NCBI RefSeq assembly: GCF_001748385.1
Contig: NZ_BCLI01000010.1
Coordinates: 1-64,000, forward strand
DNA length: 64,000 bases
Origin: Vulcanisaeta thermophila
Lineage (GTDB): Archaea > Thermoproteota > Thermoprotei > Thermoproteales > Thermocladiaceae
Direction of reading: 5' to 3'
The position numbers were made by a program, and so were the translations under genes. Shown here piece by piece: positions 1 to 64,000 of this stretch. Under the pieces are notes generated by a model that was not told the origin of the DNA, did not search any database, and was given only the letters and a program-made list of their open reading frames with translations. Every line of letters starts with the position of its first letter. Within the stretch, counting starts at the first letter, position 1.

Positions 1-29
1 GCACCAGAGCTAGTGCCGCGGTAATGATT

Positions 30-127
30 ATTACCTTTAATTTCCAAACCACGGGAAGTATCCACAAATCATTATTAAATTACCTTTAATTTCCAAACCA
101 CGGGAAGTATCCACAAATCATTATTAA
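30..127. repeat. 49-bp perfect tandem duplication
   Basis: Positions 30-78 and 79-127 are identical, two head-to-tail copies of a 49-bp unit that begins ATTACCTTTAATTTCC. The repeat lies just beyond the stop codon of the ABC ATPase gene on the minus strand, so it forms that gene's 3' flank. With only two copies and no spacer it is not a CRISPR. It could be a recent slippage product. Confidence 0.95.
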
Positions 128-146
128 TAAAGTAATCTCTCCCTAA

Positions 147-1019
147 CTAATCAACCTGCCTCATGAACCTCTCCAGGGCATCCCTCCTCCTCTCAATGAC
201 CCTGGTATCCTCACCCAACCTCCTCAACCTCCTCTCCTCAAGATCAAGCAATTTACTGTAGGAGTTCACTAGATCCCTCACATCCACCCGGGACCTACTG
301 AACTCAGCCTTTATCTTCCCTAGGTTCTCCTCCTCAAACACCCTACCACCCCTGATGTATATTATCCTGGTGCCTATGGAGGCCACCTCAGTGTTGTGGG
401 TGGCTATTACGAAGGTCACCCCCAATACCCTGTTCAAAAGCCTTATTAGGTCCAGTATTAAGTACGTACTGGCCAGGTCAATGGATCCCGTGGGCTCATC
501 CATCAGTATGTAGGATGGGTCATTGGCCAATGCCCTGGCAATGGCAACCCTCTGCTGCTGACCCCCTGACAGTTGGTTGGGCCTATTATTAATGACGTCG
601 CCTAGGCCCACAAGGTCCAGCAACAGCCTGGCCTTCTCCCTGGCCTCCTCCATGGTGTACCTACCCGTTAATAACATGGGTAGGGCCACGTTCTCCAAAG
701 CCGTTAACTGGGGCAGTAGGTTGTATTGTTGAAACACAAAGCCCAGTCTCTCGAGTCTGAATCGGGCTAGGTAGTTCTCATCGGCCTCCGTGACGTCCAC
801 GCCATTAATAATAACCCTGCCGGAGCTGGGTCTGTCCAGGGTGCCTAATATGTTAAGTAGTGTGGTCTTTCCACTACCGCTGGGCCCCATTATTATTAGG
901 ATCTCGCCATTAATAACCGACAGGTTAACATTCACAAGAGCATCCACAAAGACGGTATTACTTACGTAGTACCTCTTACTCACATTAACCAGCCGGGCAA
1001 CCTCCTGAACATTAGACAC
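147..1019 (-). CDS. ABC transporter ATP-binding protein, MacB/LolD type
   Basis: This is the nucleotide-binding subunit of an ABC transporter, 290 residues. Walker A GPSGSGKT is at residues 45-52, the signature LSGGQQQR at 150-157, Walker B ILMDEP at 171-176 and the switch histidine in ATHN near 206-209. The short compact core and QQYNLLP Q-loop region are typical of the MacB/LolD/FtsE group, which works with FtsX-like permeases to drive export or envelope processes. About 60 residues after the core form an Arg/Glu-rich, probably helical tail that the family usually lacks. No permease is next to it in the window; one could lie beyond position 1. It is divergent from the MMPL exporter with only 42 bp between starts, so the two may be co-regulated. 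Confidence 0.9.
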   Translation of the reverse strand: MSNVQEVARLVNVSKRYYVSNTVFVDALVNVNLSVINGEILIIMGPSGSGKTTLLNILGTLDRPSSGRVIINGVDVTEADENYLARFRLERLGFVFQQYNLLPQLTALENVALPMLLTGRYTMEEAREKARLLLDLVGLGDVINNRPNQLSGGQQQRVAIARALANDPSYILMDEPTGSIDLASTYLILDLIRLLNRVLGVTFVIATHNTEVASIGTRIIYIRGGRVFEEENLGKIKAEFSRSRVDVRDLVNSYSKLLDLEERRLRRLGEDTRVIERRRDALERFMRQVD

Positions 1020-1031
1020 GGGAGTTTGTGA

Positions 1032-1050
1032 TTTAAACCCTAATAAAAGG
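1032..1050. promoter_or_regulatory. Interleaved divergent TATA boxes
   Basis: The 42-bp gap between the ABC ATPase (start 1019, minus) and the MMPL gene (start 1062, plus) holds TTTAAA at 1032-1037, about 27 nt before 1062, and TAATAAAAGG at 1041-1050, which read on the minus strand lies about 26 nt before 1019. Both distances fit leaderless archaeal transcription. The boxes are only a few bases apart, so two initiation complexes should not fit at once. Confidence 0.55.
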
Positions 1051-1061
1051 CTTCCCGAGGT

Positions 1062-3872
1062 ATGGAACGTAGGAGACTCCTCTCAATAATCATTGTGATT
1101 ACCTGGGCCTTGGCCATGGCATCCCTGGCATACCTATCGCCCAGGATATTCAGCGCCTTAACGTACAACGAGGGGGACTTAATGCCTAGTTATGTAGAGC
1201 CCGTGGTGGTTAACAACATTGTTGATAAATACTTAGGTAGGCCAAATGAGACCACAGTAATAATCGTAGTCGGCATTAACCCCAACAACGAGGAGGAGCT
1301 AATTAATCGTGTGAATTATGTGGTTAATATTATAAATGAGACCGCGGGAGGTAATACCAGCATTAACGACATAGTTAAGGTTTATAACCACGTTTACGAG
1401 GTCTACAACAACACTGTAGATAGGTGGATTAATAATGAAATAAGTAATATAACACCCTCGGTAATGGCGCTTTACAGAAACATAACCGAGCAATGTAATG
1501 AAGCCATAAGCCTTAACAGGGAGATATACAGTAAGTTCAATGATGTGGCAAGGACAGTGAGCACGCAGTATATGGAGACCCTAAGGTATGCGCAACTACT
1601 GTACGGTAAAATCGCGAGCCAAGTAAAATACCCAAGCATTAACGTTACGCAATTATTCAGGGAGACCACGGAGGAGTACGTGGCCATGTACGGTAGTAGT
1701 GAGTTCATAAACAGAATTGCAAACCAAACAGAAAAGCAAATAATAAGTGAGGTGGGCCTAAACCCAACGCCGTACCAATTGGCTAAGTTGAACATGACGG
1801 GTATATTACTAAACAATTACTTGGAGTTAATTAATGAGGAATTCCCGGGCGTCAACCCCCTCAACACAACCACACTACTTAACTACGTAATAAAAACAAC
1901 GAATAGTGATGCCGACCCTGAACTCACCGAGTTAGCACTCCTCATGGGACCTCAGGGAGACATGGCGGTACTTAAGTCATTTATTTACCAGGAATTCCTC
2001 AATAAAACGCCTGTCCTGGTGCGTCCATACCTTAACTACTTAATATGCACGAACGACTCCTCCGTAGATTTAGTACTGAGCTTAGTTAAGAATGAGTTAC
2101 TTGATTTAGCATCGCAGGAGTATGAACCGCCTAGTATATTTAACTTACCTAACAACTTAACGAATTACTTCATCAACAACACGTACACTGTAGTCATAGC
2201 CACCGTGCCGGGGAATTACGAAGATACCATCTACAGCAGGCTCGTGAGCCTTAGTTACGTATACCCAGTCAGTACCGGCATAATACTTTACGAGTTCGAT
2301 AAGATAACAACGAGTGATGTAAACATCATAGATAAGGTAACTGCGGTCTCGGTGTTCATAACGATGCTCGCAATGTTGGGTACGTTGATGGGACCCGTGA
2401 CGTCACTAACCACCTTAGGACTAACCTACCTGGCATCCCTTGGGTTGCTCTACCTATGGGCTGTGAGGTTCAAGCTGTATTACCTCACTATCTATATGAT
2501 AGCCCCGGTAATCTTTGGAATTGGCGTTGACTACAGCATGTTAATGCTCAGTAGGTACTTTGAGGAGAGGATTAGGGGTAAGGATCCCATTGAAGCATTG
2601 AATGTTATTAAGAGGGTTGTGAGGCCCACGGTACTGGCAAGCGCCTCCGTGGTAGGTCTCGGGCTAGGCAGCTTTGTGATATCTAGATTTTACTACATTG
2701 ATGATGTAGGCCTCGGGTTTATAGTCTCCGTGGTATTCACAGCCCTAACCACGGCCTTCATACTACCTGAGTTAATAAATCTACTGAGGGACAGGGTGTT
2801 ATGGCCCATGGGGCTTAGGGCCAAATCCCTTGAGTTAAGGAGTACCCTTCTCGCTGACATGGCTAAGTTCGCAGTTAGGAGACCAAAGCTTGTGATAGCC
2901 CTATTCCTCCTGGCAACTATGATGTCACTGACTTACTTAATACTTAATATCAAGTTAACCACAGACCCCGTACAGGTAATGCCTAACACACCGTCTAAGT
3001 TTGGGCTTAGTATATTGACTAAGTTCTTTAGTGACTATGTCTACTCCACCGCGTACCTGGTGGTTTATGGTAACGAAACGGCGGCACTGGCTTTAACGCA
3101 ATCATTGAATAATCAAAGTTATGTGTTAAGTACCTACATGGCTTATAACGGGAGCAGTCTATACATAATAAAGGCCGTAATAAACCAACAATCGCTCTCG
3201 GACAGGTTAATACCCATATACCTAAGCCTAAGGTCGCTGACGGACAACGTGGGCAGGGCCTACAACGCCACCGTATTAATAGGCGGATCCCCTGCGGATA
3301 AGTACTTCGTTGTTGTGGGCTTCGAGAAGGAGTACTACGGCTTGATAATCTACGTGATGATAGCCATAAACATAGTAATACTAACCATCTACATGAGGTC
3401 CCTCATGATACCCCTGAGGTTGGTCTCCACGGTCCTCATGAGCATAACCTGGTCCCTGGCGCTAACCGTGGCCGTGTTCCAGGGATTAATGGGGATAAAG
3501 ACCTACTGGCTACTACCCATAATACTAATCTCACTACTTCTGAGTGTGGGCACAGACTACGACCTATTCATAATAAGTAGGTTTAAGGAGGAATTAGCGA
3601 GGGGCTATGACGATGCAGAGGCCATAGTCAGGGCTGTGGAGTTCACAGGGCCCGTGGTCACTGGGGCTGCCCTTGTCCTGGCCATGGCCTTCGCCTCCCT
3701 AGCCCTGTCAAGCCTCTTCCTCCTTAAGCAGATAGCCCTGGCCATAGCATCCTCCGTGTTGATAGACTCATTCCTTGTGAGGCCCCTGCTAGTACCCGCA
3801 ATAATAGTGCTGCTGGGCAGATACAACTGGTGGCCCTTCAGTACCTCGAGAAGCCCTGGGCGAAATCAATAA
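1062..3872 (+). CDS. MMPL/RND superfamily exporter
   Basis: A 936-residue integral membrane protein of the MMPL (RND) family, proton-driven exporters of lipids or hydrophobic compounds. One membrane segment at residues 7-27 is followed by an ectodomain of about 390 residues with many N-x-S/T sequons. Then comes the first membrane bundle with the family motif GVDYSMLMLSRY (488-499), a second smaller ectodomain (about 635-775), and a second bundle with GTDYDLFIISRF (near 830-841). The duplicated GxDYxLFxxSR motif places it firmly in the family; the first ectodomain is larger than in many members. Its substrate is unknown. It is divergent from an ABC ATPase, an unusual neighbour because RND pumps do not need ATPases. 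Confidence 0.9.
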   Translation: MERRRLLSIIIVITWALAMASLAYLSPRIFSALTYNEGDLMPSYVEPVVVNNIVDKYLGRPNETTVIIVVGINPNNEEELINRVNYVVNIINETAGGNTSINDIVKVYNHVYEVYNNTVDRWINNEISNITPSVMALYRNITEQCNEAISLNREIYSKFNDVARTVSTQYMETLRYAQLLYGKIASQVKYPSINVTQLFRETTEEYVAMYGSSEFINRIANQTEKQIISEVGLNPTPYQLAKLNMTGILLNNYLELINEEFPGVNPLNTTTLLNYVIKTTNSDADPELTELALLMGPQGDMAVLKSFIYQEFLNKTPVLVRPYLNYLICTNDSSVDLVLSLVKNELLDLASQEYEPPSIFNLPNNLTNYFINNTYTVVIATVPGNYEDTIYSRLVSLSYVYPVSTGIILYEFDKITTSDVNIIDKVTAVSVFITMLAMLGTLMGPVTSLTTLGLTYLASLGLLYLWAVRFKLYYLTIYMIAPVIFGIGVDYSMLMLSRYFEERIRGKDPIEALNVIKRVVRPTVLASASVVGLGLGSFVISRFYYIDDVGLGFIVSVVFTALTTAFILPELINLLRDRVLWPMGLRAKSLELRSTLLADMAKFAVRRPKLVIALFLLATMMSLTYLILNIKLTTDPVQVMPNTPSKFGLSILTKFFSDYVYSTAYLVVYGNETAALALTQSLNNQSYVLSTYMAYNGSSLYIIKAVINQQSLSDRLIPIYLSLRSLTDNVGRAYNATVLIGGSPADKYFVVVGFEKEYYGLIIYVMIAINIVILTIYMRSLMIPLRLVSTVLMSITWSLALTVAVFQGLMGIKTYWLLPIILISLLLSVGTDYDLFIISRFKEELARGYDDAEAIVRAVEFTGPVVTGAALVLAMAFASLALSSLFLLKQIALAIASSVLIDSFLVRPLLVPAIIVLLGRYNWWPFSTSRSPGRNQ

Positions 3873-3876
3873 AAGG
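3868..3876 (+). promoter_or_regulatory. TATA box overlapping the MMPL stop codon
   Basis: CAATAAAAG spans the TAA stop of the MMPL gene and sits about 30 nt before ATG 3902. It supports 3902 rather than the in-frame ATG at 3830 as start of the next gene, and separate transcription of that gene. Confidence 0.45.
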
Positions 3877-3901
3877 GTGCCTATTCACGTTGTTTTGTTC
3901 G

Positions 3902-4426
3902 ATGTACGTAACATACCTACCCTGGCATGTGGAGCTGAGTAACGGCATTAAGGTGAGGGTTAGGCTTTCGCAATTAATCAATTCATCAAGTGACATTTAC
4001 GCATTAAAGGTCCCCATTAACGAGATACAGAGGGTTTACAGGGAATTCATCTCAAGGGGGTTTCACCGAGCAATCCCATCAATAAATAAGGGCGAGATCT
4101 ACGGCCTAGCAAAGATGATTAGGGATCCCTGGGAGTTGCACGTGCGTATATTCAGTAATGGCTTGATAAAGGGTGAGGTGGAAATCAGTAGGAGGTATTT
4201 GGAGCACCTGATTGGTGGTAGGATTAATAATGTGGTTTATGAGATTTACGAGGTGATCAGGGAGGTAACGAGTAATGGAGAGATCATTTACTTACCACTT
4301 AACCAGAGGGTTATTAACGTTATTGAGAATGTAAGGATTGAACTCAAGCAACCCAGGCTACTGATACCCTGGGGCCTTGAGGTGTTTAGGTCAATGGCCT
4401 CGCTCCTTGATAGATTATGGCATTAA
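3902..4426 (+). CDS. Uncharacterised protein, 174 aa
   Basis: I do not recognise the family. The protein is soluble and alternates beta-strand-like and helical stretches, with no obvious catalytic motif, signal or membrane segment. An in-frame ATG at 3830 would give 198 residues overlapping the MMPL gene. I chose 3902 because a TATA-like box lies about 30 nt upstream of it and the additional N-terminal residues look like non-coding translation. It ends 24 bp before the convergent end of the TadC-like gene. Confidence 0.6.
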   Translation: MYVTYLPWHVELSNGIKVRVRLSQLINSSSDIYALKVPINEIQRVYREFISRGFHRAIPSINKGEIYGLAKMIRDPWELHVRIFSNGLIKGEVEISRRYLEHLIGGRINNVVYEIYEVIREVTSNGEIIYLPLNQRVINVIENVRIELKQPRLLIPWGLEVFRSMASLLDRLWH

Positions 4427-4450
4427 GGCTTGAGGGCATTAATCGGTGGT

Positions 4451-6310
4451 TTACGGCAAACCACCCGTGGGCATGCTCATGGCGCCAAAGAGGGCGTTGG
4501 CTATGAAGGGTGACACCGCGTACACAGCGACCACCATCAACGTGAGTATCACCGCGTGCCTAAACCCCAGCGAGAGCTCACCCTCCCCAAGCTTCCCCGC
4601 TATTAAACCCATTATGAAGGAGTCTATGACCACCGTGAGAGAGAATGACGTGGAGAGTAGGTTAACCAGTGGGTTTTGTGTGGGGCTCGTGCTTGCGAAC
4701 CCCATGGGGCCTATCCTAACCACAATGGCAACCACCGAGAATATCAGTATGACCAGGGTGACTATTAATATTATGGCACCTATGTATGGGACGTACCTAA
4801 GCGCCCTCAACCTAGCCCTCATACTCTCCTGAACACTTACCAGTGACGATGCGAAGTTGGCCAGTAAATCCAGCACCTGGGGTGACGCACCGCCCAGATC
4901 TATGGTTTCAGTGAGTAGGAATGTGAATACCCTCGAGTAGTAACTATGCAGCCTGGGCATTATTGAGTTTAGGACCTCCCTAATGGGCACCCCATACCTA
5001 ATCTGCCTAACTATCCTGTCCAGGTAGTAATCAAAGGCGCCGTAACTCCTGGTGTACCTCAGGGTCTCGAAGATCTTCTCGGGCGTGAAACCACTCTTCC
5101 TAAGTTCCGTGGCATCCCTAAGGAACTCCGCGTACTCCCTATCAATCTCCCACCTCTCGCCAACAACCCTCATGGAGTAAATGGCCGTGGGTAGGAAGGA
5201 CAGGGCCAGGGTTAGGCCGAACAATACCGTGAAGTCCAAGGGTATTGGGAAGCCCCTTATGTAAAGCCTAGTACTTAAGTCCCTGTGAAAGAGGAATGCG
5301 TACTCCATGAAGCCCAGGGCAGCCGCCACGGCCATGGACACCGCAGCCCACTTATACGGTCTATAGTCCGTGTACGGTGACCTAAAGGCGCTGATCTCAC
5401 CGAGGTATATAAAGGCCACCGAGATCCCAGGGACCACGAATAAACCAAAGATGTAGTTTGAGTTTATTGCCTGCATGAAGGCCGCGTACCTATTACCAAA
5501 GGGTGTAACCGCCTGGGCCAGGTACATGACATCAAGGCCTATTAGCAATATCGCTGCAGAGCCTATGTACGACTCCATAAGCATCCCCAGGTACTCCGCA
5601 GCCCTATTCATCCTCTCAATGGCATCAGCCATTATGTCATGTAGCCTAGTATTTATGTAGTGAACCACGTCACCGCCAGTCCTCACGGTGGTTATATAAC
5701 CACCTATGAACTCCCTCAAAGCCCTGCTCTGTATTGATGAGGTCACGTTGGAGAGAGCCGTGAGGGGGTCCTCACCGAAAACCCTGAACCTAATGAAGGC
5801 CCACCTGGAGATCTTACCCATAACCTCGAGGATCCTAGCAGTCGCCATCCTCTCTACTGCTCTGAAAACCGAGAGACCTGAGTTTGTTATTGCCGAGACG
5901 TAGGCTACGAAGAATGGTAGCTCCGTATCCACCCTAAAGGCCAGGTCGCTTGCTGTTATCCTTGGCATGTTAATCATCATCTCATAAATTATGGCGGGAA
6001 TTACAATCAGCACCAAGCCAAGAATCACCATAACCAGGTCCCTAATCCCATAGGGTGTTGTGAAGAGGAGCCTCATTCTAAGTAGTATGAGCATTGGTTG
6101 TAGGTTTAGCATTATCAGTATGACACCCAGTGGGGCGGTGATTGCCAGGGTCACCAGCGTTATGAAGAGTGTCCTGGCCATGTACCTCTCGGGGCTTTGG
6201 AAGCTGAGGGATGCCCTGAGGCTTTGCTCAAGCCTCCTATAAAGTCCCGTGCCCCTGAGCCTCAGTACAAGGGGTCCCATGACACTTAGTGCTAATTCGT
6301 CCAGGTCCAC
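4451..6310 (-). CDS. TadC/FlaJ-like archaeal pilus assembly membrane protein
   Basis: A 619-residue polytopic protein of the type II/IV secretion F family (T2SSF; archaeal FlaJ/TadC), the platform that couples a hexameric assembly ATPase to pilin insertion. Two copies of the cytoplasmic T2SSF helical region are visible, at about residues 125-250 and 395-510. Each is followed by membrane helices, and two further helices sit near the N-terminus. The start is GTG at 6308-6310, with TTTATAAA about 26 nt upstream. Its usual partners, a VirB11/FlaI-type ATPase and prepilins, are absent from the window. It is divergent from gluconate dehydratase, with separate promoters. Confidence 0.85.
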   Translation of the reverse strand: MDLDELALSVMGPLVLRLRGTGLYRRLEQSLRASLSFQSPERYMARTLFITLVTLAITAPLGVILIMLNLQPMLILLRMRLLFTTPYGIRDLVMVILGLVLIVIPAIIYEMMINMPRITASDLAFRVDTELPFFVAYVSAITNSGLSVFRAVERMATARILEVMGKISRWAFIRFRVFGEDPLTALSNVTSSIQSRALREFIGGYITTVRTGGDVVHYINTRLHDIMADAIERMNRAAEYLGMLMESYIGSAAILLIGLDVMYLAQAVTPFGNRYAAFMQAINSNYIFGLFVVPGISVAFIYLGEISAFRSPYTDYRPYKWAAVSMAVAAALGFMEYAFLFHRDLSTRLYIRGFPIPLDFTVLFGLTLALSFLPTAIYSMRVVGERWEIDREYAEFLRDATELRKSGFTPEKIFETLRYTRSYGAFDYYLDRIVRQIRYGVPIREVLNSIMPRLHSYYSRVFTFLLTETIDLGGASPQVLDLLANFASSLVSVQESMRARLRALRYVPYIGAIILIVTLVILIFSVVAIVVRIGPMGFASTSPTQNPLVNLLSTSFSLTVVIDSFIMGLIAGKLGEGELSLGFRHAVILTLMVVAVYAVSPFIANALFGAMSMPTGGLP

Positions 6311-6330
6311 TTTCTATTTCAATATTTCAA

Positions 6331-6340
6331 CTTTATAAAC
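6331..6340 (-). promoter_or_regulatory. TATA box for TadC-like gene
   Basis: CTTTATAAAC on the plus strand reads GTTTATAAAG on the minus strand, centred about 26 nt before the GTG start at 6310, so the mRNA is probably leaderless. Confidence 0.55.
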
Positions 6341-6390
6341 CTTACCCAGAAAACACAAAAATACAAGCAATAAAACAGGTATGGGATTAA

Positions 6391-6398
6391 CTTTTAAG
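6391..6398 (+). promoter_or_regulatory. TATA box for gluconate dehydratase
   Basis: CTTTTAAG is centred about 26 nt before ATG 6420, the leaderless spacing seen throughout this window. Confidence 0.5.
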
Positions 6399-6419
6399 CC
6401 TGAATTTAATGATTAATAC

Positions 6420-7616
6420 ATGCCCGTAATAAAGGACGTAGAGGTATATCCAGTGAGCGACCTGGCCACTGCAAAGGCGAGTCCATGGGCCTCGGTCTCA
6501 ATCATAGTCAGGGTGGTCACGAGTGATGGGCAGGTGGGCTATGGGGAGGCCGTGCCCACACTCAGGGTTAACCCAGTCCTCAGGGCCATTGAGGAGGTAA
6601 GGAGGCTCGTCATTGGTAAGGACCCATTTAGAATAAACTACATATACAGGGAGTGGTACAAGCACGATTTCTACCTAACCAGATCCTTCGAATCAGCCAC
6701 AGCCTATAGCGCAGTTGACATATCCCTACACGACCTGCTGGGTAAGTACTATGGAATGCCCATCTACCAATTAATGGGCGGCCTGATTAATGAGAAGATC
6801 AAGGCTTACGCCAACGGTTGGTACAGCGACTGCGTAACACCCGATGACTTCGCCAGAAGGGCTAAGGAGGTGGTTAACATGGGGTTTAAGGCCATGAAGT
6901 TCGACCCATTCGGGCCCTACTTCGACTCCATGGACACGAGGGGCCTCGAGGAGGCCGTGGAGAGGGTTAGGGCTGTTAGGGAGGCTGTGGGTAAGTACGT
7001 GGACATACTCATTGAGACCCACGGCAGGTTTAACGTGAACACCGCAATCCAGATGGTCAAGGCCATGGAGGAGTTTAACCCATTATTCATTGAGGAGCCC
7101 GTGCACCCAGACCTAAACCTCGAGGGACTTTATAAACTGAAGCAGGTGGCTCCCCATGTTAGGATTGCAGTGGGCGAGAGGGTAATTAGCATTGAGGAGG
7201 CGCTCCAACTGGTGAGTAGGGGCTTGGTGGATGTTCTGCAACCAGATATAACGAATGCCCTTGGATTCACTGGCATGACTAGGATAAGGGCAATCACCGA
7301 GGCCTACGGCATAGAGCTGGCACCACACAATGCCTTTGGGCCTGTTCAGCACGCAGCCACTCTACAGTTTGATGCGAGCACGTACAATTTATTAATACAG
7401 GAGAGTTTCTACGAGTTCTGGCCAACGTGGAAGAGGGACCTCGTGAACAACGCCTTTAAGATTGAGGATGGTTATTACAGGGTACCCAGTAAGCCGGGGC
7501 TCGGCATTGACATCAACGAGAGATTACTCACGGAAATGAAGTTCGAGGGCATGGAACCATTCCACGAAGAAGAGCCAGTATGGGTAATCAAGGGGACCTG
7601 GAGAGGCTATAAGTAA
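6420..7616 (+). CDS. gad: D-gluconate dehydratase (enolase superfamily)
   Basis: Predicted to dehydrate gluconate (and perhaps galactonate) to the 2-keto-3-deoxy sugar acid in the branched Entner-Doudoroff pathway. The 398 residues match the Sulfolobus and Thermoproteus tenax enzymes from end to end by recall. Shared blocks include the N-terminal GYGEAVPTLRV (40-50), ARSF-like TRSFESATA (88-95), ANGWYSDCVTP (131-141), FDPFGPY (161-167), ILIETHGRF (196-204), FIEEPVH (223-229), GER (252-254), LQPD (273-276), APHNAFG (301-307) and the C-terminal WVIKGTW. Likely Mg ligands are E199, E225 or E226, and E253; K160 and D162 form the KxD pair and H303 is the usual general acid/base. Glucose dehydrogenase lies 28 kb away, so the pathway genes are scattered. 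Confidence 0.93.
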   Translation: MPVIKDVEVYPVSDLATAKASPWASVSIIVRVVTSDGQVGYGEAVPTLRVNPVLRAIEEVRRLVIGKDPFRINYIYREWYKHDFYLTRSFESATAYSAVDISLHDLLGKYYGMPIYQLMGGLINEKIKAYANGWYSDCVTPDDFARRAKEVVNMGFKAMKFDPFGPYFDSMDTRGLEEAVERVRAVREAVGKYVDILIETHGRFNVNTAIQMVKAMEEFNPLFIEEPVHPDLNLEGLYKLKQVAPHVRIAVGERVISIEEALQLVSRGLVDVLQPDITNALGFTGMTRIRAITEAYGIELAPHNAFGPVQHAATLQFDASTYNLLIQESFYEFWPTWKRDLVNNAFKIEDGYYRVPSKPGLGIDINERLLTEMKFEGMEPFHEEEPVWVIKGTWRGYK

Positions 7617-7718
7617 AAATACACAGTAATTAATAAATATATAAATGCGTAAAATTATGTTAAAAATAAATAAAGATAAATAATTAATAAGTGATAAAAT
7701 CATAAGGAATATGAACCC

Positions 7719-7767
7719 ATACTTATTAAATAGGAAAGGAGAGGCTGTGAAACAATACTTATTAAAT
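7719..7767 (+). repeat. Duplicated 13-bp promoter-like motif
   Basis: ATACTTATTAAAT occurs at 7719-7731 and again at 7755-7767, 36 bp apart, in the very AT-rich 180-bp gap before the TauE-like gene. The second copy is about 33 nt before ATG 7796 and could be its TATA element. The first may be an alternative box. Confidence 0.6.
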
Positions 7768-7795
7768 CTAAGGGATCATTCCCAACCGACCCTCG

Positions 7796-8764
7796 ATGAT
7801 AATTAGCGAAATAATAACGGGGATAATGATGACGATAGTGCATGAACTACTAAGTATTACAAGTATTACTACCAACTTCTCCTCTCTATACAACAACCCC
7901 CTATTTATATTAACAATATTGTTCCTAGCTTGCATAATCATTGGTTTCATAGCTCCATTGGCCGGTGTTGGTGGTGGTGTTCTCTTTACACCAATAATGA
8001 TGGCTTTCACAAACGTGCATCCTAACATAGTGAGGCTAACTGGTCTTATGTTAGCCACATGCTCTTCATTTACAGCTGCAAAACCCTACCTACGCCAAAA
8101 CTTAGCAAATTACAACTTAGTACTTATATCCGCACTACCAGGTTCCATCGGGGCTATATTAGGTTCATACATGGGAATTTATATAGCAATGCTTGGCGCC
8201 TCTGGAAGAGCAGTGATAAATCTTCTACTAGGTTTAATTGCAGTATTTGCAGCGTCATTAATGATCTCTAGGAAGAGTATTGATTATCCATCACAGAAGG
8301 GTATAAAGAGTACTCTGTCAGATATGTTAGGTTTGAGCTCATCTTACTATGATAAAGCCATAAACAAAATTGTGGAGTATAAGGTCATGAATATTCCATG
8401 GCTAATAATCACTCTATTTGGTATTGGCTTCGTATCTGGTATGTTTGGGCTTGGTGCTGGCTGGCTTGTAGTTCCTGTCTATAATATAATCGGTCAGTTA
8501 CCACTTAGGGTTGCAAGTGCATCATCATCTGCTATTTTAGGGATTAACGACACGGCCGCTATGTGGGTCTACATAAATAGTGGCGCATTCATCCCAGCAT
8601 TTACAGTACCATGCGTTGTTGGGGTCATGATAGGTGCTTACTTAGGTGCCAAAGTAATGCCTAAGGTTAAAGTTAAGGTTATTAGGTGGCTTGTGATAGC
8701 CGTATTGCTAGTAGCGTCCATTAGGTTGATCATATCCGCATTACCGGTGTTAATGGGGTGGTGA
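7796..8764 (+). CDS. TauE/SafE family anion exporter
   Basis: A 322-residue membrane permease of the TauE/SafE (DUF81) family, often linked to export of sulfite, sulfoacetate or other small organosulfur anions. About eight helices are arranged as two related halves: each half opens with a glycine-rich motif (GVGGGVLFTP near 58-67; GLGAGWLVVP near 221-230). A polar loop of about 40 residues separates the halves. Substrate cannot be told from sequence. Codons are much richer in A and T than in the neighbours. It is followed by a membrane gene whose ATG overlaps its TGA, so the two are translationally coupled. Confidence 0.88.
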   Translation: MIISEIITGIMMTIVHELLSITSITTNFSSLYNNPLFILTILFLACIIIGFIAPLAGVGGGVLFTPIMMAFTNVHPNIVRLTGLMLATCSSFTAAKPYLRQNLANYNLVLISALPGSIGAILGSYMGIYIAMLGASGRAVINLLLGLIAVFAASLMISRKSIDYPSQKGIKSTLSDMLGLSSSYYDKAINKIVEYKVMNIPWLIITLFGIGFVSGMFGLGAGWLVVPVYNIIGQLPLRVASASSSAILGINDTAAMWVYINSGAFIPAFTVPCVVGVMIGAYLGAKVMPKVKVKVIRWLVIAVLLVASIRLIISALPVLMGW

Positions 8765-9225
8765 TGTATATGGCGTCGAGAGCCCCGGTTCTTTATGGTG
8801 ACATTGTTTGGATAATGACGGTGGTTGGTTTAGTTATAGCGTCTGTGGGTCTTGTACTATTAATACCGACGAATCATTTTGGTTTCCACTGTATGTTAAC
8901 CGAAACCCTCTCGGGCAAACCCCCAGGGGATATACATGCATGCGTAAACCCATCAGTTATAAACGTAATGGTTCATTTAACTGCATCAGCACTCATAATT
9001 AAGCTCAACATGGATTCAAGTTCAAACTATATCATACCAATGCTACTCATAATGATCGGCATTGGCTTAATGGGTGCGGCAGCAATCATTGGATTATTAA
9101 TATCCGCTTTAGTACTATTTAAATCTGGAAATGCTATAAACATTATGTATGCAATTATTTCATTAGTTATATTAGTAATTACTTTATTAACCTTGTTGGG
9201 TATAATAAGTGTTAAGGGAGTGTAG
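8764..9225 (+). CDS. Four-helix membrane protein coupled to TauE-like gene
   Basis: I do not recognise the family. The roughly 153-residue protein has about four membrane helices. Helices 1 and 2 are joined by a loop carrying two cysteines, in HCMLTE and HACVNPS, that could face outward and pair. The ATG at 8764 overlaps the upstream stop as TGATG; a GTG at 8758 or an ATG at 8770 are alternatives. Its high AT content matches the TauE-like gene, so it is probably an accessory subunit of that exporter acquired with it. Confidence 0.65.
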   Translation: MYMASRAPVLYGDIVWIMTVVGLVIASVGLVLLIPTNHFGFHCMLTETLSGKPPGDIHACVNPSVINVMVHLTASALIIKLNMDSSSNYIIPMLLIMIGIGLMGAAAIIGLLISALVLFKSGNAINIMYAIISLVILVITLLTLLGIISVKGV

Positions 9226-9304
9226 CAACAAAGAAAAATATATTCAAAAATTATAAAGGTTAAGTTAAAGATGTTAATACCATTGTAGTGAGCTATGTAT
9301 TTAG

Positions 9305-9370
9305 AGGTATAGTAATACCTGACTAGGGTAAGTTAGCTGTTAAAAGTCCTTCTAATTCCTTAAAGGAATT
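9305..9370. promoter_or_regulatory. Two inverted repeats upstream of winged-helix gene
   Basis: AGGTAT-AGTA-ATACCT lies at 9305-9320 and AATTCCTT-A-AAGGAATT at 9354-9370, the second with perfect 8-bp arms. They sit upstream of a TATA-like TTTTATTAAAT (about 9394-9404) that precedes ATG 9430 by about 30 nt. Position and symmetry suit operators, perhaps for the adjacent DNA-binding protein. The 204-bp gap holds no other recognisable feature. Confidence 0.4.
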
Positions 9371-9429
9371 TCTACATTAGGAACTAGTGGTAAGTTTTAT
9401 TAAATTGTTTTGAGTTCTGATAATTCGTA

Positions 9430-9831
9430 ATGAGCATTGATGTTAATTCGTTAATTAAGCAGCCAAGCGATTTAGAGATGAAAATACTAGCCCGCATATA
9501 TCACTATGGACCAGATACACCCTGGCTCCTGGCCAGGAGACCCCTGAGCGCCACTGGGTGGAGATCCATAGTCCCGGAGGATGAGGTTGAGAGAGCCGTG
9601 AACCACCTGGTGAGCCTTGGCTTACTCCAGGAGTTTAGGGGTTCGCTGAAGGGGCGCGTAACGAGCTCCGTAAAGCCATGGCTCAAGGTTAAACAGAGAA
9701 ACCCGGAACGTAGGGGCAGGGGAATTTACTACGACCTAACCAAGCTCGGCAGGAAGGTAGCCAGTGTGGCATGGAAGGAATACGTGAGGCCCACGAAACA
9801 GGGCAAAAACACCAACCAGCATAATCAATGA
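9430..9831 (+). CDS. Winged-helix DNA-binding protein (DUF2250-like)
   Basis: A 133-residue protein with an N-terminal winged-helix region at about residues 15-75, including the recognition-helix-like EDEVERAVNHLVSLGLL. A basic linker rich in Lys and Arg (about 76-100) and the C-terminal YDLTKLGRKVASVAW follow, which is the usual final wing/helix of archaeal regulators. The layout resembles the archaeal DUF2250 family; that assignment is from memory. Inverted repeats in its upstream region suggest autoregulation. It stands alone, with gene debris downstream. Confidence 0.65.
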   Translation: MSIDVNSLIKQPSDLEMKILARIYHYGPDTPWLLARRPLSATGWRSIVPEDEVERAVNHLVSLGLLQEFRGSLKGRVTSSVKPWLKVKQRNPERRGRGIYYDLTKLGRKVASVAWKEYVRPTKQGKNTNQHNQ

Positions 9832-9910
9832 CCTTCTGTCCCCATAAACGACCAAACCAAGCCTAATCCCAACGATATTAAGAACGCATCCATGCCTCAG
9901 TTATTTATGG

Positions 9911-10024
9911 CTAATATGGCTTGTTCCCGCCATCTAATCCTGCGAACCCATTCATGATTCGGTATTTACCTGGAACCCTAATCCACACCCCATAGGCCAG
10001 GTCGGGCAGACCATGCCTAATCTC
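9911..10024 (-). pseudogene. Gene remnant, 37 codons
   Basis: The minus strand of this 260-bp gap carries an open stretch with protein-like composition between two stop codons, reading ...RHGLPDLAYGVW... and ...NGFAGLDGGNKPY before TAG at 9911-9913. It has no start codon, and a stop lies immediately upstream at 10025-10027. It looks like the 3' tail of a decayed gene of unknown family. The rest of 9832-10091 shows nothing recognisable. Confidence 0.3.
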
Positions 10025-10091
10025 TTAGTTGCACCATAAACTGGTAATTTATGTGATGTAAAGAAAAAGTTTTAATAATTATTAATTATTA

Positions 10092-11009
10092 ATGGTGTTA
10101 GGTGGGTTTGTAAGTATGTCAATAGTTGAAAGGGTCTTAAGGGGTTCCTTTGATATGCATGTGCACACGGGACCCGACTTAATACCCAGAGCCCTTGATG
10201 ATTTAGAGATGGCTAGGTTATTTAGGAATGATGGATTTAGCGGTTTCGTCATTAAGAACCACTACACGCCGACCTACGATAGGGCTTATCTAGTTAATAG
10301 GGTTATTGATGGGGTAAAGGTCTTTGGTGGTGTTGTGCTGAATGATACCGTGGGAGGGCTGAATCCAAGGGTTGTTGATGTGGCCGGTAGAATGGGAGCC
10401 TTAGTCGTGTGGTTCCCCACTGTAGACTCACTAAATGAACGTAAAGAACTAAGTAAGTGGGAGAACCATCCTCACCCACCTGCGTGGGCTCATGTGCAAC
10501 TGGAGCTACGTAATAAGGGATTGCTTGGTGAGGGATTAACCATACTTGATTCCGAGGGTAGGATAAAACCCGTGGTTGATGAAATACTGGAACTAATAAG
10601 GCAGTACGACATGGTACTCGCCACGGGCCACCTAAGCCCCATTGAGGGTATGGCGCTCGTTAAGAGGGCCATTGAGAAGGGGGTTAGGAAGATAGTGGTG
10701 ACACACCCCGACTTCCCAACAACTAGGTATACATTGGAGCAGCAGAGGGAATTGGCTAACCACGGGGCTTACTTGGAAAGAACCTTTGAGAATGTACTAG
10801 CTGGGCGTGTCACCGTGAATGAATACGTAAGAGTGATTGTGGAAACTGGGATAGAGCACAACATACTCAGCTCAGACCTGGGGCAGGTTAACAACCCACC
10901 ACCAACCGTGGGCCTTAGGGAGTTCGTGAGGCAATTAATTGAGGGTGGATTATCCCCAGACGATGTGGAGGTAATGATTAAGGAGAACCCACAAAAACTC
11001 ATACATTAA
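10092..11009 (+). CDS. Metal-dependent hydrolase, DUF6282-like
   Basis: A 305-residue TIM-barrel-type amidohydrolase relative. The N-terminal metal motif HVH is at residues 23-25 (FDMHVHTGPD). KNHYTP near residue 55, ATGHLSP near 180, VTHPDFP near 205 and SSDLGQ near 260 supply the other histidine and aspartate ligands expected of the superfamily. The HVHTGPD start and SDLGQ are typical of DUF6282 proteins, whose substrate is unknown. A TTTTAATAA box lies about 19 nt before ATG 10092; ATG 10116 is the alternative. The gene ends in a 4-bp overlap with the convergent AAA ATPase. Confidence 0.75.
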   Translation: MVLGGFVSMSIVERVLRGSFDMHVHTGPDLIPRALDDLEMARLFRNDGFSGFVIKNHYTPTYDRAYLVNRVIDGVKVFGGVVLNDTVGGLNPRVVDVAGRMGALVVWFPTVDSLNERKELSKWENHPHPPAWAHVQLELRNKGLLGEGLTILDSEGRIKPVVDEILELIRQYDMVLATGHLSPIEGMALVKRAIEKGVRKIVVTHPDFPTTRYTLEQQRELANHGAYLERTFENVLAGRVTVNEYVRVIVETGIEHNILSSDLGQVNNPPPTVGLREFVRQLIEGGLSPDDVEVMIKENPQKLIH

Positions 11010-12022
11010 CCCTCCAGCACCCTTTTAACGGCTTCCCTGTGAAGTGGACTCTGCCAAGCAACCCTCCTGCCAATGCCCAATTCAGGGTATCTCTCAGGGG
11101 GTGGTTCATCAATCCAGGACTCGACGTCTCGATCGGGTATGTTGTCAAGTACCAGGTTTAATTCGACGAGCTTCTCTAGGAGGCTCATCCTTTCCCTCAC
11201 GAATAGGGTGTCTGGATCATCCACAGCCTCCTGTAGCCACCTTCTCTCAACACCACTTAAGCTCTCAATGAACTTCCTGAGCCCCCTGGTCTCGATAATG
11301 TCCCTCAAAACCTCATTGACATCCCACCTAGCCTTATACAACTCCTCAAGCATCTTGGGATTACCGCCCGTTAACCCCCAGGCCTCCTCGAAGTCTGGCT
11401 TAACACCGGGCACTTGATCATATAACTGCCTGAATCCCTCCATTGCCATATTCCAAAGGGGCCTTATACTAGCCCACCTGTGACGCCCAATCTCCCCCCT
11501 TGAAACACCCTCGCTTGTGGCTGCTATGGTGATTATTTTCTCGTAGTGCTCAGGCGGGTATTCTATTAGATTGAGTAGTGCCTTAACGTAGAGTGCTGAT
11601 TCCCTCGCCCCAATTACCTGGAATGCATCATCAACGATAACCGCAATCCTACCCCGCGTAACCCTAATAAGCTCCTTAGCCACATCGAAGGTTAGCCAGA
11701 CCAATCTACCCAATGCATCCTGGCTAATGGCCTCCCTAATCATGGCTAGGAACCTATCCCTTAAGTCAACGGCGTGAACCTCGGTTAAGAACTCCCTATT
11801 AATTGGATTAACATAAACAACATCAAAACCCAACCCCCTAAGCAACTCCACGGACTGCCTAAGCCAGGCAGTCTTACCACAACCCTCAGGTCCGTAGACA
11901 ACCTGTACCTTAACCATGCCCTCCCTAGCCCATTCCTCAACACGCCTAAGGGCTCGGTCCCTATCAACGAAATCAACATGAACACCGGCAAAGCTAAGCT
12001 TAATCCTTCCCACGGTGGCCAA
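11006..12022 (-). CDS. AAA-type ATPase, archaeal ATPase family
   Basis: A 338-residue P-loop ATPase of the archaeal/STAND-like type. Walker A GPEGCGKT is at 44-51, Walker B IAVIVDD ends at 132, a sensor-like AATSEG is near 168-173 and GGNPKMLEEL near 216 matches the conserved GxP lid helix. A C-terminal helical/winged region of about 100 residues follows. Such proteins are abundant in Thermoproteales and mostly uncharacterised. It lies 85 bp downstream of a PaREP1-like gene on the same strand, and the pair may act together. The function is unknown. Confidence 0.8.
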   Translation of the reverse strand: MATVGRIKLSFAGVHVDFVDRDRALRRVEEWAREGMVKVQVVYGPEGCGKTAWLRQSVELLRGLGFDVVYVNPINREFLTEVHAVDLRDRFLAMIREAISQDALGRLVWLTFDVAKELIRVTRGRIAVIVDDAFQVIGARESALYVKALLNLIEYPPEHYEKIITIAATSEGVSRGEIGRHRWASIRPLWNMAMEGFRQLYDQVPGVKPDFEEAWGLTGGNPKMLEELYKARWDVNEVLRDIIETRGLRKFIESLSGVERRWLQEAVDDPDTLFVRERMSLLEKLVELNLVLDNIPDRDVESWIDEPPPERYPELGIGRRVAWQSPLHREAVKRVLEG

Positions 12023-12107
12023 AGCCCAAACCCTCCTTTAATACCTTTAGCTTCCCAGTGTCCCCTCCCTTAATCACATTACTAACTAGACCTTGCCCTG
12101 CAGGATC

Positions 12108-12662
12108 CTACCCCTTACTGAGCTCTTCACAGAGCTCTTTAAGTGCCTTCTCCAACTCTTCACTCCATTTTACCCTACCCTTCAATTCCCCAACCCACCT
12201 CACCAGTTCACTCATTAATAGCTTAATATCAACAGCAGCCTCCTCCCTACTCCTATACTTCGATAGGGCCAGGTCTGGGTCTGGCCCATTGTATTGGTAA
12301 TCATGGAGATTCAACGCCGTGTTTGTGGCGAAGGAAATTCCCGAATACCCAACCTCCTCAAGCATTTGTGAGAGGGTCTTCAACCTGCTTGTTGGAACCC
12401 TTGGTACCGCCTTACTCATTAGCCACTGCTTCTCCTCATCAGTCCTAGCAAGCCCAAGCAACCTGTCAATCTCAAGCCTAAGTAAGGCCGCCAGAAGAGC
12501 CCTCCATGCCTGAAAAGCCTTACCAGCCGCATTCCTAACAAGCCCATCCCTGAGGAACCTAACGGCCAACCCAGCCTCAACCAGGGCCTCAAGCAACCTA
12601 GCACTCACATAATCCTCAGCGGTTGGCTTAGGCAGCGGCTTCCCAACAACCTCCATATCCAT
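12108..12662 (-). CDS. PaREP1-family protein (HEPN-like)
   Basis: A 184-residue all-helical protein with the features of PaREP1/PaREP8 repeats first named in Pyrobaculum: an N-terminal helix containing SARLLEALVEAGLA, the segment AGKAFQAWRALLAALL, and a C-terminal NLHDYQYNGPDPD loop with REEA after it. PaREP1 proteins are thought to adopt a HEPN-like four-helix fold and some occur with nucleotidyltransferase or ATPase partners. No RNase-type RxxxxH motif is obvious, so activity is unclear. The gene is just upstream of the AAA ATPase on the same strand. Confidence 0.7.
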   Translation of the reverse strand: MDMEVVGKPLPKPTAEDYVSARLLEALVEAGLAVRFLRDGLVRNAAGKAFQAWRALLAALLRLEIDRLLGLARTDEEKQWLMSKAVPRVPTSRLKTLSQMLEEVGYSGISFATNTALNLHDYQYNGPDPDLALSKYRSREEAAVDIKLLMSELVRWVGELKGRVKWSEELEKALKELCEELSKG

Positions 12663-12707
12663 AATCAGTCACTAACTCACCATCAATAACTTAAATACTT
12701 ACTCTAA

Positions 12708-12872
12708 TACTTACTCTCTAATGAGGCAGCCGAACTAATAAGGCAGTATGGTACTTGGTACGATCACGATGAAATAAACAATCCGCCACTGATTAATCGA
12801 TACCCATCAACCTACATAAGTAATGATTTACAGTACCCCACGAAGCCTAGTTTGTACAGAGTGGTGCCCTAG
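12708..12872 (+). pseudogene. Open-frame remnant without start codon
   Basis: A 54-codon open stretch with protein-like composition (for example ...AAELIRQYGTWYDHDE... and ...QYPTKPSLYRVVP) runs from a stop at 12705-12707 to TAG at 12870-12872 with no ATG or GTG in a sensible place. It is probably the end of a decayed gene; I do not recognise the family. It occupies most of the 284-bp gap before hyuA. Confidence 0.3.
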
Positions 12873-12914
12873 CGATATTACCTCTCACCTACGCATTGCA
12901 ATTAATTCGCTAAA

Positions 12915-12924
12915 ACATATAACC
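12915..12924 (+). promoter_or_regulatory. TATA box for hyuA operon
   Basis: ACATATAACC is centred about 27 nt before ATG 12947, consistent with a leaderless hyuAB transcript. Confidence 0.5.
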
Positions 12925-12946
12925 TTATTGCTGTTCCAGGGTTTGT

Positions 12947-14911
12947 ATGGTTGTTGTTGCTGTTGATGTTGGTGGTACGTTCACGGACTTCGTTGTCCTA
13001 AGGGATGATGGCTCCATCGAGTCATTCAAGGTCCTCAGCACACCCAGGAGCCCTGAGGTGGCTGTTTTTGAGGGTCTTAGGAGGATTAATGCCCATGTTG
13101 ATGAGGTTTTGCATGCAACCACCATTGGGACCAATGCCCTACTCGGTCAGGTGGGCCTTGAACTGCCCAGGGTTGCTCTATTCACCACCAAGGGTTTTAG
13201 GGATGTTATTGAGATTGGCCGTCAGAATAGGCCCAGGCTTTATGATTTATTCTTTGATAAGCCCAGGCCCCTTGTGCCCAGGGAGCTTAGGTTCGAGGTT
13301 GATGAGAGGACGCTGGCCGATGGTAGGGTGGTTAAGGAGGTTGATCCGAGTGAGGTGGAGGAGTACGCGGTTAGGGCTAAGTCCCTGGGTGTGGTTTCCG
13401 TGGCCGTATCCTACCTACACTCGTACATGAACCCCAGTAATGAGGAGGTTACGGGCAGGGTACTCACTAAGTACTTTAACTACGTAACTCTCTCGAGTAG
13501 GGTTGCCCCCGAGCCCAGGGAGTACGAGAGGACCTCAACCGCTGTGGTGAATGCCGTACTAATGCCCATTGTTAGTCAGTACATTAGTAGGTTTTCCGAG
13601 GGACTCAGGGAGCTTGGCGTGGGTAGGTTCTTCATAATGTCCAGCTCAGGTGGTTTGGTGAATAGTGACGAGGCTGTTCAGAGGCCCGTTCAGTTGATTG
13701 AGTCGGGGCCCGCAGCTGGTGCGGTTGCGGCTGCGGAGTACTCTAGGGTGATTGGCGTTAGGAATGTCATTGGTTTCGACATGGGTGGGACCACGGCTAA
13801 GGCATCGTCAATAGTCAATCACGAGCCCGAGGTAACCACCGAGTACGAGGTTGGTGGTGAGGTTCACCATGGTAGGTTGGTTAAGGGTAGTGGCTACCCC
13901 GTGAGGTTCCCGTTTATAGACCTTGCCGAGGTATCCTCAGGCGGTGGCACCATTATTTGGCGTGATGAGGCCGGTGCCTTGAGAGTTGGGCCCCTCAGCG
14001 CTGGTGCTGATCCAGGGCCCATTTGCTATGGCAGGGGTGGTACAGAACCAACACTCACGGATGCCAACCTGGTCCTGGGTAGGATTGGGGATTACCTCCT
14101 TGGTGGTGAAATGAAACTGAATAGGGAGGGCGCCATTAAGGGCCTGGGCAGGTTAGGTGACCCTGTTGATGTTGCCCTAAATGCCATTAGGCTTGCCAAT
14201 ATCGAGATGGCCAGGGCTGTGAGGCTGGTAACGGTCGAGAGGGGGCTCAACCCAGGTGACTTTGCCTTAATGGCCTTTGGAGGCGCCAGTCCCCAGCATG
14301 CCGCGGAGATTGCTGAGGAGCTTGGTATAAGCACGGTAATCATACCACCCGAACCCGGCGCATTCTCAGCCCTTGGTTTGCTAATGGCCGATGAGAGGTT
14401 CGAGGCGAGGATTTCATACCCGAAGGACCTAGAGGAGGGCTTCACGAAGCTTGAGGAGGAGTTGAGCCAAAGGCTTAGTAACGTGTCCTACTTCCTCAGA
14501 TACGCCGACGTTAGGTACGTGGGCCAAGGTTGGGAGTTAACGGTGCCCGTGGGTAGGCCCGCTAGGATTGAGGATGTGGAGAGGACCTTTAATGAGAAGC
14601 ACCAGGCAACCTACGGGTTTAGGTTGAGCAAACCCATTGAGGTGGTTACCATAAGGGTCTTCGCCGTCATAACGAGGGTTAAGCCCAGGTTTGGGGCTAA
14701 GAAACTCGAGGGTGAGGCAAAGCCCAGGTACTTCAGGAGGGTCTTCTTTGATGGTTGGGTTGAGGTCCCCGTTTACTGGCGTGGTGACATACCCATGGGG
14801 CAGGTTATTGAGGGGCCAGCCATAATTGAGGAGTATGGCTCAACAATAGTGGTACCACCCAGGTGGAGGGCTGAGGTTGGTGAGAATTCTGAGGTGGTTA
14901 TGAGGAGGTGA
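12947..14911 (+). CDS. hyuA: Hydantoinase/oxoprolinase subunit A
   Basis: This is the ATP-hydrolysing subunit of the hydantoinase/5-oxoprolinase family, 654 residues. The actin-like fold phosphate loops are clear: DVGGTFTDF at about 6-14, GTNALLG at about 62-68, ESGPAAGA at about 249-256 and FDMGGTT at about 275-281. A C-terminal beta-rich domain ends with [12 protein letters not shown] near 622. With subunit B it should open a cyclic amide (N-methylhydantoin, 5-oxoproline or similar) at the cost of ATP, or carboxylate a ketone as in acetone carboxylase relatives. Sequence alone does not settle the substrate. The stop overlaps the GTG of subunit B (GTGA). The neighbouring peptide transporters would suit a role in peptide or pyroglutamate breakdown. 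Confidence 0.9.
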
Positions 14912-16473
14912 TTGGGGTGGTTTCCTGGGAGATCATTTACAGGGCTTCGGTCTTCATAGCCGAGGAGATGGGCGTGGCGCTCAAGCGCTCGGCATTCTCA
15001 CCCAATATACGTGAGAGGATGGACCACAGCTGTGCCATTACGGACGCAGAGGGCAACATAGTGGCCCAGGCGGAGCACATACCAGTCCACCTGGGCAGTT
15101 TCAGGGTCGGCGTTAAGAACCTCCTTAACTGGTTAAGCAGGGAAGGCGTGGAGCTAGGGCCTGGCGACGCGGTGATTCTCAACGACCCATACATATCGGG
15201 TACTCACCTAAACGATGTGATGGTTATGCAGCCCATATACCATGGGGGTAAGTTAGTGGGTTACGTGGTTAATAAGGCCCACCACGTGGATGTGGGTGGG
15301 CCCGTGCCCGGTAGTATAAACCCGAGTGCCAGGACCATTTATGAGGAGGGGATCGTGATACCCCCCGTTAAGGTTATGGAGCATGGTGAGGTTAAGCGTG
15401 ACATCCTCAATATAATACTAAGTAACTTCAAAACGCCTGAAACCGCCCTCGGGGATATCATGGCCCAATTATCAGCGAACTCCGTGGGCGTCTCCAGGGT
15501 TTTGGAGTTAATTAATAAGTATGGTGTTGATGATGTGCTCAGGGCATGGCGCGAGAGTATTGAGTATGGTAGGAGATTAAGCCTCATGGAGATTAGCAAG
15601 TGGCCCAGGGGTGATTACGAGGCTATTGATTACATGGAACTAGGTAATGAATTACTGCCCATAAGGGTCAGGGTCACCATTAATGACAGTGGGGTAACGG
15701 CGGACTTCACGGGGACTCACGAGCAGGTGGGGGCGCCCATAAATGCGGTTTACGGGGTCACGTACTCCGCCGTATCCTTCACGATAAGGTCGTTAATACA
15801 GGCTGACGTACCAACTAATGAAGGGTTCTATAGCTTAATCAGTGTTGTGGCTCCTGAGGGATCCCTGGTAAATCCCAGGAAGCCGGCCCCAGTCTCAGGG
15901 GGTAATGTGGAGACCACCCAGAGGATTGCCGATGTGGTCTTCAGGGCATTGGCCAACGCCCTACCCAATAAGGTACCCGCCGCGGGCTCTGGAACGATGA
16001 TGAACATAATGATCGGTGGTGTTTACAGGGGCAGTTACTGGGCTTATTATGAAACCGTGGGTGGTGGGACTGGGGGTAGGCCGGGTAAGCCTGGGGTTTC
16101 GGGTGTTCACGTCAACATGACCAATACGCTGAACACGCCCATTGAGATTGCCGAGAGGCAATACCCACTGTTGTTTACCGGTTATAGGATTAGGGAGGGT
16201 AGTGGTGGTAATGGAAGGTACAGGGGTGGTGACGGAATAATAAGGTCATTCGAGGTACTAAGCCCAGCCACACTCTCAATAATGGCCGAGAGGTTCCGGA
16301 CAAGCCCCTGGGGCTTAAATGGTGGGGAGGATGGTAAGCCAGGTAGGGTAATTATAAGGAGGGTTGATGGGAGGATTGAGGAGTTACCGAGTAAGGTAAC
16401 CGTGGATCTAAAGCCAGGGGATGAGGTAATCGTGGAGACACCAGGTGGGGGTGGTTGGGGAAAACCCAATTAA
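14908..16473 (+). CDS. hyuB: Hydantoinase/oxoprolinase subunit B
   Basis: A 521-residue partner of the upstream gene. Family hallmarks are the N-terminal [11 protein letters not shown] region (36-46), [13 protein letters not shown] (91-103), the middle [28 protein letters not shown], and the glycine-rich C-terminus [15 protein letters not shown] and TPGGGGWG. The start is GTG at 14908, overlapping the stop of subunit A by 4 bp. The two subunits form the ATP-dependent amidohydrolase. The length is normal for the family. Confidence 0.9.
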
Positions 16474-16515
16474 AAGCCAAGCCGCTACCTCATTAAGACT
16501 AATAAGTGGGGAATA

Positions 16516-16525
16516 GTTTATTAAT
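16516..16525 (+). promoter_or_regulatory. TATA box for thiM
   Basis: GTTTATTAAT is centred about 26 nt before ATG 16547, which supports independent transcription of thiM rather than read-through from hyuB. Confidence 0.45.
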
Positions 16526-16546
16526 AAGTGGATTATTGATGGCTCA

Positions 16547-17347
16547 ATGACGGTGATAAATTACTGGGAGGACCTGGAGAAAATTAGGAAAACGAGGCCC
16601 CTCATACATCATTTAATGAATTTCGTGGTCATGAATGACGCCGCCAACGTAACACTGGCTGTGGGTGCCTCGCCAATAATGGCCCATGCAAGGGAGGAGG
16701 TTGAGGAGTTGGCCTCGAGGGCCAATGCCGTTTACATAAACATAGGTACATTGGATGATAGGTGGATTGAGTCCTTCATACTGGCTGGTAAGGCCGCCAA
16801 TAAGAACAATGTGCCGGTGCTACTCGACCCCGTGGGTGCTGGGGCCACTAGGCTTAGGACCGAGACCGTACGGCGTATACTCACCGAGGTCGAGGTCGAT
16901 GTTTTAAAGGGCAACGGTGGTGAGATGAAGGCCTTGGCAGGTATTGGGGGTTTGGTGAGGGGCGTTGATTCCATTGATGAGGCATCGCCTGATGTGGCTG
17001 AGAGGCTGGCTAGGGAATATGGATTAACCGCGGTGATAACGGGGGCCAGGGACTACGTATCAGACGGCAATAGGGATGCCGTGGTTAGTAATGGTACTCC
17101 AATGCTTCAGTACATAACAGGCTCAGGATGCATGGTGGGTAGTGTCATCTCCAGCTTCATGGCCGTGAATAGGGATTACTTCACGGCATCAATAGAGGGC
17201 TTGGTCACATTCGAAATAGCTGCTGAGAAGGCCGAAAGGAGGTCCAGGGGGCCAGCATCACTGAAATTGAACTTAATTGATGAGTTATACAACATGAAAC
17301 CTAGTGATTACGTTCTGGCCAGGGTGGAGCTGAGGAACACAACGTAA
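16547..17347 (+). CDS. thiM: Hydroxyethylthiazole kinase
   Basis: Phosphorylates 4-methyl-5-(2-hydroxyethyl)thiazole for thiamine salvage. The 266 residues carry the family's blocks: NFVVMNDAANVTLAVGASPIM (26-45 region; M45 is the substrate-pocket residue), LDPVGAGATRLR (93-104), KGNGGEMKAL (121-130) and the catalytic/anion-hole loop TGSGCMVGS (191-199) with C195. The usual partner thiE is not nearby. It follows hyuB by 73 bp on the same strand but has its own promoter-like box. Confidence 0.93.
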   Translation: MTVINYWEDLEKIRKTRPLIHHLMNFVVMNDAANVTLAVGASPIMAHAREEVEELASRANAVYINIGTLDDRWIESFILAGKAANKNNVPVLLDPVGAGATRLRTETVRRILTEVEVDVLKGNGGEMKALAGIGGLVRGVDSIDEASPDVAERLAREYGLTAVITGARDYVSDGNRDAVVSNGTPMLQYITGSGCMVGSVISSFMAVNRDYFTASIEGLVTFEIAAEKAERRSRGPASLKLNLIDELYNMKPSDYVLARVELRNTT

Positions 17348-17375
17348 AACCACCATGACTTAAGAATTAAAATCA

Positions 17376-18332
17376 TCACCTTTTTACGTAGAGCCAGCAT
17401 TTTACGTAGATGCCGGGCCTGGCCTCCACGACGGGTGGCTCCTCACGCCTACAAATATCCATTGCGAAGGGGCACCTCGGATGAAACCTACAACCAGGCG
17501 GCGGGTTAACTAGGCTTGGTACCTCGCCTGTGGGTGGCTCTATCTCCTTAATGCCTATCTTGGGCACGGAGCTCATTAGGGATTGTGTGTATGGGTGCAT
17601 GGGCTTCTTAAATACCTCATCAACATCCCCATACTCCACTATCTTACCTGCATACATAACCGCCACCCTATTGGATACGTAGTATGCTGTGGCTATGTTG
17701 TGGGTTATGTATAGGTACGTCATTTTCAACTCCTCCTTAAGCTCCATGAGCATATTCAAAACCTGGGCCTGTAATGAGGCGTCTAATGCTGAGGTTGGTT
17801 CGTCAAGAACCACGAACCTGGGCCTCTTAACAATGGCCCTTGCAATGGCAACCCTCTGCACCTGACCACCACTCAACTCCCTGGGCCTCTTATCACCATG
17901 CTCCCTGTAATTAAGCCCCACCATCTCCATGGCCTCCCTGACCTTATCCTCATCAAAGTGCCCAAGGGGTTCCGAAATTATCTCCTTAACAGTGAGCCTA
18001 GGGTTCAATGAACTGTATGGGTTTTGGAAGACCATGGCCACCTGCTGCCTCACCCAGGGTATTGTCTCCTCATTAACCTCCCTACCCATGAAGTAGTACT
18101 TACCAGCATCGGGCCTCTCCAGGGTAACCAACAACTTACCCAGTGTGGTCTTCCCAGAGCCACTCTCACCCACTAGGCCCAGGGTCTCGCCCTCCTCTAT
18201 CTCAAGGCTCACGTCATCCACAGCCCTAACCCATGCCGGCTTCTTACCAAAGAGCCTGTCCAGGAGCCCAATCTTATAGGCTAGGTAGTACTTCCTTAGG
18301 TTCTCAACCTTAATTATGGGCGCCATGCTCAC
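17376..18332 (-). CDS. Oligopeptide-type ABC transporter ATPase, DppF/OppF type (operon 1)
   Basis: This is the second ATPase of operon 1, 318 residues. Walker A GESGSGKT is at 55-62, LSGGQVQR at 153-160 and VLDEPTSALD at 175-184. The C-terminal oligo_HPY extension contains GCRFHPRCPFAMDIC and CWLY, whose cysteines are conserved in the subfamily. It energises import with the DppD subunit. The first base pairs overlap the end of DppD by 4 bp. Its last 41 codons are identical in DNA to the same part of the operon 2 homologue. Confidence 0.93.
   Translation of the reverse strand: MSMAPIIKVENLRKYYLAYKIGLLDRLFGKKPAWVRAVDDVSLEIEEGETLGLVGESGSGKTTLGKLLVTLERPDAGKYYFMGREVNEETIPWVRQQVAMVFQNPYSSLNPRLTVKEIISEPLGHFDEDKVREAMEMVGLNYREHGDKRPRELSGGQVQRVAIARAIVKRPRFVVLDEPTSALDASLQAQVLNMLMELKEELKMTYLYITHNIATAYYVSNRVAVMYAGKIVEYGDVDEVFKKPMHPYTQSLMSSVPKIGIKEIEPPTGEVPSLVNPPPGCRFHPRCPFAMDICRREEPPVVEARPGIYVKCWLYVKR
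17380..17504. repeat. 125-bp identity tract, copy 1
   Basis: This segment is identical base for base to 23708-23832. It covers the C-terminal oligo_HPY region of the DppF-type gene and stops one base short of the stop codon, after which the sequences diverge. The two genes are much less alike upstream, which points to gene conversion rather than whole-gene duplication. Confidence 0.95.
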
Positions 18333-19318
18333 TCACCCCCGTAGAGCCAGCACCTAACGATCCTATTATCAACCCTGGTCAACCTGGGCTCCTTAACCTT
18401 GCAGATATCCTTAACATAGGGACACCTCGGGTGGAACTTACAACCACTGGGTAGTTCTAGGAATGAGGGTGGGTTTCCGGGTATTGACTGTAGCTTCACC
18501 CTACCATTAACGAACTTCGACATGTCGGGCACACCCGCTATTAACCCCTGGGTGTATGGGTGCATGGGCTCCCTAATCACGGAATCCACGTCCCCATCCT
18601 CCATAATCCTGCCGGCGTAGAGAACCACTATCCTAGTGGATATAACATAGGCTAGGCTTATATCGTGGGTTATGAAGAGCACGGCGGATTCGAGTTCCTT
18701 ACTTAACTGCTTGAATAAGTTTATTACCTGTGCCTGTATTGTCACATCCAGTGCGGAGGTGGGTTCATCGGCTATTAGTATCTTGGGCCTTAGTATCAGG
18801 GCCATGGCCAAAACCACCCTCTGTATCTGCCCACCGGATAATTGGTGTGGGTACCTCATCATTATTATCTCTGGGTCTGGGAATCTAAGGTCCTTCAATG
18901 CCTGTAGGGACATCTCATAGGCCCTATCCTCACTGTACTTCTCACCATCCCTCAGCATCCTAATCCTGGCAGCCTCCATTAACTGGTACCCCACGGTCTT
19001 GACGGGGTTCAGGCTTGTGAACGGGTTTTGCAGGATCATAAACACCGTAGTCCCCCTATACCTCTCCATCTGTGCCTCGCTCAGCTTCATCAGGTCCACG
19101 CTGTCCTCCACAATAACCTTGCCCCTATACACCGCGTTCGGCGGTAGTACCCTGGCAATGGTCTGCCCCAGTGTGGACTTGCCAGAACCGCTCTCACCCA
19201 CAATACCCACTATCTCCCCCCTATCCACATCCAGGTTTACGTCCTCCAGTATGTTCAGCGTGCCCATGACTGTTTTATAACCAACGTAGAGATCTCTAAT
19301 GGAGAGTAGCATGCCCAT
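18329..19318 (-). CDS. Oligopeptide-type ABC transporter ATPase, DppD/OppD type (operon 1)
   Basis: This is the first ATPase of operon 1. It shows Walker A GESGSGKS, LSGGQIQR, IADEPTSALD and the C-terminal oligo_HPY region with GCKFHPRCPYVKDIC. An in-frame start at 19342 would give 337 residues but overlap the permease gene by 20 bp. I chose the ATG at 19318, five bases past the permease stop, which yields MGMLLSIRDL as a normal beginning. It pairs with the DppF-type ATPase downstream as the heterodimeric motor. Confidence 0.9.
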   Translation of the reverse strand: MGMLLSIRDLYVGYKTVMGTLNILEDVNLDVDRGEIVGIVGESGSGKSTLGQTIARVLPPNAVYRGKVIVEDSVDLMKLSEAQMERYRGTTVFMILQNPFTSLNPVKTVGYQLMEAARIRMLRDGEKYSEDRAYEMSLQALKDLRFPDPEIIMMRYPHQLSGGQIQRVVLAMALILRPKILIADEPTSALDVTIQAQVINLFKQLSKELESAVLFITHDISLAYVISTRIVVLYAGRIMEDGDVDSVIREPMHPYTQGLIAGVPDMSKFVNGRVKLQSIPGNPPSFLELPSGCKFHPRCPYVKDICKVKEPRLTRVDNRIVRCWLYGGE

Positions 19319-19322
19319 CACC

Positions 19323-20240
19323 TCAATACGCGGCCCTACCACCTATTATATCCTGCAACCTATCACCAAGTAGCACAAAGCCAAGGGCAATTATAAGTAT
19401 TGACACACTTGGGAAGACTGCCCACCACCAAGCACCGGGTAAGCCACTCAGCCCATCAGAGGCCATCTCACCAAGTATGGGAACCCCAGGTTGTAGACCC
19501 ACACCGATGAAGTTGAGTATTGATGCAGCCAGTATTACATTCCCGAAGTCCAGCATTGCGTAGGCTATTATTGGATCTACAGTGTTCAGGAATAGGTACT
19601 TAAAGAAAAGCCTAACCTTGGAAACCCCATATAACTGGGCAGCGGCTATGTAATCCATGGCCTTAACCCTCAGGGTCTCAGCCCTAAAGAGCCTCGCGTA
19701 TATGGGCCACCAAACAACAATGAATGAGTATATCATGCCCGTGAAACTGGCCTTGAGCAGTATGGATATCATAATGGCTAGGACTATGGCAGGCACCGCC
19801 AAAAACGCATCCGTAATTCTCATGAGAACCTCATCCCACCAACCACCCATGTAACCCGCCGTAATGCCCAGGAACGCGCCAATGAGAATTGCGGAGAGAA
19901 CAACCAGGAATGCTGGGTACGCTGCCGAGTAAGGTATTGAGTAAAGAATCCTAGACAGTATGTCCTGACCCTCGATGTTTGTACCAAAGAGGTAAGTGAG
20001 GCTTGGGGGATGCAGTGGTGGACCAAACTTAAACGGGTTGTGCGGTAGTAATACCCAACCCAGGGCTGGGTTATGGATATACGAACCTATCAATTGCAGA
20101 GAACCCTCTATTATCGACCACATCACGAAGGCACCCACTATTATAAGTCCCAGGAGGCCCGCGGGATCCTTAGCAATAAGCCTAATCCAATACCAAAGCG
20201 ATGCCCAAAAACCCCTTGCGACTTGCCTCTGCACCGTCAT
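19323..20240 (-). CDS. ABC transporter permease, DppC type (operon 1)
   Basis: A 305-residue inner-membrane permease with about six helices. The cytoplasmic EAA loop has DYIAAAQLYGVSKVRLFFKY near 195-214, where the ATPase docks. The PSLTYLFGTNIEGQDILSR segment before the core is typical of DppC/OppC. It has the usual short N-terminal region, unlike its homologue in operon 2. The start overlaps the DppB stop by 4 bp. Confidence 0.92.
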   Translation of the reverse strand: MTVQRQVARGFWASLWYWIRLIAKDPAGLLGLIIVGAFVMWSIIEGSLQLIGSYIHNPALGWVLLPHNPFKFGPPLHPPSLTYLFGTNIEGQDILSRILYSIPYSAAYPAFLVVLSAILIGAFLGITAGYMGGWWDEVLMRITDAFLAVPAIVLAIMISILLKASFTGMIYSFIVVWWPIYARLFRAETLRVKAMDYIAAAQLYGVSKVRLFFKYLFLNTVDPIIAYAMLDFGNVILAASILNFIGVGLQPGVPILGEMASDGLSGLPGAWWWAVFPSVSILIIALGFVLLGDRLQDIIGGRAAY

Positions 20241-21283
20241 GTTATCCTCACCCTTGGGTCGAGCACTCCATATAGTATATCCGCTATGAAGTTCGCTACA
20301 ACCACGGATAGACCCACGAAGAGTGTTATGTCATAAATCATCAACGGGTCCACGCTGGTCACCGCAGTGGTCACTAGGTAACCCATACCGTGGTATCTAT
20401 AAACATCCTCAGCAACGTAAGCCCCTGTCCATGAGAGAGCAAAGGTTAGGACCATCAACGTGACCAGGGGTATTAGGGCGTTCCTAAGACCAACCCTGTA
20501 AACAACAGTCCTCCTGGGAAGCCCCTTAGCATAGGCAAGCCTAACGAAATCACTATCCAGGACATCAAGCATGGTATTCCTAGCCATCCTGGTGTATATA
20601 CCGAAGCTGTAGAGCACCACAGACGCCGTGGGTAGGATCATGTGAATAATGTAGCTATTCACATAGGGCCAATCATGCTCTATAATCGCATCGATAAGGG
20701 GCCAACCAGTTATTGGCTTAGGCGGAGGGAGCAGTGGATTGACGTAACCACTGGCTGGTAAGTGGGTCCAGGGGCCAAGCCAGTAGACGAAGATTAGGAG
20801 TAAAAGTATGGCTATGAAGTAGGGTGGTGATGACCACGTGAATACGTAGAATCCCCTAATAACGTAGTCCAAAGCCCTATTCCTATTGGAGGCGGCTATG
20901 GCCCCAAGCACTGTACCAAGCAGCACGGTTATTATTACTGCGGGGATCATGAACGTGAGCGTTATGGGCAGGTAATACATTATCAACTGTGTCTCGGGCA
21001 CCTTATAAATGGGGTCCACACCCAAATTACCCGTAAACACATCCCTGAGGTAGTTAGCAAATTGAATGTAAAGTGGAGCATCTAAGTGGTACCTCTTAAC
21101 AATTGCCTCAAGTTGCTGCGTGGTTATATGCTGAGCACCACTAATGTAAAGCCTAGCCAGGGCGATGGGCGTCGGGTAAATCACATGGACTATCACAAAC
21201 ATTAGGAGGATAAGCAACACCAGCGTTATTATGGCATTAATAATTCTCCTTATGACAAATACCAAGAAGTCACGCCCAGCCAT
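20237..21283 (-). CDS. ABC transporter permease, DppB type (operon 1)
   Basis: A 348-residue permease. The first helix near residues 9-32 is followed by an extracytoplasmic region of about 70 residues and five more helices. The EAA loop is DFVRLAYAKGLPRRTVVYRVGLRNAL. The ending DPRVRI is the family's usual C-terminus (LDPRxR). A TATA-like box about 26 nt before the start indicates that the permease/ATPase genes can be transcribed apart from the binding protein gene upstream. Confidence 0.92.
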   Translation of the reverse strand: MAGRDFLVFVIRRIINAIITLVLLILLMFVIVHVIYPTPIALARLYISGAQHITTQQLEAIVKRYHLDAPLYIQFANYLRDVFTGNLGVDPIYKVPETQLIMYYLPITLTFMIPAVIITVLLGTVLGAIAASNRNRALDYVIRGFYVFTWSSPPYFIAILLLLIFVYWLGPWTHLPASGYVNPLLPPPKPITGWPLIDAIIEHDWPYVNSYIIHMILPTASVVLYSFGIYTRMARNTMLDVLDSDFVRLAYAKGLPRRTVVYRVGLRNALIPLVTLMVLTFALSWTGAYVAEDVYRYHGMGYLVTTAVTSVDPLMIYDITLFVGLSVVVANFIADILYGVLDPRVRIT

Positions 21284-21304
21284 TACGAAACCCCACCCAG
21301 GGAT

Positions 21305-21314
21305 GCTTAAAAAT
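21305..21314 (-). promoter_or_regulatory. Internal TATA box before DppB (operon 1)
   Basis: ATTTTTAAGC on the minus strand is centred about 26 nt before the start at 21283, inside the 112-bp gap after the binding protein gene. Confidence 0.45.
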
Positions 21315-21395
21315 CTTACCCACTAATACATAAACAATGTAATAATAAGTATTATTTTTAGATTTAAGTAGTTTTAAGTAGTAGTATTTACTTCG

Positions 21396-23495
21396 TCATG
21401 ATGATGAGGTCACGGGCGTTATTGTGACTGTTGATGTTCCGTTGGAGTACGTGGTTATGGTCACGTTAAGTGGCTGGTAGTACATGGTGTTGTAGTAGTA
21501 ATAGGACCATGTCCACACGACACCCTTCACGTACGGCTGCACAATCATGTAGTATTCAGGCCACGGCATCCATACATATGGTGCCTGGGCATAGGTTATG
21601 TTGTAAATCTTAGCCAGGTACTGAATCTGCTCAGTCTCGTTCGTTAAGAACGGGGCCTCGGCAGTGAGCTCATTAACCTCTGGGTTATTAAAGGCCGCCA
21701 TGTTACCGGAGATTCCAGTATTCACCACATTCAGTATCGAGTAAACTAACTGGAACAGTGGGTCAGGCCAGTCTGGGACCCAGCCCAGCATGACCAGGTT
21801 GGGTATGGAGCTAGCAGTGTACCACGTATCGGTCTCGGCGGTGGTTGCGTAAGCCACTGTCGTTGGTATACCCACCTGCTGTAGATCCTGAGAAATTATC
21901 TCAAGTTGCTCCTGCACTAATGGCGTCACTGGTGGTATTACATAGATGTCCAGGGTGGGTAAACGTTGACCATTCGGATTACCCAGTACTGTGCCATTGG
22001 GAAGCACTGTGTAGAAGTTACACTCCCAACCGGACTTGTTCAGGTACTCCTCGGCTAGGCTGGGGTTGTATGAGTAGAGTGGTAGGTTGTCTGGGTTATA
22101 GAGTGGTGCGTATGCTGGGTTTGATGGGCCTAGGTATAATTCGGCGAGTGTGGTGTTCAGCAGTGGTGAGTAATACGTGTACAGTATTGCTGTGTAGTTT
22201 ATGGCGTGCACAATGGCGAGCCTGAAGTCCGTGCAGTTGGTGGGCCATAACTGAGTGTTCATGGATATATAGAGTACACCGGCTGGTTGGTAGCCCTCTA
22301 GCAGTATTACCTGATTTGGCTTGAAGTACTGGTTATACTTATAACCACTCCATAACTGGCCAAGGAATGGTGGATCCACGTACGTGATCTGGGCCTCATT
22401 CTTATCGAAGAGCCCAACCCTATTTGTGTGGGACTCACTAATCTTTATGTCGATTATTGGTATGTGGGCTGGTTGGTCGAGGACTGGTAGACTGCCTGGT
22501 GGGTAGTTATTGCCCCAGTAGTTGGGGTTGGCCTTGAGTATTACCTCCGTGAACTCACCTGGTGTCCCCGTGACGCTCTCTATCTCATAGGGGCCAGTGC
22601 CGGGTAGACCATACTGGCATGCGTACGAATTCGGAGTATTGGGCTGGACGCCGCCATGCTCATCAATAAAGACTGGGGGCACCATGGCACCCCACCAAGC
22701 TGCTAGGTCTGTTAGGAAGAATCTATATGGTCTTAGTAGGTTGAACTGGACCTTGTATGGGCCTAAGACAACCACCGCCTGGTTCGGGTAGGTCATGAGC
22801 TTCTGAATAGTTGAGTTATGAACATCAAAGTTACTGAGGACGTAGGCTAATGCGTGGGCGCACAGTGTTGCATTGCTTATGTAGGCGTTATTGCCTGTGG
22901 CGTAGGCTAGGGCGTGGCATGCACCCCATGGGATGGCGTAGCCGGTGTTTATGAATTCAGACTCGTGGAATAATAACCTAACGTAGTTACTAATGCCCGG
23001 TCCTTGGCCCATTAATATGGTTCTGTAAATGCTGAACCAAACCACGGTTGCGTTGAATGGCTCACCATCCGTGAAGTAAACACCCTGCCTCAGGATGAAT
23101 GTGTAATTCTCGTAATTGGGGCTCACCGTCCAGTTAGTGGCTAGCATGGGCTCAACCTGGTAAACATTGCTTGGATTCCACGTGACTAACTCCTGATAAA
23201 CAACATTGAATATCTCAGTATCAACCGTGTAAAAGCCAGTGGCTGGGTCTAGACAGTCTGGTGAACCCACCACGGATATGTCAATGAGCTCATTGGGGTT
23301 GGGTGGACCCACGATTATGGACTTGGTGCTAACCATGGTCACTGTGGGCTTAGTAACAGTCACAGGCTTGGGGTGATAAGTCGCTGCGAAGTAGGCACCT
23401 ACAGCCACCACAACCACCACTACGACTATTATGCCTATCAACGCCGTTTTAGATATACCCACCCGCCTCGGTTTACCGGTCATAGCGAAAGGCAT
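21396..23495 (-). CDS. Extracellular solute-binding protein family 5 (operon 1)
   Basis: Binding protein for the operon 1 importer, 699 residues, SBP_bac_5 family. An N-terminal membrane segment (about 17-36, very Val-rich) has no lipobox cysteine and is followed by a Thr/Val/Pro-rich linker, so the protein is probably held by an uncleaved N-terminal anchor. The family region includes VYQELVTWNP, FTDGEPFNATVVWFS and GTGPYEIES. The start may instead be the ATG at 23483 (residue 5), closer to the expected distance from the TATA-like tract at 23498-23516. Peptide or sugar specificity cannot be told; archaeal members of this family include sugar binders. Confidence 0.92.
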   Translation of the reverse strand: MPFAMTGKPRRVGISKTALIGIIVVVVVVVAVGAYFAATYHPKPVTVTKPTVTMVSTKSIIVGPPNPNELIDISVVGSPDCLDPATGFYTVDTEIFNVVYQELVTWNPSNVYQVEPMLATNWTVSPNYENYTFILRQGVYFTDGEPFNATVVWFSIYRTILMGQGPGISNYVRLLFHESEFINTGYAIPWGACHALAYATGNNAYISNATLCAHALAYVLSNFDVHNSTIQKLMTYPNQAVVVLGPYKVQFNLLRPYRFFLTDLAAWWGAMVPPVFIDEHGGVQPNTPNSYACQYGLPGTGPYEIESVTGTPGEFTEVILKANPNYWGNNYPPGSLPVLDQPAHIPIIDIKISESHTNRVGLFDKNEAQITYVDPPFLGQLWSGYKYNQYFKPNQVILLEGYQPAGVLYISMNTQLWPTNCTDFRLAIVHAINYTAILYTYYSPLLNTTLAELYLGPSNPAYAPLYNPDNLPLYSYNPSLAEEYLNKSGWECNFYTVLPNGTVLGNPNGQRLPTLDIYVIPPVTPLVQEQLEIISQDLQQVGIPTTVAYATTAETDTWYTASSIPNLVMLGWVPDWPDPLFQLVYSILNVVNTGISGNMAAFNNPEVNELTAEAPFLTNETEQIQYLAKIYNITYAQAPYVWMPWPEYYMIVQPYVKGVVWTWSYYYYNTMYYQPLNVTITTYSNGTSTVTITPVTSSS

Positions 23496-23541
23496 TGTTT
23501 AAATTTATTTAAATTTTTCTCTCTATCGTTAACTCATTATT

Positions 23542-23578
23542 AGGCTATAGCCTATAAATGCCTAGTTATATAGCCTAT
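23542..23578. promoter_or_regulatory. Palindrome and direct repeat upstream of operon 1
   Basis: AGGCTATAGCCT at 23542-23553 is a perfect 12-bp palindrome. The half-site ATAGCCTAT occurs at 23547-23555 and again at 23570-23578, 23 bp apart, about two helical turns. The elements lie 30-65 bp upstream of the TATA-like tract of the operon 1 binding-protein gene, a fitting place for an operator. The remainder of the 208-bp gap shows nothing recognisable. Confidence 0.45.
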
Positions 23579-23703
23579 GAATCCTAAATTTAATAATTTA
23601 ATCAATAATAAAGGTGTTATTAAGGTAAGCAATTATGCCCTGGCTAAGGTGAGGCTGTGGAATTTAGTAGAATCACTATCCCGAGGAATTAAGAACGTTA
23701 TCT

Positions 23704-24720
23704 TTATCTTTTTACGTAGAGCCAGCATTTTACGTAGATGCCGGGCCTGGCCTCCACGACGGGTGGCTCCTCACGCCTACAAATATCCATTGCGAAGGGG
23801 CACCTCGGATGAAACCTACAACCAGGCGGCGGATTGACTAGGTTGGGTGGTTCTCCTGGGGCTACCTTCCTTTCCCTTAACCTATTGCTGGGGTCTGGAT
23901 CCGGTATTGCCTCAATGAGGGATTGAGTGTATGGGTGTAGTGGGTTTTTAATTACCTCCCTAAATGGCCCATACTCCACAAATTGCCCCGCATACATTAT
24001 TAGCATGCTATCGCTGAAGTATTTGGCAGTTGATATGTCATGTGTTATGTACATAAACGCCATCCTGTGCCTCTCCTGAATATTCTTTAGTATCGTTAAT
24101 ATCTCAACCCTTATTGATGCGTCAAGCATGGACACAGGCTCATCAGCCACTATAAAGTCTGGGTTCGTTATTACGGCCCTGGCAATGGCAACCCTCTGCC
24201 TTTGACCACCGCTGAGCATGTGTGGGTATTTGTTAATGAAATCCTCGGGTGGTGTTAACTTAACCTCCTCAAGGGCCTTGTACACCCTCTCCTCCCTCTC
24301 ATTGCGGTCAAACCCCTGTACAATCAATGGCTCCTCGAGAATAAACTTAACGCTATGGAATGGGTTTAAGCTTGAGTAGGGGTCCTGGAATATCATGCTA
24401 ACTCGCCTCCTGAAACCTATCTTCTTTAACTCACTCTCATCCATATTCGTTACATCCACACCGTCGAAGAGGATCCTGCCAGAGAAGGGCCTTAATAGCC
24501 TAATCAACGTCCTTCCCAGGGTTGTCTTCCCACTACCGGATTCGCCTACTACCGCCAGTGTCATTCCTCTATCAATGCTTAGACTAACATCATCAACAGC
24601 CTTGACGTACCTAGGCTTACCGAAGAGCCCAGGCCGAATCACATAGTAAGTCCTCAGTCTATGCGCGATCACTAAATGCTCCCTGCTAATCCATGGTGAA
24701 TCATTAAATTCCAGAGCCAT
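23704..24720 (-). CDS. Oligopeptide-type ABC transporter ATPase, DppF/OppF type (operon 2)
   Basis: A 338-residue ATPase with Walker A GESGSGKT (near 54-61), LSGGQRQR, VADEPVSMLD and the oligo_HPY C-terminus. Walker B is followed by VSMLD where most homologues have TSALD. Its last 41 codons are identical in DNA to the operon 1 gene. A TTTTTTTAAAAAGG box lies about 26 nt before the start, in the 35-bp gap after DppD, so it may also be transcribed separately. Confidence 0.92.
   Translation of the reverse strand: MALEFNDSPWISREHLVIAHRLRTYYVIRPGLFGKPRYVKAVDDVSLSIDRGMTLAVVGESGSGKTTLGRTLIRLLRPFSGRILFDGVDVTNMDESELKKIGFRRRVSMIFQDPYSSLNPFHSVKFILEEPLIVQGFDRNEREERVYKALEEVKLTPPEDFINKYPHMLSGGQRQRVAIARAVITNPDFIVADEPVSMLDASIRVEILTILKNIQERHRMAFMYITHDISTAKYFSDSMLIMYAGQFVEYGPFREVIKNPLHPYTQSLIEAIPDPDPSNRLRERKVAPGEPPNLVNPPPGCRFHPRCPFAMDICRREEPPVVEARPGIYVKCWLYVKR
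23708..23832. repeat. 125-bp identity tract, copy 2
   Basis: Identical to 17380-17504, about 6.3 kb away in the same orientation. It encodes the shared C-terminus including the HPRCPFAMDIC motif. Confidence 0.95.
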
Positions 24721-24746
24721 GCATTAATGCCAAGAAGTGCGCCTTT

Positions 24747-24760
24747 TTAAAAAAACTACC
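24747..24760 (-). promoter_or_regulatory. Internal TATA-like tract before DppF (operon 2)
   Basis: A T- and A-rich tract reading TTTTTTTAAAAAGG on the minus strand overlaps the DppD stop region and lies about 26-30 nt before the start at 24720. Confidence 0.35.
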
Positions 24761-25742
24761 TATATAGCCAGCAAGCTACGAGATGATCCCTAGTACCTTT
24801 TCCTGCAATCTTAAGGTAAATGGGTATTTCAGTATCGCAGAGGCCCTTTAAGTCATTCCTATCTTTATAAAACGGGCACCTTGGGTGGAATCTGCAGCCT
24901 GGTGGTGGGCTGATTAAGCTAGGTACTTCGCCTGGTATGAACGATAGTTTCTTATCAGTTCTTAACGTGGGGACACTGGCAATTAAACCCTGAGTGTATG
25001 GGTGTCTTGGGTCACCGTACACGTCCTCCGCACTCCCTATTTCAATGATCTTTCCCGCATACATTATGGCCACACTATCGGCTAGCTCGCTGGCTAGGGC
25101 TAGGTCGTGGGTTATGAATATGTATGAGAGCTTATACTCCCACTTAAGCTTCTTGAGTAGGTTCATTATGTTGGCTTGTGTCATTACATCCAGCGCCGAT
25201 GTTGGCTCATCAAGAATGACTATCCTTGGGTGTGCCATTATGGCCATGGCTATTATGACCCTCTGCTTCATACCACCACTTAATTGATGGGGATACCTAT
25301 TAACGATGTCCCTCGGGAGGCCTACGGACACGAGAGCGTCCATGGCCATCTTCAAAGCCTCATCCTTACCTAGGCCCTGAAGTAGTAATGGCTCTATCAT
25401 TTGATCGCCTATCCTGATTACGGGGTTAAGTGCGTTCATCGAGGCTTGGGGCACCATTGCTATTTTCCTCCACCTAACCTCCCTCCTAAACTCCTCCTCG
25501 GGCATGCTAAGTATATCCCTACCCTCCAGGATCACCTGCCCATCCACTAGCTTGACATTCCTCTCCCAAACCCTGACTAACAACTTCGCTAGGGTGGATT
25601 TACCACTACCTGACTCACCAACCACGGCCAGAGTCTCACCTTCGCCTAATTCAAAGGATACGTCATCCACAGCCCTAACAATACCCTTTGTGGTTGCGTA
25701 GTAAAGCCTTGCATTCTTAACCTCGAGCAGGGCCATAAGCAT
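24756..25742 (-). CDS. Oligopeptide-type ABC transporter ATPase, DppD/OppD type (operon 2)
   Basis: A roughly 328-residue ATPase with GESGSGKS near residue 36, LSGGMKQR, ILDEPTSALDV and a C-terminal GCRFHPRCPF followed by an 8-residue longer spacer before the next cysteine. The ATG at 25742 overlaps the permease TGA as TGATG; a GTG at 25745 is the alternative. It pairs with the downstream DppF-type ATPase. Confidence 0.92.
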   Translation of the reverse strand: MLMALLEVKNARLYYATTKGIVRAVDDVSFELGEGETLAVVGESGSGKSTLAKLLVRVWERNVKLVDGQVILEGRDILSMPEEEFRREVRWRKIAMVPQASMNALNPVIRIGDQMIEPLLLQGLGKDEALKMAMDALVSVGLPRDIVNRYPHQLSGGMKQRVIIAMAIMAHPRIVILDEPTSALDVMTQANIMNLLKKLKWEYKLSYIFITHDLALASELADSVAIMYAGKIIEIGSAEDVYGDPRHPYTQGLIASVPTLRTDKKLSFIPGEVPSLISPPPGCRFHPRCPFYKDRNDLKGLCDTEIPIYLKIAGKGTRDHLVACWLYR

Positions 25743-27160
25743 CACCCATACCTAAGCCTTGGGTTCACAACAGGTTCCAGCGCTATTGCAGTTAGTATGA
25801 ATACCACGGCCACAAAGGCTATAAGGAGCCCTGGTGGTATGACCCACCACCAATAGCCTGAGGTTAACGCTCCAAACAGATCCGCGTAATACAATATGTT
25901 GCCCCATGTTGGTAATTGAGACCCGGCAAGGCCTAGGAAGTTTATTGCTGATAACGTGAGTATGGCACCGGGAACATTAGTAACAAGTAGGTAGAGTGCG
26001 AAGGGTATTATCTGAGGTAGTACGTGATTCCTAAGTATCCACCATCTATCTGCACCGGCGATTATTGCTGATTCAAGATATTGGGCATTCTTTATTTGAA
26101 GAACCATGGCTCTAATAACCCTAGCCGAGGCGCCCCATGATATTAATGCTAAGAAGACCACGGCATCCCATATACTCCAGCCAAATAAAACTGACAGCAC
26201 TATGAGTAGTGGGAATGCAGGCAGTAGTATTACGAAGTCCATGACCCTAGTCAGTAATTCATCGGTTAAACCACCGATAAAGGACCCTGTTATTCCTATT
26301 AAAATAGCTATGCTCACCACAATCGCAGCAGACATTAAACCAACGGCTAGGTCTATTGGGAAACCGGCTATTAACCCAAGCCATAGGTCACGTCCTTCGA
26401 AATCGGTGCCCATGATACCGTAGACATTCCCCTGAAGTACAAAGTAAAGGTTATTCTTACTAACGGCATTAGAACTATTGGCCCCAAATACGTAGATGAA
26501 TAGGTCAAAGTGGTAAGTACCTTTAAGTGGGGTTAGACTATTATTGATAACCGTGTAGAATATATACGGCGTTGCTGAGGAGCCTATGGGTATTACATTT
26601 GATAAACCAAAATTATCTAGGTAGAACTGAGAGACTTGGCCAAATGCCTGTGGTGTACTTCCTAGAGCCATTACCTGCCTATTAAGGGGTAGTGGGCCAA
26701 TGGTTATTACCTTACCATCAGGCCTGGTTATCCTTACTGTAACGACAGGGGGCTGCTCTGTGTATACCAATGGCGAATTCAGTATAATGAAAAATTCTTG
26801 CCAAGGCACCCTGTAATCATAATTAACACTAAATGATGCGGTTATGTACTCGGTACCCTCATTAAATGATGAACCAAATATGTAATTCCTTATGTATAGC
26901 TGTGGTGCGTATATATTACCAGTAAATACGTTAACCCACGCTGGTGGTGCATTCTTTGGGTTCAATCTCCAATAGTTCACATTTGTCCATAGGCTTCCGA
27001 AGTTTGGTGGTAATGCGATTAAGGCGTATATGGACATTACTATCATTATTATGAAGAAGGCAGCAGCAACCTTACCCACACTGGACGAGAAGAATTGACT
27101 CACTATTTCGCGTGGTGTCATCCCGAGTATTCTAAATTCTTCGCGTCGTGCCATGTCCAT
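25742..27160 (-). CDS. ABC transporter permease, DppC type, with large external insert (operon 2)
   Basis: A roughly 472-residue permease, some 170 residues longer than its operon 1 counterpart. After helix 1 (about 31-50) comes an extracytoplasmic domain to about residue 250. It is rich in aromatic and beta-forming residues and includes an RPDGKV turn and several sequons. Then follow GTDFEGRDLWLGL and a normal five-helix core with EAA loop ESAIIAGADRWWILRNHVLP. The insert may contact the C-terminally anchored binding protein. The ATG at 27160 overlaps the DppB stop (TGATG). Confidence 0.9.
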   Translation of the reverse strand: MDMARREEFRILGMTPREIVSQFFSSSVGKVAAAFFIIMIVMSIYALIALPPNFGSLWTNVNYWRLNPKNAPPAWVNVFTGNIYAPQLYIRNYIFGSSFNEGTEYITASFSVNYDYRVPWQEFFIILNSPLVYTEQPPVVTVRITRPDGKVITIGPLPLNRQVMALGSTPQAFGQVSQFYLDNFGLSNVIPIGSSATPYIFYTVINNSLTPLKGTYHFDLFIYVFGANSSNAVSKNNLYFVLQGNVYGIMGTDFEGRDLWLGLIAGFPIDLAVGLMSAAIVVSIAILIGITGSFIGGLTDELLTRVMDFVILLPAFPLLIVLSVLFGWSIWDAVVFLALISWGASARVIRAMVLQIKNAQYLESAIIAGADRWWILRNHVLPQIIPFALYLLVTNVPGAILTLSAINFLGLAGSQLPTWGNILYYADLFGALTSGYWWWVIPPGLLIAFVAVVFILTAIALEPVVNPRLRYG

Positions 27161-28266
27161 CACCTCTCCCTAAGTCTTGGGTCAAGCATTATATAAACTA
27201 TTTCCATTATGAACACTATTATGATGTATAGTAATGTCGATGCGTAGGTCAAGGCAACAACAACGGGTAAATCAGGCGTGGGTGATTGGACAACGGCTAT
27301 ATTATAAACATAACCAAGCCCCCACCATTGAAACACTATCTCCGTTATTAAGAAACCTCCAAATATCACGAATGGTATTGTTATGAACACATTCGTCAAA
27401 ACAGCAGGCGCAGCTGGCCTGAGTATGTACCTATTAACAACCTGGTTTTCAGGTAAGCCCTTAATCTTAGCAAAGGTTACGAAGTCCTCTTGGGAAATAT
27501 TAAGTACTATTGATCGAGCAAAGTACGCCCAACCACCCACGTTTATTATTAACACGGTTATTAATGGAAGGGCTAGGTGCCACAGCAGGTCTAGGACCGC
27601 GTGAGGGTTAAGGAACACCTTCACCGGGTCTATGAGCCAGACCGCGTAGTACTTAGGGCTTAGTATTCCTCCCGTGGGAAACACGATTGGTGAGTGTATT
27701 GAGGAGAGGTAAAATGCAAATACCAACAACATGACTATGCCAAGCCACCACTGCGGTATACCGTTTGAAATCGCCGCATAATACATGATGCCTCGGTCTA
27801 ACTTTGAGCCATACTTAAGCGCTGATCTTAATCCCACCTCAATACCTATTAATGCACTCAGCAGTATTCCAAAGGTGTCAAGTAGGATTGTACCGGGGAA
27901 TGCAGACATTATTATATCAACAACCCTGCCGGTAGCCACGCCGTATTCCTGCGGGAAGTATGAGTAGCCCCAATTAAACGTTAACATACTGTACATTATG
28001 TAAAACGCCCTTATGTAAGGCGGTTTATCCAAGCCGTAGGCCTTTGATAACTGATTAACAATGGTATTATAAATAGCCTGCACCTGCGTAGCATTTGCAT
28101 GACCACTCCTCAGTATGTTAACCGCTATGGCCCTTGCCTCCTGCTGTATCTCCTGTTCAAGTATCTTAGATGCTGGTCCTGATAATACAAAGGATATAAC
28201 GAATAATACTATCAGGAGTAATATCACTAGGTTTATTGCCCTCATGATTAATGTCCTAGCAAGCAT
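27160..28266 (-). CDS. ABC transporter permease, DppB type (operon 2)
   Basis: A roughly 368-residue permease with six predicted helices, EAA loop DFVTFAKIKGLPENQVVNRYIL and the C-terminal LDPRLRER. The ATG at 28266 lies about 27 nt from a good TATA-like element, while an upstream in-frame TTG at 28284 does not, so I prefer 28266. The extracytoplasmic loop after helix 1 is longer than in operon 1 and contains ARAIAVNILRSGHANATQ. Confidence 0.9.
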   Translation of the reverse strand: MLARTLIMRAINLVILLLIVLFVISFVLSGPASKILEQEIQQEARAIAVNILRSGHANATQVQAIYNTIVNQLSKAYGLDKPPYIRAFYIMYSMLTFNWGYSYFPQEYGVATGRVVDIIMSAFPGTILLDTFGILLSALIGIEVGLRSALKYGSKLDRGIMYYAAISNGIPQWWLGIVMLLVFAFYLSSIHSPIVFPTGGILSPKYYAVWLIDPVKVFLNPHAVLDLLWHLALPLITVLIINVGGWAYFARSIVLNISQEDFVTFAKIKGLPENQVVNRYILRPAAPAVLTNVFITIPFVIFGGFLITEIVFQWWGLGYVYNIAVVQSPTPDLPVVVALTYASTLLYIIIVFIMEIVYIMLDPRLRER

Positions 28267-28288
28267 CGTTGTTGAATAGGTCAATGAT

Positions 28289-28299
28289 TTTTAAAGCTT
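28289..28299 (-). promoter_or_regulatory. Internal TATA box before DppB (operon 2)
   Basis: CTTTAAAAATC on the minus strand is centred about 27 nt before ATG 28266, in the 88-bp gap after the binding-protein gene. Operon 1 has an equivalent box in the same place. Confidence 0.5.
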
Positions 28300-28372
28300 A
28301 CCGACCATATTAATTAATAAATATTATATATAGATAGCAATTTTAATTTTTAGTACTATAATGAATCATGGA

Positions 28373-31018
28373 CTACCTCCTTCTCCTTACCATCAACCAG
28401 GCAACAATTGCTACTATTATTATTATCACAATCACCACTATGGCTATTATTACCGTGGTCGAGACTGGGGTTGGCGCGGTTGGTTTCGTGGGCGCAGTTA
28501 CATTAATTGGTGGTGGTGATACCACGAGTGATGTGGTGTATTGATACGGTACCGTAACCAGGTTAGTGAATGCATAGATCATTAACTGGTAGGTACCCGG
28601 TGTCAGCTTAGACGTCACCGTCTTATTAAGTACTATTGTTAATGTACCTGGTGTTGTGGAGTTAACGAAGGTGGTGTAAACAACCTTACCCTGCGGATTA
28701 ATTAAGTACACATAGGCCTGTGGGTAACCCACACCGCTCATGGAGACCGTCAATGTGGCGGTTGTGTTAGCATATATACTCGTGGGTGTTACCGATAGAA
28801 CAACCGGTGTTACACTACTCGGTACCGTTGTGATGCCCTGGCTTGCATATAACTTATTGAACCAATATGCATAGCTGAATGGATACCCAGACCAGAGAAC
28901 TAACTGGGCTGATTGTGGTGCAGTCGTTATTAATTGCTTCAGTATGTACGGTCCATTACTTATGTACATATTACCATAGGTATTGAAGAAGCTTAGTGCA
29001 TTATTATACTCCTGAACAGCTAGTGTGGTGTTTATGAAGTCGTAACCATCAACCACGGCCCATGCGCCATTATCCCATATGTAGCCCGATGATGCCCAGG
29101 ACTTGATGACATTGGCTACCTCAGCCGCTAAGTCATGGGATGCCAGGTCCAGCTGTGGTACGTGCATGGCCGTTGCCTCACTCGATGTAAACGCAGCCTT
29201 ACCCTCCTTAAATAGCTCAAGTGATGCGGCATACACATACCATGGATTGTCAATGCCCGTGTACGCCATTGGTGCGAAGTAAGCAGCCACTATGTTGGGG
29301 TCTGGGAACCAGTAATTACTGTAGATAACAACCGTCCCATTGGGGAAGAACTGCATACCAATTATCTGCTGCACCGTAGGCTGCACGATACCCTGCAAAT
29401 CAGCTAGGTTTGATGCGTATGGTCCAAGGTCAGGGCCTAGCTGGGCCAGGTCAAATAATAAGTAGTAGTAGAATACCACGTCGGCCATTGTTATTGGGCT
29501 ACCATCCTGCCACTTGGTGCCTAACCATGTACCGTTGAAGTACAGGTAAACAACGGCCCTCGCCATCTTCCCCGGACCAACTGGAACCCACTTACCAAGG
29601 GTTGCATTCCAAACCACGGCGTTAGGCGGCACTGGGAATTGAGGAGCACTATTCTGCAGGTTAATCACAACCTTCCAAGACCCCCTATACGGCATTGGCT
29701 CACCGCTGAATGGGCTGTAATACCCAAAGGGATCGGTTAGCCATCCCTGGACTAAGTCAATTGTGTAGGCATCAGGTGGTGAGAACCAGCCTATTGGCAC
29801 CCATGCACGCTGGGATACGTGAAGCATACCCACATTAAGCACGTTGGGGTGTGATTGAACGTACGAGAACTTAACACCCCATGGTGTCTCGAGGCCCAGG
29901 ACTGAGGATAGGTAATTACTGTAACCCTTTATTATTGGGTATGGAGCAGCCCTTGCGACTATCCACACCCTCACGGCCTGCTGGAAGCAGTCCTCAAGGG
30001 CTATTGTGGAGTACTCCTTGAATTGATCCAGTGAGGTGAAGTTTCCTGATGCTACCCACAGTGTTAGCTTATCAATTGTGTCGTTGGTGTACTGCCAAAA
30101 GCCTGGTTCACCCCAGCCAGGCATATCGCCCGTCCAGGACGCACAGAAGGATGCACCGGCGCCCGTATCCCAGGGCGTTGGTGTTATTGACCAAGCCTCT
30201 GTGTATATTTGCCACTGCATATCGGCTGGGTTACTTCCATAAACAATAGCATATGCCTGCCTTAAGTCTCCATATATCGGTTTCACGGTGAAGCCTAGGT
30301 TTTGAAGCTCAGCACTGAATATTTGCCCCATTTGATACCTGTAAACATCGTCCTGCCTTATGAAGAATATTATGGTCACTGGCTGCGGTGTTGTACTGTT
30401 GGGTGGTATGTAGTACCACTTATGGTTTATGTAGAGTATCCTACCATGCCAGACAGGGTCTGTCTTATTTAACTGCACGAAGAAGTTGTAGAGGGATTGA
30501 TTGGCAAATGTAGGGTCATAGTGAATGTTGAACCCAGCCACGTAATTCTGTATGAGCAATTGACTATAGAGGGCAAACAAGCCCGGCCATGCCTGCATGG
30601 GCATGGCATTGCCAAGGAAGACCTCCGTGACAATCCTCTCCCTATCCACGAGGTAGTTCATGAGGAACCTAACCTGCCAATAAGCAAACGGGTTGAAGGT
30701 GGTATTACTTGGGTATGGATTAAATAGTAAGTCGTACCCTGAAATTAAACCGGGGCTCACAAATGTTATGTTCGGGTTTTGCTGAAGCTGTGTGAGTATG
30801 TTAGGCGGTATTGCCCACGGGTTCAGGAAAACATCTATTTTACCCGTGGAGAAGTACTGCGGTATTTGATCCCTAGGTACCTCGTATACATTGATTACCT
30901 GGGGCATTGGTGGGGCTTGCTGTGCTATAGCGAGCATCGTTATAGTGGAGATCAAGAGTATAGTTACAACCGTAAGGAGTAGTAGTTGCCTGCTTATGGT
31001 CTTTACCTTCCGAGTCAT
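28373..31018 (-). CDS. Extracellular solute-binding protein family 5, C-terminally anchored (operon 2)
   Basis: An 881-residue binding protein. It has a signal peptide (hydrophobic 10-31, then AIAQQ), a long SBP_bac_5-type domain, a beta-rich C-terminal domain of about 80 residues (near 745-830), a Pro/Thr/Val linker, a membrane helix (near 853-876) and a WLMVRRRR tail. This is the typical layout of archaeal di/oligopeptide-class binding proteins that stay attached by the C-terminus. The family is clear; the ligand is not. A TATTTAAATTT tract lies about 25-35 nt upstream. Confidence 0.9.
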   Translation of the reverse strand: MTRKVKTISRQLLLLTVVTILLISTITMLAIAQQAPPMPQVINVYEVPRDQIPQYFSTGKIDVFLNPWAIPPNILTQLQQNPNITFVSPGLISGYDLLFNPYPSNTTFNPFAYWQVRFLMNYLVDRERIVTEVFLGNAMPMQAWPGLFALYSQLLIQNYVAGFNIHYDPTFANQSLYNFFVQLNKTDPVWHGRILYINHKWYYIPPNSTTPQPVTIIFFIRQDDVYRYQMGQIFSAELQNLGFTVKPIYGDLRQAYAIVYGSNPADMQWQIYTEAWSITPTPWDTGAGASFCASWTGDMPGWGEPGFWQYTNDTIDKLTLWVASGNFTSLDQFKEYSTIALEDCFQQAVRVWIVARAAPYPIIKGYSNYLSSVLGLETPWGVKFSYVQSHPNVLNVGMLHVSQRAWVPIGWFSPPDAYTIDLVQGWLTDPFGYYSPFSGEPMPYRGSWKVVINLQNSAPQFPVPPNAVVWNATLGKWVPVGPGKMARAVVYLYFNGTWLGTKWQDGSPITMADVVFYYYLLFDLAQLGPDLGPYASNLADLQGIVQPTVQQIIGMQFFPNGTVVIYSNYWFPDPNIVAAYFAPMAYTGIDNPWYVYAASLELFKEGKAAFTSSEATAMHVPQLDLASHDLAAEVANVIKSWASSGYIWDNGAWAVVDGYDFINTTLAVQEYNNALSFFNTYGNMYISNGPYILKQLITTAPQSAQLVLWSGYPFSYAYWFNKLYASQGITTVPSSVTPVVLSVTPTSIYANTTATLTVSMSGVGYPQAYVYLINPQGKVVYTTFVNSTTPGTLTIVLNKTVTSKLTPGTYQLMIYAFTNLVTVPYQYTTSLVVSPPPINVTAPTKPTAPTPVSTTVIIAIVVIVIIIIVAIVAWLMVRRRR

Positions 31019-31058
31019 ACTGGATTATTGATCTAGCATTGAGTATTTAAATTTTTCC

Positions 31059-31550
31059 TTATATATTAAGTATCGATTTCATGAATCCGATAATAAGCAA
31101 TACAATAGTTAATATAAACAATGCTATAAGTACTATAGTGAGAATATTATTTATAAATGGTCTATAAATACCAAGCACCATCACCCTACCTGGGCCGTTC
31201 GTGGATATGCTCATTGATATTAATGATGTGAAGTTAGCAGTTTTGATCTCCCCAGGGCTTAATGAGTAATTGAGGCGCTGTGTTAATGTTAAGTTGGTTT
31301 CTGGTATGTGTATGTTAAGTGTTAGGTTGGCTTTAAGATAATTATCATCAGCATTTAATATTACGATTACCACCTCATTCGGGGTCATGGTAAATGTCCT
31401 ATTTATTGGTGATGTGCCATTGTAATAATAGTAAACAGAGTATGGGTGAAGCAGTAGGTAGATGGCTAGTAATATCGTGATTGAACCAACTACGTAGGCC
31501 ACTATAATAACCCTATTCCTTAGGAGATCCTTAACGGTTAAGTAACCCAC
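31059..31550 (-). CDS. Two-helix membrane protein heading operon 2
   Basis: I do not recognise the family. The 163 residues comprise a membrane helix (about 14-34), an external domain of about 95 residues with several sequons and beta-strand character, and a second helix (about 134-158). It is the first gene of the operon 2 strand, 40 bp before the binding protein, and operon 1 lacks a counterpart. It may be an accessory subunit of the transporter. Confidence 0.65.
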   Translation of the reverse strand: MGYLTVKDLLRNRVIIVAYVVGSITILLAIYLLLHPYSVYYYYNGTSPINRTFTMTPNEVVIVILNADDNYLKANLTLNIHIPETNLTLTQRLNYSLSPGEIKTANFTSLISMSISTNGPGRVMVLGIYRPFINNILTIVLIALFILTIVLLIIGFMKSILNI

Positions 31551-31665
31551 TCACTATCTAAGTATTCGGATATATTAAAATTTTAATTCACCAGGCACAT
31601 TAATCTCAGTAATTTACTGCTCCCTAATCAAGGCAATTATAAGTCAGGGTATGAATAAGGGGAAT

Positions 31666-31675
31666 ACTTAAATTT
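31666..31675 (+). promoter_or_regulatory. TATA box for acryloyl-CoA-reductase-like gene
   Basis: ACTTAAATTT is centred about 30 nt before ATG 31701. Confidence 0.45.
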
Positions 31676-31700
31676 ATCATAGGGTTAGTGAATTGTGGTA

Positions 31701-32702
31701 ATGAAAGCCGTGGTTGTGACAAAACCGGGTGTTTATGAGATCAGGGAGGTGGATAAGCCCGTTATTAATGAGGGTTATGTTTTGATTAAGGTAAAATATG
31801 CCGCGCTTTGTTATAGGGATTTGCTACAGTTGAGGGGTTACTACCCAAGGATGAGGTACCCAGTGATACTGGGTCATGAAGCCGTGGGTATCGTTGTGGA
31901 TTCCAGGGACCCGAGGTTCAAACCCGGTGATAGGGTTGTGCCGCTGCTCATTGAGCCCGATGGGACGTGCCAATTCTGCAGTAGGGGTTTGGAGGCCTAT
32001 TGCACTAATGGTGTTAGTTATGGGGAGGAGGTTGATGGCTTCTTCGCAGAATACGCCAGGGTTTCAGGCAATGCCCTCGTTAAGGTACCCAATGACGTGC
32101 CTGATGAGGTTGCCGTGCTCACGCCGTGTGTGTTGGCGATGGTTTACAAGGGCCTTAAGAGAGCTGGGTTGGAACCTGGGGAAACCGTAGTAATCACGGG
32201 TGCTAGTGGTGGCGTGGGTATTCACGCAATCCAAGTGGCCAAGGCCTTGGGGGCCCGTGTAATTGGGGTTACCAGGAGTGAGGTTAAGGCTGGGGTTGTT
32301 CGTAAGTTTGCGGATCATGTTATTGTGGGTGCTAGGTTTAGTGATGAGGTTAAGAGGTTGACGGGTGCGGGCGCTGACTTGGTTATTGAGGCTGTTGGTA
32401 CCCCAACCCTTAATGAGTCCCTTAAAAGTCTTAGGATTGGTGGTAGGGTTGTCCTTATAGGTAATGTTAATCCTGATGAGGCCTTTAGCCTGAGGCTTGG
32501 TTATGCCATTCTTAAGGATATTGAGATTATCGGTAATGTTAGGTCCAATAGGTCCGACATTACCGAGTTATTTAGGTTGGCGGGGCTTGGTTTGGTGAAG
32601 CCCGTGGTGGCCGGTGTTTACTCCATTGATGAGTTTGGCGAGGCCCTTAGTCAGTTAAGTGATAATTCTTCCAGGGTTGGTAAGGTGCTTATAAAAATAT
32701 GA
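31701..32702 (+). CDS. Medium-chain dehydrogenase, acryloyl-CoA reductase-like
   Basis: A 333-residue zinc-type medium-chain dehydrogenase/reductase. By recall it matches the Metallosphaera/Sulfolobus acryloyl-CoA reductase closely: AALCYRDLLQLRGYYPRM near 33-50, ILGHE near 56-60, PDGTC.FC near 91-98, EEVDGFFAEYA, the nucleotide motif TGASGGVGIHAIQVAKALGA and the C-terminal VGKVLIKI. That enzyme reduces acryloyl-CoA to propionyl-CoA with NADPH in the 3-hydroxypropionate/4-hydroxybutyrate cycle, which Thermoproteales are not known to use. A broader enoyl-CoA or alcohol dehydrogenase role is therefore equally likely here. A GTG at 31695 is an alternative start. Confidence 0.8.
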   Translation: MKAVVVTKPGVYEIREVDKPVINEGYVLIKVKYAALCYRDLLQLRGYYPRMRYPVILGHEAVGIVVDSRDPRFKPGDRVVPLLIEPDGTCQFCSRGLEAYCTNGVSYGEEVDGFFAEYARVSGNALVKVPNDVPDEVAVLTPCVLAMVYKGLKRAGLEPGETVVITGASGGVGIHAIQVAKALGARVIGVTRSEVKAGVVRKFADHVIVGARFSDEVKRLTGAGADLVIEAVGTPTLNESLKSLRIGGRVVLIGNVNPDEAFSLRLGYAILKDIEIIGNVRSNRSDITELFRLAGLGLVKPVVAGVYSIDEFGEALSQLSDNSSRVGKVLIKI

Positions 32703-32835
32703 TTTTAATGATGCATTATTATTTATAATAATGGATTTCTAATTCCTTATTTTGAGCAATGATATTCACGATTTACTTAACTAGTGGTGGGAGTTAGTTT
32801 AATAAAAGGGTGCCTTGTTCTTCTCTGCTTGACAT

Positions 32836-34767
32836 ATGACAGTGGACATAATGTGGGTTATTGGGGGCCCGCAGGGAGGTGGTATTGACACTGGTGCCAA
32901 TGTGTTCATGAGGGCTGTGGCCAGGGCTGGTTATTACGTTATAGGTGATAGGGAGTACTTCTCGAACATTAAGGGTAGGCATAGTTACTTCATGGTTAGG
33001 GTTAGTGATGAGCCCAGGAGTGGCTTGTTGGGCCCCATTGACTTCCTCGTGGCCCTCGATGCGGAGACCGTTTTCACCCACTTTAACTATGTTAAGAGGG
33101 GTGGTTACGTAATCCTGGATGCATCAACACTCAACACCAAGCTGGATCAGCTCCAGTACATGGAGGATGAGTTGAAGGAGAGGTTGAGGGAGTTCTTTAA
33201 GTCCATTAATGCGGAGCCCACGGTTAGGTCAATCGTTGATTACCTAAGGGGTAATGGGGTTAATGTGGTCATGATCCACTATGCGGATTTACTCCAGGAT
33301 ATTAAGAGGAGGCTTCAGGACGTGGATCTACCCTCACTCGTGAGTAGGTACTCCAACGTCATAATGGCTTCGTACTCCATGGCCATGATGAACCTACCCA
33401 TTGATTACGTCTTCAAGGCCCTCGAGGATGTGTTCACGGGTAGGAGGGGGAGGCTCCTTGAGTATAACAAGGCCGTTGTTGAGGTTGTGTATAACTACGC
33501 TAAACCCATGAAGACCAACATATCATTAACACCCATTAAGAGGGGCGTGAGGGCCATACTAGTCAATGGTAATGAGGCCGTGGCCATAGGCAAGATACTG
33601 GGCGGCCTAAGATTCCAAACATACTACCCAATAACGCCGGCGGCTGATGAGTCCTTCTTCATAGAGTCCCACGACATAGTGAGCCTGAACCCAGTAACTG
33701 AGGAGGCCAAGGCGCTGGAGAAGGTGGGTGTTGTTGTGGTTCAGACCGAGGATGAACTCTCAGCCATAAACATGGCCATTGGGGCCGGGCTCGCTGGCGC
33801 CAGGGCGGCCACGTCAACGTCTGGGCCTGGGCTAAGCCTAATGGTTGAGGGCACGGGCTTTGCGGGGATGAATGAGGTGCCCGTGGTAATTACGCATTAC
33901 CAGCGTGGGGGGCCAAGCACGGGATTACCCACTAGGAATAGCCAGTCTGACCTTAGGTTTGTGATGCACATGGGGCATGGTGAATTCCCAAGGATTGTGA
34001 TTGCCTCTGGTGATCATAAGGAGGCCATTCTGGATGCCTTCAAGGCCCTTAACTGGGCCGAGAGGTACCAGCTACCCGTAATACACCTAGTGGATAAGAC
34101 ACTGGCCAATTCCTACAGCACGGTTATTTGGGACATAGACACCACCAAGCTTAGGATAGACAGGGGCTGGATAGTGACTAAGGACGAACCGGATTACAAG
34201 AGGTTCAAGGTAACGGAGAATGGGGTGAGCCCAAGGTCAATACCGGGCCTTGGCCCTGTGTTCTGGGTTACGGGTGATGAGCACGATGAGTACGGGCACA
34301 TAACGGAGGACCCTGAATTCAGGACTGCGATTTATGATAAGAGGATGAGGAAGCTGGAGCTTGCGGACAGGGAGATACCCCTTGAGGATAAGGTTAGGCT
34401 TTATGGTCCTGAGAATGCGGACATAACAATCGTGGGCTGGGGCTCGAGTAAGGGCCCAATACTGGACGCCATGGACATGCTGAGTAAGGAGGGCTATAGG
34501 GTTAACTTCCTACAGTTGAGGATGTTCATACCATTCCCCAGTGACTACGTTAGGAAGGTGCTTGGTAAGGGCCAGTTATTGATAGATGTGGAGTCTAATT
34601 ACGAGGCCCAGGCAGCTGGGGTTATTAGGGAGAAGACTGGGATAGAGATTAAGCACAAGGTCCTTAAGTGGACTGGTAGGCCCATACTCGTTGATGAGGT
34701 TTACGAGGCGGTTAAGAGGATTGTTAAGGAGGGTGTTGAGAGGATAGTGCTTAAGGAGGGCCCATGA
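32836..34767 (+). CDS. 2-oxoacid:ferredoxin oxidoreductase, fused gamma-alpha subunit
   Basis: A 643-residue alpha chain of the crenarchaeal two-subunit 2-oxoacid:ferredoxin oxidoreductase, which decarboxylates 2-oxoacids to acyl-CoA and reduces ferredoxin. The gamma domain comprises about residues 1-200, starting with GGPQGGGIDTG (10-20). The alpha domain contains the conserved YPITP (264-268), SGPGLSLM, QRGGPSTGLPT and a C-terminal swivel domain. The YPITP motif is the usual signature of this enzyme. The TPP-binding beta subunit, normally the next gene, is missing: a glucose dehydrogenase follows after 60 bp. The box AATAAAAGG lies about 31 nt before the ATG. Confidence 0.9.
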   Translation: MTVDIMWVIGGPQGGGIDTGANVFMRAVARAGYYVIGDREYFSNIKGRHSYFMVRVSDEPRSGLLGPIDFLVALDAETVFTHFNYVKRGGYVILDASTLNTKLDQLQYMEDELKERLREFFKSINAEPTVRSIVDYLRGNGVNVVMIHYADLLQDIKRRLQDVDLPSLVSRYSNVIMASYSMAMMNLPIDYVFKALEDVFTGRRGRLLEYNKAVVEVVYNYAKPMKTNISLTPIKRGVRAILVNGNEAVAIGKILGGLRFQTYYPITPAADESFFIESHDIVSLNPVTEEAKALEKVGVVVVQTEDELSAINMAIGAGLAGARAATSTSGPGLSLMVEGTGFAGMNEVPVVITHYQRGGPSTGLPTRNSQSDLRFVMHMGHGEFPRIVIASGDHKEAILDAFKALNWAERYQLPVIHLVDKTLANSYSTVIWDIDTTKLRIDRGWIVTKDEPDYKRFKVTENGVSPRSIPGLGPVFWVTGDEHDEYGHITEDPEFRTAIYDKRMRKLELADREIPLEDKVRLYGPENADITIVGWGSSKGPILDAMDMLSKEGYRVNFLQLRMFIPFPSDYVRKVLGKGQLLIDVESNYEAQAAGVIREKTGIEIKHKVLKWTGRPILVDEVYEAVKRIVKEGVERIVLKEGP

Positions 34768-34827
34768 GGGCTTGGGGAATTTAAGGATGATTAAAAGCAT
34801 AAAAGTAAACCATGACTAAGTCCTCCC

Positions 34828-35874
34828 ATGAAGGCTGTAACAGTAGTGCCTGGAGTCCCCGAATCACTTAGACTTAGGGATGTGAATAGGCCAAGTCCTG
34901 GTAGGGGTCAGGTGCTTCTTAGGCCTGTTGAGGTTGGTGTTTGCGGTACTGACAAGGAAATAATCGAGGGTAAGTATGGAAAGGCCCCGGAGGGAAGCCA
35001 ATACTTAATTCTTGGTCATGAGGCCCTAGCCGAAGTAGCCGAACTAGGCCAGGGCGTAGACAACGTGGGCGTCGGAGACCTCGTAGTACCCACAGTAAGG
35101 AGGCCCCTTGATTGTGACTTGCCCGTGGACTTCTGCCCAGTGGGTCATTACCTGGAGCACGGTATATGGGGGCTTCATGGGCACGCCGCGGAGTACTCGG
35201 TAACCGATGCGCAGTACCTCGTGAGGGTTCCCAAGGAGTTGGCTGACGTGGCTGTGTTAACGGAGCCCCTATCCGTTGTTGAGAAGGGGATAGACATGGC
35301 GTTTAGGATTGGGCAGGCCAGGTTTGACTGGAAGCCCAGGAACGCGTTAATACTTGGTGCTGGGCCCGTGGGGCTCCTTGCAACCATGGTCCTGAGGCTC
35401 ATGGGACTCAACACAACCACGGTGGCCACTAGGCCACCCGAGAGCCTCAAGGCTAGGTTGGTTAGGGATATTGGTGGTAAGTACGTGGACGCCACCATTG
35501 AACAAGTGACTGGTGAGTTCGACATCGTGGTTGAGGCCACCGGGTCCTGGAAGGTGGCCATGGATAGCGTGAGGAACCTGGCACCAAATGGTGTCTATGT
35601 ATTACTGGGCGTTTACCCGAGTGGTGGTTCCATGCAGGGTGTTGGTGATTTAATGACCCAGTTGGTGCTGAATAATAGGGTTATTGTGGGCTCGGTAAAT
35701 GCTGGACTTAAGCATTTTGAGCTGACTCTGGAGCACATGAGGCAGGCTAGGTCCCAGTTTGGTGATTGGCTCAGTAAGTTAATAACCAAGAGGGTCACGC
35801 TGGATAATTACCAGGAGGCTTATTCGTGGACCCACGACGACATAAAGACTGTACTGGAGATAAGAACTTCATAA
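34828..35874 (+). CDS. gdh: Glucose 1-dehydrogenase (Zn-dependent MDR type)
   Basis: Oxidises glucose, and often galactose or xylose, with NAD(P) as the first step of the branched Entner-Doudoroff route. The 348 residues show catalytic zinc ligands C39, H64, E65 and the substrate/zinc residue E146 (LTEPLSVVEKG, a glucose dehydrogenase signature). The Rossmann GAGPVG is at 177-182. The lobe that commonly holds four structural-zinc cysteines has only C96 and C103. TATA-like ATAAAAG lies about 26 nt upstream. The pathway partner gluconate dehydratase is at 6420-7616. Confidence 0.9.
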   Translation: MKAVTVVPGVPESLRLRDVNRPSPGRGQVLLRPVEVGVCGTDKEIIEGKYGKAPEGSQYLILGHEALAEVAELGQGVDNVGVGDLVVPTVRRPLDCDLPVDFCPVGHYLEHGIWGLHGHAAEYSVTDAQYLVRVPKELADVAVLTEPLSVVEKGIDMAFRIGQARFDWKPRNALILGAGPVGLLATMVLRLMGLNTTTVATRPPESLKARLVRDIGGKYVDATIEQVTGEFDIVVEATGSWKVAMDSVRNLAPNGVYVLLGVYPSGGSMQGVGDLMTQLVLNNRVIVGSVNAGLKHFELTLEHMRQARSQFGDWLSKLITKRVTLDNYQEAYSWTHDDIKTVLEIRTS

Positions 35875-36236
35875 TGACGAAATCGATTAAGCAATAATGT
35901 AAATGGGCTAACCCATAGTCCAAATCCTACATTGTAGATGGCTATTGGTGTGTTAATAAAATACCTTAAAAATCATTACTATGGGCGTGGCTTAAGTTAT
36001 TAATCAATGAGAATTGCACTTCAGGATAAACTCTCACACTCATAATGTAAGGCCTAAATCACCCCATACCCACTCAATACATTGTGTGGGTTTACAGCAC
36101 CTGCTGGGTTTCATTCATGAAGAGTGACGGTACGAAATAGATTAATCCCCATCCCTACATTATTATTGAGACTGATGAGCCACGCAGGGACTGAATCCTG
36201 ATGAGAAGGCATCCCCACTGATGACCCCGTAATTAA
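35875..36236. other. Gene-poor stretch, probable debris
   Basis: No intact gene is visible in the 601 bp between glucose dehydrogenase and the MFS gene. The section up to 36165 has only short open stretches. At 36172-36221 the spacing CTGATGA, 12 nt, CTGA, 3 nt, CTGATGA, 13 nt, CTGA resembles an archaeal C/D box sRNA. The same bases can also be read as fragments of a decayed protein (for example QGLNPDEKASPLM), so I do not call an RNA gene. A likely transporter remnant follows. Confidence 0.4.
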
Positions 36237-36406
36237 GTCGCCATTGCCGAGACCCGGAACTACAAGGGCTTCTCACCAACACAGTTCCAGGTGGCGCCCG
36301 TGGACTTCTAATGATCCTCCTACTGATAGTGGCGGGTGTAATATACAGTTAATTCTCAGCGTCCATGCTAGGCAAGCCCATTAAGGAGAAGAAGTCCAAG
36401 TCATAA
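36237..36406 (+). pseudogene. Remnant of a membrane transporter C-terminus
   Basis: One frame reads VAIAETRNYKGFSPTQ and continues to VAPVDF, stopping at 36309-36311. In another frame from 36311 it continues MILLLIVAGVIYS, meets a TAA at 36350-36352, and resumes as FSASMLGKPIKEKKSKS to TAA 36404-36406. Together this looks like the last extracellular loop, last helix and basic cytoplasmic tail of a permease, perhaps of the amino-acid/APC type, broken by a frameshift and an in-frame stop. Confidence 0.55.
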
Positions 36407-36475
36407 GATGATAAGTCATGCATTAAATATTAATCAAACTTCCCTTCTTTCCCCATTCCTTTCCTAACTAGTCAA

Positions 36476-37663
36476 CTAAGGGTTGAATCTCTCCCTAATG
36501 ACTATTAAATTCACCATCAATATAGTTAAGGGTATGATGAAGAGCACGGTCTTATTAAATCCATAAAGCGAAGCTATTAAGTAGTTCCCTAGGGACTGCC
36601 CCAGTAATTGTAGCATTATGTATGCGCTGGACATCCTGCCCCTCACCTCCATGGGTACGGACTTGGTTATCATTCCCTGGAGGGCGGTTAGGACTATGGT
36701 ATTGGTCACTTGGTATGCCACGGCGTAGATTATGAAGGGTGTGGGTCCTGGTATTAAGGCTATGGCGTTTACTGCGATGGAGGATGTTATCAAAAGCATT
36801 ATTAACCTATCCTCGTTTAACCTTGGCCTTAATGATAAGTATGATGTTAGGGCAATGGTTATGATCAATGCAAGGGACATTAACTCACCCCATTGCGTTG
36901 GGCTTAGGTTCATTACATAGATACCGTAGACCTGGGCTATACTCGTCATTGGTGACGCCGCCATCGATATTAATAACGCGCTCAGCAGTAACGACCTTAC
37001 CCTACCACTGATCCCCCTCATGGTTATGATCAAGCTTCTATACGCCTCCGTGAGTGTTATCACCGTTGCCGCGTTGCCCGTGGTCATGGTTTCCCTTATG
37101 TAGATGGTCCTTATCACGGCTGCGACCACGGCTAGAATCCCCGATATTAGAAATGCCAGTTTGAATCCGGTGAGTCCGTACGTACTTATTATTAGTCCTC
37201 CCACGGGCATTAGCACCACCATGGGTAGTGTGGGTAGTATGGATGTGAATAGGAAGCCGCTGACCACCCTATCCCTGGGCAGTGAGTCGGCTAGTATTGC
37301 CATTAGAGCTGGTTGGTGGAAGCTAAAGAACATGTTCAATACGTAGTAAATGGTTATGTAGTACCAGGCTGGGGCGTAGATGAATGGGAATGTGAGTATG
37401 GCGATGATCCACGTGCATAGGTTTATGACGAACCTCCTACCAAGCCTATCAGTTAAGTAGCCACCCAGCGGTAATGTTAATGCGAGCGCCAGGGTCCCCA
37501 ATGCGTACGTGAGCCCCACATCGTACGTGTTACCCCCAGTCATCTTTATGTACGTGGGTATGTAGGCGAAGGATAACGCGTACGTGGTATTGAATAGTAA
37601 CCAGGTTATGAGTAAAACGCCCGCATTGCCCCTTATATAATGCCGGATTAAGTTACGCTTCAC
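36476..37663 (-). CDS. MFS transporter
   Basis: A 395-residue major facilitator with about 12 helices. The cytoplasmic loop 2-3 motif GGYLTDRLGRR (about 67-77) matches the family's GxLaDrxGrr consensus. Loop 8-9 is weaker, and a second basic motif EVRGRM occurs near 337-342. The likely role is drug or metabolite efflux or uptake; the substrate is not evident. The start is 26 nt from a palindromic TATA shared with the divergent molybdenum hydroxylase gene. Confidence 0.88.
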   Translation of the reverse strand: MKRNLIRHYIRGNAGVLLITWLLFNTTYALSFAYIPTYIKMTGGNTYDVGLTYALGTLALALTLPLGGYLTDRLGRRFVINLCTWIIAILTFPFIYAPAWYYITIYYVLNMFFSFHQPALMAILADSLPRDRVVSGFLFTSILPTLPMVVLMPVGGLIISTYGLTGFKLAFLISGILAVVAAVIRTIYIRETMTTGNAATVITLTEAYRSLIITMRGISGRVRSLLLSALLISMAASPMTSIAQVYGIYVMNLSPTQWGELMSLALIITIALTSYLSLRPRLNEDRLIMLLITSSIAVNAIALIPGPTPFIIYAVAYQVTNTIVLTALQGMITKSVPMEVRGRMSSAYIMLQLLGQSLGNYLIASLYGFNKTVLFIIPLTILMVNLIVIRERFNP

Positions 37664-37685
37664 GTGCTTGGTTAAGTGGGCACGA

Positions 37686-37693
37686 TTATATAA
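37686..37693. promoter_or_regulatory. Palindromic TATA box shared by MFS and hydroxylase genes
   Basis: TTATATAA is its own reverse complement. It is centred about 26 nt from the MFS start at 37663 (minus) and about 29 nt from the GTG at 37719 (plus). No other box is present in the 55-bp gap, so one element can serve both leaderless genes. Confidence 0.6.
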
Positions 37694-37718
37694 AGATTAA
37701 CAGCATAGTTAACCTTAA

Positions 37719-39860
37719 GTGCGGTTATGTGGGGGCTTGCCCGTGCCTCTCAAGGAGGACTTGGACGTAATCCTTGCGCGCTCCAATTACCTGGATGATA
37801 TTAAGTTAAGTGGTATGGTTTACCTGCACATTATCAGATCACCCCATGCCAGGGCCAGGATAGTGAGGATAAACCCACCAGGTGAACGTGCACTCCTGTT
37901 CCTCACGCACCAAGACATTGGCAACCTATTAATGCCGTCCCAGCAACCCAGTGTTAATGCTAATATTGTTAGGATGCCCGTGCTTGCCAAGGACGTGGTT
38001 AATTACGTGGGTCAACCGGTGGCTGCCGTGGTCACTGAGGAGAGGTACGAGACTGAGGACGTGGCTGAGGAGATCTCGGTGGATTATGAACCACTACCTG
38101 CCGTTGTAACTATAGACGATGCCCTCGAGGGCCGTGTCATCATACATGGTGAGTTACGTACTAATGTGAGCGTTGATGTGACCCTCGAGGGTGGTGAATT
38201 GTCCCTGTTCAGGGAGGCTGATGTGGTTGTGGAGCGGGAGATTGAGCAGTCCAGGCTTGTGGCTAATCCCATGGAGCCTAAGGGTGTGGTTGCGCACTAC
38301 ACGGGTGATAGGCTCATAATATACGCATCCACCCAGTCACCCTTCAGGGTTAAGTCGGACATTGTCGATGTACTGAAACTACCCCCTGAAACCGTGGTTG
38401 TTTACGCGCCCAAGAATGTGGGTGGTGGTTTTGGAAATAAAACGCCTGCGTACCCAGAGTATGTACTCGCAGCCTTAGCATCCATGAAGCTGAGGAGGCC
38501 CGTTAAGTACGTGGAGACGAGGACAGAGCACTTGATGAATCCAATGCAGGGCCGTGGTGTGAAGTCCAAAATGAGGCTCTACGCTAAGAGGGATGGGACT
38601 GTGTTGGGTATTGAGGGTAAGATTATTGTGAATATTGGTGCGTACAATTTCTCCATAAATGCGGGCATGCCCATATTCATAGCAAACCTATCCACCGGGC
38701 CCTACAGGATGAGGGCCGTTAGGGTTAGGGCAATGGGTGTCTTCACAAACACACCACCCTTGGGCCCCTATAGGGGTGCTGGGCGTCCAGAGGCTGCGTT
38801 GATTCATGAAACCCTGATGGACACGTTAGCCGATGAGTTGGGTCTTGACCCACTTGAAGTTAGGAGGAGGAATGTGATTAGGGATAATGAGACCTTCAAG
38901 ATGCCGCTTGGTCTCGTTGTAGACTCTGGTAATTATCAAACGATTCTCGAGGAAGCCGGTAGGATTTACCAGGACTTGAGGGGTAAATACAGGGATAAGG
39001 GTGTATCCATAGTACTCTTTGCCTTATTCGTGAGCACCCTGGGTGGTGAGGGGATTAAGTTTAGGGTTGGTAATGGCAGGCTCAGGCTTATAATAGGGTC
39101 GAGAACCCAGGGACAAGCCCATATATCGGCATTCACTAAATACCTCTCAGAGACCTTTGGAGTACCTGAGGAGTTGATTGAGGTGATACCTGGTAATACT
39201 GAGGATCTTAGTTACGGGATTGGGACATTTGGCAGCAGGAGTACCACCGTGGTTACAGCAGCCATAACCGAGGCCTCTGAGAAACTCCTTGATGAGATTA
39301 AGTCCAGGGGTTTAACACTTATGGACGCCATAAAATCACCAAACGTGATAGAGCTGGAGTACCACTACATGCCCAAGTTCGCAATATTTGCGCCAGGCGC
39401 CCACGTGGCTGTTGTGGATTTTGACCCCGAGGTCATGGAGGCACGGGTTGTTGAGTACTATGCGGTTTATAATGTGGGTAAGACGCTGATTAAGGAGGAG
39501 GTTGATGGACAATTAATGGGTGGTGTATTACAGGGTGCGGCCCAGGTTCTTTGGGAAGGCGCCGTGTATGATGAGGATGGCAATCCACTTCATCTTTCCC
39601 TAGCGGATTACGGAATGCCAAACCCAGCCGATGTTAATTATAGGGTTATTACCATCGAGAGGAACACACAATCGATACTACCGGGTGGTGTTAGGGGTGT
39701 GGGTGAGGCTGGGACCACGGGTGCCCTACCCGCCGTCTTCATAGCCCTGGAAAGGGCCGTCAGGGCCAGGTTGGGTGTGAGTATACGCATAAACAAAACC
39801 CCAGTTAGGCCCGATTACTTATTTAGTTTGGTTGGTGGTTTTGTACGTGGTCGAGAGTAG
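37719..39860 (+). CDS. Molybdenum hydroxylase large subunit (xanthine dehydrogenase/aldehyde oxidase family)
   Basis: A 713-residue molybdopterin-binding subunit. It has the N-terminal a/b-hammerhead domain (SPHARAR near 42-48, YVGQPVAAVV near 95-104), the Moco domain with GGGFGNKT near 234-241, PYRGAGRPEAA near 349-359, GSRTQGQAH and the near-C-terminal GVGEAGTTGALP, whose glutamate is the catalytic base. Crenarchaeal glyceraldehyde oxidoreductase and CO dehydrogenase-like enzymes use such a chain plus FAD and 2Fe-2S subunits; neither is adjacent. Glyceraldehyde oxidation for the Entner-Doudoroff route is plausible but unproven. The start is GTG. The 3' end overlaps the convergent ParA-like gene by 42 bp. 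Confidence 0.9.
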   Translation: MRLCGGLPVPLKEDLDVILARSNYLDDIKLSGMVYLHIIRSPHARARIVRINPPGERALLFLTHQDIGNLLMPSQQPSVNANIVRMPVLAKDVVNYVGQPVAAVVTEERYETEDVAEEISVDYEPLPAVVTIDDALEGRVIIHGELRTNVSVDVTLEGGELSLFREADVVVEREIEQSRLVANPMEPKGVVAHYTGDRLIIYASTQSPFRVKSDIVDVLKLPPETVVVYAPKNVGGGFGNKTPAYPEYVLAALASMKLRRPVKYVETRTEHLMNPMQGRGVKSKMRLYAKRDGTVLGIEGKIIVNIGAYNFSINAGMPIFIANLSTGPYRMRAVRVRAMGVFTNTPPLGPYRGAGRPEAALIHETLMDTLADELGLDPLEVRRRNVIRDNETFKMPLGLVVDSGNYQTILEEAGRIYQDLRGKYRDKGVSIVLFALFVSTLGGEGIKFRVGNGRLRLIIGSRTQGQAHISAFTKYLSETFGVPEELIEVIPGNTEDLSYGIGTFGSRSTTVVTAAITEASEKLLDEIKSRGLTLMDAIKSPNVIELEYHYMPKFAIFAPGAHVAVVDFDPEVMEARVVEYYAVYNVGKTLIKEEVDGQLMGGVLQGAAQVLWEGAVYDEDGNPLHLSLADYGMPNPADVNYRVITIERNTQSILPGGVRGVGEAGTTGALPAVFIALERAVRARLGVSIRINKTPVRPDYLFSLVGGFVRGRE

Positions 39861-40640
39861 GTAATCCACGTAGTTAAATATTGAGCTCAGGGCTGGGGAT
39901 TCCATGAACGAGAGCTTTAGACTCTCTATCTCAAATGCCTGTCGTGCTATTGGGAATAACTCATCATAAGGTATCACGTGGGGCTCCATACCCGTTACCT
40001 CCCTCAATAATTGGGTCCAGGGTGTGTTGGTTACCGGATCCACTGGGTACTTTGTATTGAGCATGTTCAGGACGGGCTTTAACAGCCTATTCTCCACCTT
40101 GAACTCCCTCATTAAGTTAACGACATTGGCAACAGCCCTAAGGCTACTGTGGTCGGGTACCGAAACGAGGATAACGTGGTTGGATAGCTCGAGTAGGTCT
40201 ATTAAGACCTCGTAGGATAGGCCAAGGGCTGGTGTGTCTATGAATACGTAGATGGGCGTCACGGCGCTTATGGCATTCATCAATCCCTTGAGCAGGTACC
40301 TATCAATTCTCACAACCTCATTAATACCCTGCCTAATGGATGCTGTGAAGACCAGCTTGAATACGTCATTACCCACCTGCCAGGTCTTCACGTAAAGAAC
40401 CGAGAGGGGGTCCGGCACCCTGCCCATGAAGTAATCACCCAGTGTGTACTGAACCTGGGTGTTAACGTCACCCAGTAGTAGTAGGGTTGCTGTCCCACTA
40501 TCAATCCCCATATCCACCAAAGCCACTGGGTATTGGGCGTCCTTCCTTAATTCATACGACAGTATAACCGCTAGGTTTATGGTGAGTGTTGTTTTACCCG
40601 TACCGCCCTTGGTTCCGCTCGTTACTAGTATTGTTTCCAT
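39819..40640 (-). CDS. ParA/MinD-type P-loop ATPase
   Basis: A 273-residue ATPase with the deviant Walker A KGGTGKTT at 11-18 and VDMGIDSG near 42-49 (switch I). FIDTPALGLS near 153-162 replaces the usual DxPpG switch II. These are marks of the ParA/MinD/Soj group, which position chromosomes or complexes or mature metal centres. It lacks a ParB or SegB partner. Its convergent overlap with a molybdenum hydroxylase raises the chance of a maturation role but does not establish it. The TTCTTAAATAA box is about 32 nt upstream. Confidence 0.85.
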   Translation of the reverse strand: METILVTSGTKGGTGKTTLTINLAVILSYELRKDAQYPVALVDMGIDSGTATLLLLGDVNTQVQYTLGDYFMGRVPDPLSVLYVKTWQVGNDVFKLVFTASIRQGINEVVRIDRYLLKGLMNAISAVTPIYVFIDTPALGLSYEVLIDLLELSNHVILVSVPDHSSLRAVANVVNLMREFKVENRLLKPVLNMLNTKYPVDPVTNTPWTQLLREVTGMEPHVIPYDELFPIARQAFEIESLKLSFMESPALSSIFNYVDYLLSTTYKTTNQTK

Positions 40641-40695
40641 GGAAAAATCATGGTAAGTACAGGTATATTCTTAAATAAACTTTTTCTAGGTCTAA

Positions 40696-40950
40696 TCAAC
40701 CCTTCCTGGGCCTACGAATGGGGCGTTTCTTAATATCCTCTGGGCTGGGCTTGCTCTCGTTAATCTCAATCCTCAGTAATAATGTTTCTATGTCCCTATT
40801 AATCATCACAATGCCCAGAACCCCCAGTAATAAGCCGATTATGAATGCCACAGCCCCAGCTATTAATGAGTTGGGTGTTATCGCTAGGGCGAATCCCACG
40901 GTCATGAGTACCAGGGACGCAATCACCACGAACACGCCGGTCCTCATCAT
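40696..40950 (-). CDS. Small two-helix membrane protein
   Basis: An 84-residue protein: two membrane helices (about 4-24 and 29-50) followed by a charged tail ending in KKRPIRRPRKG. I do not recognise the family. An in-frame start at 41016 would overlap rnhB and gives an unusual N-terminus. The ATG at 40950 is about 26 nt from the box CATTAAAAGG at 40973-40981, so I prefer it. Confidence 0.6.
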   Translation of the reverse strand: MMRTGVFVVIASLVLMTVGFALAITPNSLIAGAVAFIIGLLLGVLGIVMINRDIETLLLRIEINESKPSPEDIKKRPIRRPRKG

Positions 40951-40987
40951 GAAACCAAGCCCTAACCCCCCTTTTAATGCCTTGTGG

Positions 40988-41632
40988 CTATAGGAAATCA
41001 TCAAGCCCATGCCCAAACCTACTCAGTGTTTTCCAGCTCCTCCTGACTATTGGTGGTAATTCACCATACCTCCTTAACCAATCCCTAAGGAATTCCATGG
41101 TCCTGGGATCACTGGGGTAGCCGCTGCCGAAGTCCCCGTAGACCCTGTGCAACTCCGCTATTAATTCATCCCTCTTAACCTTAGCCAATATACTTGCTGC
41201 AGACACCGTGGGTATTAACTTATCGGCATTATTCAGCGCCACAACCCTGACGTTCCCTGAACCCAATAACCTTGTGATTAACTCACTAAACCTGTCGGGT
41301 AGTGGGTCTGGGCTATCCACGTACACAACCCCATTACTTAACATGCCCAGGGCCTTACTTATTAGGCGGGCCATGACCTCAGCCTCAAGCCTATTTAGGA
41401 GACCCCTGGAGACGTACTCATCAATAACCCTGGGCTCCACCACCTCATAGCTGTAGAAGTCCACGGCCCTCATAATCATCCTAGCAAGCTCAGCGCGCCT
41501 CCTGGGGCTTAACTCCTTGGAGTCCCTAACCCCCATCTTGATCAGTTTCTCATCATCACTAACCACCACCAGGGCCACCACCATGGGCCCAATAACGGGT
41601 CCTCGACCAGCCTCATCAATACCACCCAACAT
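40988..41632 (-). CDS. rnhB: Ribonuclease HII
   Basis: Removes RNA primers and misincorporated ribonucleotides from DNA. The 214 residues open with GGIDEAGRGPVIGPMV, holding the first two catalytic acids D6 and E7. VYVDSPDP near 98-105 supplies another acidic ligand and SAASILAKVKRD near 156-167 is the conserved C-terminal segment with its aspartate. The length is normal for archaeal RNase HII. Confidence 0.95.
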   Translation of the reverse strand: MLGGIDEAGRGPVIGPMVVALVVVSDDEKLIKMGVRDSKELSPRRRAELARMIMRAVDFYSYEVVEPRVIDEYVSRGLLNRLEAEVMARLISKALGMLSNGVVYVDSPDPLPDRFSELITRLLGSGNVRVVALNNADKLIPTVSAASILAKVKRDELIAELHRVYGDFGSGYPSDPRTMEFLRDWLRRYGELPPIVRRSWKTLSRFGHGLDDFL

Positions 41633-41813
41633 ACTAAGTGGCTTTATGACCTTACTGATTATTTAAATCCCATACGTTATCATTCACAGCCTCACCGTGT
41701 TTATCCACGTTTCCTCACAAAGTAAATACACCCTGTGTGATTCTTCCTGTGTAGAAATCACCATGATAAATAATGCGATAATGCTTATTAGTTTATATGG
41801 CATAATTATAATC

Positions 41814-42977
41814 ATGCCGGATCCCTTCTTAACGGATGAGCATCAACTCGTTAGGAACAGCGTTAGGGAGTTCTCGGAGAGGTACGTGGTGCCCATAACC
41901 AGGAAGATGGACATTGAGGATTACTACCCAAGGGATTTGATAAGGGAGCTTGGTAAGCAGGGCTTCCTCACGCCATCCGTGCCCCCGGAGTATGGCGGCC
42001 CTGGGCTTGACCTTAGGGGTAGTGTGGTAGTTGTTGAGGAATTGAGTAGGTACAGCCCAACCCTAGGCTTCATAGTTGAGATAGTCAATGACAATATTGC
42101 ATATGCCCTGATGAAGTACGGTACTGATAGGCAGAGGGAGGAGGTGCTGCCCAAGATAGCCTCCGGTGAATGGGTGGCCTCCTACGCCCTCACCGAGCCT
42201 TGTTGTGGTAGTGATGCTGCAGCGATTGAGACCAGGGCGGAGCGTAGGGGTGGTGAGTGGGTAATCAACGGAAGAAAAATATACATAACACAGGGTGCCT
42301 ATGCGGATGTATACCTACTCTTCGCAAGGACGGGCCCCAAGGAGGCTAGGCACAGGGCAGTTACTGCGTTTTTAGTGAGGCGTAGTAATTGCGTTGAGGT
42401 TAGTAAGTTGGATATGATGGGTATGAGGGGCGCCGGTGAGGCTGAGGTTAAGTTTAATGATTGTGTGGTGGGTGATGATGACATTGTGGGTAAGTTGAAT
42501 GAGGGATTCAAAATAGCCATGATAACCCTGGACCTGGCTAGGATTGGTATCTCGGCAGTGGCCCTGGGCCTATCCCAGGGGGTTCTTGATGAGGCCCTTC
42601 AATGGGCCAGGTCCAGGGTTGCCTTTGACAGGCCATTGATTGATTGGGAGTGGATACAGTTCCAATTGGCCGATATGTCCGCAAAGCTGGAGCTTGGTAG
42701 GACCATTACCTACAGGGCCGCCTGGCACTTCGATAATAAGGACCCAGTCTTCGTTAAGTATGCAACCCTGGCTAAGCTGTACACGGCGCAGATGGCGGTG
42801 GAGATATCAAGGGATGGCGTGCAGATACTCGGTGGTTTTGGGTATACCAAGGAGAGCTTTGCGGAGAGGGCTTATAGGGATGCTAAGGTCCTTGAGATTG
42901 CCGAGGGTACGAATGAGGTTCAAAGAATACTCCTCTTTAGGATGCTAACCAGGGGGTTGCCTGAGGTGGAGTTATGA
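41814..42977 (+). CDS. Acyl-CoA dehydrogenase 1
   Basis: A 387-residue FAD enzyme of the acyl-CoA dehydrogenase family, which makes trans-2-enoyl-CoA. It has an N-terminal helical domain, a middle beta domain with ALTEPCCGSDAAAIET and WVINGRKIYIT (FAD and substrate loops), and a C-terminal helical domain ending with EIAEGTNEVQRILL. The glutamate before GTNE is at the usual catalytic-base position of MCAD-type enzymes. The in-frame start at 41697 would add a 39-residue stretch without family similarity, so I use ATG 41814 (MPDPFLTDEH). Its stop overlaps the next ATG (ATGA). Confidence 0.92.
   Translation: MPDPFLTDEHQLVRNSVREFSERYVVPITRKMDIEDYYPRDLIRELGKQGFLTPSVPPEYGGPGLDLRGSVVVVEELSRYSPTLGFIVEIVNDNIAYALMKYGTDRQREEVLPKIASGEWVASYALTEPCCGSDAAAIETRAERRGGEWVINGRKIYITQGAYADVYLLFARTGPKEARHRAVTAFLVRRSNCVEVSKLDMMGMRGAGEAEVKFNDCVVGDDDIVGKLNEGFKIAMITLDLARIGISAVALGLSQGVLDEALQWARSRVAFDRPLIDWEWIQFQLADMSAKLELGRTITYRAAWHFDNKDPVFVKYATLAKLYTAQMAVEISRDGVQILGGFGYTKESFAERAYRDAKVLEIAEGTNEVQRILLFRMLTRGLPEVEL
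42195..42295. repeat. 101-bp identity tract, copy 1
   Basis: Identical to 43364-43464 in the second acyl-CoA dehydrogenase gene. It covers EPCCGSDAAAIETRAERRGG and on to KIYITQG. A further 33-bp identity (42489-42521 with 43658-43690) lies downstream, while the sequences between and around are clearly diverged. Confidence 0.95.
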
Positions 42978-44134
42978 TTAGGATCAGGCACTCACTGATT
43001 ACTAAGAGGCATGAGGAATTGATAGAACTCGTGGACCAACTGGGGAAGCAGTACGTGGAGCCCATAGCCGACAAAATGGACAGGGAGAACCTATACCCAA
43101 GGGATATCATGAGGAAGCTTGGTGAGAATGGGCTACTCACACCAACACTACCCAGGGAGTATGGGGGACTTGGTGCGGACATGCTTAGCATGTCCCTAAT
43201 AGTGGAGATTCTGTCTAGGTACAGTGCGGCCGTGGGTATACTCGCTGAGGTTCAGGGATTCCTAGTGGCCCACGCATTCTACACATACGGTAATAAGTGG
43301 ATGAGGGAGGAATTGGCACCGAAGCTCGCCAGGGCAGAGCTAATAGGGTCCTTCGCATTAACAGAGCCTTGTTGTGGTAGTGATGCTGCAGCGATTGAGA
43401 CCAGGGCGGAGCGTAGGGGTGGTGAGTGGGTAATCAACGGAAGAAAAATATACATAACACAGGGGTTGTACGCCGATGTTTACCTGGTATTCACAAGAAC
43501 AGGGCCTAAGGAGGCCAGGCACAAGGCCATCACAGCATTCCTGGTTAGGCGTAGCAACTGCGTTGAGGCCACGCCAATAGATGTCATGGGCATTAGGGGC
43601 ACTGGGACCTCCGAAATAAGGTTCAATGACTGCGTGGTGAGTGATGATGATATGGTTGGTAAGTTGAATGAGGGATTCAAAATAGCCATGGAGGCACTGA
43701 ACATAGGGAGGCTTGCGGTCGCCTCATCAACCCTGGGCCTCTCAGAGGCTGCGTTAATGGAGGCTTACAAGTGGGTTAGGGAGAGGAGGGCCTTTGATCA
43801 ACCATTGATGGATTTTGAGTGGATTCAATTCCAACTAGCCGATATGGCCACGTACATAGAGACCATGAGGAACATAACCTACGAAACAGCGTATGCCCTG
43901 GACAAGAACCTACCGGATGCCTACGCCTACGCGTCCATGGCCAAGCTAGTAAACGCACTCCTTGGATTCAACATAGTGAGGACCGCGGTCCAGTTAACGG
44001 GTGCATACGGCGTCTCAATGAGTAGTAAGTTGAATAGGATCTACAGGGACTTTAAGTTAATGGAGATTGGTGAGGGGACGAACGAGGTCCAGAGGAGGAT
44101 AATATATAGGTGGTTGAGTAAGGCGCTGGAGTGA
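42974..44134 (+). CDS. Acyl-CoA dehydrogenase 2
   Basis: A 386-residue paralogue of the preceding gene in the same operon, with the same EPCCGSDAAAIET, WVINGRKIYIT and EIGEGTNEVQRRI motifs but a different N-terminal third and C-terminal helical domain. The pair may form a heteromer or act on different chain lengths or branched acyl-CoAs. No thiolase, enoyl-CoA hydratase or ETF gene is in the window. The gene starts within the upstream stop (ATGA). Confidence 0.92.
   Translation: MIRIRHSLITKRHEELIELVDQLGKQYVEPIADKMDRENLYPRDIMRKLGENGLLTPTLPREYGGLGADMLSMSLIVEILSRYSAAVGILAEVQGFLVAHAFYTYGNKWMREELAPKLARAELIGSFALTEPCCGSDAAAIETRAERRGGEWVINGRKIYITQGLYADVYLVFTRTGPKEARHKAITAFLVRRSNCVEATPIDVMGIRGTGTSEIRFNDCVVSDDDMVGKLNEGFKIAMEALNIGRLAVASSTLGLSEAALMEAYKWVRERRAFDQPLMDFEWIQFQLADMATYIETMRNITYETAYALDKNLPDAYAYASMAKLVNALLGFNIVRTAVQLTGAYGVSMSSKLNRIYRDFKLMEIGEGTNEVQRRIIYRWLSKALE
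43364..43464. repeat. 101-bp identity tract, copy 2
   Basis: Exact match to 42195-42295, 1169 bp away in the tandem paralogue. The tract has sharp edges at both ends, which is more like gene conversion than purifying selection on protein, since synonymous sites are also unchanged. Confidence 0.95.
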
Positions 44135-44138
44135 TTGG

Positions 44139-44795
44139 TCACGGGCAGCCCACGTACTCCTTAGCCATCATTAAAACATTAACCAAGTCCCCAAGCCTAA
44201 GCTTACCAGTGTTCGTATTCCTGGGGCTTGGGTGATAACTCATGAAGACCCTAACCCCCATAACATCAACGTAGGAACCATGCTTAAAAACCAACCTAGC
44301 CCCCAGGGCCTTACCCACACCCTCCAATGCCACCCTGCCCAGGGCAATGATGGCCCTTGGCCTTACCATTTCAATCTCCCACCTGAGCCAATGCTCCACG
44401 CACGTGCTCAACTCTCCCTGGGTGGGTTTATTATTGGGTGGTGCGCACTTAACGGCTGAGGTTATGTATACGCACCTAACCCTAACACCATCATCCCTAG
44501 ATATACTAAAGGGCTTACTACTCAGCCCAGCCTCATACAACGCCCTGAAAAGGAATTGGGCGCTGGAGTCCCCGGTGAACATCCTACCCGTCCTATTACC
44601 ACCGTGCGCCGCGGGAGCAAGCCCCACTATCATGATCCTGGCATTGCCCAGGTCACCCCAGGGCGGTACCGGTCTCCTCCAATAATCACTCCCTGAGAAC
44701 TTGGGTAATGGTGGTACTGTTTCCCTGTAATTAACGAGTCTTGGGCATAACCTACAATTAATGAGCTTACTTACGAACTCTCCGTACCAATCCAC
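44139..44795 (-). CDS. Uracil-DNA glycosylase, family 5 (UDGb)
   Basis: Excises uracil and other deaminated bases from DNA, valuable at high temperature. The 218 residues contain GLAPAAHGGNRTGRMFTGD (58-76), the family-5 motif 1 in which the usual catalytic acid of other UDGs is replaced by alanine, and YHPSPRNTNTG (motif 3). Cysteines C14, C17, C117 and C132 fit the 4Fe-4S cluster of archaeal UDGs. The start is GTG at 44795. A TATA element is shared with the divergent gene. Confidence 0.93.
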   Translation of the reverse strand: MDWYGEFVSKLINCRLCPRLVNYRETVPPLPKFSGSDYWRRPVPPWGDLGNARIMIVGLAPAAHGGNRTGRMFTGDSSAQFLFRALYEAGLSSKPFSISRDDGVRVRCVYITSAVKCAPPNNKPTQGELSTCVEHWLRWEIEMVRPRAIIALGRVALEGVGKALGARLVFKHGSYVDVMGVRVFMSYHPSPRNTNTGKLRLGDLVNVLMMAKEYVGCP

Positions 44796-44814
44796 AACCC
44801 ATAGTGGGCAATCC

Positions 44815-44823
44815 TTTATTAAT
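44815..44823. promoter_or_regulatory. TATA box shared by UDG and PUA-domain genes
   Basis: TTTATTAAT lies about 23 nt from the UDG start at 44795 (minus) and about 21 nt from ATG 44840 (plus), and reads as a TATA-like element on both strands. It supports 44840 over the in-frame ATG at 44804 or 44825 region for the plus-strand gene. Confidence 0.45.
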
Positions 44824-44839
44824 GCTAACCCGCTGGTTC

Positions 44840-45274
44840 ATGACTGTGAGCGAGGAGGTGGTTAGGGGGTTGGTGATGTACCTATATGGTGAGGAGGTTT
44901 GGGAGAAAATGAAGGGTGATTTGAGGGTGGAGTTTAGTGGGAGGAGCGGTGCCCTGAGGCGTGTTTACCTCAATGGTAAGTTAATCTTCATACTGAGGGC
45001 GAGCGATGGTTACTTAATACCAACGATAGAAGGAGCGAGGCTCATTAATAAGAGGGTTATTGTTAGGGGTGATGCGGCTAAGTTCATAAGGGAGGGGAGG
45101 AGTGTAATAACGAAGTCCGTGATCAACATAATCAACGCATTACCTGGTGAGGAGGTGGGTGTCTTCTCGGAGGATGGCGAGCTCCTCGGCGTTGGTAGGT
45201 TAATGCTCTCCATGGATGAGGTATCGAGCCTGGGCAGGGGCGTGGTGGTTAAGATGAGACAGCACGTTAGGTAA
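44840..45274 (+). CDS. PUA-domain RNA-binding protein
   Basis: A 144-residue protein. The last about 75 residues form a PUA domain: KRVIVRGDAAKFIREGRSV, then NALPGEEVGVFSEDGELLGVGRL. These are close to the PUA region of archaeal tRNA-guanine transglycosylases and related RNA-modification proteins. An N-terminal about 65-residue pre-PUA-like domain precedes it. It probably binds RNA; no catalytic domain is present. It lies directly upstream of trpS on the same strand. Confidence 0.8.
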   Translation: MTVSEEVVRGLVMYLYGEEVWEKMKGDLRVEFSGRSGALRRVYLNGKLIFILRASDGYLIPTIEGARLINKRVIVRGDAAKFIREGRSVITKSVINIINALPGEEVGVFSEDGELLGVGRLMLSMDEVSSLGRGVVVKMRQHVR

Positions 45275-45320
45275 TGAGACGGAGCGTTGAGCTTCGGGAT
45301 TATGCTTATATACAGGTAGT

Positions 45321-46484
45321 GTGGGTGTGCTGGTTGGTGGTTACTATCTGGCTGGTAGTGAGTCCAGGGAGTTCGAGGTCACGCCCTGGGAGGTCAGGGG
45401 CAAGGTTGATTACCTAAGATTGGCCAGGGAATTCGGCGTCCAATTAATAGATGATAATGTGGTAAACACCCTAAGGGACCTGGCAGGTGATGTTCACTAC
45501 CTCATAAGGAGGGGTTACTTCTACGCTCACAGGGGGCTTGATGCAATACTACAGAGGCAGAGAAGTGGTGCCAAGTGGGCCCTTTACAATGGTAGGGGGC
45601 CCAGTGCGGACCTACACATTGGGCACCTGGTACCCTGGATACTTAGTAAGTGGTTTGTGGATACGTTCCACGTGGACTACTTCTTTGAGTTGACCGATGA
45701 TGAGAAGTTCCTAGTTAAGGAGGGGTACACCCTGGAGCAAACCAATAGGTATGCTTACGAGAATGCCCTCGACCTCATAGCCCTGGGTTTCACACCGGAT
45801 AAACTCCACATAATAGTGGATACGGAGGATATCAAGTACCTCTACAAGATAGCCGTTAAGGTTGGGAAGAAGCTAACACTATCAACCATAAAGCACACCT
45901 TCGGGTTCACGGACTCCACAAACGTGGGCGCCGCCTTCTTCCCAACCCTGGAGATATCCGTGGCTTTCCTACCCACTGAGTTGTACGGTGAGGAGGTCCC
46001 AGTACTGATACCCACCGCCATTGACCAGGACCCATACTTCAGGCTTGCCAGGGACGTCGCCGAGGACCTGGGCTACCCCAAACCCTCCACGATATATAGC
46101 AAGTTCATGCCGGGGCTCACGGGCGAGGATAAGATGAGTGCCTCGAACCCGGACTCGGCGATTTACGTAACGGATGATGATAAGACGATTAGGAGGAAAA
46201 TAATGAATGCATTAACAGGCGGTCAACCCACCGCGGAGCTTCAGCGTAAGTATGGCGGGGACCCCGATAACTGCGTTGTTTATAAGTACCACTTACTATT
46301 CCAGGATAGTGACGTGAAGGTTAAGGAGATTTACGAGAACTGCAGGGCGGGTAAGTTACTATGTGGTGAGTGCAAGGCCATGCTCTTTGAGAGGATAAGC
46401 GCCTTTATGAAGGAGCATAGGGAGCGTAGGGAGAGGGCCAAGGACAACCTGGAGCAGTACAGGATTAGTGTGAAGTTTAAATGA
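45321..46484 (+). CDS. trpS: Tryptophanyl-tRNA synthetase
   Basis: Charges tRNA-Trp. The 387 residues contain class I motifs LHIGHL (HIGH at 99-102) and KMSAS (271-275), the tryptophan-pocket region FTDSTNVGAAFFP and the archaeal/eukaryotic-type N-terminal EFEVTPWEV. CRAGKLLCGECK near the C-terminus is also usual for the archaeal type. The start is uncertain: GTG 45321 is only about 13 nt past the box CTTATATA (45304-45311), so GTG 45327 or a later codon could be used. Confidence 0.95.
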   Translation: MGVLVGGYYLAGSESREFEVTPWEVRGKVDYLRLAREFGVQLIDDNVVNTLRDLAGDVHYLIRRGYFYAHRGLDAILQRQRSGAKWALYNGRGPSADLHIGHLVPWILSKWFVDTFHVDYFFELTDDEKFLVKEGYTLEQTNRYAYENALDLIALGFTPDKLHIIVDTEDIKYLYKIAVKVGKKLTLSTIKHTFGFTDSTNVGAAFFPTLEISVAFLPTELYGEEVPVLIPTAIDQDPYFRLARDVAEDLGYPKPSTIYSKFMPGLTGEDKMSASNPDSAIYVTDDDKTIRRKIMNALTGGQPTAELQRKYGGDPDNCVVYKYHLLFQDSDVKVKEIYENCRAGKLLCGECKAMLFERISAFMKEHRERRERAKDNLEQYRISVKFK

Positions 46485-46946
46485 TCACTGCCCGCCCAGG
46501 GCTTTGGATAGGTACTCAAGGGCCTTCCTTGGGTGCTCCTCGGGCTTCACATCCTTAATGACCTTAGCTACCTTACCATCTGGGTTTATTATGAACGTAA
46601 CCCTCTCCGCCGTGCCCGTGGACCTAAGTACACCATACGCCCTGGAAATACTCTTATCCTTATCACTCAGTAGTTTGAATTTAACCCCGTACCTCTCGGC
46701 AAACCTCCTCTGCGTGTTAACGGAATCCACACTAATGCCGAAAACCTCCACCCCCAGCTTGGCGAATTCATTCCATAACGTGGAGAACTCCTGGGTCTCC
46801 CGTGTACAGCCAGGTGTGAATGCCTTAGGGAAGAAGTAAAGAACTACCCACTTGCCCCTATGGTCTGAAAGGCGGACCCTATTACCATCTTGATCCAGGG
46901 CCTCGAAGTCAGGGGCCTCCTCACCCTCATTGGGCATGTGCATGGT
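46485..46946 (-). CDS. Peroxiredoxin, BCP/PrxQ type
   Basis: Reduces hydroperoxides. The 153-residue thioredoxin-fold protein has the peroxidatic cysteine C46 in FTPGCTRET. The cysteine five positions later that acts as resolving cysteine in many BCP/PrxQ proteins is replaced by Gln, and I see no other cysteine, so it should be a 1-Cys enzyme that needs an external thiol. A longer in-frame start at 46997 exists, but the box CATTTAAAATC at 46958-46968 and the family N-terminus favour the ATG at 46946 or 46940. It is convergent with trpS (adjacent stops). Confidence 0.92.
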   Translation of the reverse strand, partial: TMHMPNEGEEAPDFEALDQDGNRVRLSDHRGKWVVLYFFPKAFTPGCTRETQEFSTLWNEFAKLGVEVFGISVDSVNTQRRFAERYGVKFKLLSDKDKSISRAYGVLRSTGTAERVTFIINPDGKVAKVIKDVKPEEHPRKALEYLSKALGGQ

Positions 46947-46999
46947 GTTTAGCGGTGATTTTAAATGCCATAACTCATTAATCATTGAAAATAACAAGG

Positions 47000-48211
47000 T
47001 CAGTCATGGTGCTCGGGGGCTTGGGCGGCCTCCTCGGTGGGTTTGGAGGTGATCATTCGTATGTACTCCATCCTATTCTTCTCATACTCATCGACTGGTA
47101 TGGGCTTGAGCTTGGAGAGTATCTGTGGTAATGTGGTGTACTCCATCTCCTCTGGGGGTAGCCTATGGGGCATCACGGGGCCCATCCTCCTAATGTACTC
47201 CGTAATCTGAGCAGCCAACTGCCTGCTGTAATCAAAGGCTGGGTCGTCGAATAAATCCACGGGGCCCTCCAGCAACCCATCATGAACCTGGAACCCAAGG
47301 GCGATGACCTTGGGTGGCCCGTCGAACCTTGTCATCTTGGGGCCAAGGGCTATCTTCCTCTCCTGGTCAATACTGATCATTTTAGCGGGCATTAGTGGCC
47401 CCACGTGGGATCCTCGCATCCAACCCTCCACAAGGTGTGGGTATGCAAAGGCCTCCAGAACCTCACCCACAGCCGGTAGTCCATGCTGGGCCCTCACCAT
47501 GGCCACTGGGTCGTCCTTACCCACGTAACGCCCAGCGATTAAGTTGAGCCTCTCTACGCTCGTAACCGATGCCTGTATTAAGTCCGACTTCCTATAAATC
47601 CTCCTTATTATGTACCTACCCGGCGTCCCTATTAGCCCCAGTATGTCATAACTGTCCTCGGGCGCATCCAGTAGGTAAACCTTACCCTCGTACACATCGA
47701 GTATCTCGAACCTAAAGCCCTGGTGCATGGATGGGTCTATCACAAGGCCCGCGGTGTTGAATGGGTCAGCGAATATTCTATAGAATGGTAAATTAAAGGC
47801 GCCAGGCTCCGTCTTATCCGCAGCAAACACAATAACGGGCTCGCTGGGCCTCTCCTCAAACTCCATCTCAGCAACCTGGGGCCCCAACCCACGGATATTA
47901 CCACTAAACGTATCCTTAAGCAGGTCCTGACCAGCGCCATATAGTTTAACCTTCTTCGCAATATTCTCAGTGGCCTCCTTAAATATTGACCAGGCAAGCC
48001 CATGGATATCAGGGTTGTTTTCACCCTTCGTGTGCGTCATTAGTAGTGACATGTCATCTCCAACGTTGTAAACGAAGTAATCAATTATCAAGCCCCTCTT
48101 CTGCTCCTCCCTTAGTCTGTCCGCCGCGAATTCGAGGATCTTCGGATGTACCCAGGCATGCCCCGGCATACCGCCTATGTCCGCCTTTATTATCGAGATT
48201 GTTACTCTCAT
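47000..48211 (-). CDS. fbp: Fructose-1,6-bisphosphate aldolase/phosphatase
   Basis: A bifunctional class V enzyme that condenses triose phosphates and dephosphorylates the product to fructose 6-phosphate, making gluconeogenesis one-way. The 403 residues begin with TISIIKADIGGMPGHAWVHP, the N-terminal metal-binding segment. Y229 and K232 (GRYVGKDD) coincide with the catalytic Tyr and Schiff-base Lys known from the Thermoproteus enzyme. RAQHGLPAVGE and SHVGPLMP are further active-site segments. A TATTAAGTTTTT box lies about 29 nt upstream. Confidence 0.96.
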   Translation of the reverse strand: MRVTISIIKADIGGMPGHAWVHPKILEFAADRLREEQKRGLIIDYFVYNVGDDMSLLMTHTKGENNPDIHGLAWSIFKEATENIAKKVKLYGAGQDLLKDTFSGNIRGLGPQVAEMEFEERPSEPVIVFAADKTEPGAFNLPFYRIFADPFNTAGLVIDPSMHQGFRFEILDVYEGKVYLLDAPEDSYDILGLIGTPGRYIIRRIYRKSDLIQASVTSVERLNLIAGRYVGKDDPVAMVRAQHGLPAVGEVLEAFAYPHLVEGWMRGSHVGPLMPAKMISIDQERKIALGPKMTRFDGPPKVIALGFQVHDGLLEGPVDLFDDPAFDYSRQLAAQITEYIRRMGPVMPHRLPPEEMEYTTLPQILSKLKPIPVDEYEKNRMEYIRMITSKPTEEAAQAPEHHD

Positions 48212-48338
48212 CCTAAGCTACCCAGTGTGGGATGTTATTAAGTTTTTGTTTTATAATCATTATTAAAAACTAACCTTATTAAAATCATTAATTACCAATA
48301 CACCCCTGTATACTGAGTGAAGTATCATTGGGTGAAGA

Positions 48339-49292
48339 TTAATGTTTATCTAAATACTCCTTAACAACCCGCGCTATCGCCCTAGCCAACGGAGGCGGTA
48401 CTGCCTCGCCAACCTGGTTGAACTGGGCGTCCTTGGGCCCGTAGAAGACGTGGTCATCTGGGAAGCCCATCAGCCTTGCCTGCTCCCTAACTGTAAGCAA
48501 CCTATCCTCGAACGGGTGGACAAAGCGTATGCTACCCATCACCGTGGGCGCTGGCTCGTGCGGGTTGAGCCTAACGAAGTTCCTGAACATGCCCGTGGCC
48601 CCCCTAAACCTATACAATGCCTCATCCCATCTAAGCCCATTAATCCCCCTTAACTTCCTGGGGCTTATGGTGACTGGCTCGTGATTGGGAGGGTATGGGC
48701 CAGGGCTTGGTAGGTCACCAATGGCATCCCACACCGTGAGGACTCCCTTATGCTTCGGGGGTTTGATGGGTATGTTGCTTATGAAAACCCTCCTCCTAAT
48801 ACTGGGTGTTCCGTAGTCCTCCGCATGGAGTACATTGAAATACACATTTTCATAACCAACCCTGGCGAACTCACCAATGAGCGCGTCCTTTAAGGGGCCA
48901 TCCATTATGTGGACCACGTTCTCGAGGACGAAGACCCTGGGCCTCAACTCACCCACGATCCTTATGAACTCCAGGGTTAATCGACCGAGCTCATCAACGT
49001 ACAACCTATCCAGCGGGTCCTTGGCCCTCCTCGGGTTTGTCTCGGTGAATGCCTCGCATGGGCTTCCGCCAATTATTACGTCCGGCCTCTCACCCAAGTA
49101 CTTAATTATGTCCCTACCCCCCACGCGCCTTATGTCCTCTGCGATGGTCACGGCGCTTGGGAAGTTGTGGCTGTAGGTTCTGACTGCGTTTGGGTCAAGC
49201 TCCACACCCAGTGCTACGTCGAAACCCTCGTCCTTAAACCCCCTGCTAAAGCCCCCTGCGCCCGCGAATAAATCTATGACTAGGTAACCCAT
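48339..49292 (-). CDS. DNA (cytosine-5)-methyltransferase, orphan
   Basis: A 317-residue C5-cytosine methyltransferase. Motif I is IDLFAGAGGFSRG (6-18). Motif IV is GGSPCEAFTETNP with catalytic C79, where the residue after PC is Glu rather than the usual Gln. Motif VI ENVV is at 124-127, motif VIII IRRRVF, and motif X QVGEAVPPPLA. The target-recognition region between VIII and IX is short, about 70 residues. No restriction endonuclease or specificity gene is adjacent, so it is probably a solitary regulator or protection enzyme. Confidence 0.92.
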   Translation of the reverse strand: MGYLVIDLFAGAGGFSRGFKDEGFDVALGVELDPNAVRTYSHNFPSAVTIAEDIRRVGGRDIIKYLGERPDVIIGGSPCEAFTETNPRRAKDPLDRLYVDELGRLTLEFIRIVGELRPRVFVLENVVHIMDGPLKDALIGEFARVGYENVYFNVLHAEDYGTPSIRRRVFISNIPIKPPKHKGVLTVWDAIGDLPSPGPYPPNHEPVTISPRKLRGINGLRWDEALYRFRGATGMFRNFVRLNPHEPAPTVMGSIRFVHPFEDRLLTVREQARLMGFPDDHVFYGPKDAQFNQVGEAVPPPLARAIARVVKEYLDKH

Positions 49293-49323
49293 CCTGCCCG
49301 TGGTTAGCTTGGCGTGTGTTTTA

Positions 49324-49605
49324 TTAATCTTCTTCCTGCTCGCTCTCCGACTCGTATAGGTTGTCCAGGAGTTGCTTTACGTAGTCCTCCTTCATCTCCT
49401 TCTCCTCCTCCGTGGGTTTCCCTTCATTTATATTCTCGACAATAACGGCGCCCCTCTTCTCAACGCTCTTCTTATCCACGTAGGACTTGGCATCCTTCGT
49501 GCTCAACTCCTCCTCATAACCACACCTCTGGCACCTAAGGTAAACCTTGTCCTCCCTCTTAACGGGCACCATCAATCCTCCACACCTAGGGCAAAACCTG
49601 GGCAT
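49324..49605 (-). CDS. TFS/RpoM-like protein with one zinc ribbon and an acidic tail
   Basis: A 93-residue protein whose N-terminus CPRCGGLMVP and LRCQRCGYEE form the first zinc ribbon of transcription factor S / Rpb9. TFS proteins are about 105-115 residues and end in a second ribbon with an acidic hairpin that stimulates transcript cleavage. Here that half is absent and the protein ends in a Glu-rich helix (ESESEQEED). It may bind RNA polymerase without cleavage activity. The promoter box GGTTTAAAAACC is about 27 nt upstream. Confidence 0.8.
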   Translation of the reverse strand: MPRFCPRCGGLMVPVKREDKVYLRCQRCGYEEELSTKDAKSYVDKKSVEKRGAVIVENINEGKPTEEEKEMKEDYVKQLLDNLYESESEQEED

Positions 49606-49703
49606 GCGGGGGTTTCTGTCCTAATGGGTTTAAAAACCATACCAATAAATCAAACCAGCATACCGGGGTAAGGTAAATAAGGCACCAATGACTACGGAAA
49701 TCA

Positions 49704-50282
49704 ATGAGCGAGCAATGGCTAATGATTGGAGGTAGGAGGGTTAGGTACCTGGTTAAGGGTGATGGTAAGCCCATGGTCATGGTCCACGGCCTCAACTTCT
49801 CAGCAGATGACTGGATACGGTGCTGTGGTGATGCGCTCACGGGGTTCAGGATATACGCCATAGACATGCCCTACGGACCAAAATCAAGGAGTGACCATTT
49901 CGAGAGGAGCAACCCCAATGACTACGCAGAGCACCTATACTCAGTGGTGAGTGCCCTGGGCATTGAGAAGCCCATCTTAGTGGGCGCGTCCATAGGCGGT
50001 GAAACGGTACTCCGATACCTAGCCCTGAACCACCCAGCCCTGGCGGGCATCGTGGTTGGCCCCGTGGGCGTTCGATACATAGACCTATCCAGGATAAAAG
50101 TGCCACTATTGGGTATTTGGGGCGATAGGGATAGGGTCTCGGGTAGGGAGAACATGGAGGCCCTGAGGAGCGCGGGGTTCAGGGTTGAGGTGATAAGGGA
50201 TGCCGGGCACCCGGCTTATTTAGATAAGCCCAGTGAGTTCGTGAGGATAGTGATGGACTTCCTCAGGGAATATATTAAGTAA
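49704..50282 (+). CDS. Alpha/beta hydrolase
   Basis: A 192-residue alpha/beta hydrolase, short for the family. MVHGLNFSADDW near 27-38 supplies the oxyanion-hole HG; GASIGG near 95-100 is the nucleophile elbow with Ser97; WGDRDRV near 134-140 and DAGHPAYLDKP near 169-179 supply the acid and His. The lid domain is almost absent. The role is not evident; esterase or thioesterase is likely. The box AAGGTAAATAAGG lies about 28 nt upstream. Confidence 0.88.
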   Translation: MSEQWLMIGGRRVRYLVKGDGKPMVMVHGLNFSADDWIRCCGDALTGFRIYAIDMPYGPKSRSDHFERSNPNDYAEHLYSVVSALGIEKPILVGASIGGETVLRYLALNHPALAGIVVGPVGVRYIDLSRIKVPLLGIWGDRDRVSGRENMEALRSAGFRVEVIRDAGHPAYLDKPSEFVRIVMDFLREYIK

Positions 50283-50348
50283 TCATACCTGGGGAACACG
50301 CACACTATACCCATTATTATAAGGCATAGCTAGATTTAAACATAAAGC

Positions 50349-50879
50349 ATGTACTTCACCGTGGATTCCATGGAAGTGGCCTATCTAGTTGGTGTGGTTC
50401 TGGGCAGGGAGGAGCAGGAGGGTATGCGCGTGGGCTACACCACATACATAAACACACTACACAAATGGGTCAGGAACCCAGAGGACCTACTCAATAAATT
50501 AATCAGTGCGGGCAAAGCAAAGCTCATGAGGAGTGGGCATGGCCATAGTATCGTGCTCACGGACAGGGAATTAATAGGCAGGATAAACACATTATTAACA
50601 CCCAAGGAGGAGGTTGACCCCCTGGGCGTGATAGTTGAGGGAATTAGGAGGTTAGCAAACCCACTCACTGGCTATGCGGATATTGGGGATCTAATTAAAT
50701 ATATTGTGGACAAGCTTGAAATAAATACGAAAGATGCTGAGGACTTATTAATAAATATAATAAGACATCACAGGAGGAGGTTCGTATTCGCCCACGGAGG
50801 CAGTAAAAGGTTGAGGATAGGCTCCTCATACTATGGCTTGATAAAGGTGATCGAGAATGCAGAGGGTGCTAGTTCCTGA
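50349..50879 (+). CDS. Predicted double winged-helix protein
   Basis: I do not recognise the family. The 176 residues seem to hold two winged-helix-like units. One (about 5-78) has TTYINTLHKWV, EDLLNKLISAGKAKLM and the wing HGHSIVLTD. The other (about 98-168) has DLIKYIVDKLEI, AEDLLINIIRHHRRRFVFAHGG and IGSSYYGLIKV. The 3' end overlaps the AAA ATPase gene by 23 bp, so the two are probably made together. The predicted DNA binding is an inference from secondary structure. Confidence 0.6.
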   Translation: MYFTVDSMEVAYLVGVVLGREEQEGMRVGYTTYINTLHKWVRNPEDLLNKLISAGKAKLMRSGHGHSIVLTDRELIGRINTLLTPKEEVDPLGVIVEGIRRLANPLTGYADIGDLIKYIVDKLEINTKDAEDLLINIIRHHRRRFVFAHGGSKRLRIGSSYYGLIKVIENAEGASS

Positions 50880-51681
50880 TAGGGGGAGCATTAAGATACT
50901 CGGTCCCTCATGGAGGGCAGCCAGGAGTAAGCTCATTGAGTACATAAGCGATGGTTATCAACTAATATCAATAGTGGGTAGGGCTGGGGTGGGCAAGACC
51001 ACATTACTACTAAGCCTAAACAACACCGGGAGGGGTGTATTCCTATACGCGGACATGACCGAGGTGCCCGATAAGGGACTGTCAGGGATCATGGCAACCC
51101 TCATCGCCGACAATATTGATAGGGTAATTGAAATACAGAGGAAACTGAAGCACGCGGGCGCCAAGGGCCTATTAAGGGCGTTTGCAAAGGCTGGAGTTGA
51201 TGAGGTTGTGGAGAGTGCCAGGCTTAAACCCCTCGAAACCCTTAAGTTATTAAACGACGCCGTGGAACTACTGGGCCTTGAACCACTGGTTTTAGGCGTT
51301 GATGAGGGATTGGTGTCTCAGGAGGATCCCAGGGCCATGAACTTCATAGACGCCCTACACGCCTTCAGGAACAACATGCAGCTACTCAGGAAAACACACC
51401 TAGTGGTTACATTACTACCTGACGTGGTCAACATGATAGCCAAGGTGGACACACCACTATTCGACGTAATGAGGATAGCATCAATAACACTACCAGACTA
51501 CGTGGCCCAGGAAGACCTTAAGGAAATAGCAAGCGAGTACGGACTACCCCCTGAGGAGGTCAGGAAGATAATGAACCTCGGACCACTAACCATGAGACAG
51601 GTAATATGCCTAGTAAACACGAAGGTCGACGTGGTAAAGTGCGGGGTGGACACGGCAGACGAAATAACAATAGAGGGGTAA
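50857..51681 (+). CDS. AAA-type ATPase partner of the winged-helix gene
   Basis: A 274-residue P-loop ATPase with Walker A GRAGVGKT at 41-48, Walker B LVLGVDEG ending in D149-E150, VVTLLPD near 195-201 as a sensor, and a C-terminal winged-helix-like tail (EIASEYGLPPEEVRKIMNLGPLTMRQVI). It resembles the ORC/STAND-like archaeal ATPases but belongs to no subfamily I can name. It overlaps the preceding winged-helix gene by 23 bp and lies 53 bp upstream of tRNA-Thr. Confidence 0.75.
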   Translation: MQRVLVPDRGSIKILGPSWRAARSKLIEYISDGYQLISIVGRAGVGKTTLLLSLNNTGRGVFLYADMTEVPDKGLSGIMATLIADNIDRVIEIQRKLKHAGAKGLLRAFAKAGVDEVVESARLKPLETLKLLNDAVELLGLEPLVLGVDEGLVSQEDPRAMNFIDALHAFRNNMQLLRKTHLVVTLLPDVVNMIAKVDTPLFDVMRIASITLPDYVAQEDLKEIASEYGLPPEEVRKIMNLGPLTMRQVICLVNTKVDVVKCGVDTADEITIEG

Positions 51682-51695
51682 CAACGAAACAAAGA

Positions 51696-51705
51696 ACTTA
51701 AAAAC
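51696..51705 (+). promoter_or_regulatory. TATA box for tRNA-Thr
   Basis: ACTTAAAAAC is centred about 34 nt before the first base of the mature tRNA, which leaves a short 5' leader for RNase P. Confidence 0.4.
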
Positions 51706-51734
51706 ACACGCAGCAACGTAGATACACATGATAA

Positions 51735-51812
51735 GCCCCGGTAGCTCAGCCCGGTCGGAGCGCCCGCCTCGTAAGCGGGAGGTCCCGGGTTCGAATCCCG
51801 GCCGGGGCTCCA
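51735..51812 (+). tRNA. tRNA-Thr (CGT)
   Basis: A complete cloverleaf. Acceptor GCCCCGG (51735-51741) pairs with CCGGGGC (51802-51808). The D stem is GCTC/GAGC, the anticodon stem CCCGC/GCGGG encloses CTCGTAA with anticodon CGT at 51770-51772, and the T arm CCGGG-TTCGAAT-CCCGG is perfect. The discriminator is T51809, as in archaeal tRNA-Thr, and CCA is encoded at 51810-51812. There is no intron. It reads codon ACG. Confidence 0.97.
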
Positions 51813-51889
51813 TTAGGTCTTAGGAAGGAGCTAAACGATTATTGTGATGTGACTAAGTGAGTTGGTATTGCTGATCCTGAGTAGGGGGC

Positions 51890-52099
51890 GTGTATTACTT
51901 AGTATCTCAATCACTCAACCTAATAGCCAGTGGGGAGGTGTCTGGGGATGATGCGATAACGCTGCTTTTTATGTTGAGGGAGGAGTGTGTTGCTTATCAG
52001 TGGGGTTGTTGGTCTTGGCAGTAAGATTGGTTATTATATAATGAAAATGGGTTAGTTGAGGACATGATGATGAGGCTGTTGTTAAAGGACTTGGCTTGA
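51890..52099 (+). pseudogene. Broken small gene downstream of tRNA-Thr
   Basis: From GTG 51890 one frame reads VYYLVSQSLNLIASGEVSGD, then AITLLFMLREECVAYQWG, hits TAA at 52022-52024 and continues in the same frame as DWLLYNENGLVEDMMMRLLL to TGA at 52097-52099. The protein-like composition on both sides of the stop suggests a decayed gene of unknown family. The 544 bp between the tRNA and the DsrE-like gene contain no intact gene. A second short protein-like stretch lies near 52146-52187, and the last 60 bp are AT-rich promoter sequence. Confidence 0.4.
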
Positions 52100-52328
52100 T
52101 GTAGCTGGTAACCAACTTAAGGTTTTGAATATCAACATAGCCTCAATGTAGAGGTTACCGAATTGGCGGAATTGAACTTGACCAAGTGAGTGTTGCTTAA
52201 TTCCTTATCTTCTATGCATTATTATTTAGTTTTATCTATTTGATTTTATCTGAATTCTTTTAATATTTCTTATTAATTATAGAATTAGTTAATATAAAGT
52301 GCATTTTTTGCACAGGATAATATAATTA

Positions 52329-52337
52329 ATATTTATG
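52329..52337 (+). promoter_or_regulatory. TATA box for the sulfur operon
   Basis: ATATTTATG is centred about 24 nt before ATG 52357, within a very AT-rich tract (52255-52335). Confidence 0.5.
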
Positions 52338-52356
52338 TGTATTCTCGCTGTGCTGT

Positions 52357-52773
52357 ATGAGTTCGGGTAGGGATAAGATAAGTATGATTGTGTTTTCGGG
52401 CACTGAGGACAAGTTAATACCTGTGGGTGTTATCTCCCAGGCCGCGGCTGCCCTGGGTTATGAGGTGAACATCTTTTTCACTGGGTGGGCCATGTTTAAG
52501 TTGTTAAAGAATCCACCACCCCCTGTTTGGCCCAAGGAGTTTGAGCAGTTTGTTCCTAGGCTTCAGGAGGGTATGGCTAGGATTAAGGCGCCAACGTGGT
52601 TGGACATGGTTAGGGAGGCTAAGAAGATGGGAGCCAAGATCTACGTGTGCTCAATGATGGCGTCAGCCGCGGGCCTTAAGAAGGAGGACTTTGACCCAAG
52701 CCTCGTGGATGACATTGTGGGTGTCACCACATTCCTCGAGATGGCCAAGGGTGGGCAGGTACTATTCATATGA
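52357..52773 (+). CDS. DsrE/DsrF-like sulfur-relay protein (DsrE2 type)
   Basis: A 138-residue DsrE/F/H-fold protein, probably a persulfide carrier. Family features are MIVFSGTEDKLIPVGVIS with alternating AAALGYEVNIFFTGWAM, and the conserved cysteine in YVCSMMASAAGL (near 108-119). It heads a four-gene operon with tusA, a sulfide:quinone oxidoreductase and a DUF1641 protein, so sulfide or sulfane sulfur is the likely substrate. No membrane helices are seen, unlike some DsrE2 proteins. Confidence 0.88.
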   Translation: MSSGRDKISMIVFSGTEDKLIPVGVISQAAAALGYEVNIFFTGWAMFKLLKNPPPPVWPKEFEQFVPRLQEGMARIKAPTWLDMVREAKKMGAKIYVCSMMASAAGLKKEDFDPSLVDDIVGVTTFLEMAKGGQVLFI

Positions 52774-52783
52774 GGTGGTGGGT

Positions 52784-53026
52784 ATGAGCCAGAGTAATAA
52801 GTTACTCGTTGATGCCAGGGGTTTGTCCTGCCCGGGGCCCATTACTGAGCTTGTTAAGGCGTATAGGAATGCGAAGAATGGGGACATCATAGAGGTCTGG
52901 GCCACGGACCCGGGCTTCGAACCAGACATTAAGGCGTGGATTAGCAGGACTGGTAATCAATTAGTGGAGTTGAGGAAGGAGCAGGATAGGATAGTGGCGG
53001 TTATTAGGGTGACGGCTAAGAAGTGA
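52784..53026 (+). CDS. tusA: Sulfur carrier protein TusA
   Basis: An 80-residue TusA/SirA-like carrier with the hallmark CPGP motif (C16-P19) in ARGLSCPGP, followed by the conserved helix and strands ending ELRKEQDRIVAVIRVTAKK. The cysteine carries persulfide or thiosulfonate between DsrE-like and oxidising enzymes. A longer in-frame start at 52691 would run over the DsrE-like gene; ATG 52784 gives the normal size. The stop overlaps a possible GTG start of the next gene. Confidence 0.93.
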   Translation: MSQSNKLLVDARGLSCPGPITELVKAYRNAKNGDIIEVWATDPGFEPDIKAWISRTGNQLVELRKEQDRIVAVIRVTAKK

Positions 53027-53031
53027 GGCCC

Positions 53032-54216
53032 ATGGTTAAGAAAGTCGTTATACTGGGCGGTGGGACTGGGGGTGCCCTGTTGGCTAATAAATTACCCAGG
53101 GATGAGTTCGAGGTCACGATTGTTGATAAACAGGAGTACCACCACTTCTTACCAGCCCTACTCTACATAGCCTTCAGGGGCTATAGGAAGCCCATTAAGC
53201 GTGGAATAAAGACCCTACTGAAGCCCTGGGTTAACTTCATACCCAGTGGTGCCAGGGCGGTTAATCTATACGATAGGTACGTGGAGCTTGAGAACGGTAA
53301 GAGGCTGAATTATGACTACCTGGTCATAGCTACAGGAGCCACCATGGACTACTCAAAGGTGCCTGGGCTTGATAAGGTTGTGGAGCAGTTCGGCAATTAC
53401 CACTCCACCGAGGAGAATGCGTGGAAGGTTTGGAATAGCCTTAATTCCATGGGGAGCGGGACATTGGTCATTGGGCTCACCTACGAGCGTTATAGATGCC
53501 CACCAAGCCCGTTGGAGGGTGTGTTCCTTGCCGAGGAGTACTTTAGGATGAGGGGTATTAGGGATAAGGTTAGGATTGTTTACATCACCTTCTACCCAAA
53601 GCCATACCCAGCGGAGGGCATTAATGAAATTGTGGAGCCACTACTCAAGGAGAGGGGTATTGAGTACCTGACATTGTTTATGGTGGATCACGTGGACCCT
53701 GAAAAGAGGGTTATCTACTTCATGGAGGGTGAGGAGATTAAGTACGATGTCTTCATACCCATACCACCACACGCGGGTGCGGATATAAAATACACGCCCG
53801 AGGATGTCCTCGATAGTGATAGGTTCGTGAAGGCCGATAAATTCACCAATAGGGTTCAGGGGTTCGATGATGCATTCGTGATAGGTGATGCCTCAGCCCT
53901 CCCAGTGGCTAAGACAGGCGTCACCGCTCACCTCCAGGCCGATGTCGTGGCCAAGTTACTAATGGGCGAAACCGCAGCCAATACCGGCCGCACCCACTGC
54001 CCATTTGATGTGGGTTATGGGTTGGGGACCTTCGTGATAAGTGACTTCAGGAACCCAGCGCTTAGGTTCCCCGTGGGTAAGCTACCCCACCTATTCAAGG
54101 TGGCGTTCATGGCATCCTACTGGGACATGATACTATATCCTGAGCTCTGGGACCCCATATTCAACGCCTACTTCAGTGCCACTGAGCCCAGTAAGTTAAG
54201 GGTGTTCTACGGGTGA
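53032..54216 (+). CDS. Sulfide:quinone oxidoreductase-like flavoprotein
   Basis: A 394-residue FAD-dependent disulfide oxidoreductase of the sulfide:quinone oxidoreductase/flavocytochrome c group. The dinucleotide motif GGGTGGALLANKL (9-21), ATGAT (100-104) and VIGDAS (283-288) bind FAD. C156 in YRCPPSPLEG and C323 match two of the three redox cysteines of known SQRs; the third is not seen. A C-terminal aromatic tail (SYWDMILYPELWD) probably attaches to the membrane. GTG 53023, overlapping the tusA stop, is an alternative start. Confidence 0.9.
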   Translation: MVKKVVILGGGTGGALLANKLPRDEFEVTIVDKQEYHHFLPALLYIAFRGYRKPIKRGIKTLLKPWVNFIPSGARAVNLYDRYVELENGKRLNYDYLVIATGATMDYSKVPGLDKVVEQFGNYHSTEENAWKVWNSLNSMGSGTLVIGLTYERYRCPPSPLEGVFLAEEYFRMRGIRDKVRIVYITFYPKPYPAEGINEIVEPLLKERGIEYLTLFMVDHVDPEKRVIYFMEGEEIKYDVFIPIPPHAGADIKYTPEDVLDSDRFVKADKFTNRVQGFDDAFVIGDASALPVAKTGVTAHLQADVVAKLLMGETAANTGRTHCPFDVGYGLGTFVISDFRNPALRFPVGKLPHLFKVAFMASYWDMILYPELWDPIFNAYFSATEPSKLRVFYG

Positions 54217-54626
54217 TGGGCATGGAGTCTGGGGCCCAAAACCTCACCGAGGTTGAGGGGAAGCTCCTCGAGATAATAAGCCCTGAGTACATGAGCTCCC
54301 TTATCAAGTTCCTTGGAATAATAAGGAAGCTTGATGAGTTGGGTGTGCTGGATACTCTGAACGACCTCCTCGAGCCTGAGGTGGTTGGTGAGTTAATGAG
54401 CACCTTAATAACCACGAACTCCACATACCTAATGTCCAACATGGATGATGCCATGGGGGCCATGGCTAAGCTCCTAGACGCGTTTAGGGAGGCTTCGAAC
54501 GCCGCCGCTAATGACAATAGATCAGTCATTTTACTACTCACTGAATTATTGACTGATGAGGATGCTAAGAGGGGCCTTAGATTCCTTAATGCATTGTTGA
54601 GGAGTCTTGGTAGGAGGCTTAGGTAG
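54216..54626 (+). CDS. DUF1641 protein
   Basis: A 136-residue helical protein with the DUF1641 features: hydrophobic helices LIKFLGIIRKLDELGVLDTL and PEVVGELMSTLI, and the small-residue DDAMGAMAKLL. The family is often encoded next to sulfide:quinone oxidoreductases or formate dehydrogenases and may be an accessory or membrane-docking subunit; its biochemical role is not known. ATG 54216 overlaps the upstream stop (TGATG). It ends 38 bp before the convergent regulator gene. Confidence 0.82.
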   Translation: MGMESGAQNLTEVEGKLLEIISPEYMSSLIKFLGIIRKLDELGVLDTLNDLLEPEVVGELMSTLITTNSTYLMSNMDDAMGAMAKLLDAFREASNAAANDNRSVILLLTELLTDEDAKRGLRFLNALLRSLGRRLR

Positions 54627-54664
54627 TGGTGTTTACCGCCTTAAATTAAAAATAAATTGTATAA

Positions 54665-55549
54665 TTATTTATACCTGTATATTGTTCTTACGTACATTAT
54701 GTAGGCCCTTAAGGCATTATCATTAGCATCATTACCTGGCCTGTACTCTTCAAACCTTAATGAACCATTTTCCAGGGTGAGTATGTACGCCTTCACGGTG
54801 CCCTCCTCAAGCTCCACGGGTTTTCTTGACGTTATTATCTTAAGGGTGTAGTCACCCCTCTTGTACACGGCCTTGTCCTCGCAGTTTGACATGAGTAATT
54901 CCAGGGCTACCTGTATTGGTGATACACCCGTTAATCTAAAGACCTTGATGTTATAGTTGCCATTGAAGATAGCATCTATGTAGGGCTTAACCTTATCATT
55001 GTCCAGGAGTAGGTCCATGATTAATGATACAACACCACCATTGTTAACAACGGTATTCACTACCTCGGCAAAGCTCTCTGGTTTATAATTGCTCAATCGT
55101 TGCATGGCGCAGGTACACTTAGTGAACTCTAAATACCCAGGTGGTACAGTATCTGTGTGAAATGCCACTGAGGATGCCCTGAGGGTCCTGTACATCCTGA
55201 AGGTCATGCTTGACACGGTACCAAGCCCAATGTCTATTATATAGAGGCCGGGGACTACGTCGATCTTATCAAATGCGAGGTTCTTGAAGTTAAGCCTATA
55301 TAGGTACTTCCTCCTTTCTGTGACGTTCATATAGGCGTCGATTAATCCCCTCTTACGTAATAGGTTTATTGCGTTCCTGGCCGTCCTCACGCCGAGCCCC
55401 GTCCCCTTCACCACCTCGTCAAATGTTAAGTAGCTCTTACCATTTATTAAATGCTCAAACATTAAGTACTCAATTACCAACCTGGCGGATAGCGGTATAC
55501 CCTCTAACTCCTCCATTGTGTCCTCCTCCCTACTCTCCTCGGGGCTCAT
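54665..55549 (-). CDS. Winged-helix protein fused to a tetrapyrrole-methylase-like domain
   Basis: A 294-residue protein. Residues about 18-92 form a winged helix (SARLVIEYLMFEHL, then VVKGTGLGVRTARNAINLLRKRGLI and the wing ERRKYLYRL). From about 99 it resembles the tetrapyrrole (corrin/porphyrin) methylase fold: GLYIIDIGLGTVSSMTFR matches the family's first strand and glycine loop, and GGVVSLIMDLLL occupies the place of the GDP motif. LTGVSPIQVALELL matches PGvSSxqaaaa. The GDP motif is lost, so it is more likely a ligand-sensing than a catalytic domain. It lies convergent to the sulfur operon and next to trxB, 3.3 kb from a siroheme decarboxylase. This assignment is mine and is from pattern reading. 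Confidence 0.65.
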   Translation of the reverse strand: MSPEESREEDTMEELEGIPLSARLVIEYLMFEHLINGKSYLTFDEVVKGTGLGVRTARNAINLLRKRGLIDAYMNVTERRKYLYRLNFKNLAFDKIDVVPGLYIIDIGLGTVSSMTFRMYRTLRASSVAFHTDTVPPGYLEFTKCTCAMQRLSNYKPESFAEVVNTVVNNGGVVSLIMDLLLDNDKVKPYIDAIFNGNYNIKVFRLTGVSPIQVALELLMSNCEDKAVYKRGDYTLKIITSRKPVELEEGTVKAYILTLENGSLRFEEYRPGNDANDNALRAYIMYVRTIYRYK

Positions 55550-55595
55550 TACCAGCAGTGATTTATTGGTGCTTTATTAATTCCTTTCTTTAGAC

Positions 55596-56603
55596 TTAAT
55601 GGCGGTTCATTCCGAACTTCCTAACAATGTAGTTATACGCTGAGTAGGCCGCCAGGGCGCCCTGCCCCGCGGCCACCACTATTTGCCTGAAGTCCCTGGG
55701 TGTTAGGTCCACGCAGTCCCCTGCCGCGTAGATACCCGGTATGCTGGTCTCCATGAGGTGGTTGGTCTTTATGTAACCGTCCTTCGACAACTCCAGCCCT
55801 ATTCTCTTGAAGAAGTCCACGGGCGGTTCAGCACCTATCTCAATAAATACACCATCCACTGGTAGCTCAAAGACCTCCCCAGTGTCTGTCCTCTGTAGCA
55901 CTGCCTTCCTAAGCACCTTATCACCCTTCAGTTCTTTAACCACGGTATTCCACAGTATCTCTATCTTGGGGTGGTGGAGGAGTAGGTCTTGGTAGTACTT
56001 CTCAGCCCTTAGCTGGTTCCTCCTATGTATTATGTACACCTTACTTGCATACTCAGTCAATAGGAGCGCCGCTGATGCCGCTGAGTCGCCACCACCAACA
56101 ACAGCCACCACCTTACCCTTAAATAACGGTGCGTCACAGGGTGCGCAGTAGCTAACTCCCCTGCCGTTGTACGTATCCTCACCAGGCACATTGAGCTTCC
56201 TCCTCCTCTCACCAACGGCTAGTATGATGGTTCTTGAGGTGTACTCATCGCCATTCATGGTGTATATCTTAAAGAGATCCCCAGCCCTCTCCACATTCTC
56301 CACAACATCGATTATTATGGGCACATTGTAGTACTTAACGTGCTCCTCAAACTTACTCACTAAGTCTGGGCCCATTATCCTCGTATAACCAAGGTAATTC
56401 TCGACCCAACCAGCCTTTGCCACTTGCCCGCCTATTTCCTCGGTTATTATTGCCGTGGTTAATCCATACCTAGCAGCGTATATGGCCGCGGACATCCCAG
56501 CAGGGCCCCCACCCACTATAATCACGTCGTAAACCTTACCCGTTAATTCCTCGGAGGCACCGAAATCCATCTTTGTTACGGTTATCTTCAAGCTCATCGC
56601 CAT
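55596..56603 (-). CDS. trxB: Thioredoxin reductase
   Basis: A 335-residue FAD/NAD(P) pyridine nucleotide-disulfide oxidoreductase of the low-molecular-weight type. FAD-binding GGGPAG is at 31-36, the redox pair C153-x-x-C156 in SYCAPCDAP (the bacterial form is usually CATC), GGGDSA near 170-175 for the nucleotide, and AAGDC near the C-terminus. It transfers electrons to thioredoxin or glutaredoxin-like proteins. Residues MAMSL give two near start choices (56603 and 56597). The gene is upstream of the winged-helix fusion on the same strand. Confidence 0.93.
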   Translation of the reverse strand: MAMSLKITVTKMDFGASEELTGKVYDVIIVGGGPAGMSAAIYAARYGLTTAIITEEIGGQVAKAGWVENYLGYTRIMGPDLVSKFEEHVKYYNVPIIIDVVENVERAGDLFKIYTMNGDEYTSRTIILAVGERRRKLNVPGEDTYNGRGVSYCAPCDAPLFKGKVVAVVGGGDSAASAALLLTEYASKVYIIHRRNQLRAEKYYQDLLLHHPKIEILWNTVVKELKGDKVLRKAVLQRTDTGEVFELPVDGVFIEIGAEPPVDFFKRIGLELSKDGYIKTNHLMETSIPGIYAAGDCVDLTPRDFRQIVVAAGQGALAAYSAYNYIVRKFGMNRH

Positions 56604-56677
56604 GACTAGTGGGTAAGCTATTAAAAACCTAACTCATCATAGTCCACGATTACACTGGCGATGGAGTTTCCGTGAGT

Positions 56678-56691
56678 GTCACAATAGTGAC
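56678..56691. promoter_or_regulatory. GTCAC-AATA-GTGAC inverted repeat
   Basis: Perfect 5-bp arms around a 4-base centre, in the 177-bp gap between divergent trxB and the YbaK-like gene. It lies about 75 bp upstream of trxB and 90 bp upstream of the other gene. It could be an operator; nothing else is recognised in the gap apart from TATA-like tracts near 56624 and 56742-56751. Confidence 0.3.
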
Positions 56692-56780
56692 TTAAACGAG
56701 CATGGCACCCAACCCCTGAAACGCCACTGTGGATGTGATGGCTTTATATACCTCAATTATTTAATGGGTTATGTTTGGGC

Positions 56781-57233
56781 ATGGTTAAGGTGCGCCGTGG
56801 GGTAATCATGGGTGTGGATGTGGAGATACTGGAATTCGAGGGAGGTACAGAGACCGTGGAGAAGGCATCACAACAAAGTGGCGAGCCCATCTCAAGGATA
56901 GTAAAGACGCTACTATTAAAGGCTGGTGATGAGTACGTGGTGGTCATTGCCAGGGGTGATAGGAGGGTTAACCTGGACGCGTTGGGCAGGTTCCTGGACA
57001 AGCCCGTTGCCATGGCCAGGGCCAGGGAGGTGAGGCAGGTGTTGGGTGTTGATGTGGGTGCTGTGACACCGCTTAGTGAGGCAGTGAGGAGGCTTAGGGT
57101 TATCATGGACCCATCAATCCTGGAGAATGAGTACGTGCTGTGCGGGGGTGGTGCTAAGAATGTATTGATTAAGGTGAGGGTTAAGGACCTGGTCTCCCTG
57201 CTAAATCCCGAGATGCTCGATGCGTTCATCTAG
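56781..57233 (+). CDS. YbaK/aminoacyl-tRNA deacylase domain protein
   Basis: A stand-alone editing domain of 150 residues that hydrolyses mischarged aminoacyl-tRNA (YbaK/ProX family). Diagnostic segments are SRIVKTLLLKAGDEYVVVIARGDRRVN with the conserved lysine of VKTLLL, MARAREVRQVLGVDVGAVTP and YVLCGGGAKNVLIKV. TTG 56775 is an alternative start, since the box CTTTATATAC (56742-56751) is about 28 nt from it and 34 nt from ATG 56781. The 3' end overlaps the convergent methyltransferase gene by 8 bp. Confidence 0.9.
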   Translation: MVKVRRGVIMGVDVEILEFEGGTETVEKASQQSGEPISRIVKTLLLKAGDEYVVVIARGDRRVNLDALGRFLDKPVAMARAREVRQVLGVDVGAVTPLSEAVRRLRVIMDPSILENEYVLCGGGAKNVLIKVRVKDLVSLLNPEMLDAFI

Positions 57234-58416
57234 GCTTTATTAGACGTGCGATGAAGAAGCCCGGCGTATCATGGATGTGCGGGTAGAAGCGTATTACTGA
57301 ACCCCCATAATCACCAAAGCCCCTGGTGCTCCCCGGTACATGGACCTTATCAACCTCGAACCCCAGCTCCACCGCGTACTTAACATTATCCTCGTTCTCC
57401 ATGGGTGTTAATGTGCATGTGGAGTAAACAAGCGCACCACCGGGCTTTAGTAGTTTCCAGGCCACCTTTATGAACTGCCTCTGGTAGTTGGCCATGGAGT
57501 TCACCAGGTCCATGGTCTTCACATCAAAGAGCCTGGGCCTAACCCCCATGTCACTACATGGTGGGTCTATGAGGACCCTATCCACCCTACCCACGAGTTC
57601 GGGCAGGTCCACATCCAAGTACCTACTGTCCCTCGCCTCAGCCCTGTACATACCCTCCATACCCAGCCTCCTCAGGTTCTCACTCAACTCACCAACCTTA
57701 CCCACACTCCTATCGAACGCATATACAATGGCCTCCCCACGGGTTAATTGGATAATGTGGCTTGTCTTACCGCCCGGTGCCGCGTTCATGTCCACAATCA
57801 CCTCATTAGGCCGTGGATCCATGACGTGGGCTACCCACTGGGCTGGTAGGCTTTGGTCGTAGATGAGGCCTTCCTCGTACTCACTCAACTCCCTAATCTT
57901 GGGGGCCTCGTAGGCGCTCACTATTGTCCTAACCGCAATGCCCCTCTTGACCCTACCCACCTCGTCACCATCCACCTCCGCAATGCCCAGCGCCACCACA
58001 TCACCGCTTGGCGCTATTACATTAACCTCATCACCCCTCTTAACACCCTGCTCGAACTTGATAACCCCTGGTACGTATAAATTGGCCCCCATGAACACGC
58101 TCTCCGCCGCGTGCTTATCCGCGAGGACCACCTTACGGGCGCTGGGCACCCTGTTGGGTCCCTTGACTGGGAACCACACTGCCTCGCTTAGGTTCTCATC
58201 CTGATTAACCTCTAAACCCCTGGATCTAAGCCTGGCGATTAGGTCCTGGGGCTCTATGCGTAGTGTGTTAACCCTGACGTAGTACCTGGTGGGTGGTGTC
58301 CTTACGCTGTTGAGTATTTCCGTTAGTTCTGAGTCACTGAAGTACTGGAGTAGGTATTTGTATAGTTGGTAGTCAAGCCTATGCCCCTTAACAACCTCCA
58401 CGTACTTAATACCCAT
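57226..58416 (-). CDS. NOL1/NOP2/Sun RNA m5C methyltransferase with PUA domain
   Basis: A 396-residue RNA cytosine-5 methyltransferase. A PUA domain (about 97-170) precedes a Rossmann methyltransferase with SAM motif VDMNAAPGGKTSH (208-220), motif IV DPPCS with C287 and motif VI STCTLTP with catalytic C334. The N-terminal PUA arrangement is that of NSUN6-like enzymes, whose archaeal relative methylates tRNA C72; rRNA is the alternative target. The start lies 2 bp beyond the stop of the upstream small winged-helix gene, suggesting an operon. Confidence 0.92.
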   Translation of the reverse strand: MGIKYVEVVKGHRLDYQLYKYLLQYFSDSELTEILNSVRTPPTRYYVRVNTLRIEPQDLIARLRSRGLEVNQDENLSEAVWFPVKGPNRVPSARKVVLADKHAAESVFMGANLYVPGVIKFEQGVKRGDEVNVIAPSGDVVALGIAEVDGDEVGRVKRGIAVRTIVSAYEAPKIRELSEYEEGLIYDQSLPAQWVAHVMDPRPNEVIVDMNAAPGGKTSHIIQLTRGEAIVYAFDRSVGKVGELSENLRRLGMEGMYRAEARDSRYLDVDLPELVGRVDRVLIDPPCSDMGVRPRLFDVKTMDLVNSMANYQRQFIKVAWKLLKPGGALVYSTCTLTPMENEDNVKYAVELGFEVDKVHVPGSTRGFGDYGGSVIRFYPHIHDTPGFFIARLIKPR

Positions 58417-58418
58417 GC

Positions 58419-58760
58419 CTACCTCTCCTGATACTCACTTAATCTCCTTAACCTACTCATTAACAGGTTGACTGCGACGTCTGGGTTCTCCTTGGCCAGT
58501 TTCCACAATTCCATGCTCTCGGTTATTATGTACCTAAGTATCCTGGACCTGGACTTAACGGGCCTATTACCCTCAACCCTGACATAACCATCGTTGGCTA
58601 ATTTACCCAGTACCTTAGCCGTCTTTAGGATGTTGGAGTGCTTCCCATCAATGCCCGCGAACTTGAGCAGTGACCTAGCCTTTATGGTTATCCTCCTACC
58701 CCTACTCTTATTCACCAAGTCAACAAGGGCCTTAATTATCCTAACCTCAGAGTCCTCCAT
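58419..58760 (-). CDS. Small helix-turn-helix-like protein
   Basis: A 113-residue basic protein with winged-helix character: VRIIKALVDLVNKSRG, ARSLLKFAGIDGKHSNI and AKVLGKLANDGYVRVEG, followed by an Arg-rich stretch and two helices. I do not recognise a named family; similar proteins occur beside RNA-modification genes in crenarchaea by my recollection. A TATA element GTTATAAATAAC (58779-58790) is about 25 nt upstream. It is probably cotranscribed with the m5C methyltransferase. Confidence 0.65.
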   Translation of the reverse strand: MEDSEVRIIKALVDLVNKSRGRRITIKARSLLKFAGIDGKHSNILKTAKVLGKLANDGYVRVEGNRPVKSRSRILRYIITESMELWKLAKENPDVAVNLLMSRLRRLSEYQER

Positions 58761-58778
58761 CGAGCATTACTAAGCATT

Positions 58779-58790
58779 GGTTATTTATAA
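58779..58790 (-). promoter_or_regulatory. TATA box for small HTH/methyltransferase operon
   Basis: GTTATAAATAAC on the minus strand is nearly palindromic and is centred about 25 nt before the start at 58760. Confidence 0.5.
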
Positions 58791-58840
58791 CAATTGCTCA
58801 CCGCAGCCCATGTTCTGTTATTAATAACAGACAAATCACA

Positions 58841-58850
58841 GCTTATAAAA
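58841..58850 (+). promoter_or_regulatory. TATA box for siroheme decarboxylase
   Basis: CTTATAAAAC is centred about 26 nt before the GTG start at 58871 and supports that start. Confidence 0.55.
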
Positions 58851-58870
58851 CCAGCCGTGGAGGTTACGCC

Positions 58871-59857
58871 GTGGAACTTAGCGATAAGGATAGGGAATTA
58901 CTAATGGAGCTTCAGTACAACTTCCCAATTGTAAGGAGGCCCTTCTATGAAATAGCCATGAAGGTTGGGGTCACCGAGGACTGGGTTCTGGGGAGGGTTA
59001 GGGATTTCGTGAGGATGGGGATTATTAGGAGAATTGGAGCCCTTGTTAATTACAAATCCAGGGGTCTGGTGGCGGCGCTCGTGGGTGTTGAGGTGCCTGG
59101 GGACCTCGTTCATAGGGTGGCCGAGGCCGTTAATGCGGACCCCATGGTTACGCACAACTTCCTCAGGGATTATAAACCCTACAACCTATGGTACGTGACT
59201 AAGGCTAGGAGTAGGGAGGAGCTTAAGAATAAGGTTCTCAATATGTTAGGCAGGTTCGGGTTGGAGAATTACGTGATACTCTTCGCCATAAGGACTTACA
59301 AGATAGACGTGAAGTTCGACCTCATGAGGGGCGTGTCAAGAGCTAAGTGGAACCTACTTCCCGAGGAGGTCCCGCCAATAGAGAGCACGGGGTTACCCAG
59401 TGAGTTCTTCAGGATGATTAGGAGCATAGAGGTAAAGCCAGAGCCCTTCAATGACATTGCCAGGTTTGTGGGTAAGTCCGTGGATGAACTCGGCGACTTA
59501 ATAATGGAACTTAAGAGAGTTGGTGTCATAAGGGATTTCTACGCAACCCTGGACCCAGAATCCATAGGGTTTAGGGAGAATGCTATGGTGGTGTTCAGTA
59601 TAGAGCCCGACAGGTGCGGTGAGGTGGCTAGCATTGAGGAGGCCACGCATGTGGTTCACAGGGAGACAGTACCGGGTAAGTGGCCCTATGACTGCTACTT
59701 CATGATACACGGTGTGAGTAAGGAAGTCATTGAGAGCACGGTTAGCGCGAGGCTAGGGGGGCTTGGGGTTAGGGATTACAGACTGCTTTATAGTATTGAG
59801 AATCTACTGCCCACAATGGCCAGGAGGCTTGAGTTGGGTAATTTATCCCCCACCTAA
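58871..59857 (+). CDS. Siroheme decarboxylase, fused AhbA-AhbB type (Lrp/AsnC fold)
   Basis: A 328-residue tandem of two AsnC/Lrp-like units (winged helix plus RAM-like domain). Each unit has the siroheme decarboxylase signature. Unit 1 shows GIIRRIGALVNYKSRGL and THNFLRDYKPYNLWYVTKA. Unit 2 shows GVIRDFYATLDPESIGFRENAMVVF, followed by THVVHRETVPGKWPYDCYFMIHG. AhbA/AhbB remove two carboxylates from siroheme on the alternative haem route; NirD/L/G/H do the same for haem d1. Fusion of the two chains is known in some archaea. A plain Lrp regulator is less likely because of the YNLWY/RENAM-type motifs. The start is GTG. Confidence 0.85.
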   Translation: MELSDKDRELLMELQYNFPIVRRPFYEIAMKVGVTEDWVLGRVRDFVRMGIIRRIGALVNYKSRGLVAALVGVEVPGDLVHRVAEAVNADPMVTHNFLRDYKPYNLWYVTKARSREELKNKVLNMLGRFGLENYVILFAIRTYKIDVKFDLMRGVSRAKWNLLPEEVPPIESTGLPSEFFRMIRSIEVKPEPFNDIARFVGKSVDELGDLIMELKRVGVIRDFYATLDPESIGFRENAMVVFSIEPDRCGEVASIEEATHVVHRETVPGKWPYDCYFMIHGVSKEVIESTVSARLGGLGVRDYRLLYSIENLLPTMARRLELGNLSPT

Positions 59858-59945
59858 GTGGTTACCCAACACCCAGGGTGGCGGAAAAATACCTGGCCGG
59901 ATTGACCAACCGGGGCACGTAGAATAACCAAGCATCTTGAAACCC

Positions 59946-60368
59946 TCATTTAGTAACAGCCTTACCAACCCTACTCACCAACCAGTAGGCCACAGCCAGT
60001 ACCATTATTGACGCTATGAGTAAATAACCATAGTACGCGGGTTCCGTGGGCTCCGCAATGTATAGTATCAATTCTCTGGATAATGCAGTGAGTACTATGG
60101 CAATTACCAAACTCACAACCACACCACCCGTCTTTATATACTCAACGAACATGTCCACGAACTCCAGGGCTATGACCACTATGAAGACTGAGGAGAGGAC
60201 GTTGAAAATCTCCACATCAGTTACCACCTTGCTCGTTAATAAACTAAGCACACTCTTAACCGCGAGGTAGAGGGCGAAGACCCCTATGACCATTGTTATT
60301 ATGATTATAACTATGTACAGCGCAATACTGATGTTTCTGAATATGCCCGTTAATTTCCCGAGATCCAT
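59946..60368 (-). CDS. PsiE-like four-helix membrane protein
   Basis: A 140-residue membrane protein with four helices. The central VFIVVIALEFVDMFVEYIKTGG and ALSRELILYI recall the PsiE (phosphate-starvation-inducible) family, whose LxLLLxLExI and RxLII motifs occupy the same positions. The function of that family is poorly known. The box GTCTTTAAAGTTC (near 60389-60400) lies about 27 nt upstream. Confidence 0.65.
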   Translation of the reverse strand: MDLGKLTGIFRNISIALYIVIIIITMVIGVFALYLAVKSVLSLLTSKVVTDVEIFNVLSSVFIVVIALEFVDMFVEYIKTGGVVVSLVIAIVLTALSRELILYIAEPTEPAYYGYLLIASIMVLAVAYWLVSRVGKAVTK

Positions 60369-60477
60369 CGCAACAATTCACACATGCGTCTTTAAAGTTC
60401 TTTGCTATGTTAAAGTTTGTATATGAATATTTTTAAATATTTGTTCATCGCAATGCCATAACTCACGATATAATAAT

Positions 60478-60487
60478 CCTTATATAC
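60478..60487 (+). promoter_or_regulatory. TATA box for A-ATPase subunit genes
   Basis: CCTTATATAC lies about 25 nt before the GTG at 60507. Confidence 0.55.
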
Positions 60488-60506
60488 GGTTAAATGATGA
60501 AGACCC

Positions 60507-60824
60507 GTGTCCCTTGAGAGACTTTACTCCATGCTTAGGGAGATTGACGCTAAGGTGGATGAGGTGTATAAGTTGAGGGATTCCGAGGAGACCCAGATTA
60601 ATAAGTTGATTGATGAGCTAAGGGCTAAGGTTCAGGAGGAGGTAGAGAGGTACATAAAGACTGTGATTGATGAGTATAAGAATACGAAGTATAAGGAGTT
60701 GGATGAGGAGATGAGGAGATATTCGGAGAATGTGAATAGGGAACTTGAGGAGTTCCGTAGGAGGATAAACGAGGCTGTGGATAGGGTTGTGGATGAAGTC
60801 GTCAGGCTACTCCTGAGTGGGTGA
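60507..60824 (+). CDS. atpH: A-type ATPase stalk subunit, H/E-like coiled coil
   Basis: A 105-residue highly charged, continuous helix (MLREIDAKVDEVYKL, then AKVQEEVERYIKTVIDEY and so on), the expected form and size of the A-ATPase peripheral-stalk subunit H (AhaH). Identification rests on size, coiled coil and position: its stop overlaps the GTG of subunit C (GTGA). The start is GTG, placed by the TATA box about 25 nt upstream. Confidence 0.7.
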   Translation: MSLERLYSMLREIDAKVDEVYKLRDSEETQINKLIDELRAKVQEEVERYIKTVIDEYKNTKYKELDEEMRRYSENVNRELEEFRRRINEAVDRVVDEVVRLLLSG

Positions 60825-61900
60825 GTGGGTTGAGTGGTACCTACGTTATTAAATCCACACCCCTGGGACCCAGGGTTAGGGGCTTAAGGGCCAGGTACCT
60901 GAGTAAGGATAAACTAAATGCCCTATTACTGGCCCAGACCCTGGATGACGCCCTCAATGTCCTGAAGGGTACTGATTACGATGCCATTGTGGAGAAGATA
61001 GGTAAAACGGCCACCGAGGCCCAGATAACCAATGAGGTGAAGACGCACATAGTACACATAATAAGTTCCCTATCAAGATCAGCGCCGGCACCAGCATCCA
61101 GGGTCCTCAAGGCATACCTAATGAGGTTTGAGATTGAGAATATAAAGGCCATAGCCAGGTCACTGCTCCAGGGTATTGAGAGGGCCTCCTATGAGGAGTT
61201 AATCAACGTTGCGGTGGAGGAGGAGTTGGGTAGGAGGCATGTGTTGGCATTAATAATGAGCACCAGGGACCTTGAGGACTTGAGGAATAGGCTTGTGGAG
61301 CTTAATCACCCAGCGGCTCAGGCCATTAATACATTCATGAGGATTGGGAAGCAGTACGCCACCTACTCAACCACGTTGCTGGATACGCTCATGGAGAGGG
61401 TATTCGTGGAGTTAATCCTCAGCCTCTCGCACACAGATAATACCATAAGGGGCTTCGCGGAGCCCCTGGTTAATTACTACAACCTGAACATAATACTCAG
61501 GGGGAAGCTTTGGGGATTACCCCAGGAATTAGTAAATGAATTACTCATTAAGGAGGGCGTTATTGCCTCAATAGGTACTAAATTATACAGTGAGTCAATA
61601 ACCAGGGTGTTGGAGGAGGCCGCCTCCGTATTCCCATACATAGACCAATTAATTAAGGTGGCTGGTACATCGGACCTAAGGACCCTGGTTCAGTACTTAG
61701 GCCCATTTAATTATAGGTTTGCCAGGGACCTGGAGGAGTCATTAATAGCGCTCTACACCGAATTCGCCCCAGGCCCAGCCCTTGCATCTGCCCATCTGAA
61801 GGCCACTGAGGGTGAGGTGGTGATTGCATTGCTTAATTCATTCATTGAGGGCGTGCCCAGGGATTTTATGGTCAAACTATACGGGCCCGTCATTATGTGA
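60821..61900 (+). CDS. atpC: A-type ATP synthase subunit C (AC39/d family)
   Basis: A 359-residue helical subunit that links the central stalk to the membrane rotor. Family signs include the early TYVIKSTPLGPRVRGLRARYLS, LNALLLAQTLDDALNVLKGTDYD, the central YLMRFEIENIKAIARSLLQG, YYNLNIILRGKLWGLP and a repeat of the same pattern toward the C-terminus. Subunits A, B and D are not in the window, so the complex is encoded at several loci. The last 8 bp overlap a small convergent gene. Confidence 0.92.
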   Translation: MSGLSGTYVIKSTPLGPRVRGLRARYLSKDKLNALLLAQTLDDALNVLKGTDYDAIVEKIGKTATEAQITNEVKTHIVHIISSLSRSAPAPASRVLKAYLMRFEIENIKAIARSLLQGIERASYEELINVAVEEELGRRHVLALIMSTRDLEDLRNRLVELNHPAAQAINTFMRIGKQYATYSTTLLDTLMERVFVELILSLSHTDNTIRGFAEPLVNYYNLNIILRGKLWGLPQELVNELLIKEGVIASIGTKLYSESITRVLEEAASVFPYIDQLIKVAGTSDLRTLVQYLGPFNYRFARDLEESLIALYTEFAPGPALASAHLKATEGEVVIALLNSFIEGVPRDFMVKLYGPVIM

Positions 61901-62036
61901 CGGAGACCCTCTTCAACTCCTCAATCTTCCTCATTAATTCATCCCTGGCCTTACCAACCCTATCATTAACCTGCTCCATGTACTTACCCACGATCCTCTT
62001 AACCTCCTCCTGAACCAAATCCATTATACCAGGCAT
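61893..62036 (-). CDS. 47-residue coiled-coil protein convergent with atpC
   Basis: A short gene, ATG 62036 to TAA 61893-61895, encoding 47 residues that form one charged helix: MPGIMDLVQEEVKRIVGKYM, then EQVNDRVGKARDELMRKIEE and LKRVSVT. The heptad-like spacing and the VQEEV-R segment recall the nearby stalk subunit (KVQEEVERYI). A TATA-like ATTAAAAATGGG about 30 nt upstream supports expression. It overlaps atpC by 8 bp tail to tail. It may be another small ATPase stalk or assembly component; that is inference. Confidence 0.6.
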   Translation of the reverse strand: MPGIMDLVQEEVKRIVGKYMEQVNDRVGKARDELMRKIEELKRVSVT

Positions 62037-62061
62037 CGACTAAATCAACCAAAGCCCATTT

Positions 62062-62787
62062 TTAATTCTTCCTCCACGTGAGTAGGAGGGGTATGGAGGC
62101 CAGGGTAAGTGCGACGCCAGTGTATAGGAGGTCCCAATTAACCCCTTGATACCTAACATAAGCCACCGAGTCCAGGTACGCATAACCAACCTGCGGGTTG
62201 GGCGTACACTCACCTGTTATGTTTACTGTCACCAGGGATACCACGCAGGGGCATGCCAATGGAATCGCCGGCTTAATTAGCACATCGAGACTCCCCACAG
62301 CGTGGGTCGTGGTGTAGTATGAGTAGGTGTAGGGTGTGAACCCAATGGTGGAACCATTACTAATTACCAGTATGTAGAAGTAACCACCACCCTGAAGCGT
62401 CGCGTTAATACTTAAGTCACAAGTGCCTGGCAATGTGAAGTTAAGCCAGTAACCCAGTGGATGATCTATGCTGAACTGCACTACGGTAGTATTACTAAAC
62501 TTCACGGTGCCCCCTGGGTAAACATAGGGTTTGTATGAAATAACCTCAGCATACACGGTGGTATTCCCCAGCTGGGTAAAGGGGCCGTTGTTTATTGAGG
62601 CCAGCACGGCACCACGCACCCTATTCACCACCTCAACAACCTGGGGAAATTCACAGGTAACTTCATGAGACAACACACCACTGTAGCAACTCATGGCCAC
62701 CACGCTCACGTTATTAATTGAGAGTAAAATGAGGATGACGCCCACGGTTATTAATAATGATGGCAATAATGACCTCATTAACGGCAT
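62062..62787 (-). CDS. Surface-exposed membrane protein
   Basis: A roughly 241-residue protein with an N-terminal membrane helix, an external beta-rich domain with six cysteines that could pair (including CYSGVLSHEVTC and ACPC) and many sequons, and a C-terminal helix (LLYTGVALTLASIPLLLTW) followed by RKN. The family is unknown. TTG 62808 is an earlier in-frame start, but the box CTATTTAAATAG (62809-62820) fits ATG 62787 better. It lies between the ATPase genes and an aldo/keto reductase. Confidence 0.65.
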   Translation of the reverse strand: MPLMRSLLPSLLITVGVILILLSINNVSVVAMSCYSGVLSHEVTCEFPQVVEVVNRVRGAVLASINNGPFTQLGNTTVYAEVISYKPYVYPGGTVKFSNTTVVQFSIDHPLGYWLNFTLPGTCDLSINATLQGGGYFYILVISNGSTIGFTPYTYSYYTTTHAVGSLDVLIKPAIPLACPCVVSLVTVNITGECTPNPQVGYAYLDSVAYVRYQGVNWDLLYTGVALTLASIPLLLTWRKN

Positions 62788-62835
62788 TAATACAACAAAC
62801 CCACCCAACCTATTTAAATAGTACTCACCACCCCC

Positions 62836-63669
62836 TCAGCGGAAGTGCTTATCGATTTCCTCGAAGTCCTCCCTACTGAGCCTCCAGCCCATGGCGCCCG
62901 CATTCTCGATGACGTGATCCACCCTGCCTGCCTTGGGGATGGGGACTAGGTTGTCTATGTTAATGTACCAATTAAGCACCACCTGTATTGGGGTCTTCCC
63001 GTACTTAGCCCCTATACGTTTCAGGAACTCATTATTCGAAAAGGCGCCCTTCTCCAGGGGTGTGTACGCTAGGTAGAGCATGCCGTTCCTCTGCACGTAG
63101 GGTATTACTGAGGACTCATCAACCCTATGCAGTAGGCTGTACCTATTCTCCACAGCCACTATGTCATACTTACTAAGGCATTTCCTGGCCTCCTCAATAC
63201 CATTCACATCGAAATTACTGAGACCAAAGAATCTAATGACACCATCATCCACAAGCCTTTCCATGGCCCTCATGGTCTCGCAAATGGGAACCTCGCTAGA
63301 AGGCCAGTGAAGTAGGTATAGGTCTATGTACGTGCCAAGCCTCTGGCTGCTTGCCCTGGCTGACCGGATAACATCGTCGTACCTGGCATGATTGGGCCAA
63401 ACCTTCGTGACTATGAAGAGCTCATCCCTTGGGAAGCCCCTTATTGCCCTGCCCACGAGCTCCTCGGCATGACCACCACCGTACATCTCAGCAGTGTCTA
63501 TTAGGGTCATGCCCAACTCCACGCCCTTCCTCAGCGCCTCAACCCAGCCGTTATCATTTGAATAATCAGGTGTCCAGTACCCACCGCCTATTCCCCACGT
63601 TCCCATCCCAATGACCGATACCCTCATGTTAATGGCCCTTATGTACTTGGTATCCTTACTTAACGGCAC
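62836..63669 (-). CDS. Aldo/keto reductase
   Basis: A 277-residue NAD(P)H-dependent aldo/keto reductase with the complete catalytic tetrad D58, Y63 (IDTAEMYGGG), K89 (VTKVWP) and H121 (LLHWP). The early GMGTWGIGGG and late IPKAGRVDHVIENAGA bind the nucleotide. It reduces aldehydes or ketones; the substrate is unknown. The GTG start at 63669 is placed by a TTTAAA box 25 nt upstream; MRVSVIGMG at 63627 is the alternative. Confidence 0.92.
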   Translation of the reverse strand: MPLSKDTKYIRAINMRVSVIGMGTWGIGGGYWTPDYSNDNGWVEALRKGVELGMTLIDTAEMYGGGHAEELVGRAIRGFPRDELFIVTKVWPNHARYDDVIRSARASSQRLGTYIDLYLLHWPSSEVPICETMRAMERLVDDGVIRFFGLSNFDVNGIEEARKCLSKYDIVAVENRYSLLHRVDESSVIPYVQRNGMLYLAYTPLEKGAFSNNEFLKRIGAKYGKTPIQVVLNWYINIDNLVPIPKAGRVDHVIENAGAMGWRLSREDFEEIDKHFR

Positions 63670-63690
63670 ATTCCGTCATTAACATAGGTG

Positions 63691-63696
63691 TTTAAA
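63691..63696. promoter_or_regulatory. Palindromic TATA box shared by AKR and radical SAM genes
   Basis: TTTAAA, within GTTTAAAAGCC, is about 25 nt from the AKR start at 63669 (minus) and about 28 nt from ATG 63722 (plus). It is the only such box in the 52-bp gap, so it may drive both genes. Confidence 0.5.
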
Positions 63697-63721
63697 AGCC
63701 TATTCAGGATTTCGTACTTAA

Positions 63722-64000
63722 ATGCCACCTAGAGTCACGGCCTCATTGATCGAAGAATTGATCAGAAGGAGGGAGGAATTGAAGAAACAACTGGAGAAAG
63801 TACTGTCTAACGAGGATGTTAAGGCGGCTTTGGGGGATCACCACGCGGTTAGGAAACCCATTGCCTGTGGAATGACCATACACACAGGCGTGGGTTGCAA
63901 CTATGGGTGCCTCTATTGTTATGTACCCGACATGGGCTTCCCCATGAAGCCCAAGCCGTACCCATTAACCGGTGCGCAGTTGGTCTACGCATTAATTAAC
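63722..64000 (+). CDS. Radical SAM protein, 5' part only
   Basis: The first 93 codons of a gene that runs off the window. After a charged helix (SLIEELIRRREELKKQLEKV) comes ACGMTIHTGVGCNYGCLYCY, which holds the radical SAM CxxxCxxC motif that binds the 4Fe-4S cluster and SAM. The downstream domains that would define the substrate are not in the window. Confidence 0.88.
   Translation, partial: MPPRVTASLIEELIRRREELKKQLEKVLSNEDVKAALGDHHAVRKPIACGMTIHTGVGCNYGCLYCYVPDMGFPMKPKPYPLTGAQLVYALIN

Follow-up and report, generated by a model that had tools for sequence, protein, structure and literature searches.

The window analysed here, a 64,000-nucleotide stretch of the genome of the archaeon Vulcanisaeta thermophila, carries a gene whose product joins an N-terminal winged helix to a degenerate tetrapyrrole-methylase (TPM) domain (Table 1). 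The open reading frame and all the motifs quoted in a sequence-only reading of this DNA were recovered exactly as described there, with IIDIGLG at residues 104–110, SSMTFR at 113–118, GGVVSLIMDLLL at 171–182 and LTGVSPIQVALELL at 206–219 of the 294-residue protein. The frame is not a product of chance, since genome searches show it to be kept in most congeners, at 57%–61% identity, and throughout the order, with 37%–44% identity in two sister genera, Caldivirga and Thermocladium, and remoter relatives order-wide. In Vulcanisaeta, the fusion gene converges on the DUF1641-SQR-TusA-DsrE gene cluster, whose SQR-like flavoprotein (53023–54216, forward strand) has as its best NCBIfam match the type III sulfide quinone reductase selenoprotein subtype, at a score well below the cut-off. 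On the other side, trxB is located immediately upstream of the fusion gene in all Vulcanisaeta examined; the gap, usually of 42–50 bp, holds a conserved TATA-like element, TTTATTT, suggesting that the fusion gene may be transcribed on its own from this promoter-like sequence. The same element weakens co-transcription with trxB as proof of common control.

Table 1. Features of the fusion gene and its surroundings in the 64,000-nucleotide window.
Feature	Coordinates	Strand	Basis
Whole gene, winged helix plus degenerate TPM domain, 294 aa, ATG start	54665..55549	-	ORF and conservation across Thermoproteales
Winged-helix domain, residues 18–92	55274..55498	-	HTH_36/MarR_2 matches; helices and wing strands in model
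TPM N-subdomain, residues 96–220 (β1, α1, β2 ... β5, α)	54890..55264	-	hhalign, Foldseek
Reduced TPM C-subdomain, residues 221–294, five strands, usual helices absent	54668..54889	-	hhalign, model
IDIGLG, altered SAM loop 1	55220..55237	-	alignment; Asp106 98% conserved
KCTC, residues 144–147, marker of the CTC clade	55109..55120	-	alignment
DLLLD, residues 179–183, in place of the GDP motif	55001..55015	-	alignment; Asp183 invariant (45/45)
trxB (thioredoxin reductase), directly upstream of the fusion gene	55596..56603	-	TIGR01292 above cut-off
Convergent sulfur operon: DsrE-like, TusA, SQR/FCSD-like flavoprotein, DUF1641-like	52357..54626	+	neighbour annotation
GTGCATTTTTTGCAC palindrome (GTGCA-N5-TGCAC), sulfur-operon promoter, candidate operator	52299..52313	.	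conserved in aligned Vulcanisaeta loci

The position of the gene had been taken to fit siroheme or haem sensing. Siroheme decarboxylase is indeed encoded in the window, with AhbA and AhbB fused in a single ORF (58871–59857, forward strand) and both halves scoring above the NCBIfam cut-off. This ORF, however, is 3.3 kb away from the fusion gene, behind trxB, two more genes and a small ORF, and in other Vulcanisaeta galactokinase/galT-like genes intervene as well, whereas outside Vulcanisaeta the fusion gene has different neighbours and no conserved haem-gene context. We therefore rejected siroheme or haem sensing as the leading idea; the case for it is weak, and sulfur handling fits the neighbourhood better.

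The winged helix is real, although it stays below threshold when the window protein is considered singly. In the single-sequence Pfam scan, residues 18–70 gave a sub-threshold match to HTH_36 (PF13730; E = 7.5e-4), and 26 of the 27 homologues scanned in the same manner matched this family, the best with E = 3.8e-7. None of the MarR, MsvR and TrmB families reached its curated cut-off (MarR_2 scored 12.5 bits versus the required 27, and MsvR 15.3 versus 220), and a search of a viral fold library yielded little beyond HTH matches. The recognition helix, approximately residues 54–68, contains five Lys/Arg and no Asp/Glu residues. The winged helix and its basic recognition helix are shared with one-component regulators of the MarR, TrmB/TrmBL2 and HTH_36 types, but the presumed sensor is derived from a TPM rather than being a MarR dimer or a TrmB sugar domain.

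Since the window protein alone shows no match to the TPM family PF00590 in the single-sequence Pfam scan, the TPM relationship could be assessed only with a family of homologues. PF00590 was matched singly by 17 of 27 homologues at E ≤ 1 (best 4.3e-5). When a profile of 45 family members was compared, using hhalign, with a profile of 65 TPMs from the same genomes (SUMT, DphB and cobalamin methylases), the two aligned with 96.8% probability (E = 2.5e-10) over 207 columns, that is, nearly the whole TPM. Profiles of individual subgroups gave 95.6% (the g3 members), 91.1% (Vulcanisaeta, Caldivirga and Thermocladium), 81.9% (the long Thermoproteaceae forms), 55.4% (Vulcanisaeta members alone) and 16.1% (the short forms), whereas seven control families from the same loci, comparable in size but unrelated both to the TPMs and to the winged helix-TPM family, did not exceed 13%. 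The family profile also recovered genuine TPMs from the genomes, with E of about 1e-8, over the domain columns. The resemblance of the C-terminal domain to TPMs is thus far beyond chance.

Structural models point to the same fold. AlphaFold2 with 11 sequences reached a pLDDT of 82 and a pTM of 0.73 for the full-length protein; the TPM domain modelled alone reached 83 and 0.72. A single-sequence search of the PDB with the window protein gave no useful match, but in Foldseek searches of the PDB members of the TPM superfamily accounted for 47 of the 50 best matches to the full-length model, the other three being the winged-helix protein TrmBL2, and for all 50 with the domain-only model. The N-subdomain superimposed on 3hh1 with a TM-score of 0.71, whereas whole-domain TM-scores were just 0.3–0.5, with an rmsd near 12 Å, which implies either that the subdomains are positioned relative to each other differently than in TPMs or that their arrangement is poorly modelled. 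The TPM match proposed in the sequence-only reading is accordingly upheld for the N-domain but not in its confinement to it: in the model, residues 225–288 form five strands, and hhalign matches this region to a reduced TPM C-domain, as far as TPM column 255.

The fusion is restricted to Thermoproteales and nearly universal within the order. An uninterrupted member is present in 38 of the 45 Thermoproteales genomes; of the remainder, two have interrupted copies (G009 and G042), two have copies cut by contig ends and three have no member. Across some 350 other genomes of the phylum, no match covered both domains; the matches obtained were to the winged helix only, and those inspected were NAD kinases. 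Phylogenetic analysis separated a clade marked by a Cys-Thr-Cys (CTC) motif, which comprises the members from Vulcanisaeta, Caldivirga and Thermocladium and the short Thermoproteaceae forms, from a clade of long Thermoproteaceae forms and from the g3 clade, both of which lack the motif. Support for the CTC clade is modest (82/79), and long branches were flagged in the tree. The short forms, approximately 190–200 aa in length, retain TKCTC and solely the N-terminal half of the TPM domain.

The CTC clade recurs next to sulfur genes. Beyond Vulcanisaeta, the short CTC forms of three genomes (G031, G034 and G038) have TusA, DsrE, TusA-like or rhodanese genes as neighbours. The short form of G041 is divergent from a PAPS reductase gene (CysH), with a rhodanese gene beyond. 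In a rough test on closed genomes, TusA, DsrE or rhodanese genes occurred within 4 kb at four of six roughly independent CTC-clade loci (Vulcanisaeta and the short forms of G031, G038 and G034), versus 0.19 expected (P = 3.5e-5), a value to be read as suggestive because the markers were chosen after the context had been seen; in the same genomes, no long form was found within 4 kb of a sulfur-relay gene. Every Thermoproteaceae genome that has a short CTC form (six of six) shows at least five TusA matches, versus 4 of the 13 without one (P = 0.008). The association does not extend to the members from Caldivirga and Thermocladium, which have the CTC motif and no adjoining sulfur genes. The long Thermoproteaceae forms are mostly found downstream of a MoeB/ThiF-like gene, often overlapping it, and in several cases adjoin a CysM-like gene. 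The g3 genus keeps two members, one of them between purB and purA, and its genomes gave no TusA, DsrE_2 or rhodanese match. In G031, two short CTC paralogues (L136:6612-7181 and 14569-15129) flank a cluster of lipoate synthase, 2-oxoacid dehydrogenase-like and lipoyl ligase genes, which includes a TusA-like gene; these gene names come from reading the sequences.

Both SAM-binding loops of TPMs are altered in the family. The GDP motif, kept as G-[D/S]-x in 64 of the 65 TPMs, is present in none of the 45 family members, where its position is occupied by another segment (DLLLD in the window protein, NSLLD in many long forms); the loss of the motif noted in the sequence-only reading thus holds family-wide, and no homologue with a catalytic GDP motif was found. 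The two results named in advance as refuting the sequence-only reading, an unrelated fold and a homologue of this kind, both failed to appear. The GxGPGD loop after β1 is likewise absent, being replaced by GLGTVSS in the window protein and by AGD or less in the long forms. By contrast, three polar positions of the domain are conserved, namely Asp183 (100%), Asp106 at the end of β1 (98%) and Thr132 at the end of β2 (91%), and the profile alignment would place all three at the strand ends lining the TPM cleft; the pocket may have been rewired.

Three alternatives were weighed, and we would rank them in the order given here or near it. The domain might still bind SAM or SAH, reporting methylation or SAM state, or else siroheme or another tetrapyrrole. 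Its TPM ancestry, the partly retained glycine loop of β1 in Vulcanisaeta (GLG) and the retained GVS after β5 speak for such binding, and a SAM-cycle signal would suit the sulfur and adenylate neighbours (CysM-like, CysH and purA/purB); nevertheless, we consider it unlikely, given that GDP and the PGD of loop 1 are gone, that loop 1 is shortened further in the long Thermoproteaceae forms, and that the short forms, having no C-half, are missing half of the TPM cleft. A tetrapyrrole ligand is further disfavoured by the distance of AhbAB and the unconserved haem-gene context. Alternatively, the TPM remnant could be a ligand-free dimerisation scaffold, with regulation by expression level or cysteine oxidation alone. 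TPMs are obligate dimers, short paralogues persist with half a domain and sequence divergence is high, all of which agree with a scaffold, but the invariant polar residues appear to occupy the ligand-binding strand ends of TPMs rather than a packing surface, and we regard this option, too, as improbable. Finally, that the protein is still an active methyltransferase, to which the winged helix is an accessory, is very hard to credit with the catalytic motifs gone family-wide, even though apparently intact NAD kinases with a homologous winged helix occur in the same phylum.

These NAD kinases deserve a separate remark, because their existence means that a winged helix need not denote a transcription factor. 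They are encoded in Thermoproteales and other Thermoproteota (L143–L154, e.g. L146:1276-2349), and their winged helix is homologous to that of the family (E down to 3e-15) but located at the C-terminus of an apparently intact kinase.

The explanation that we favour, as somewhat better than an even bet, is that of a one-component regulator combining a winged helix with a non-catalytic sensor of TPM origin, with the CTC clade controlling sulfur and thiol-redox genes. Its parts differ in strength. The TPM-derived domain is almost certainly non-catalytic, and the protein is very probably a DNA-binding regulator, as the sequence-only reading had supposed, in which the winged helix would bind DNA and act in repression, while the C-terminal domain, having lost methyl transfer, would serve as a dimerisation and sensor module. 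We lean slightly towards a ligand being sensed, presumably in a former SAM/substrate cleft rebuilt around Asp106, Thr132 and Asp183. That the CTC clade, including the window gene, controls sulfur-relay and thiol-redox genes has about an even chance; in the window, the targets would be the adjoining DsrE-TusA-SQR operon and perhaps trxB. The Cys-Thr-Cys motif might constitute a thiol or persulfide switch, which we view as doubtful. A CxxC redox switch is absent, the CTC clade having CxC and the g3 members none, and a cysteine switch common to the whole family was rejected, g3 and the long forms being devoid of CTC. A parallel in function is SurR of Thermococcales, a winged-helix archaeal regulator of sulfur-responsive genes of the ArsR type with a CxxC switch (cf. 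PMC12162507). The likeness would be one of functional analogy alone, in sulfur-responsive regulation, and the cysteines differ: CxxC in an ArsR-type protein versus CxC inside a TPM domain.

A candidate operator is provided by the palindrome at the sulfur promoter, which is flanked by a TATA-like stretch on one side and the start of DsrE on the other. The same GTGCA-N5-TGCAC arrangement recurs in this genome before a second DsrE-family gene (G000:C1:390117-390131), at a distance of about 55 bp, and is found at the same distance before the orthologues of that gene in G035 (L178) and G036 (L189), several others having it with one or two mismatches. When up to two mismatches are allowed, 12 of the approximately 19 orthologues that this second gene has across Thermoproteales are preceded by it, versus 26 of 562 upstream regions (about 5%) of other genes in the loci. 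GTGCA-N5-TGCAC is thus a candidate operator of a sulfur regulator, which may be a different one, because the palindrome precedes DsrE in G035 and G036, genomes without a CTC-type member; it is also missing at the second DsrE gene in several genomes with short CTC forms. No copy was found upstream of the fusion gene itself, and an occurrence upstream of a CysM-like gene was a single, unconserved case (G043). The most specific version of the favoured explanation, namely a class of TPM-fold sensors in which the CTC clade would perceive reactive sulfur or thiol state through Cys-Thr-Cys and control the DsrE-TusA-SQR relay through this palindrome, is in our estimation quite unlikely as a whole.

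The architecture, real and found order-wide, is apparently undescribed, in line with the sequence-only reading: no paper in the literature searched describes a regulator in which a tetrapyrrole methylase is combined with a winged helix or HTH. Enzyme folds are often borrowed by regulators as sensors, and the novelty resides in the fold that is used rather than in deriving a sensor from an enzyme; we know of no earlier case of the TPM fold as the sensor of a regulator. Few regulators of Thermoproteales have, to our knowledge, been characterised, and the family offers a concrete handle on the control of sulfur-relay genes in sulfur-dependent hyperthermophiles, while the conserved replacement of GDP provides a direct way of asking what the vacated methylase cleft binds today. 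Compared with the TPMs of PF00590 (SUMT/CobA, CbiF/CobM, the CysG C-domain, RsmI and DphB), the homologous domain comprises both subdomains but is devoid of GDP and GxGPGD, reduced in its C-domain and fused to a winged helix. The nearest TPMs by profile form a SUMT-like Thermoproteales subfamily of 215–235 aa (L091 in G000, L092 and L093), which scores below every NCBIfam equivalog cut-off.
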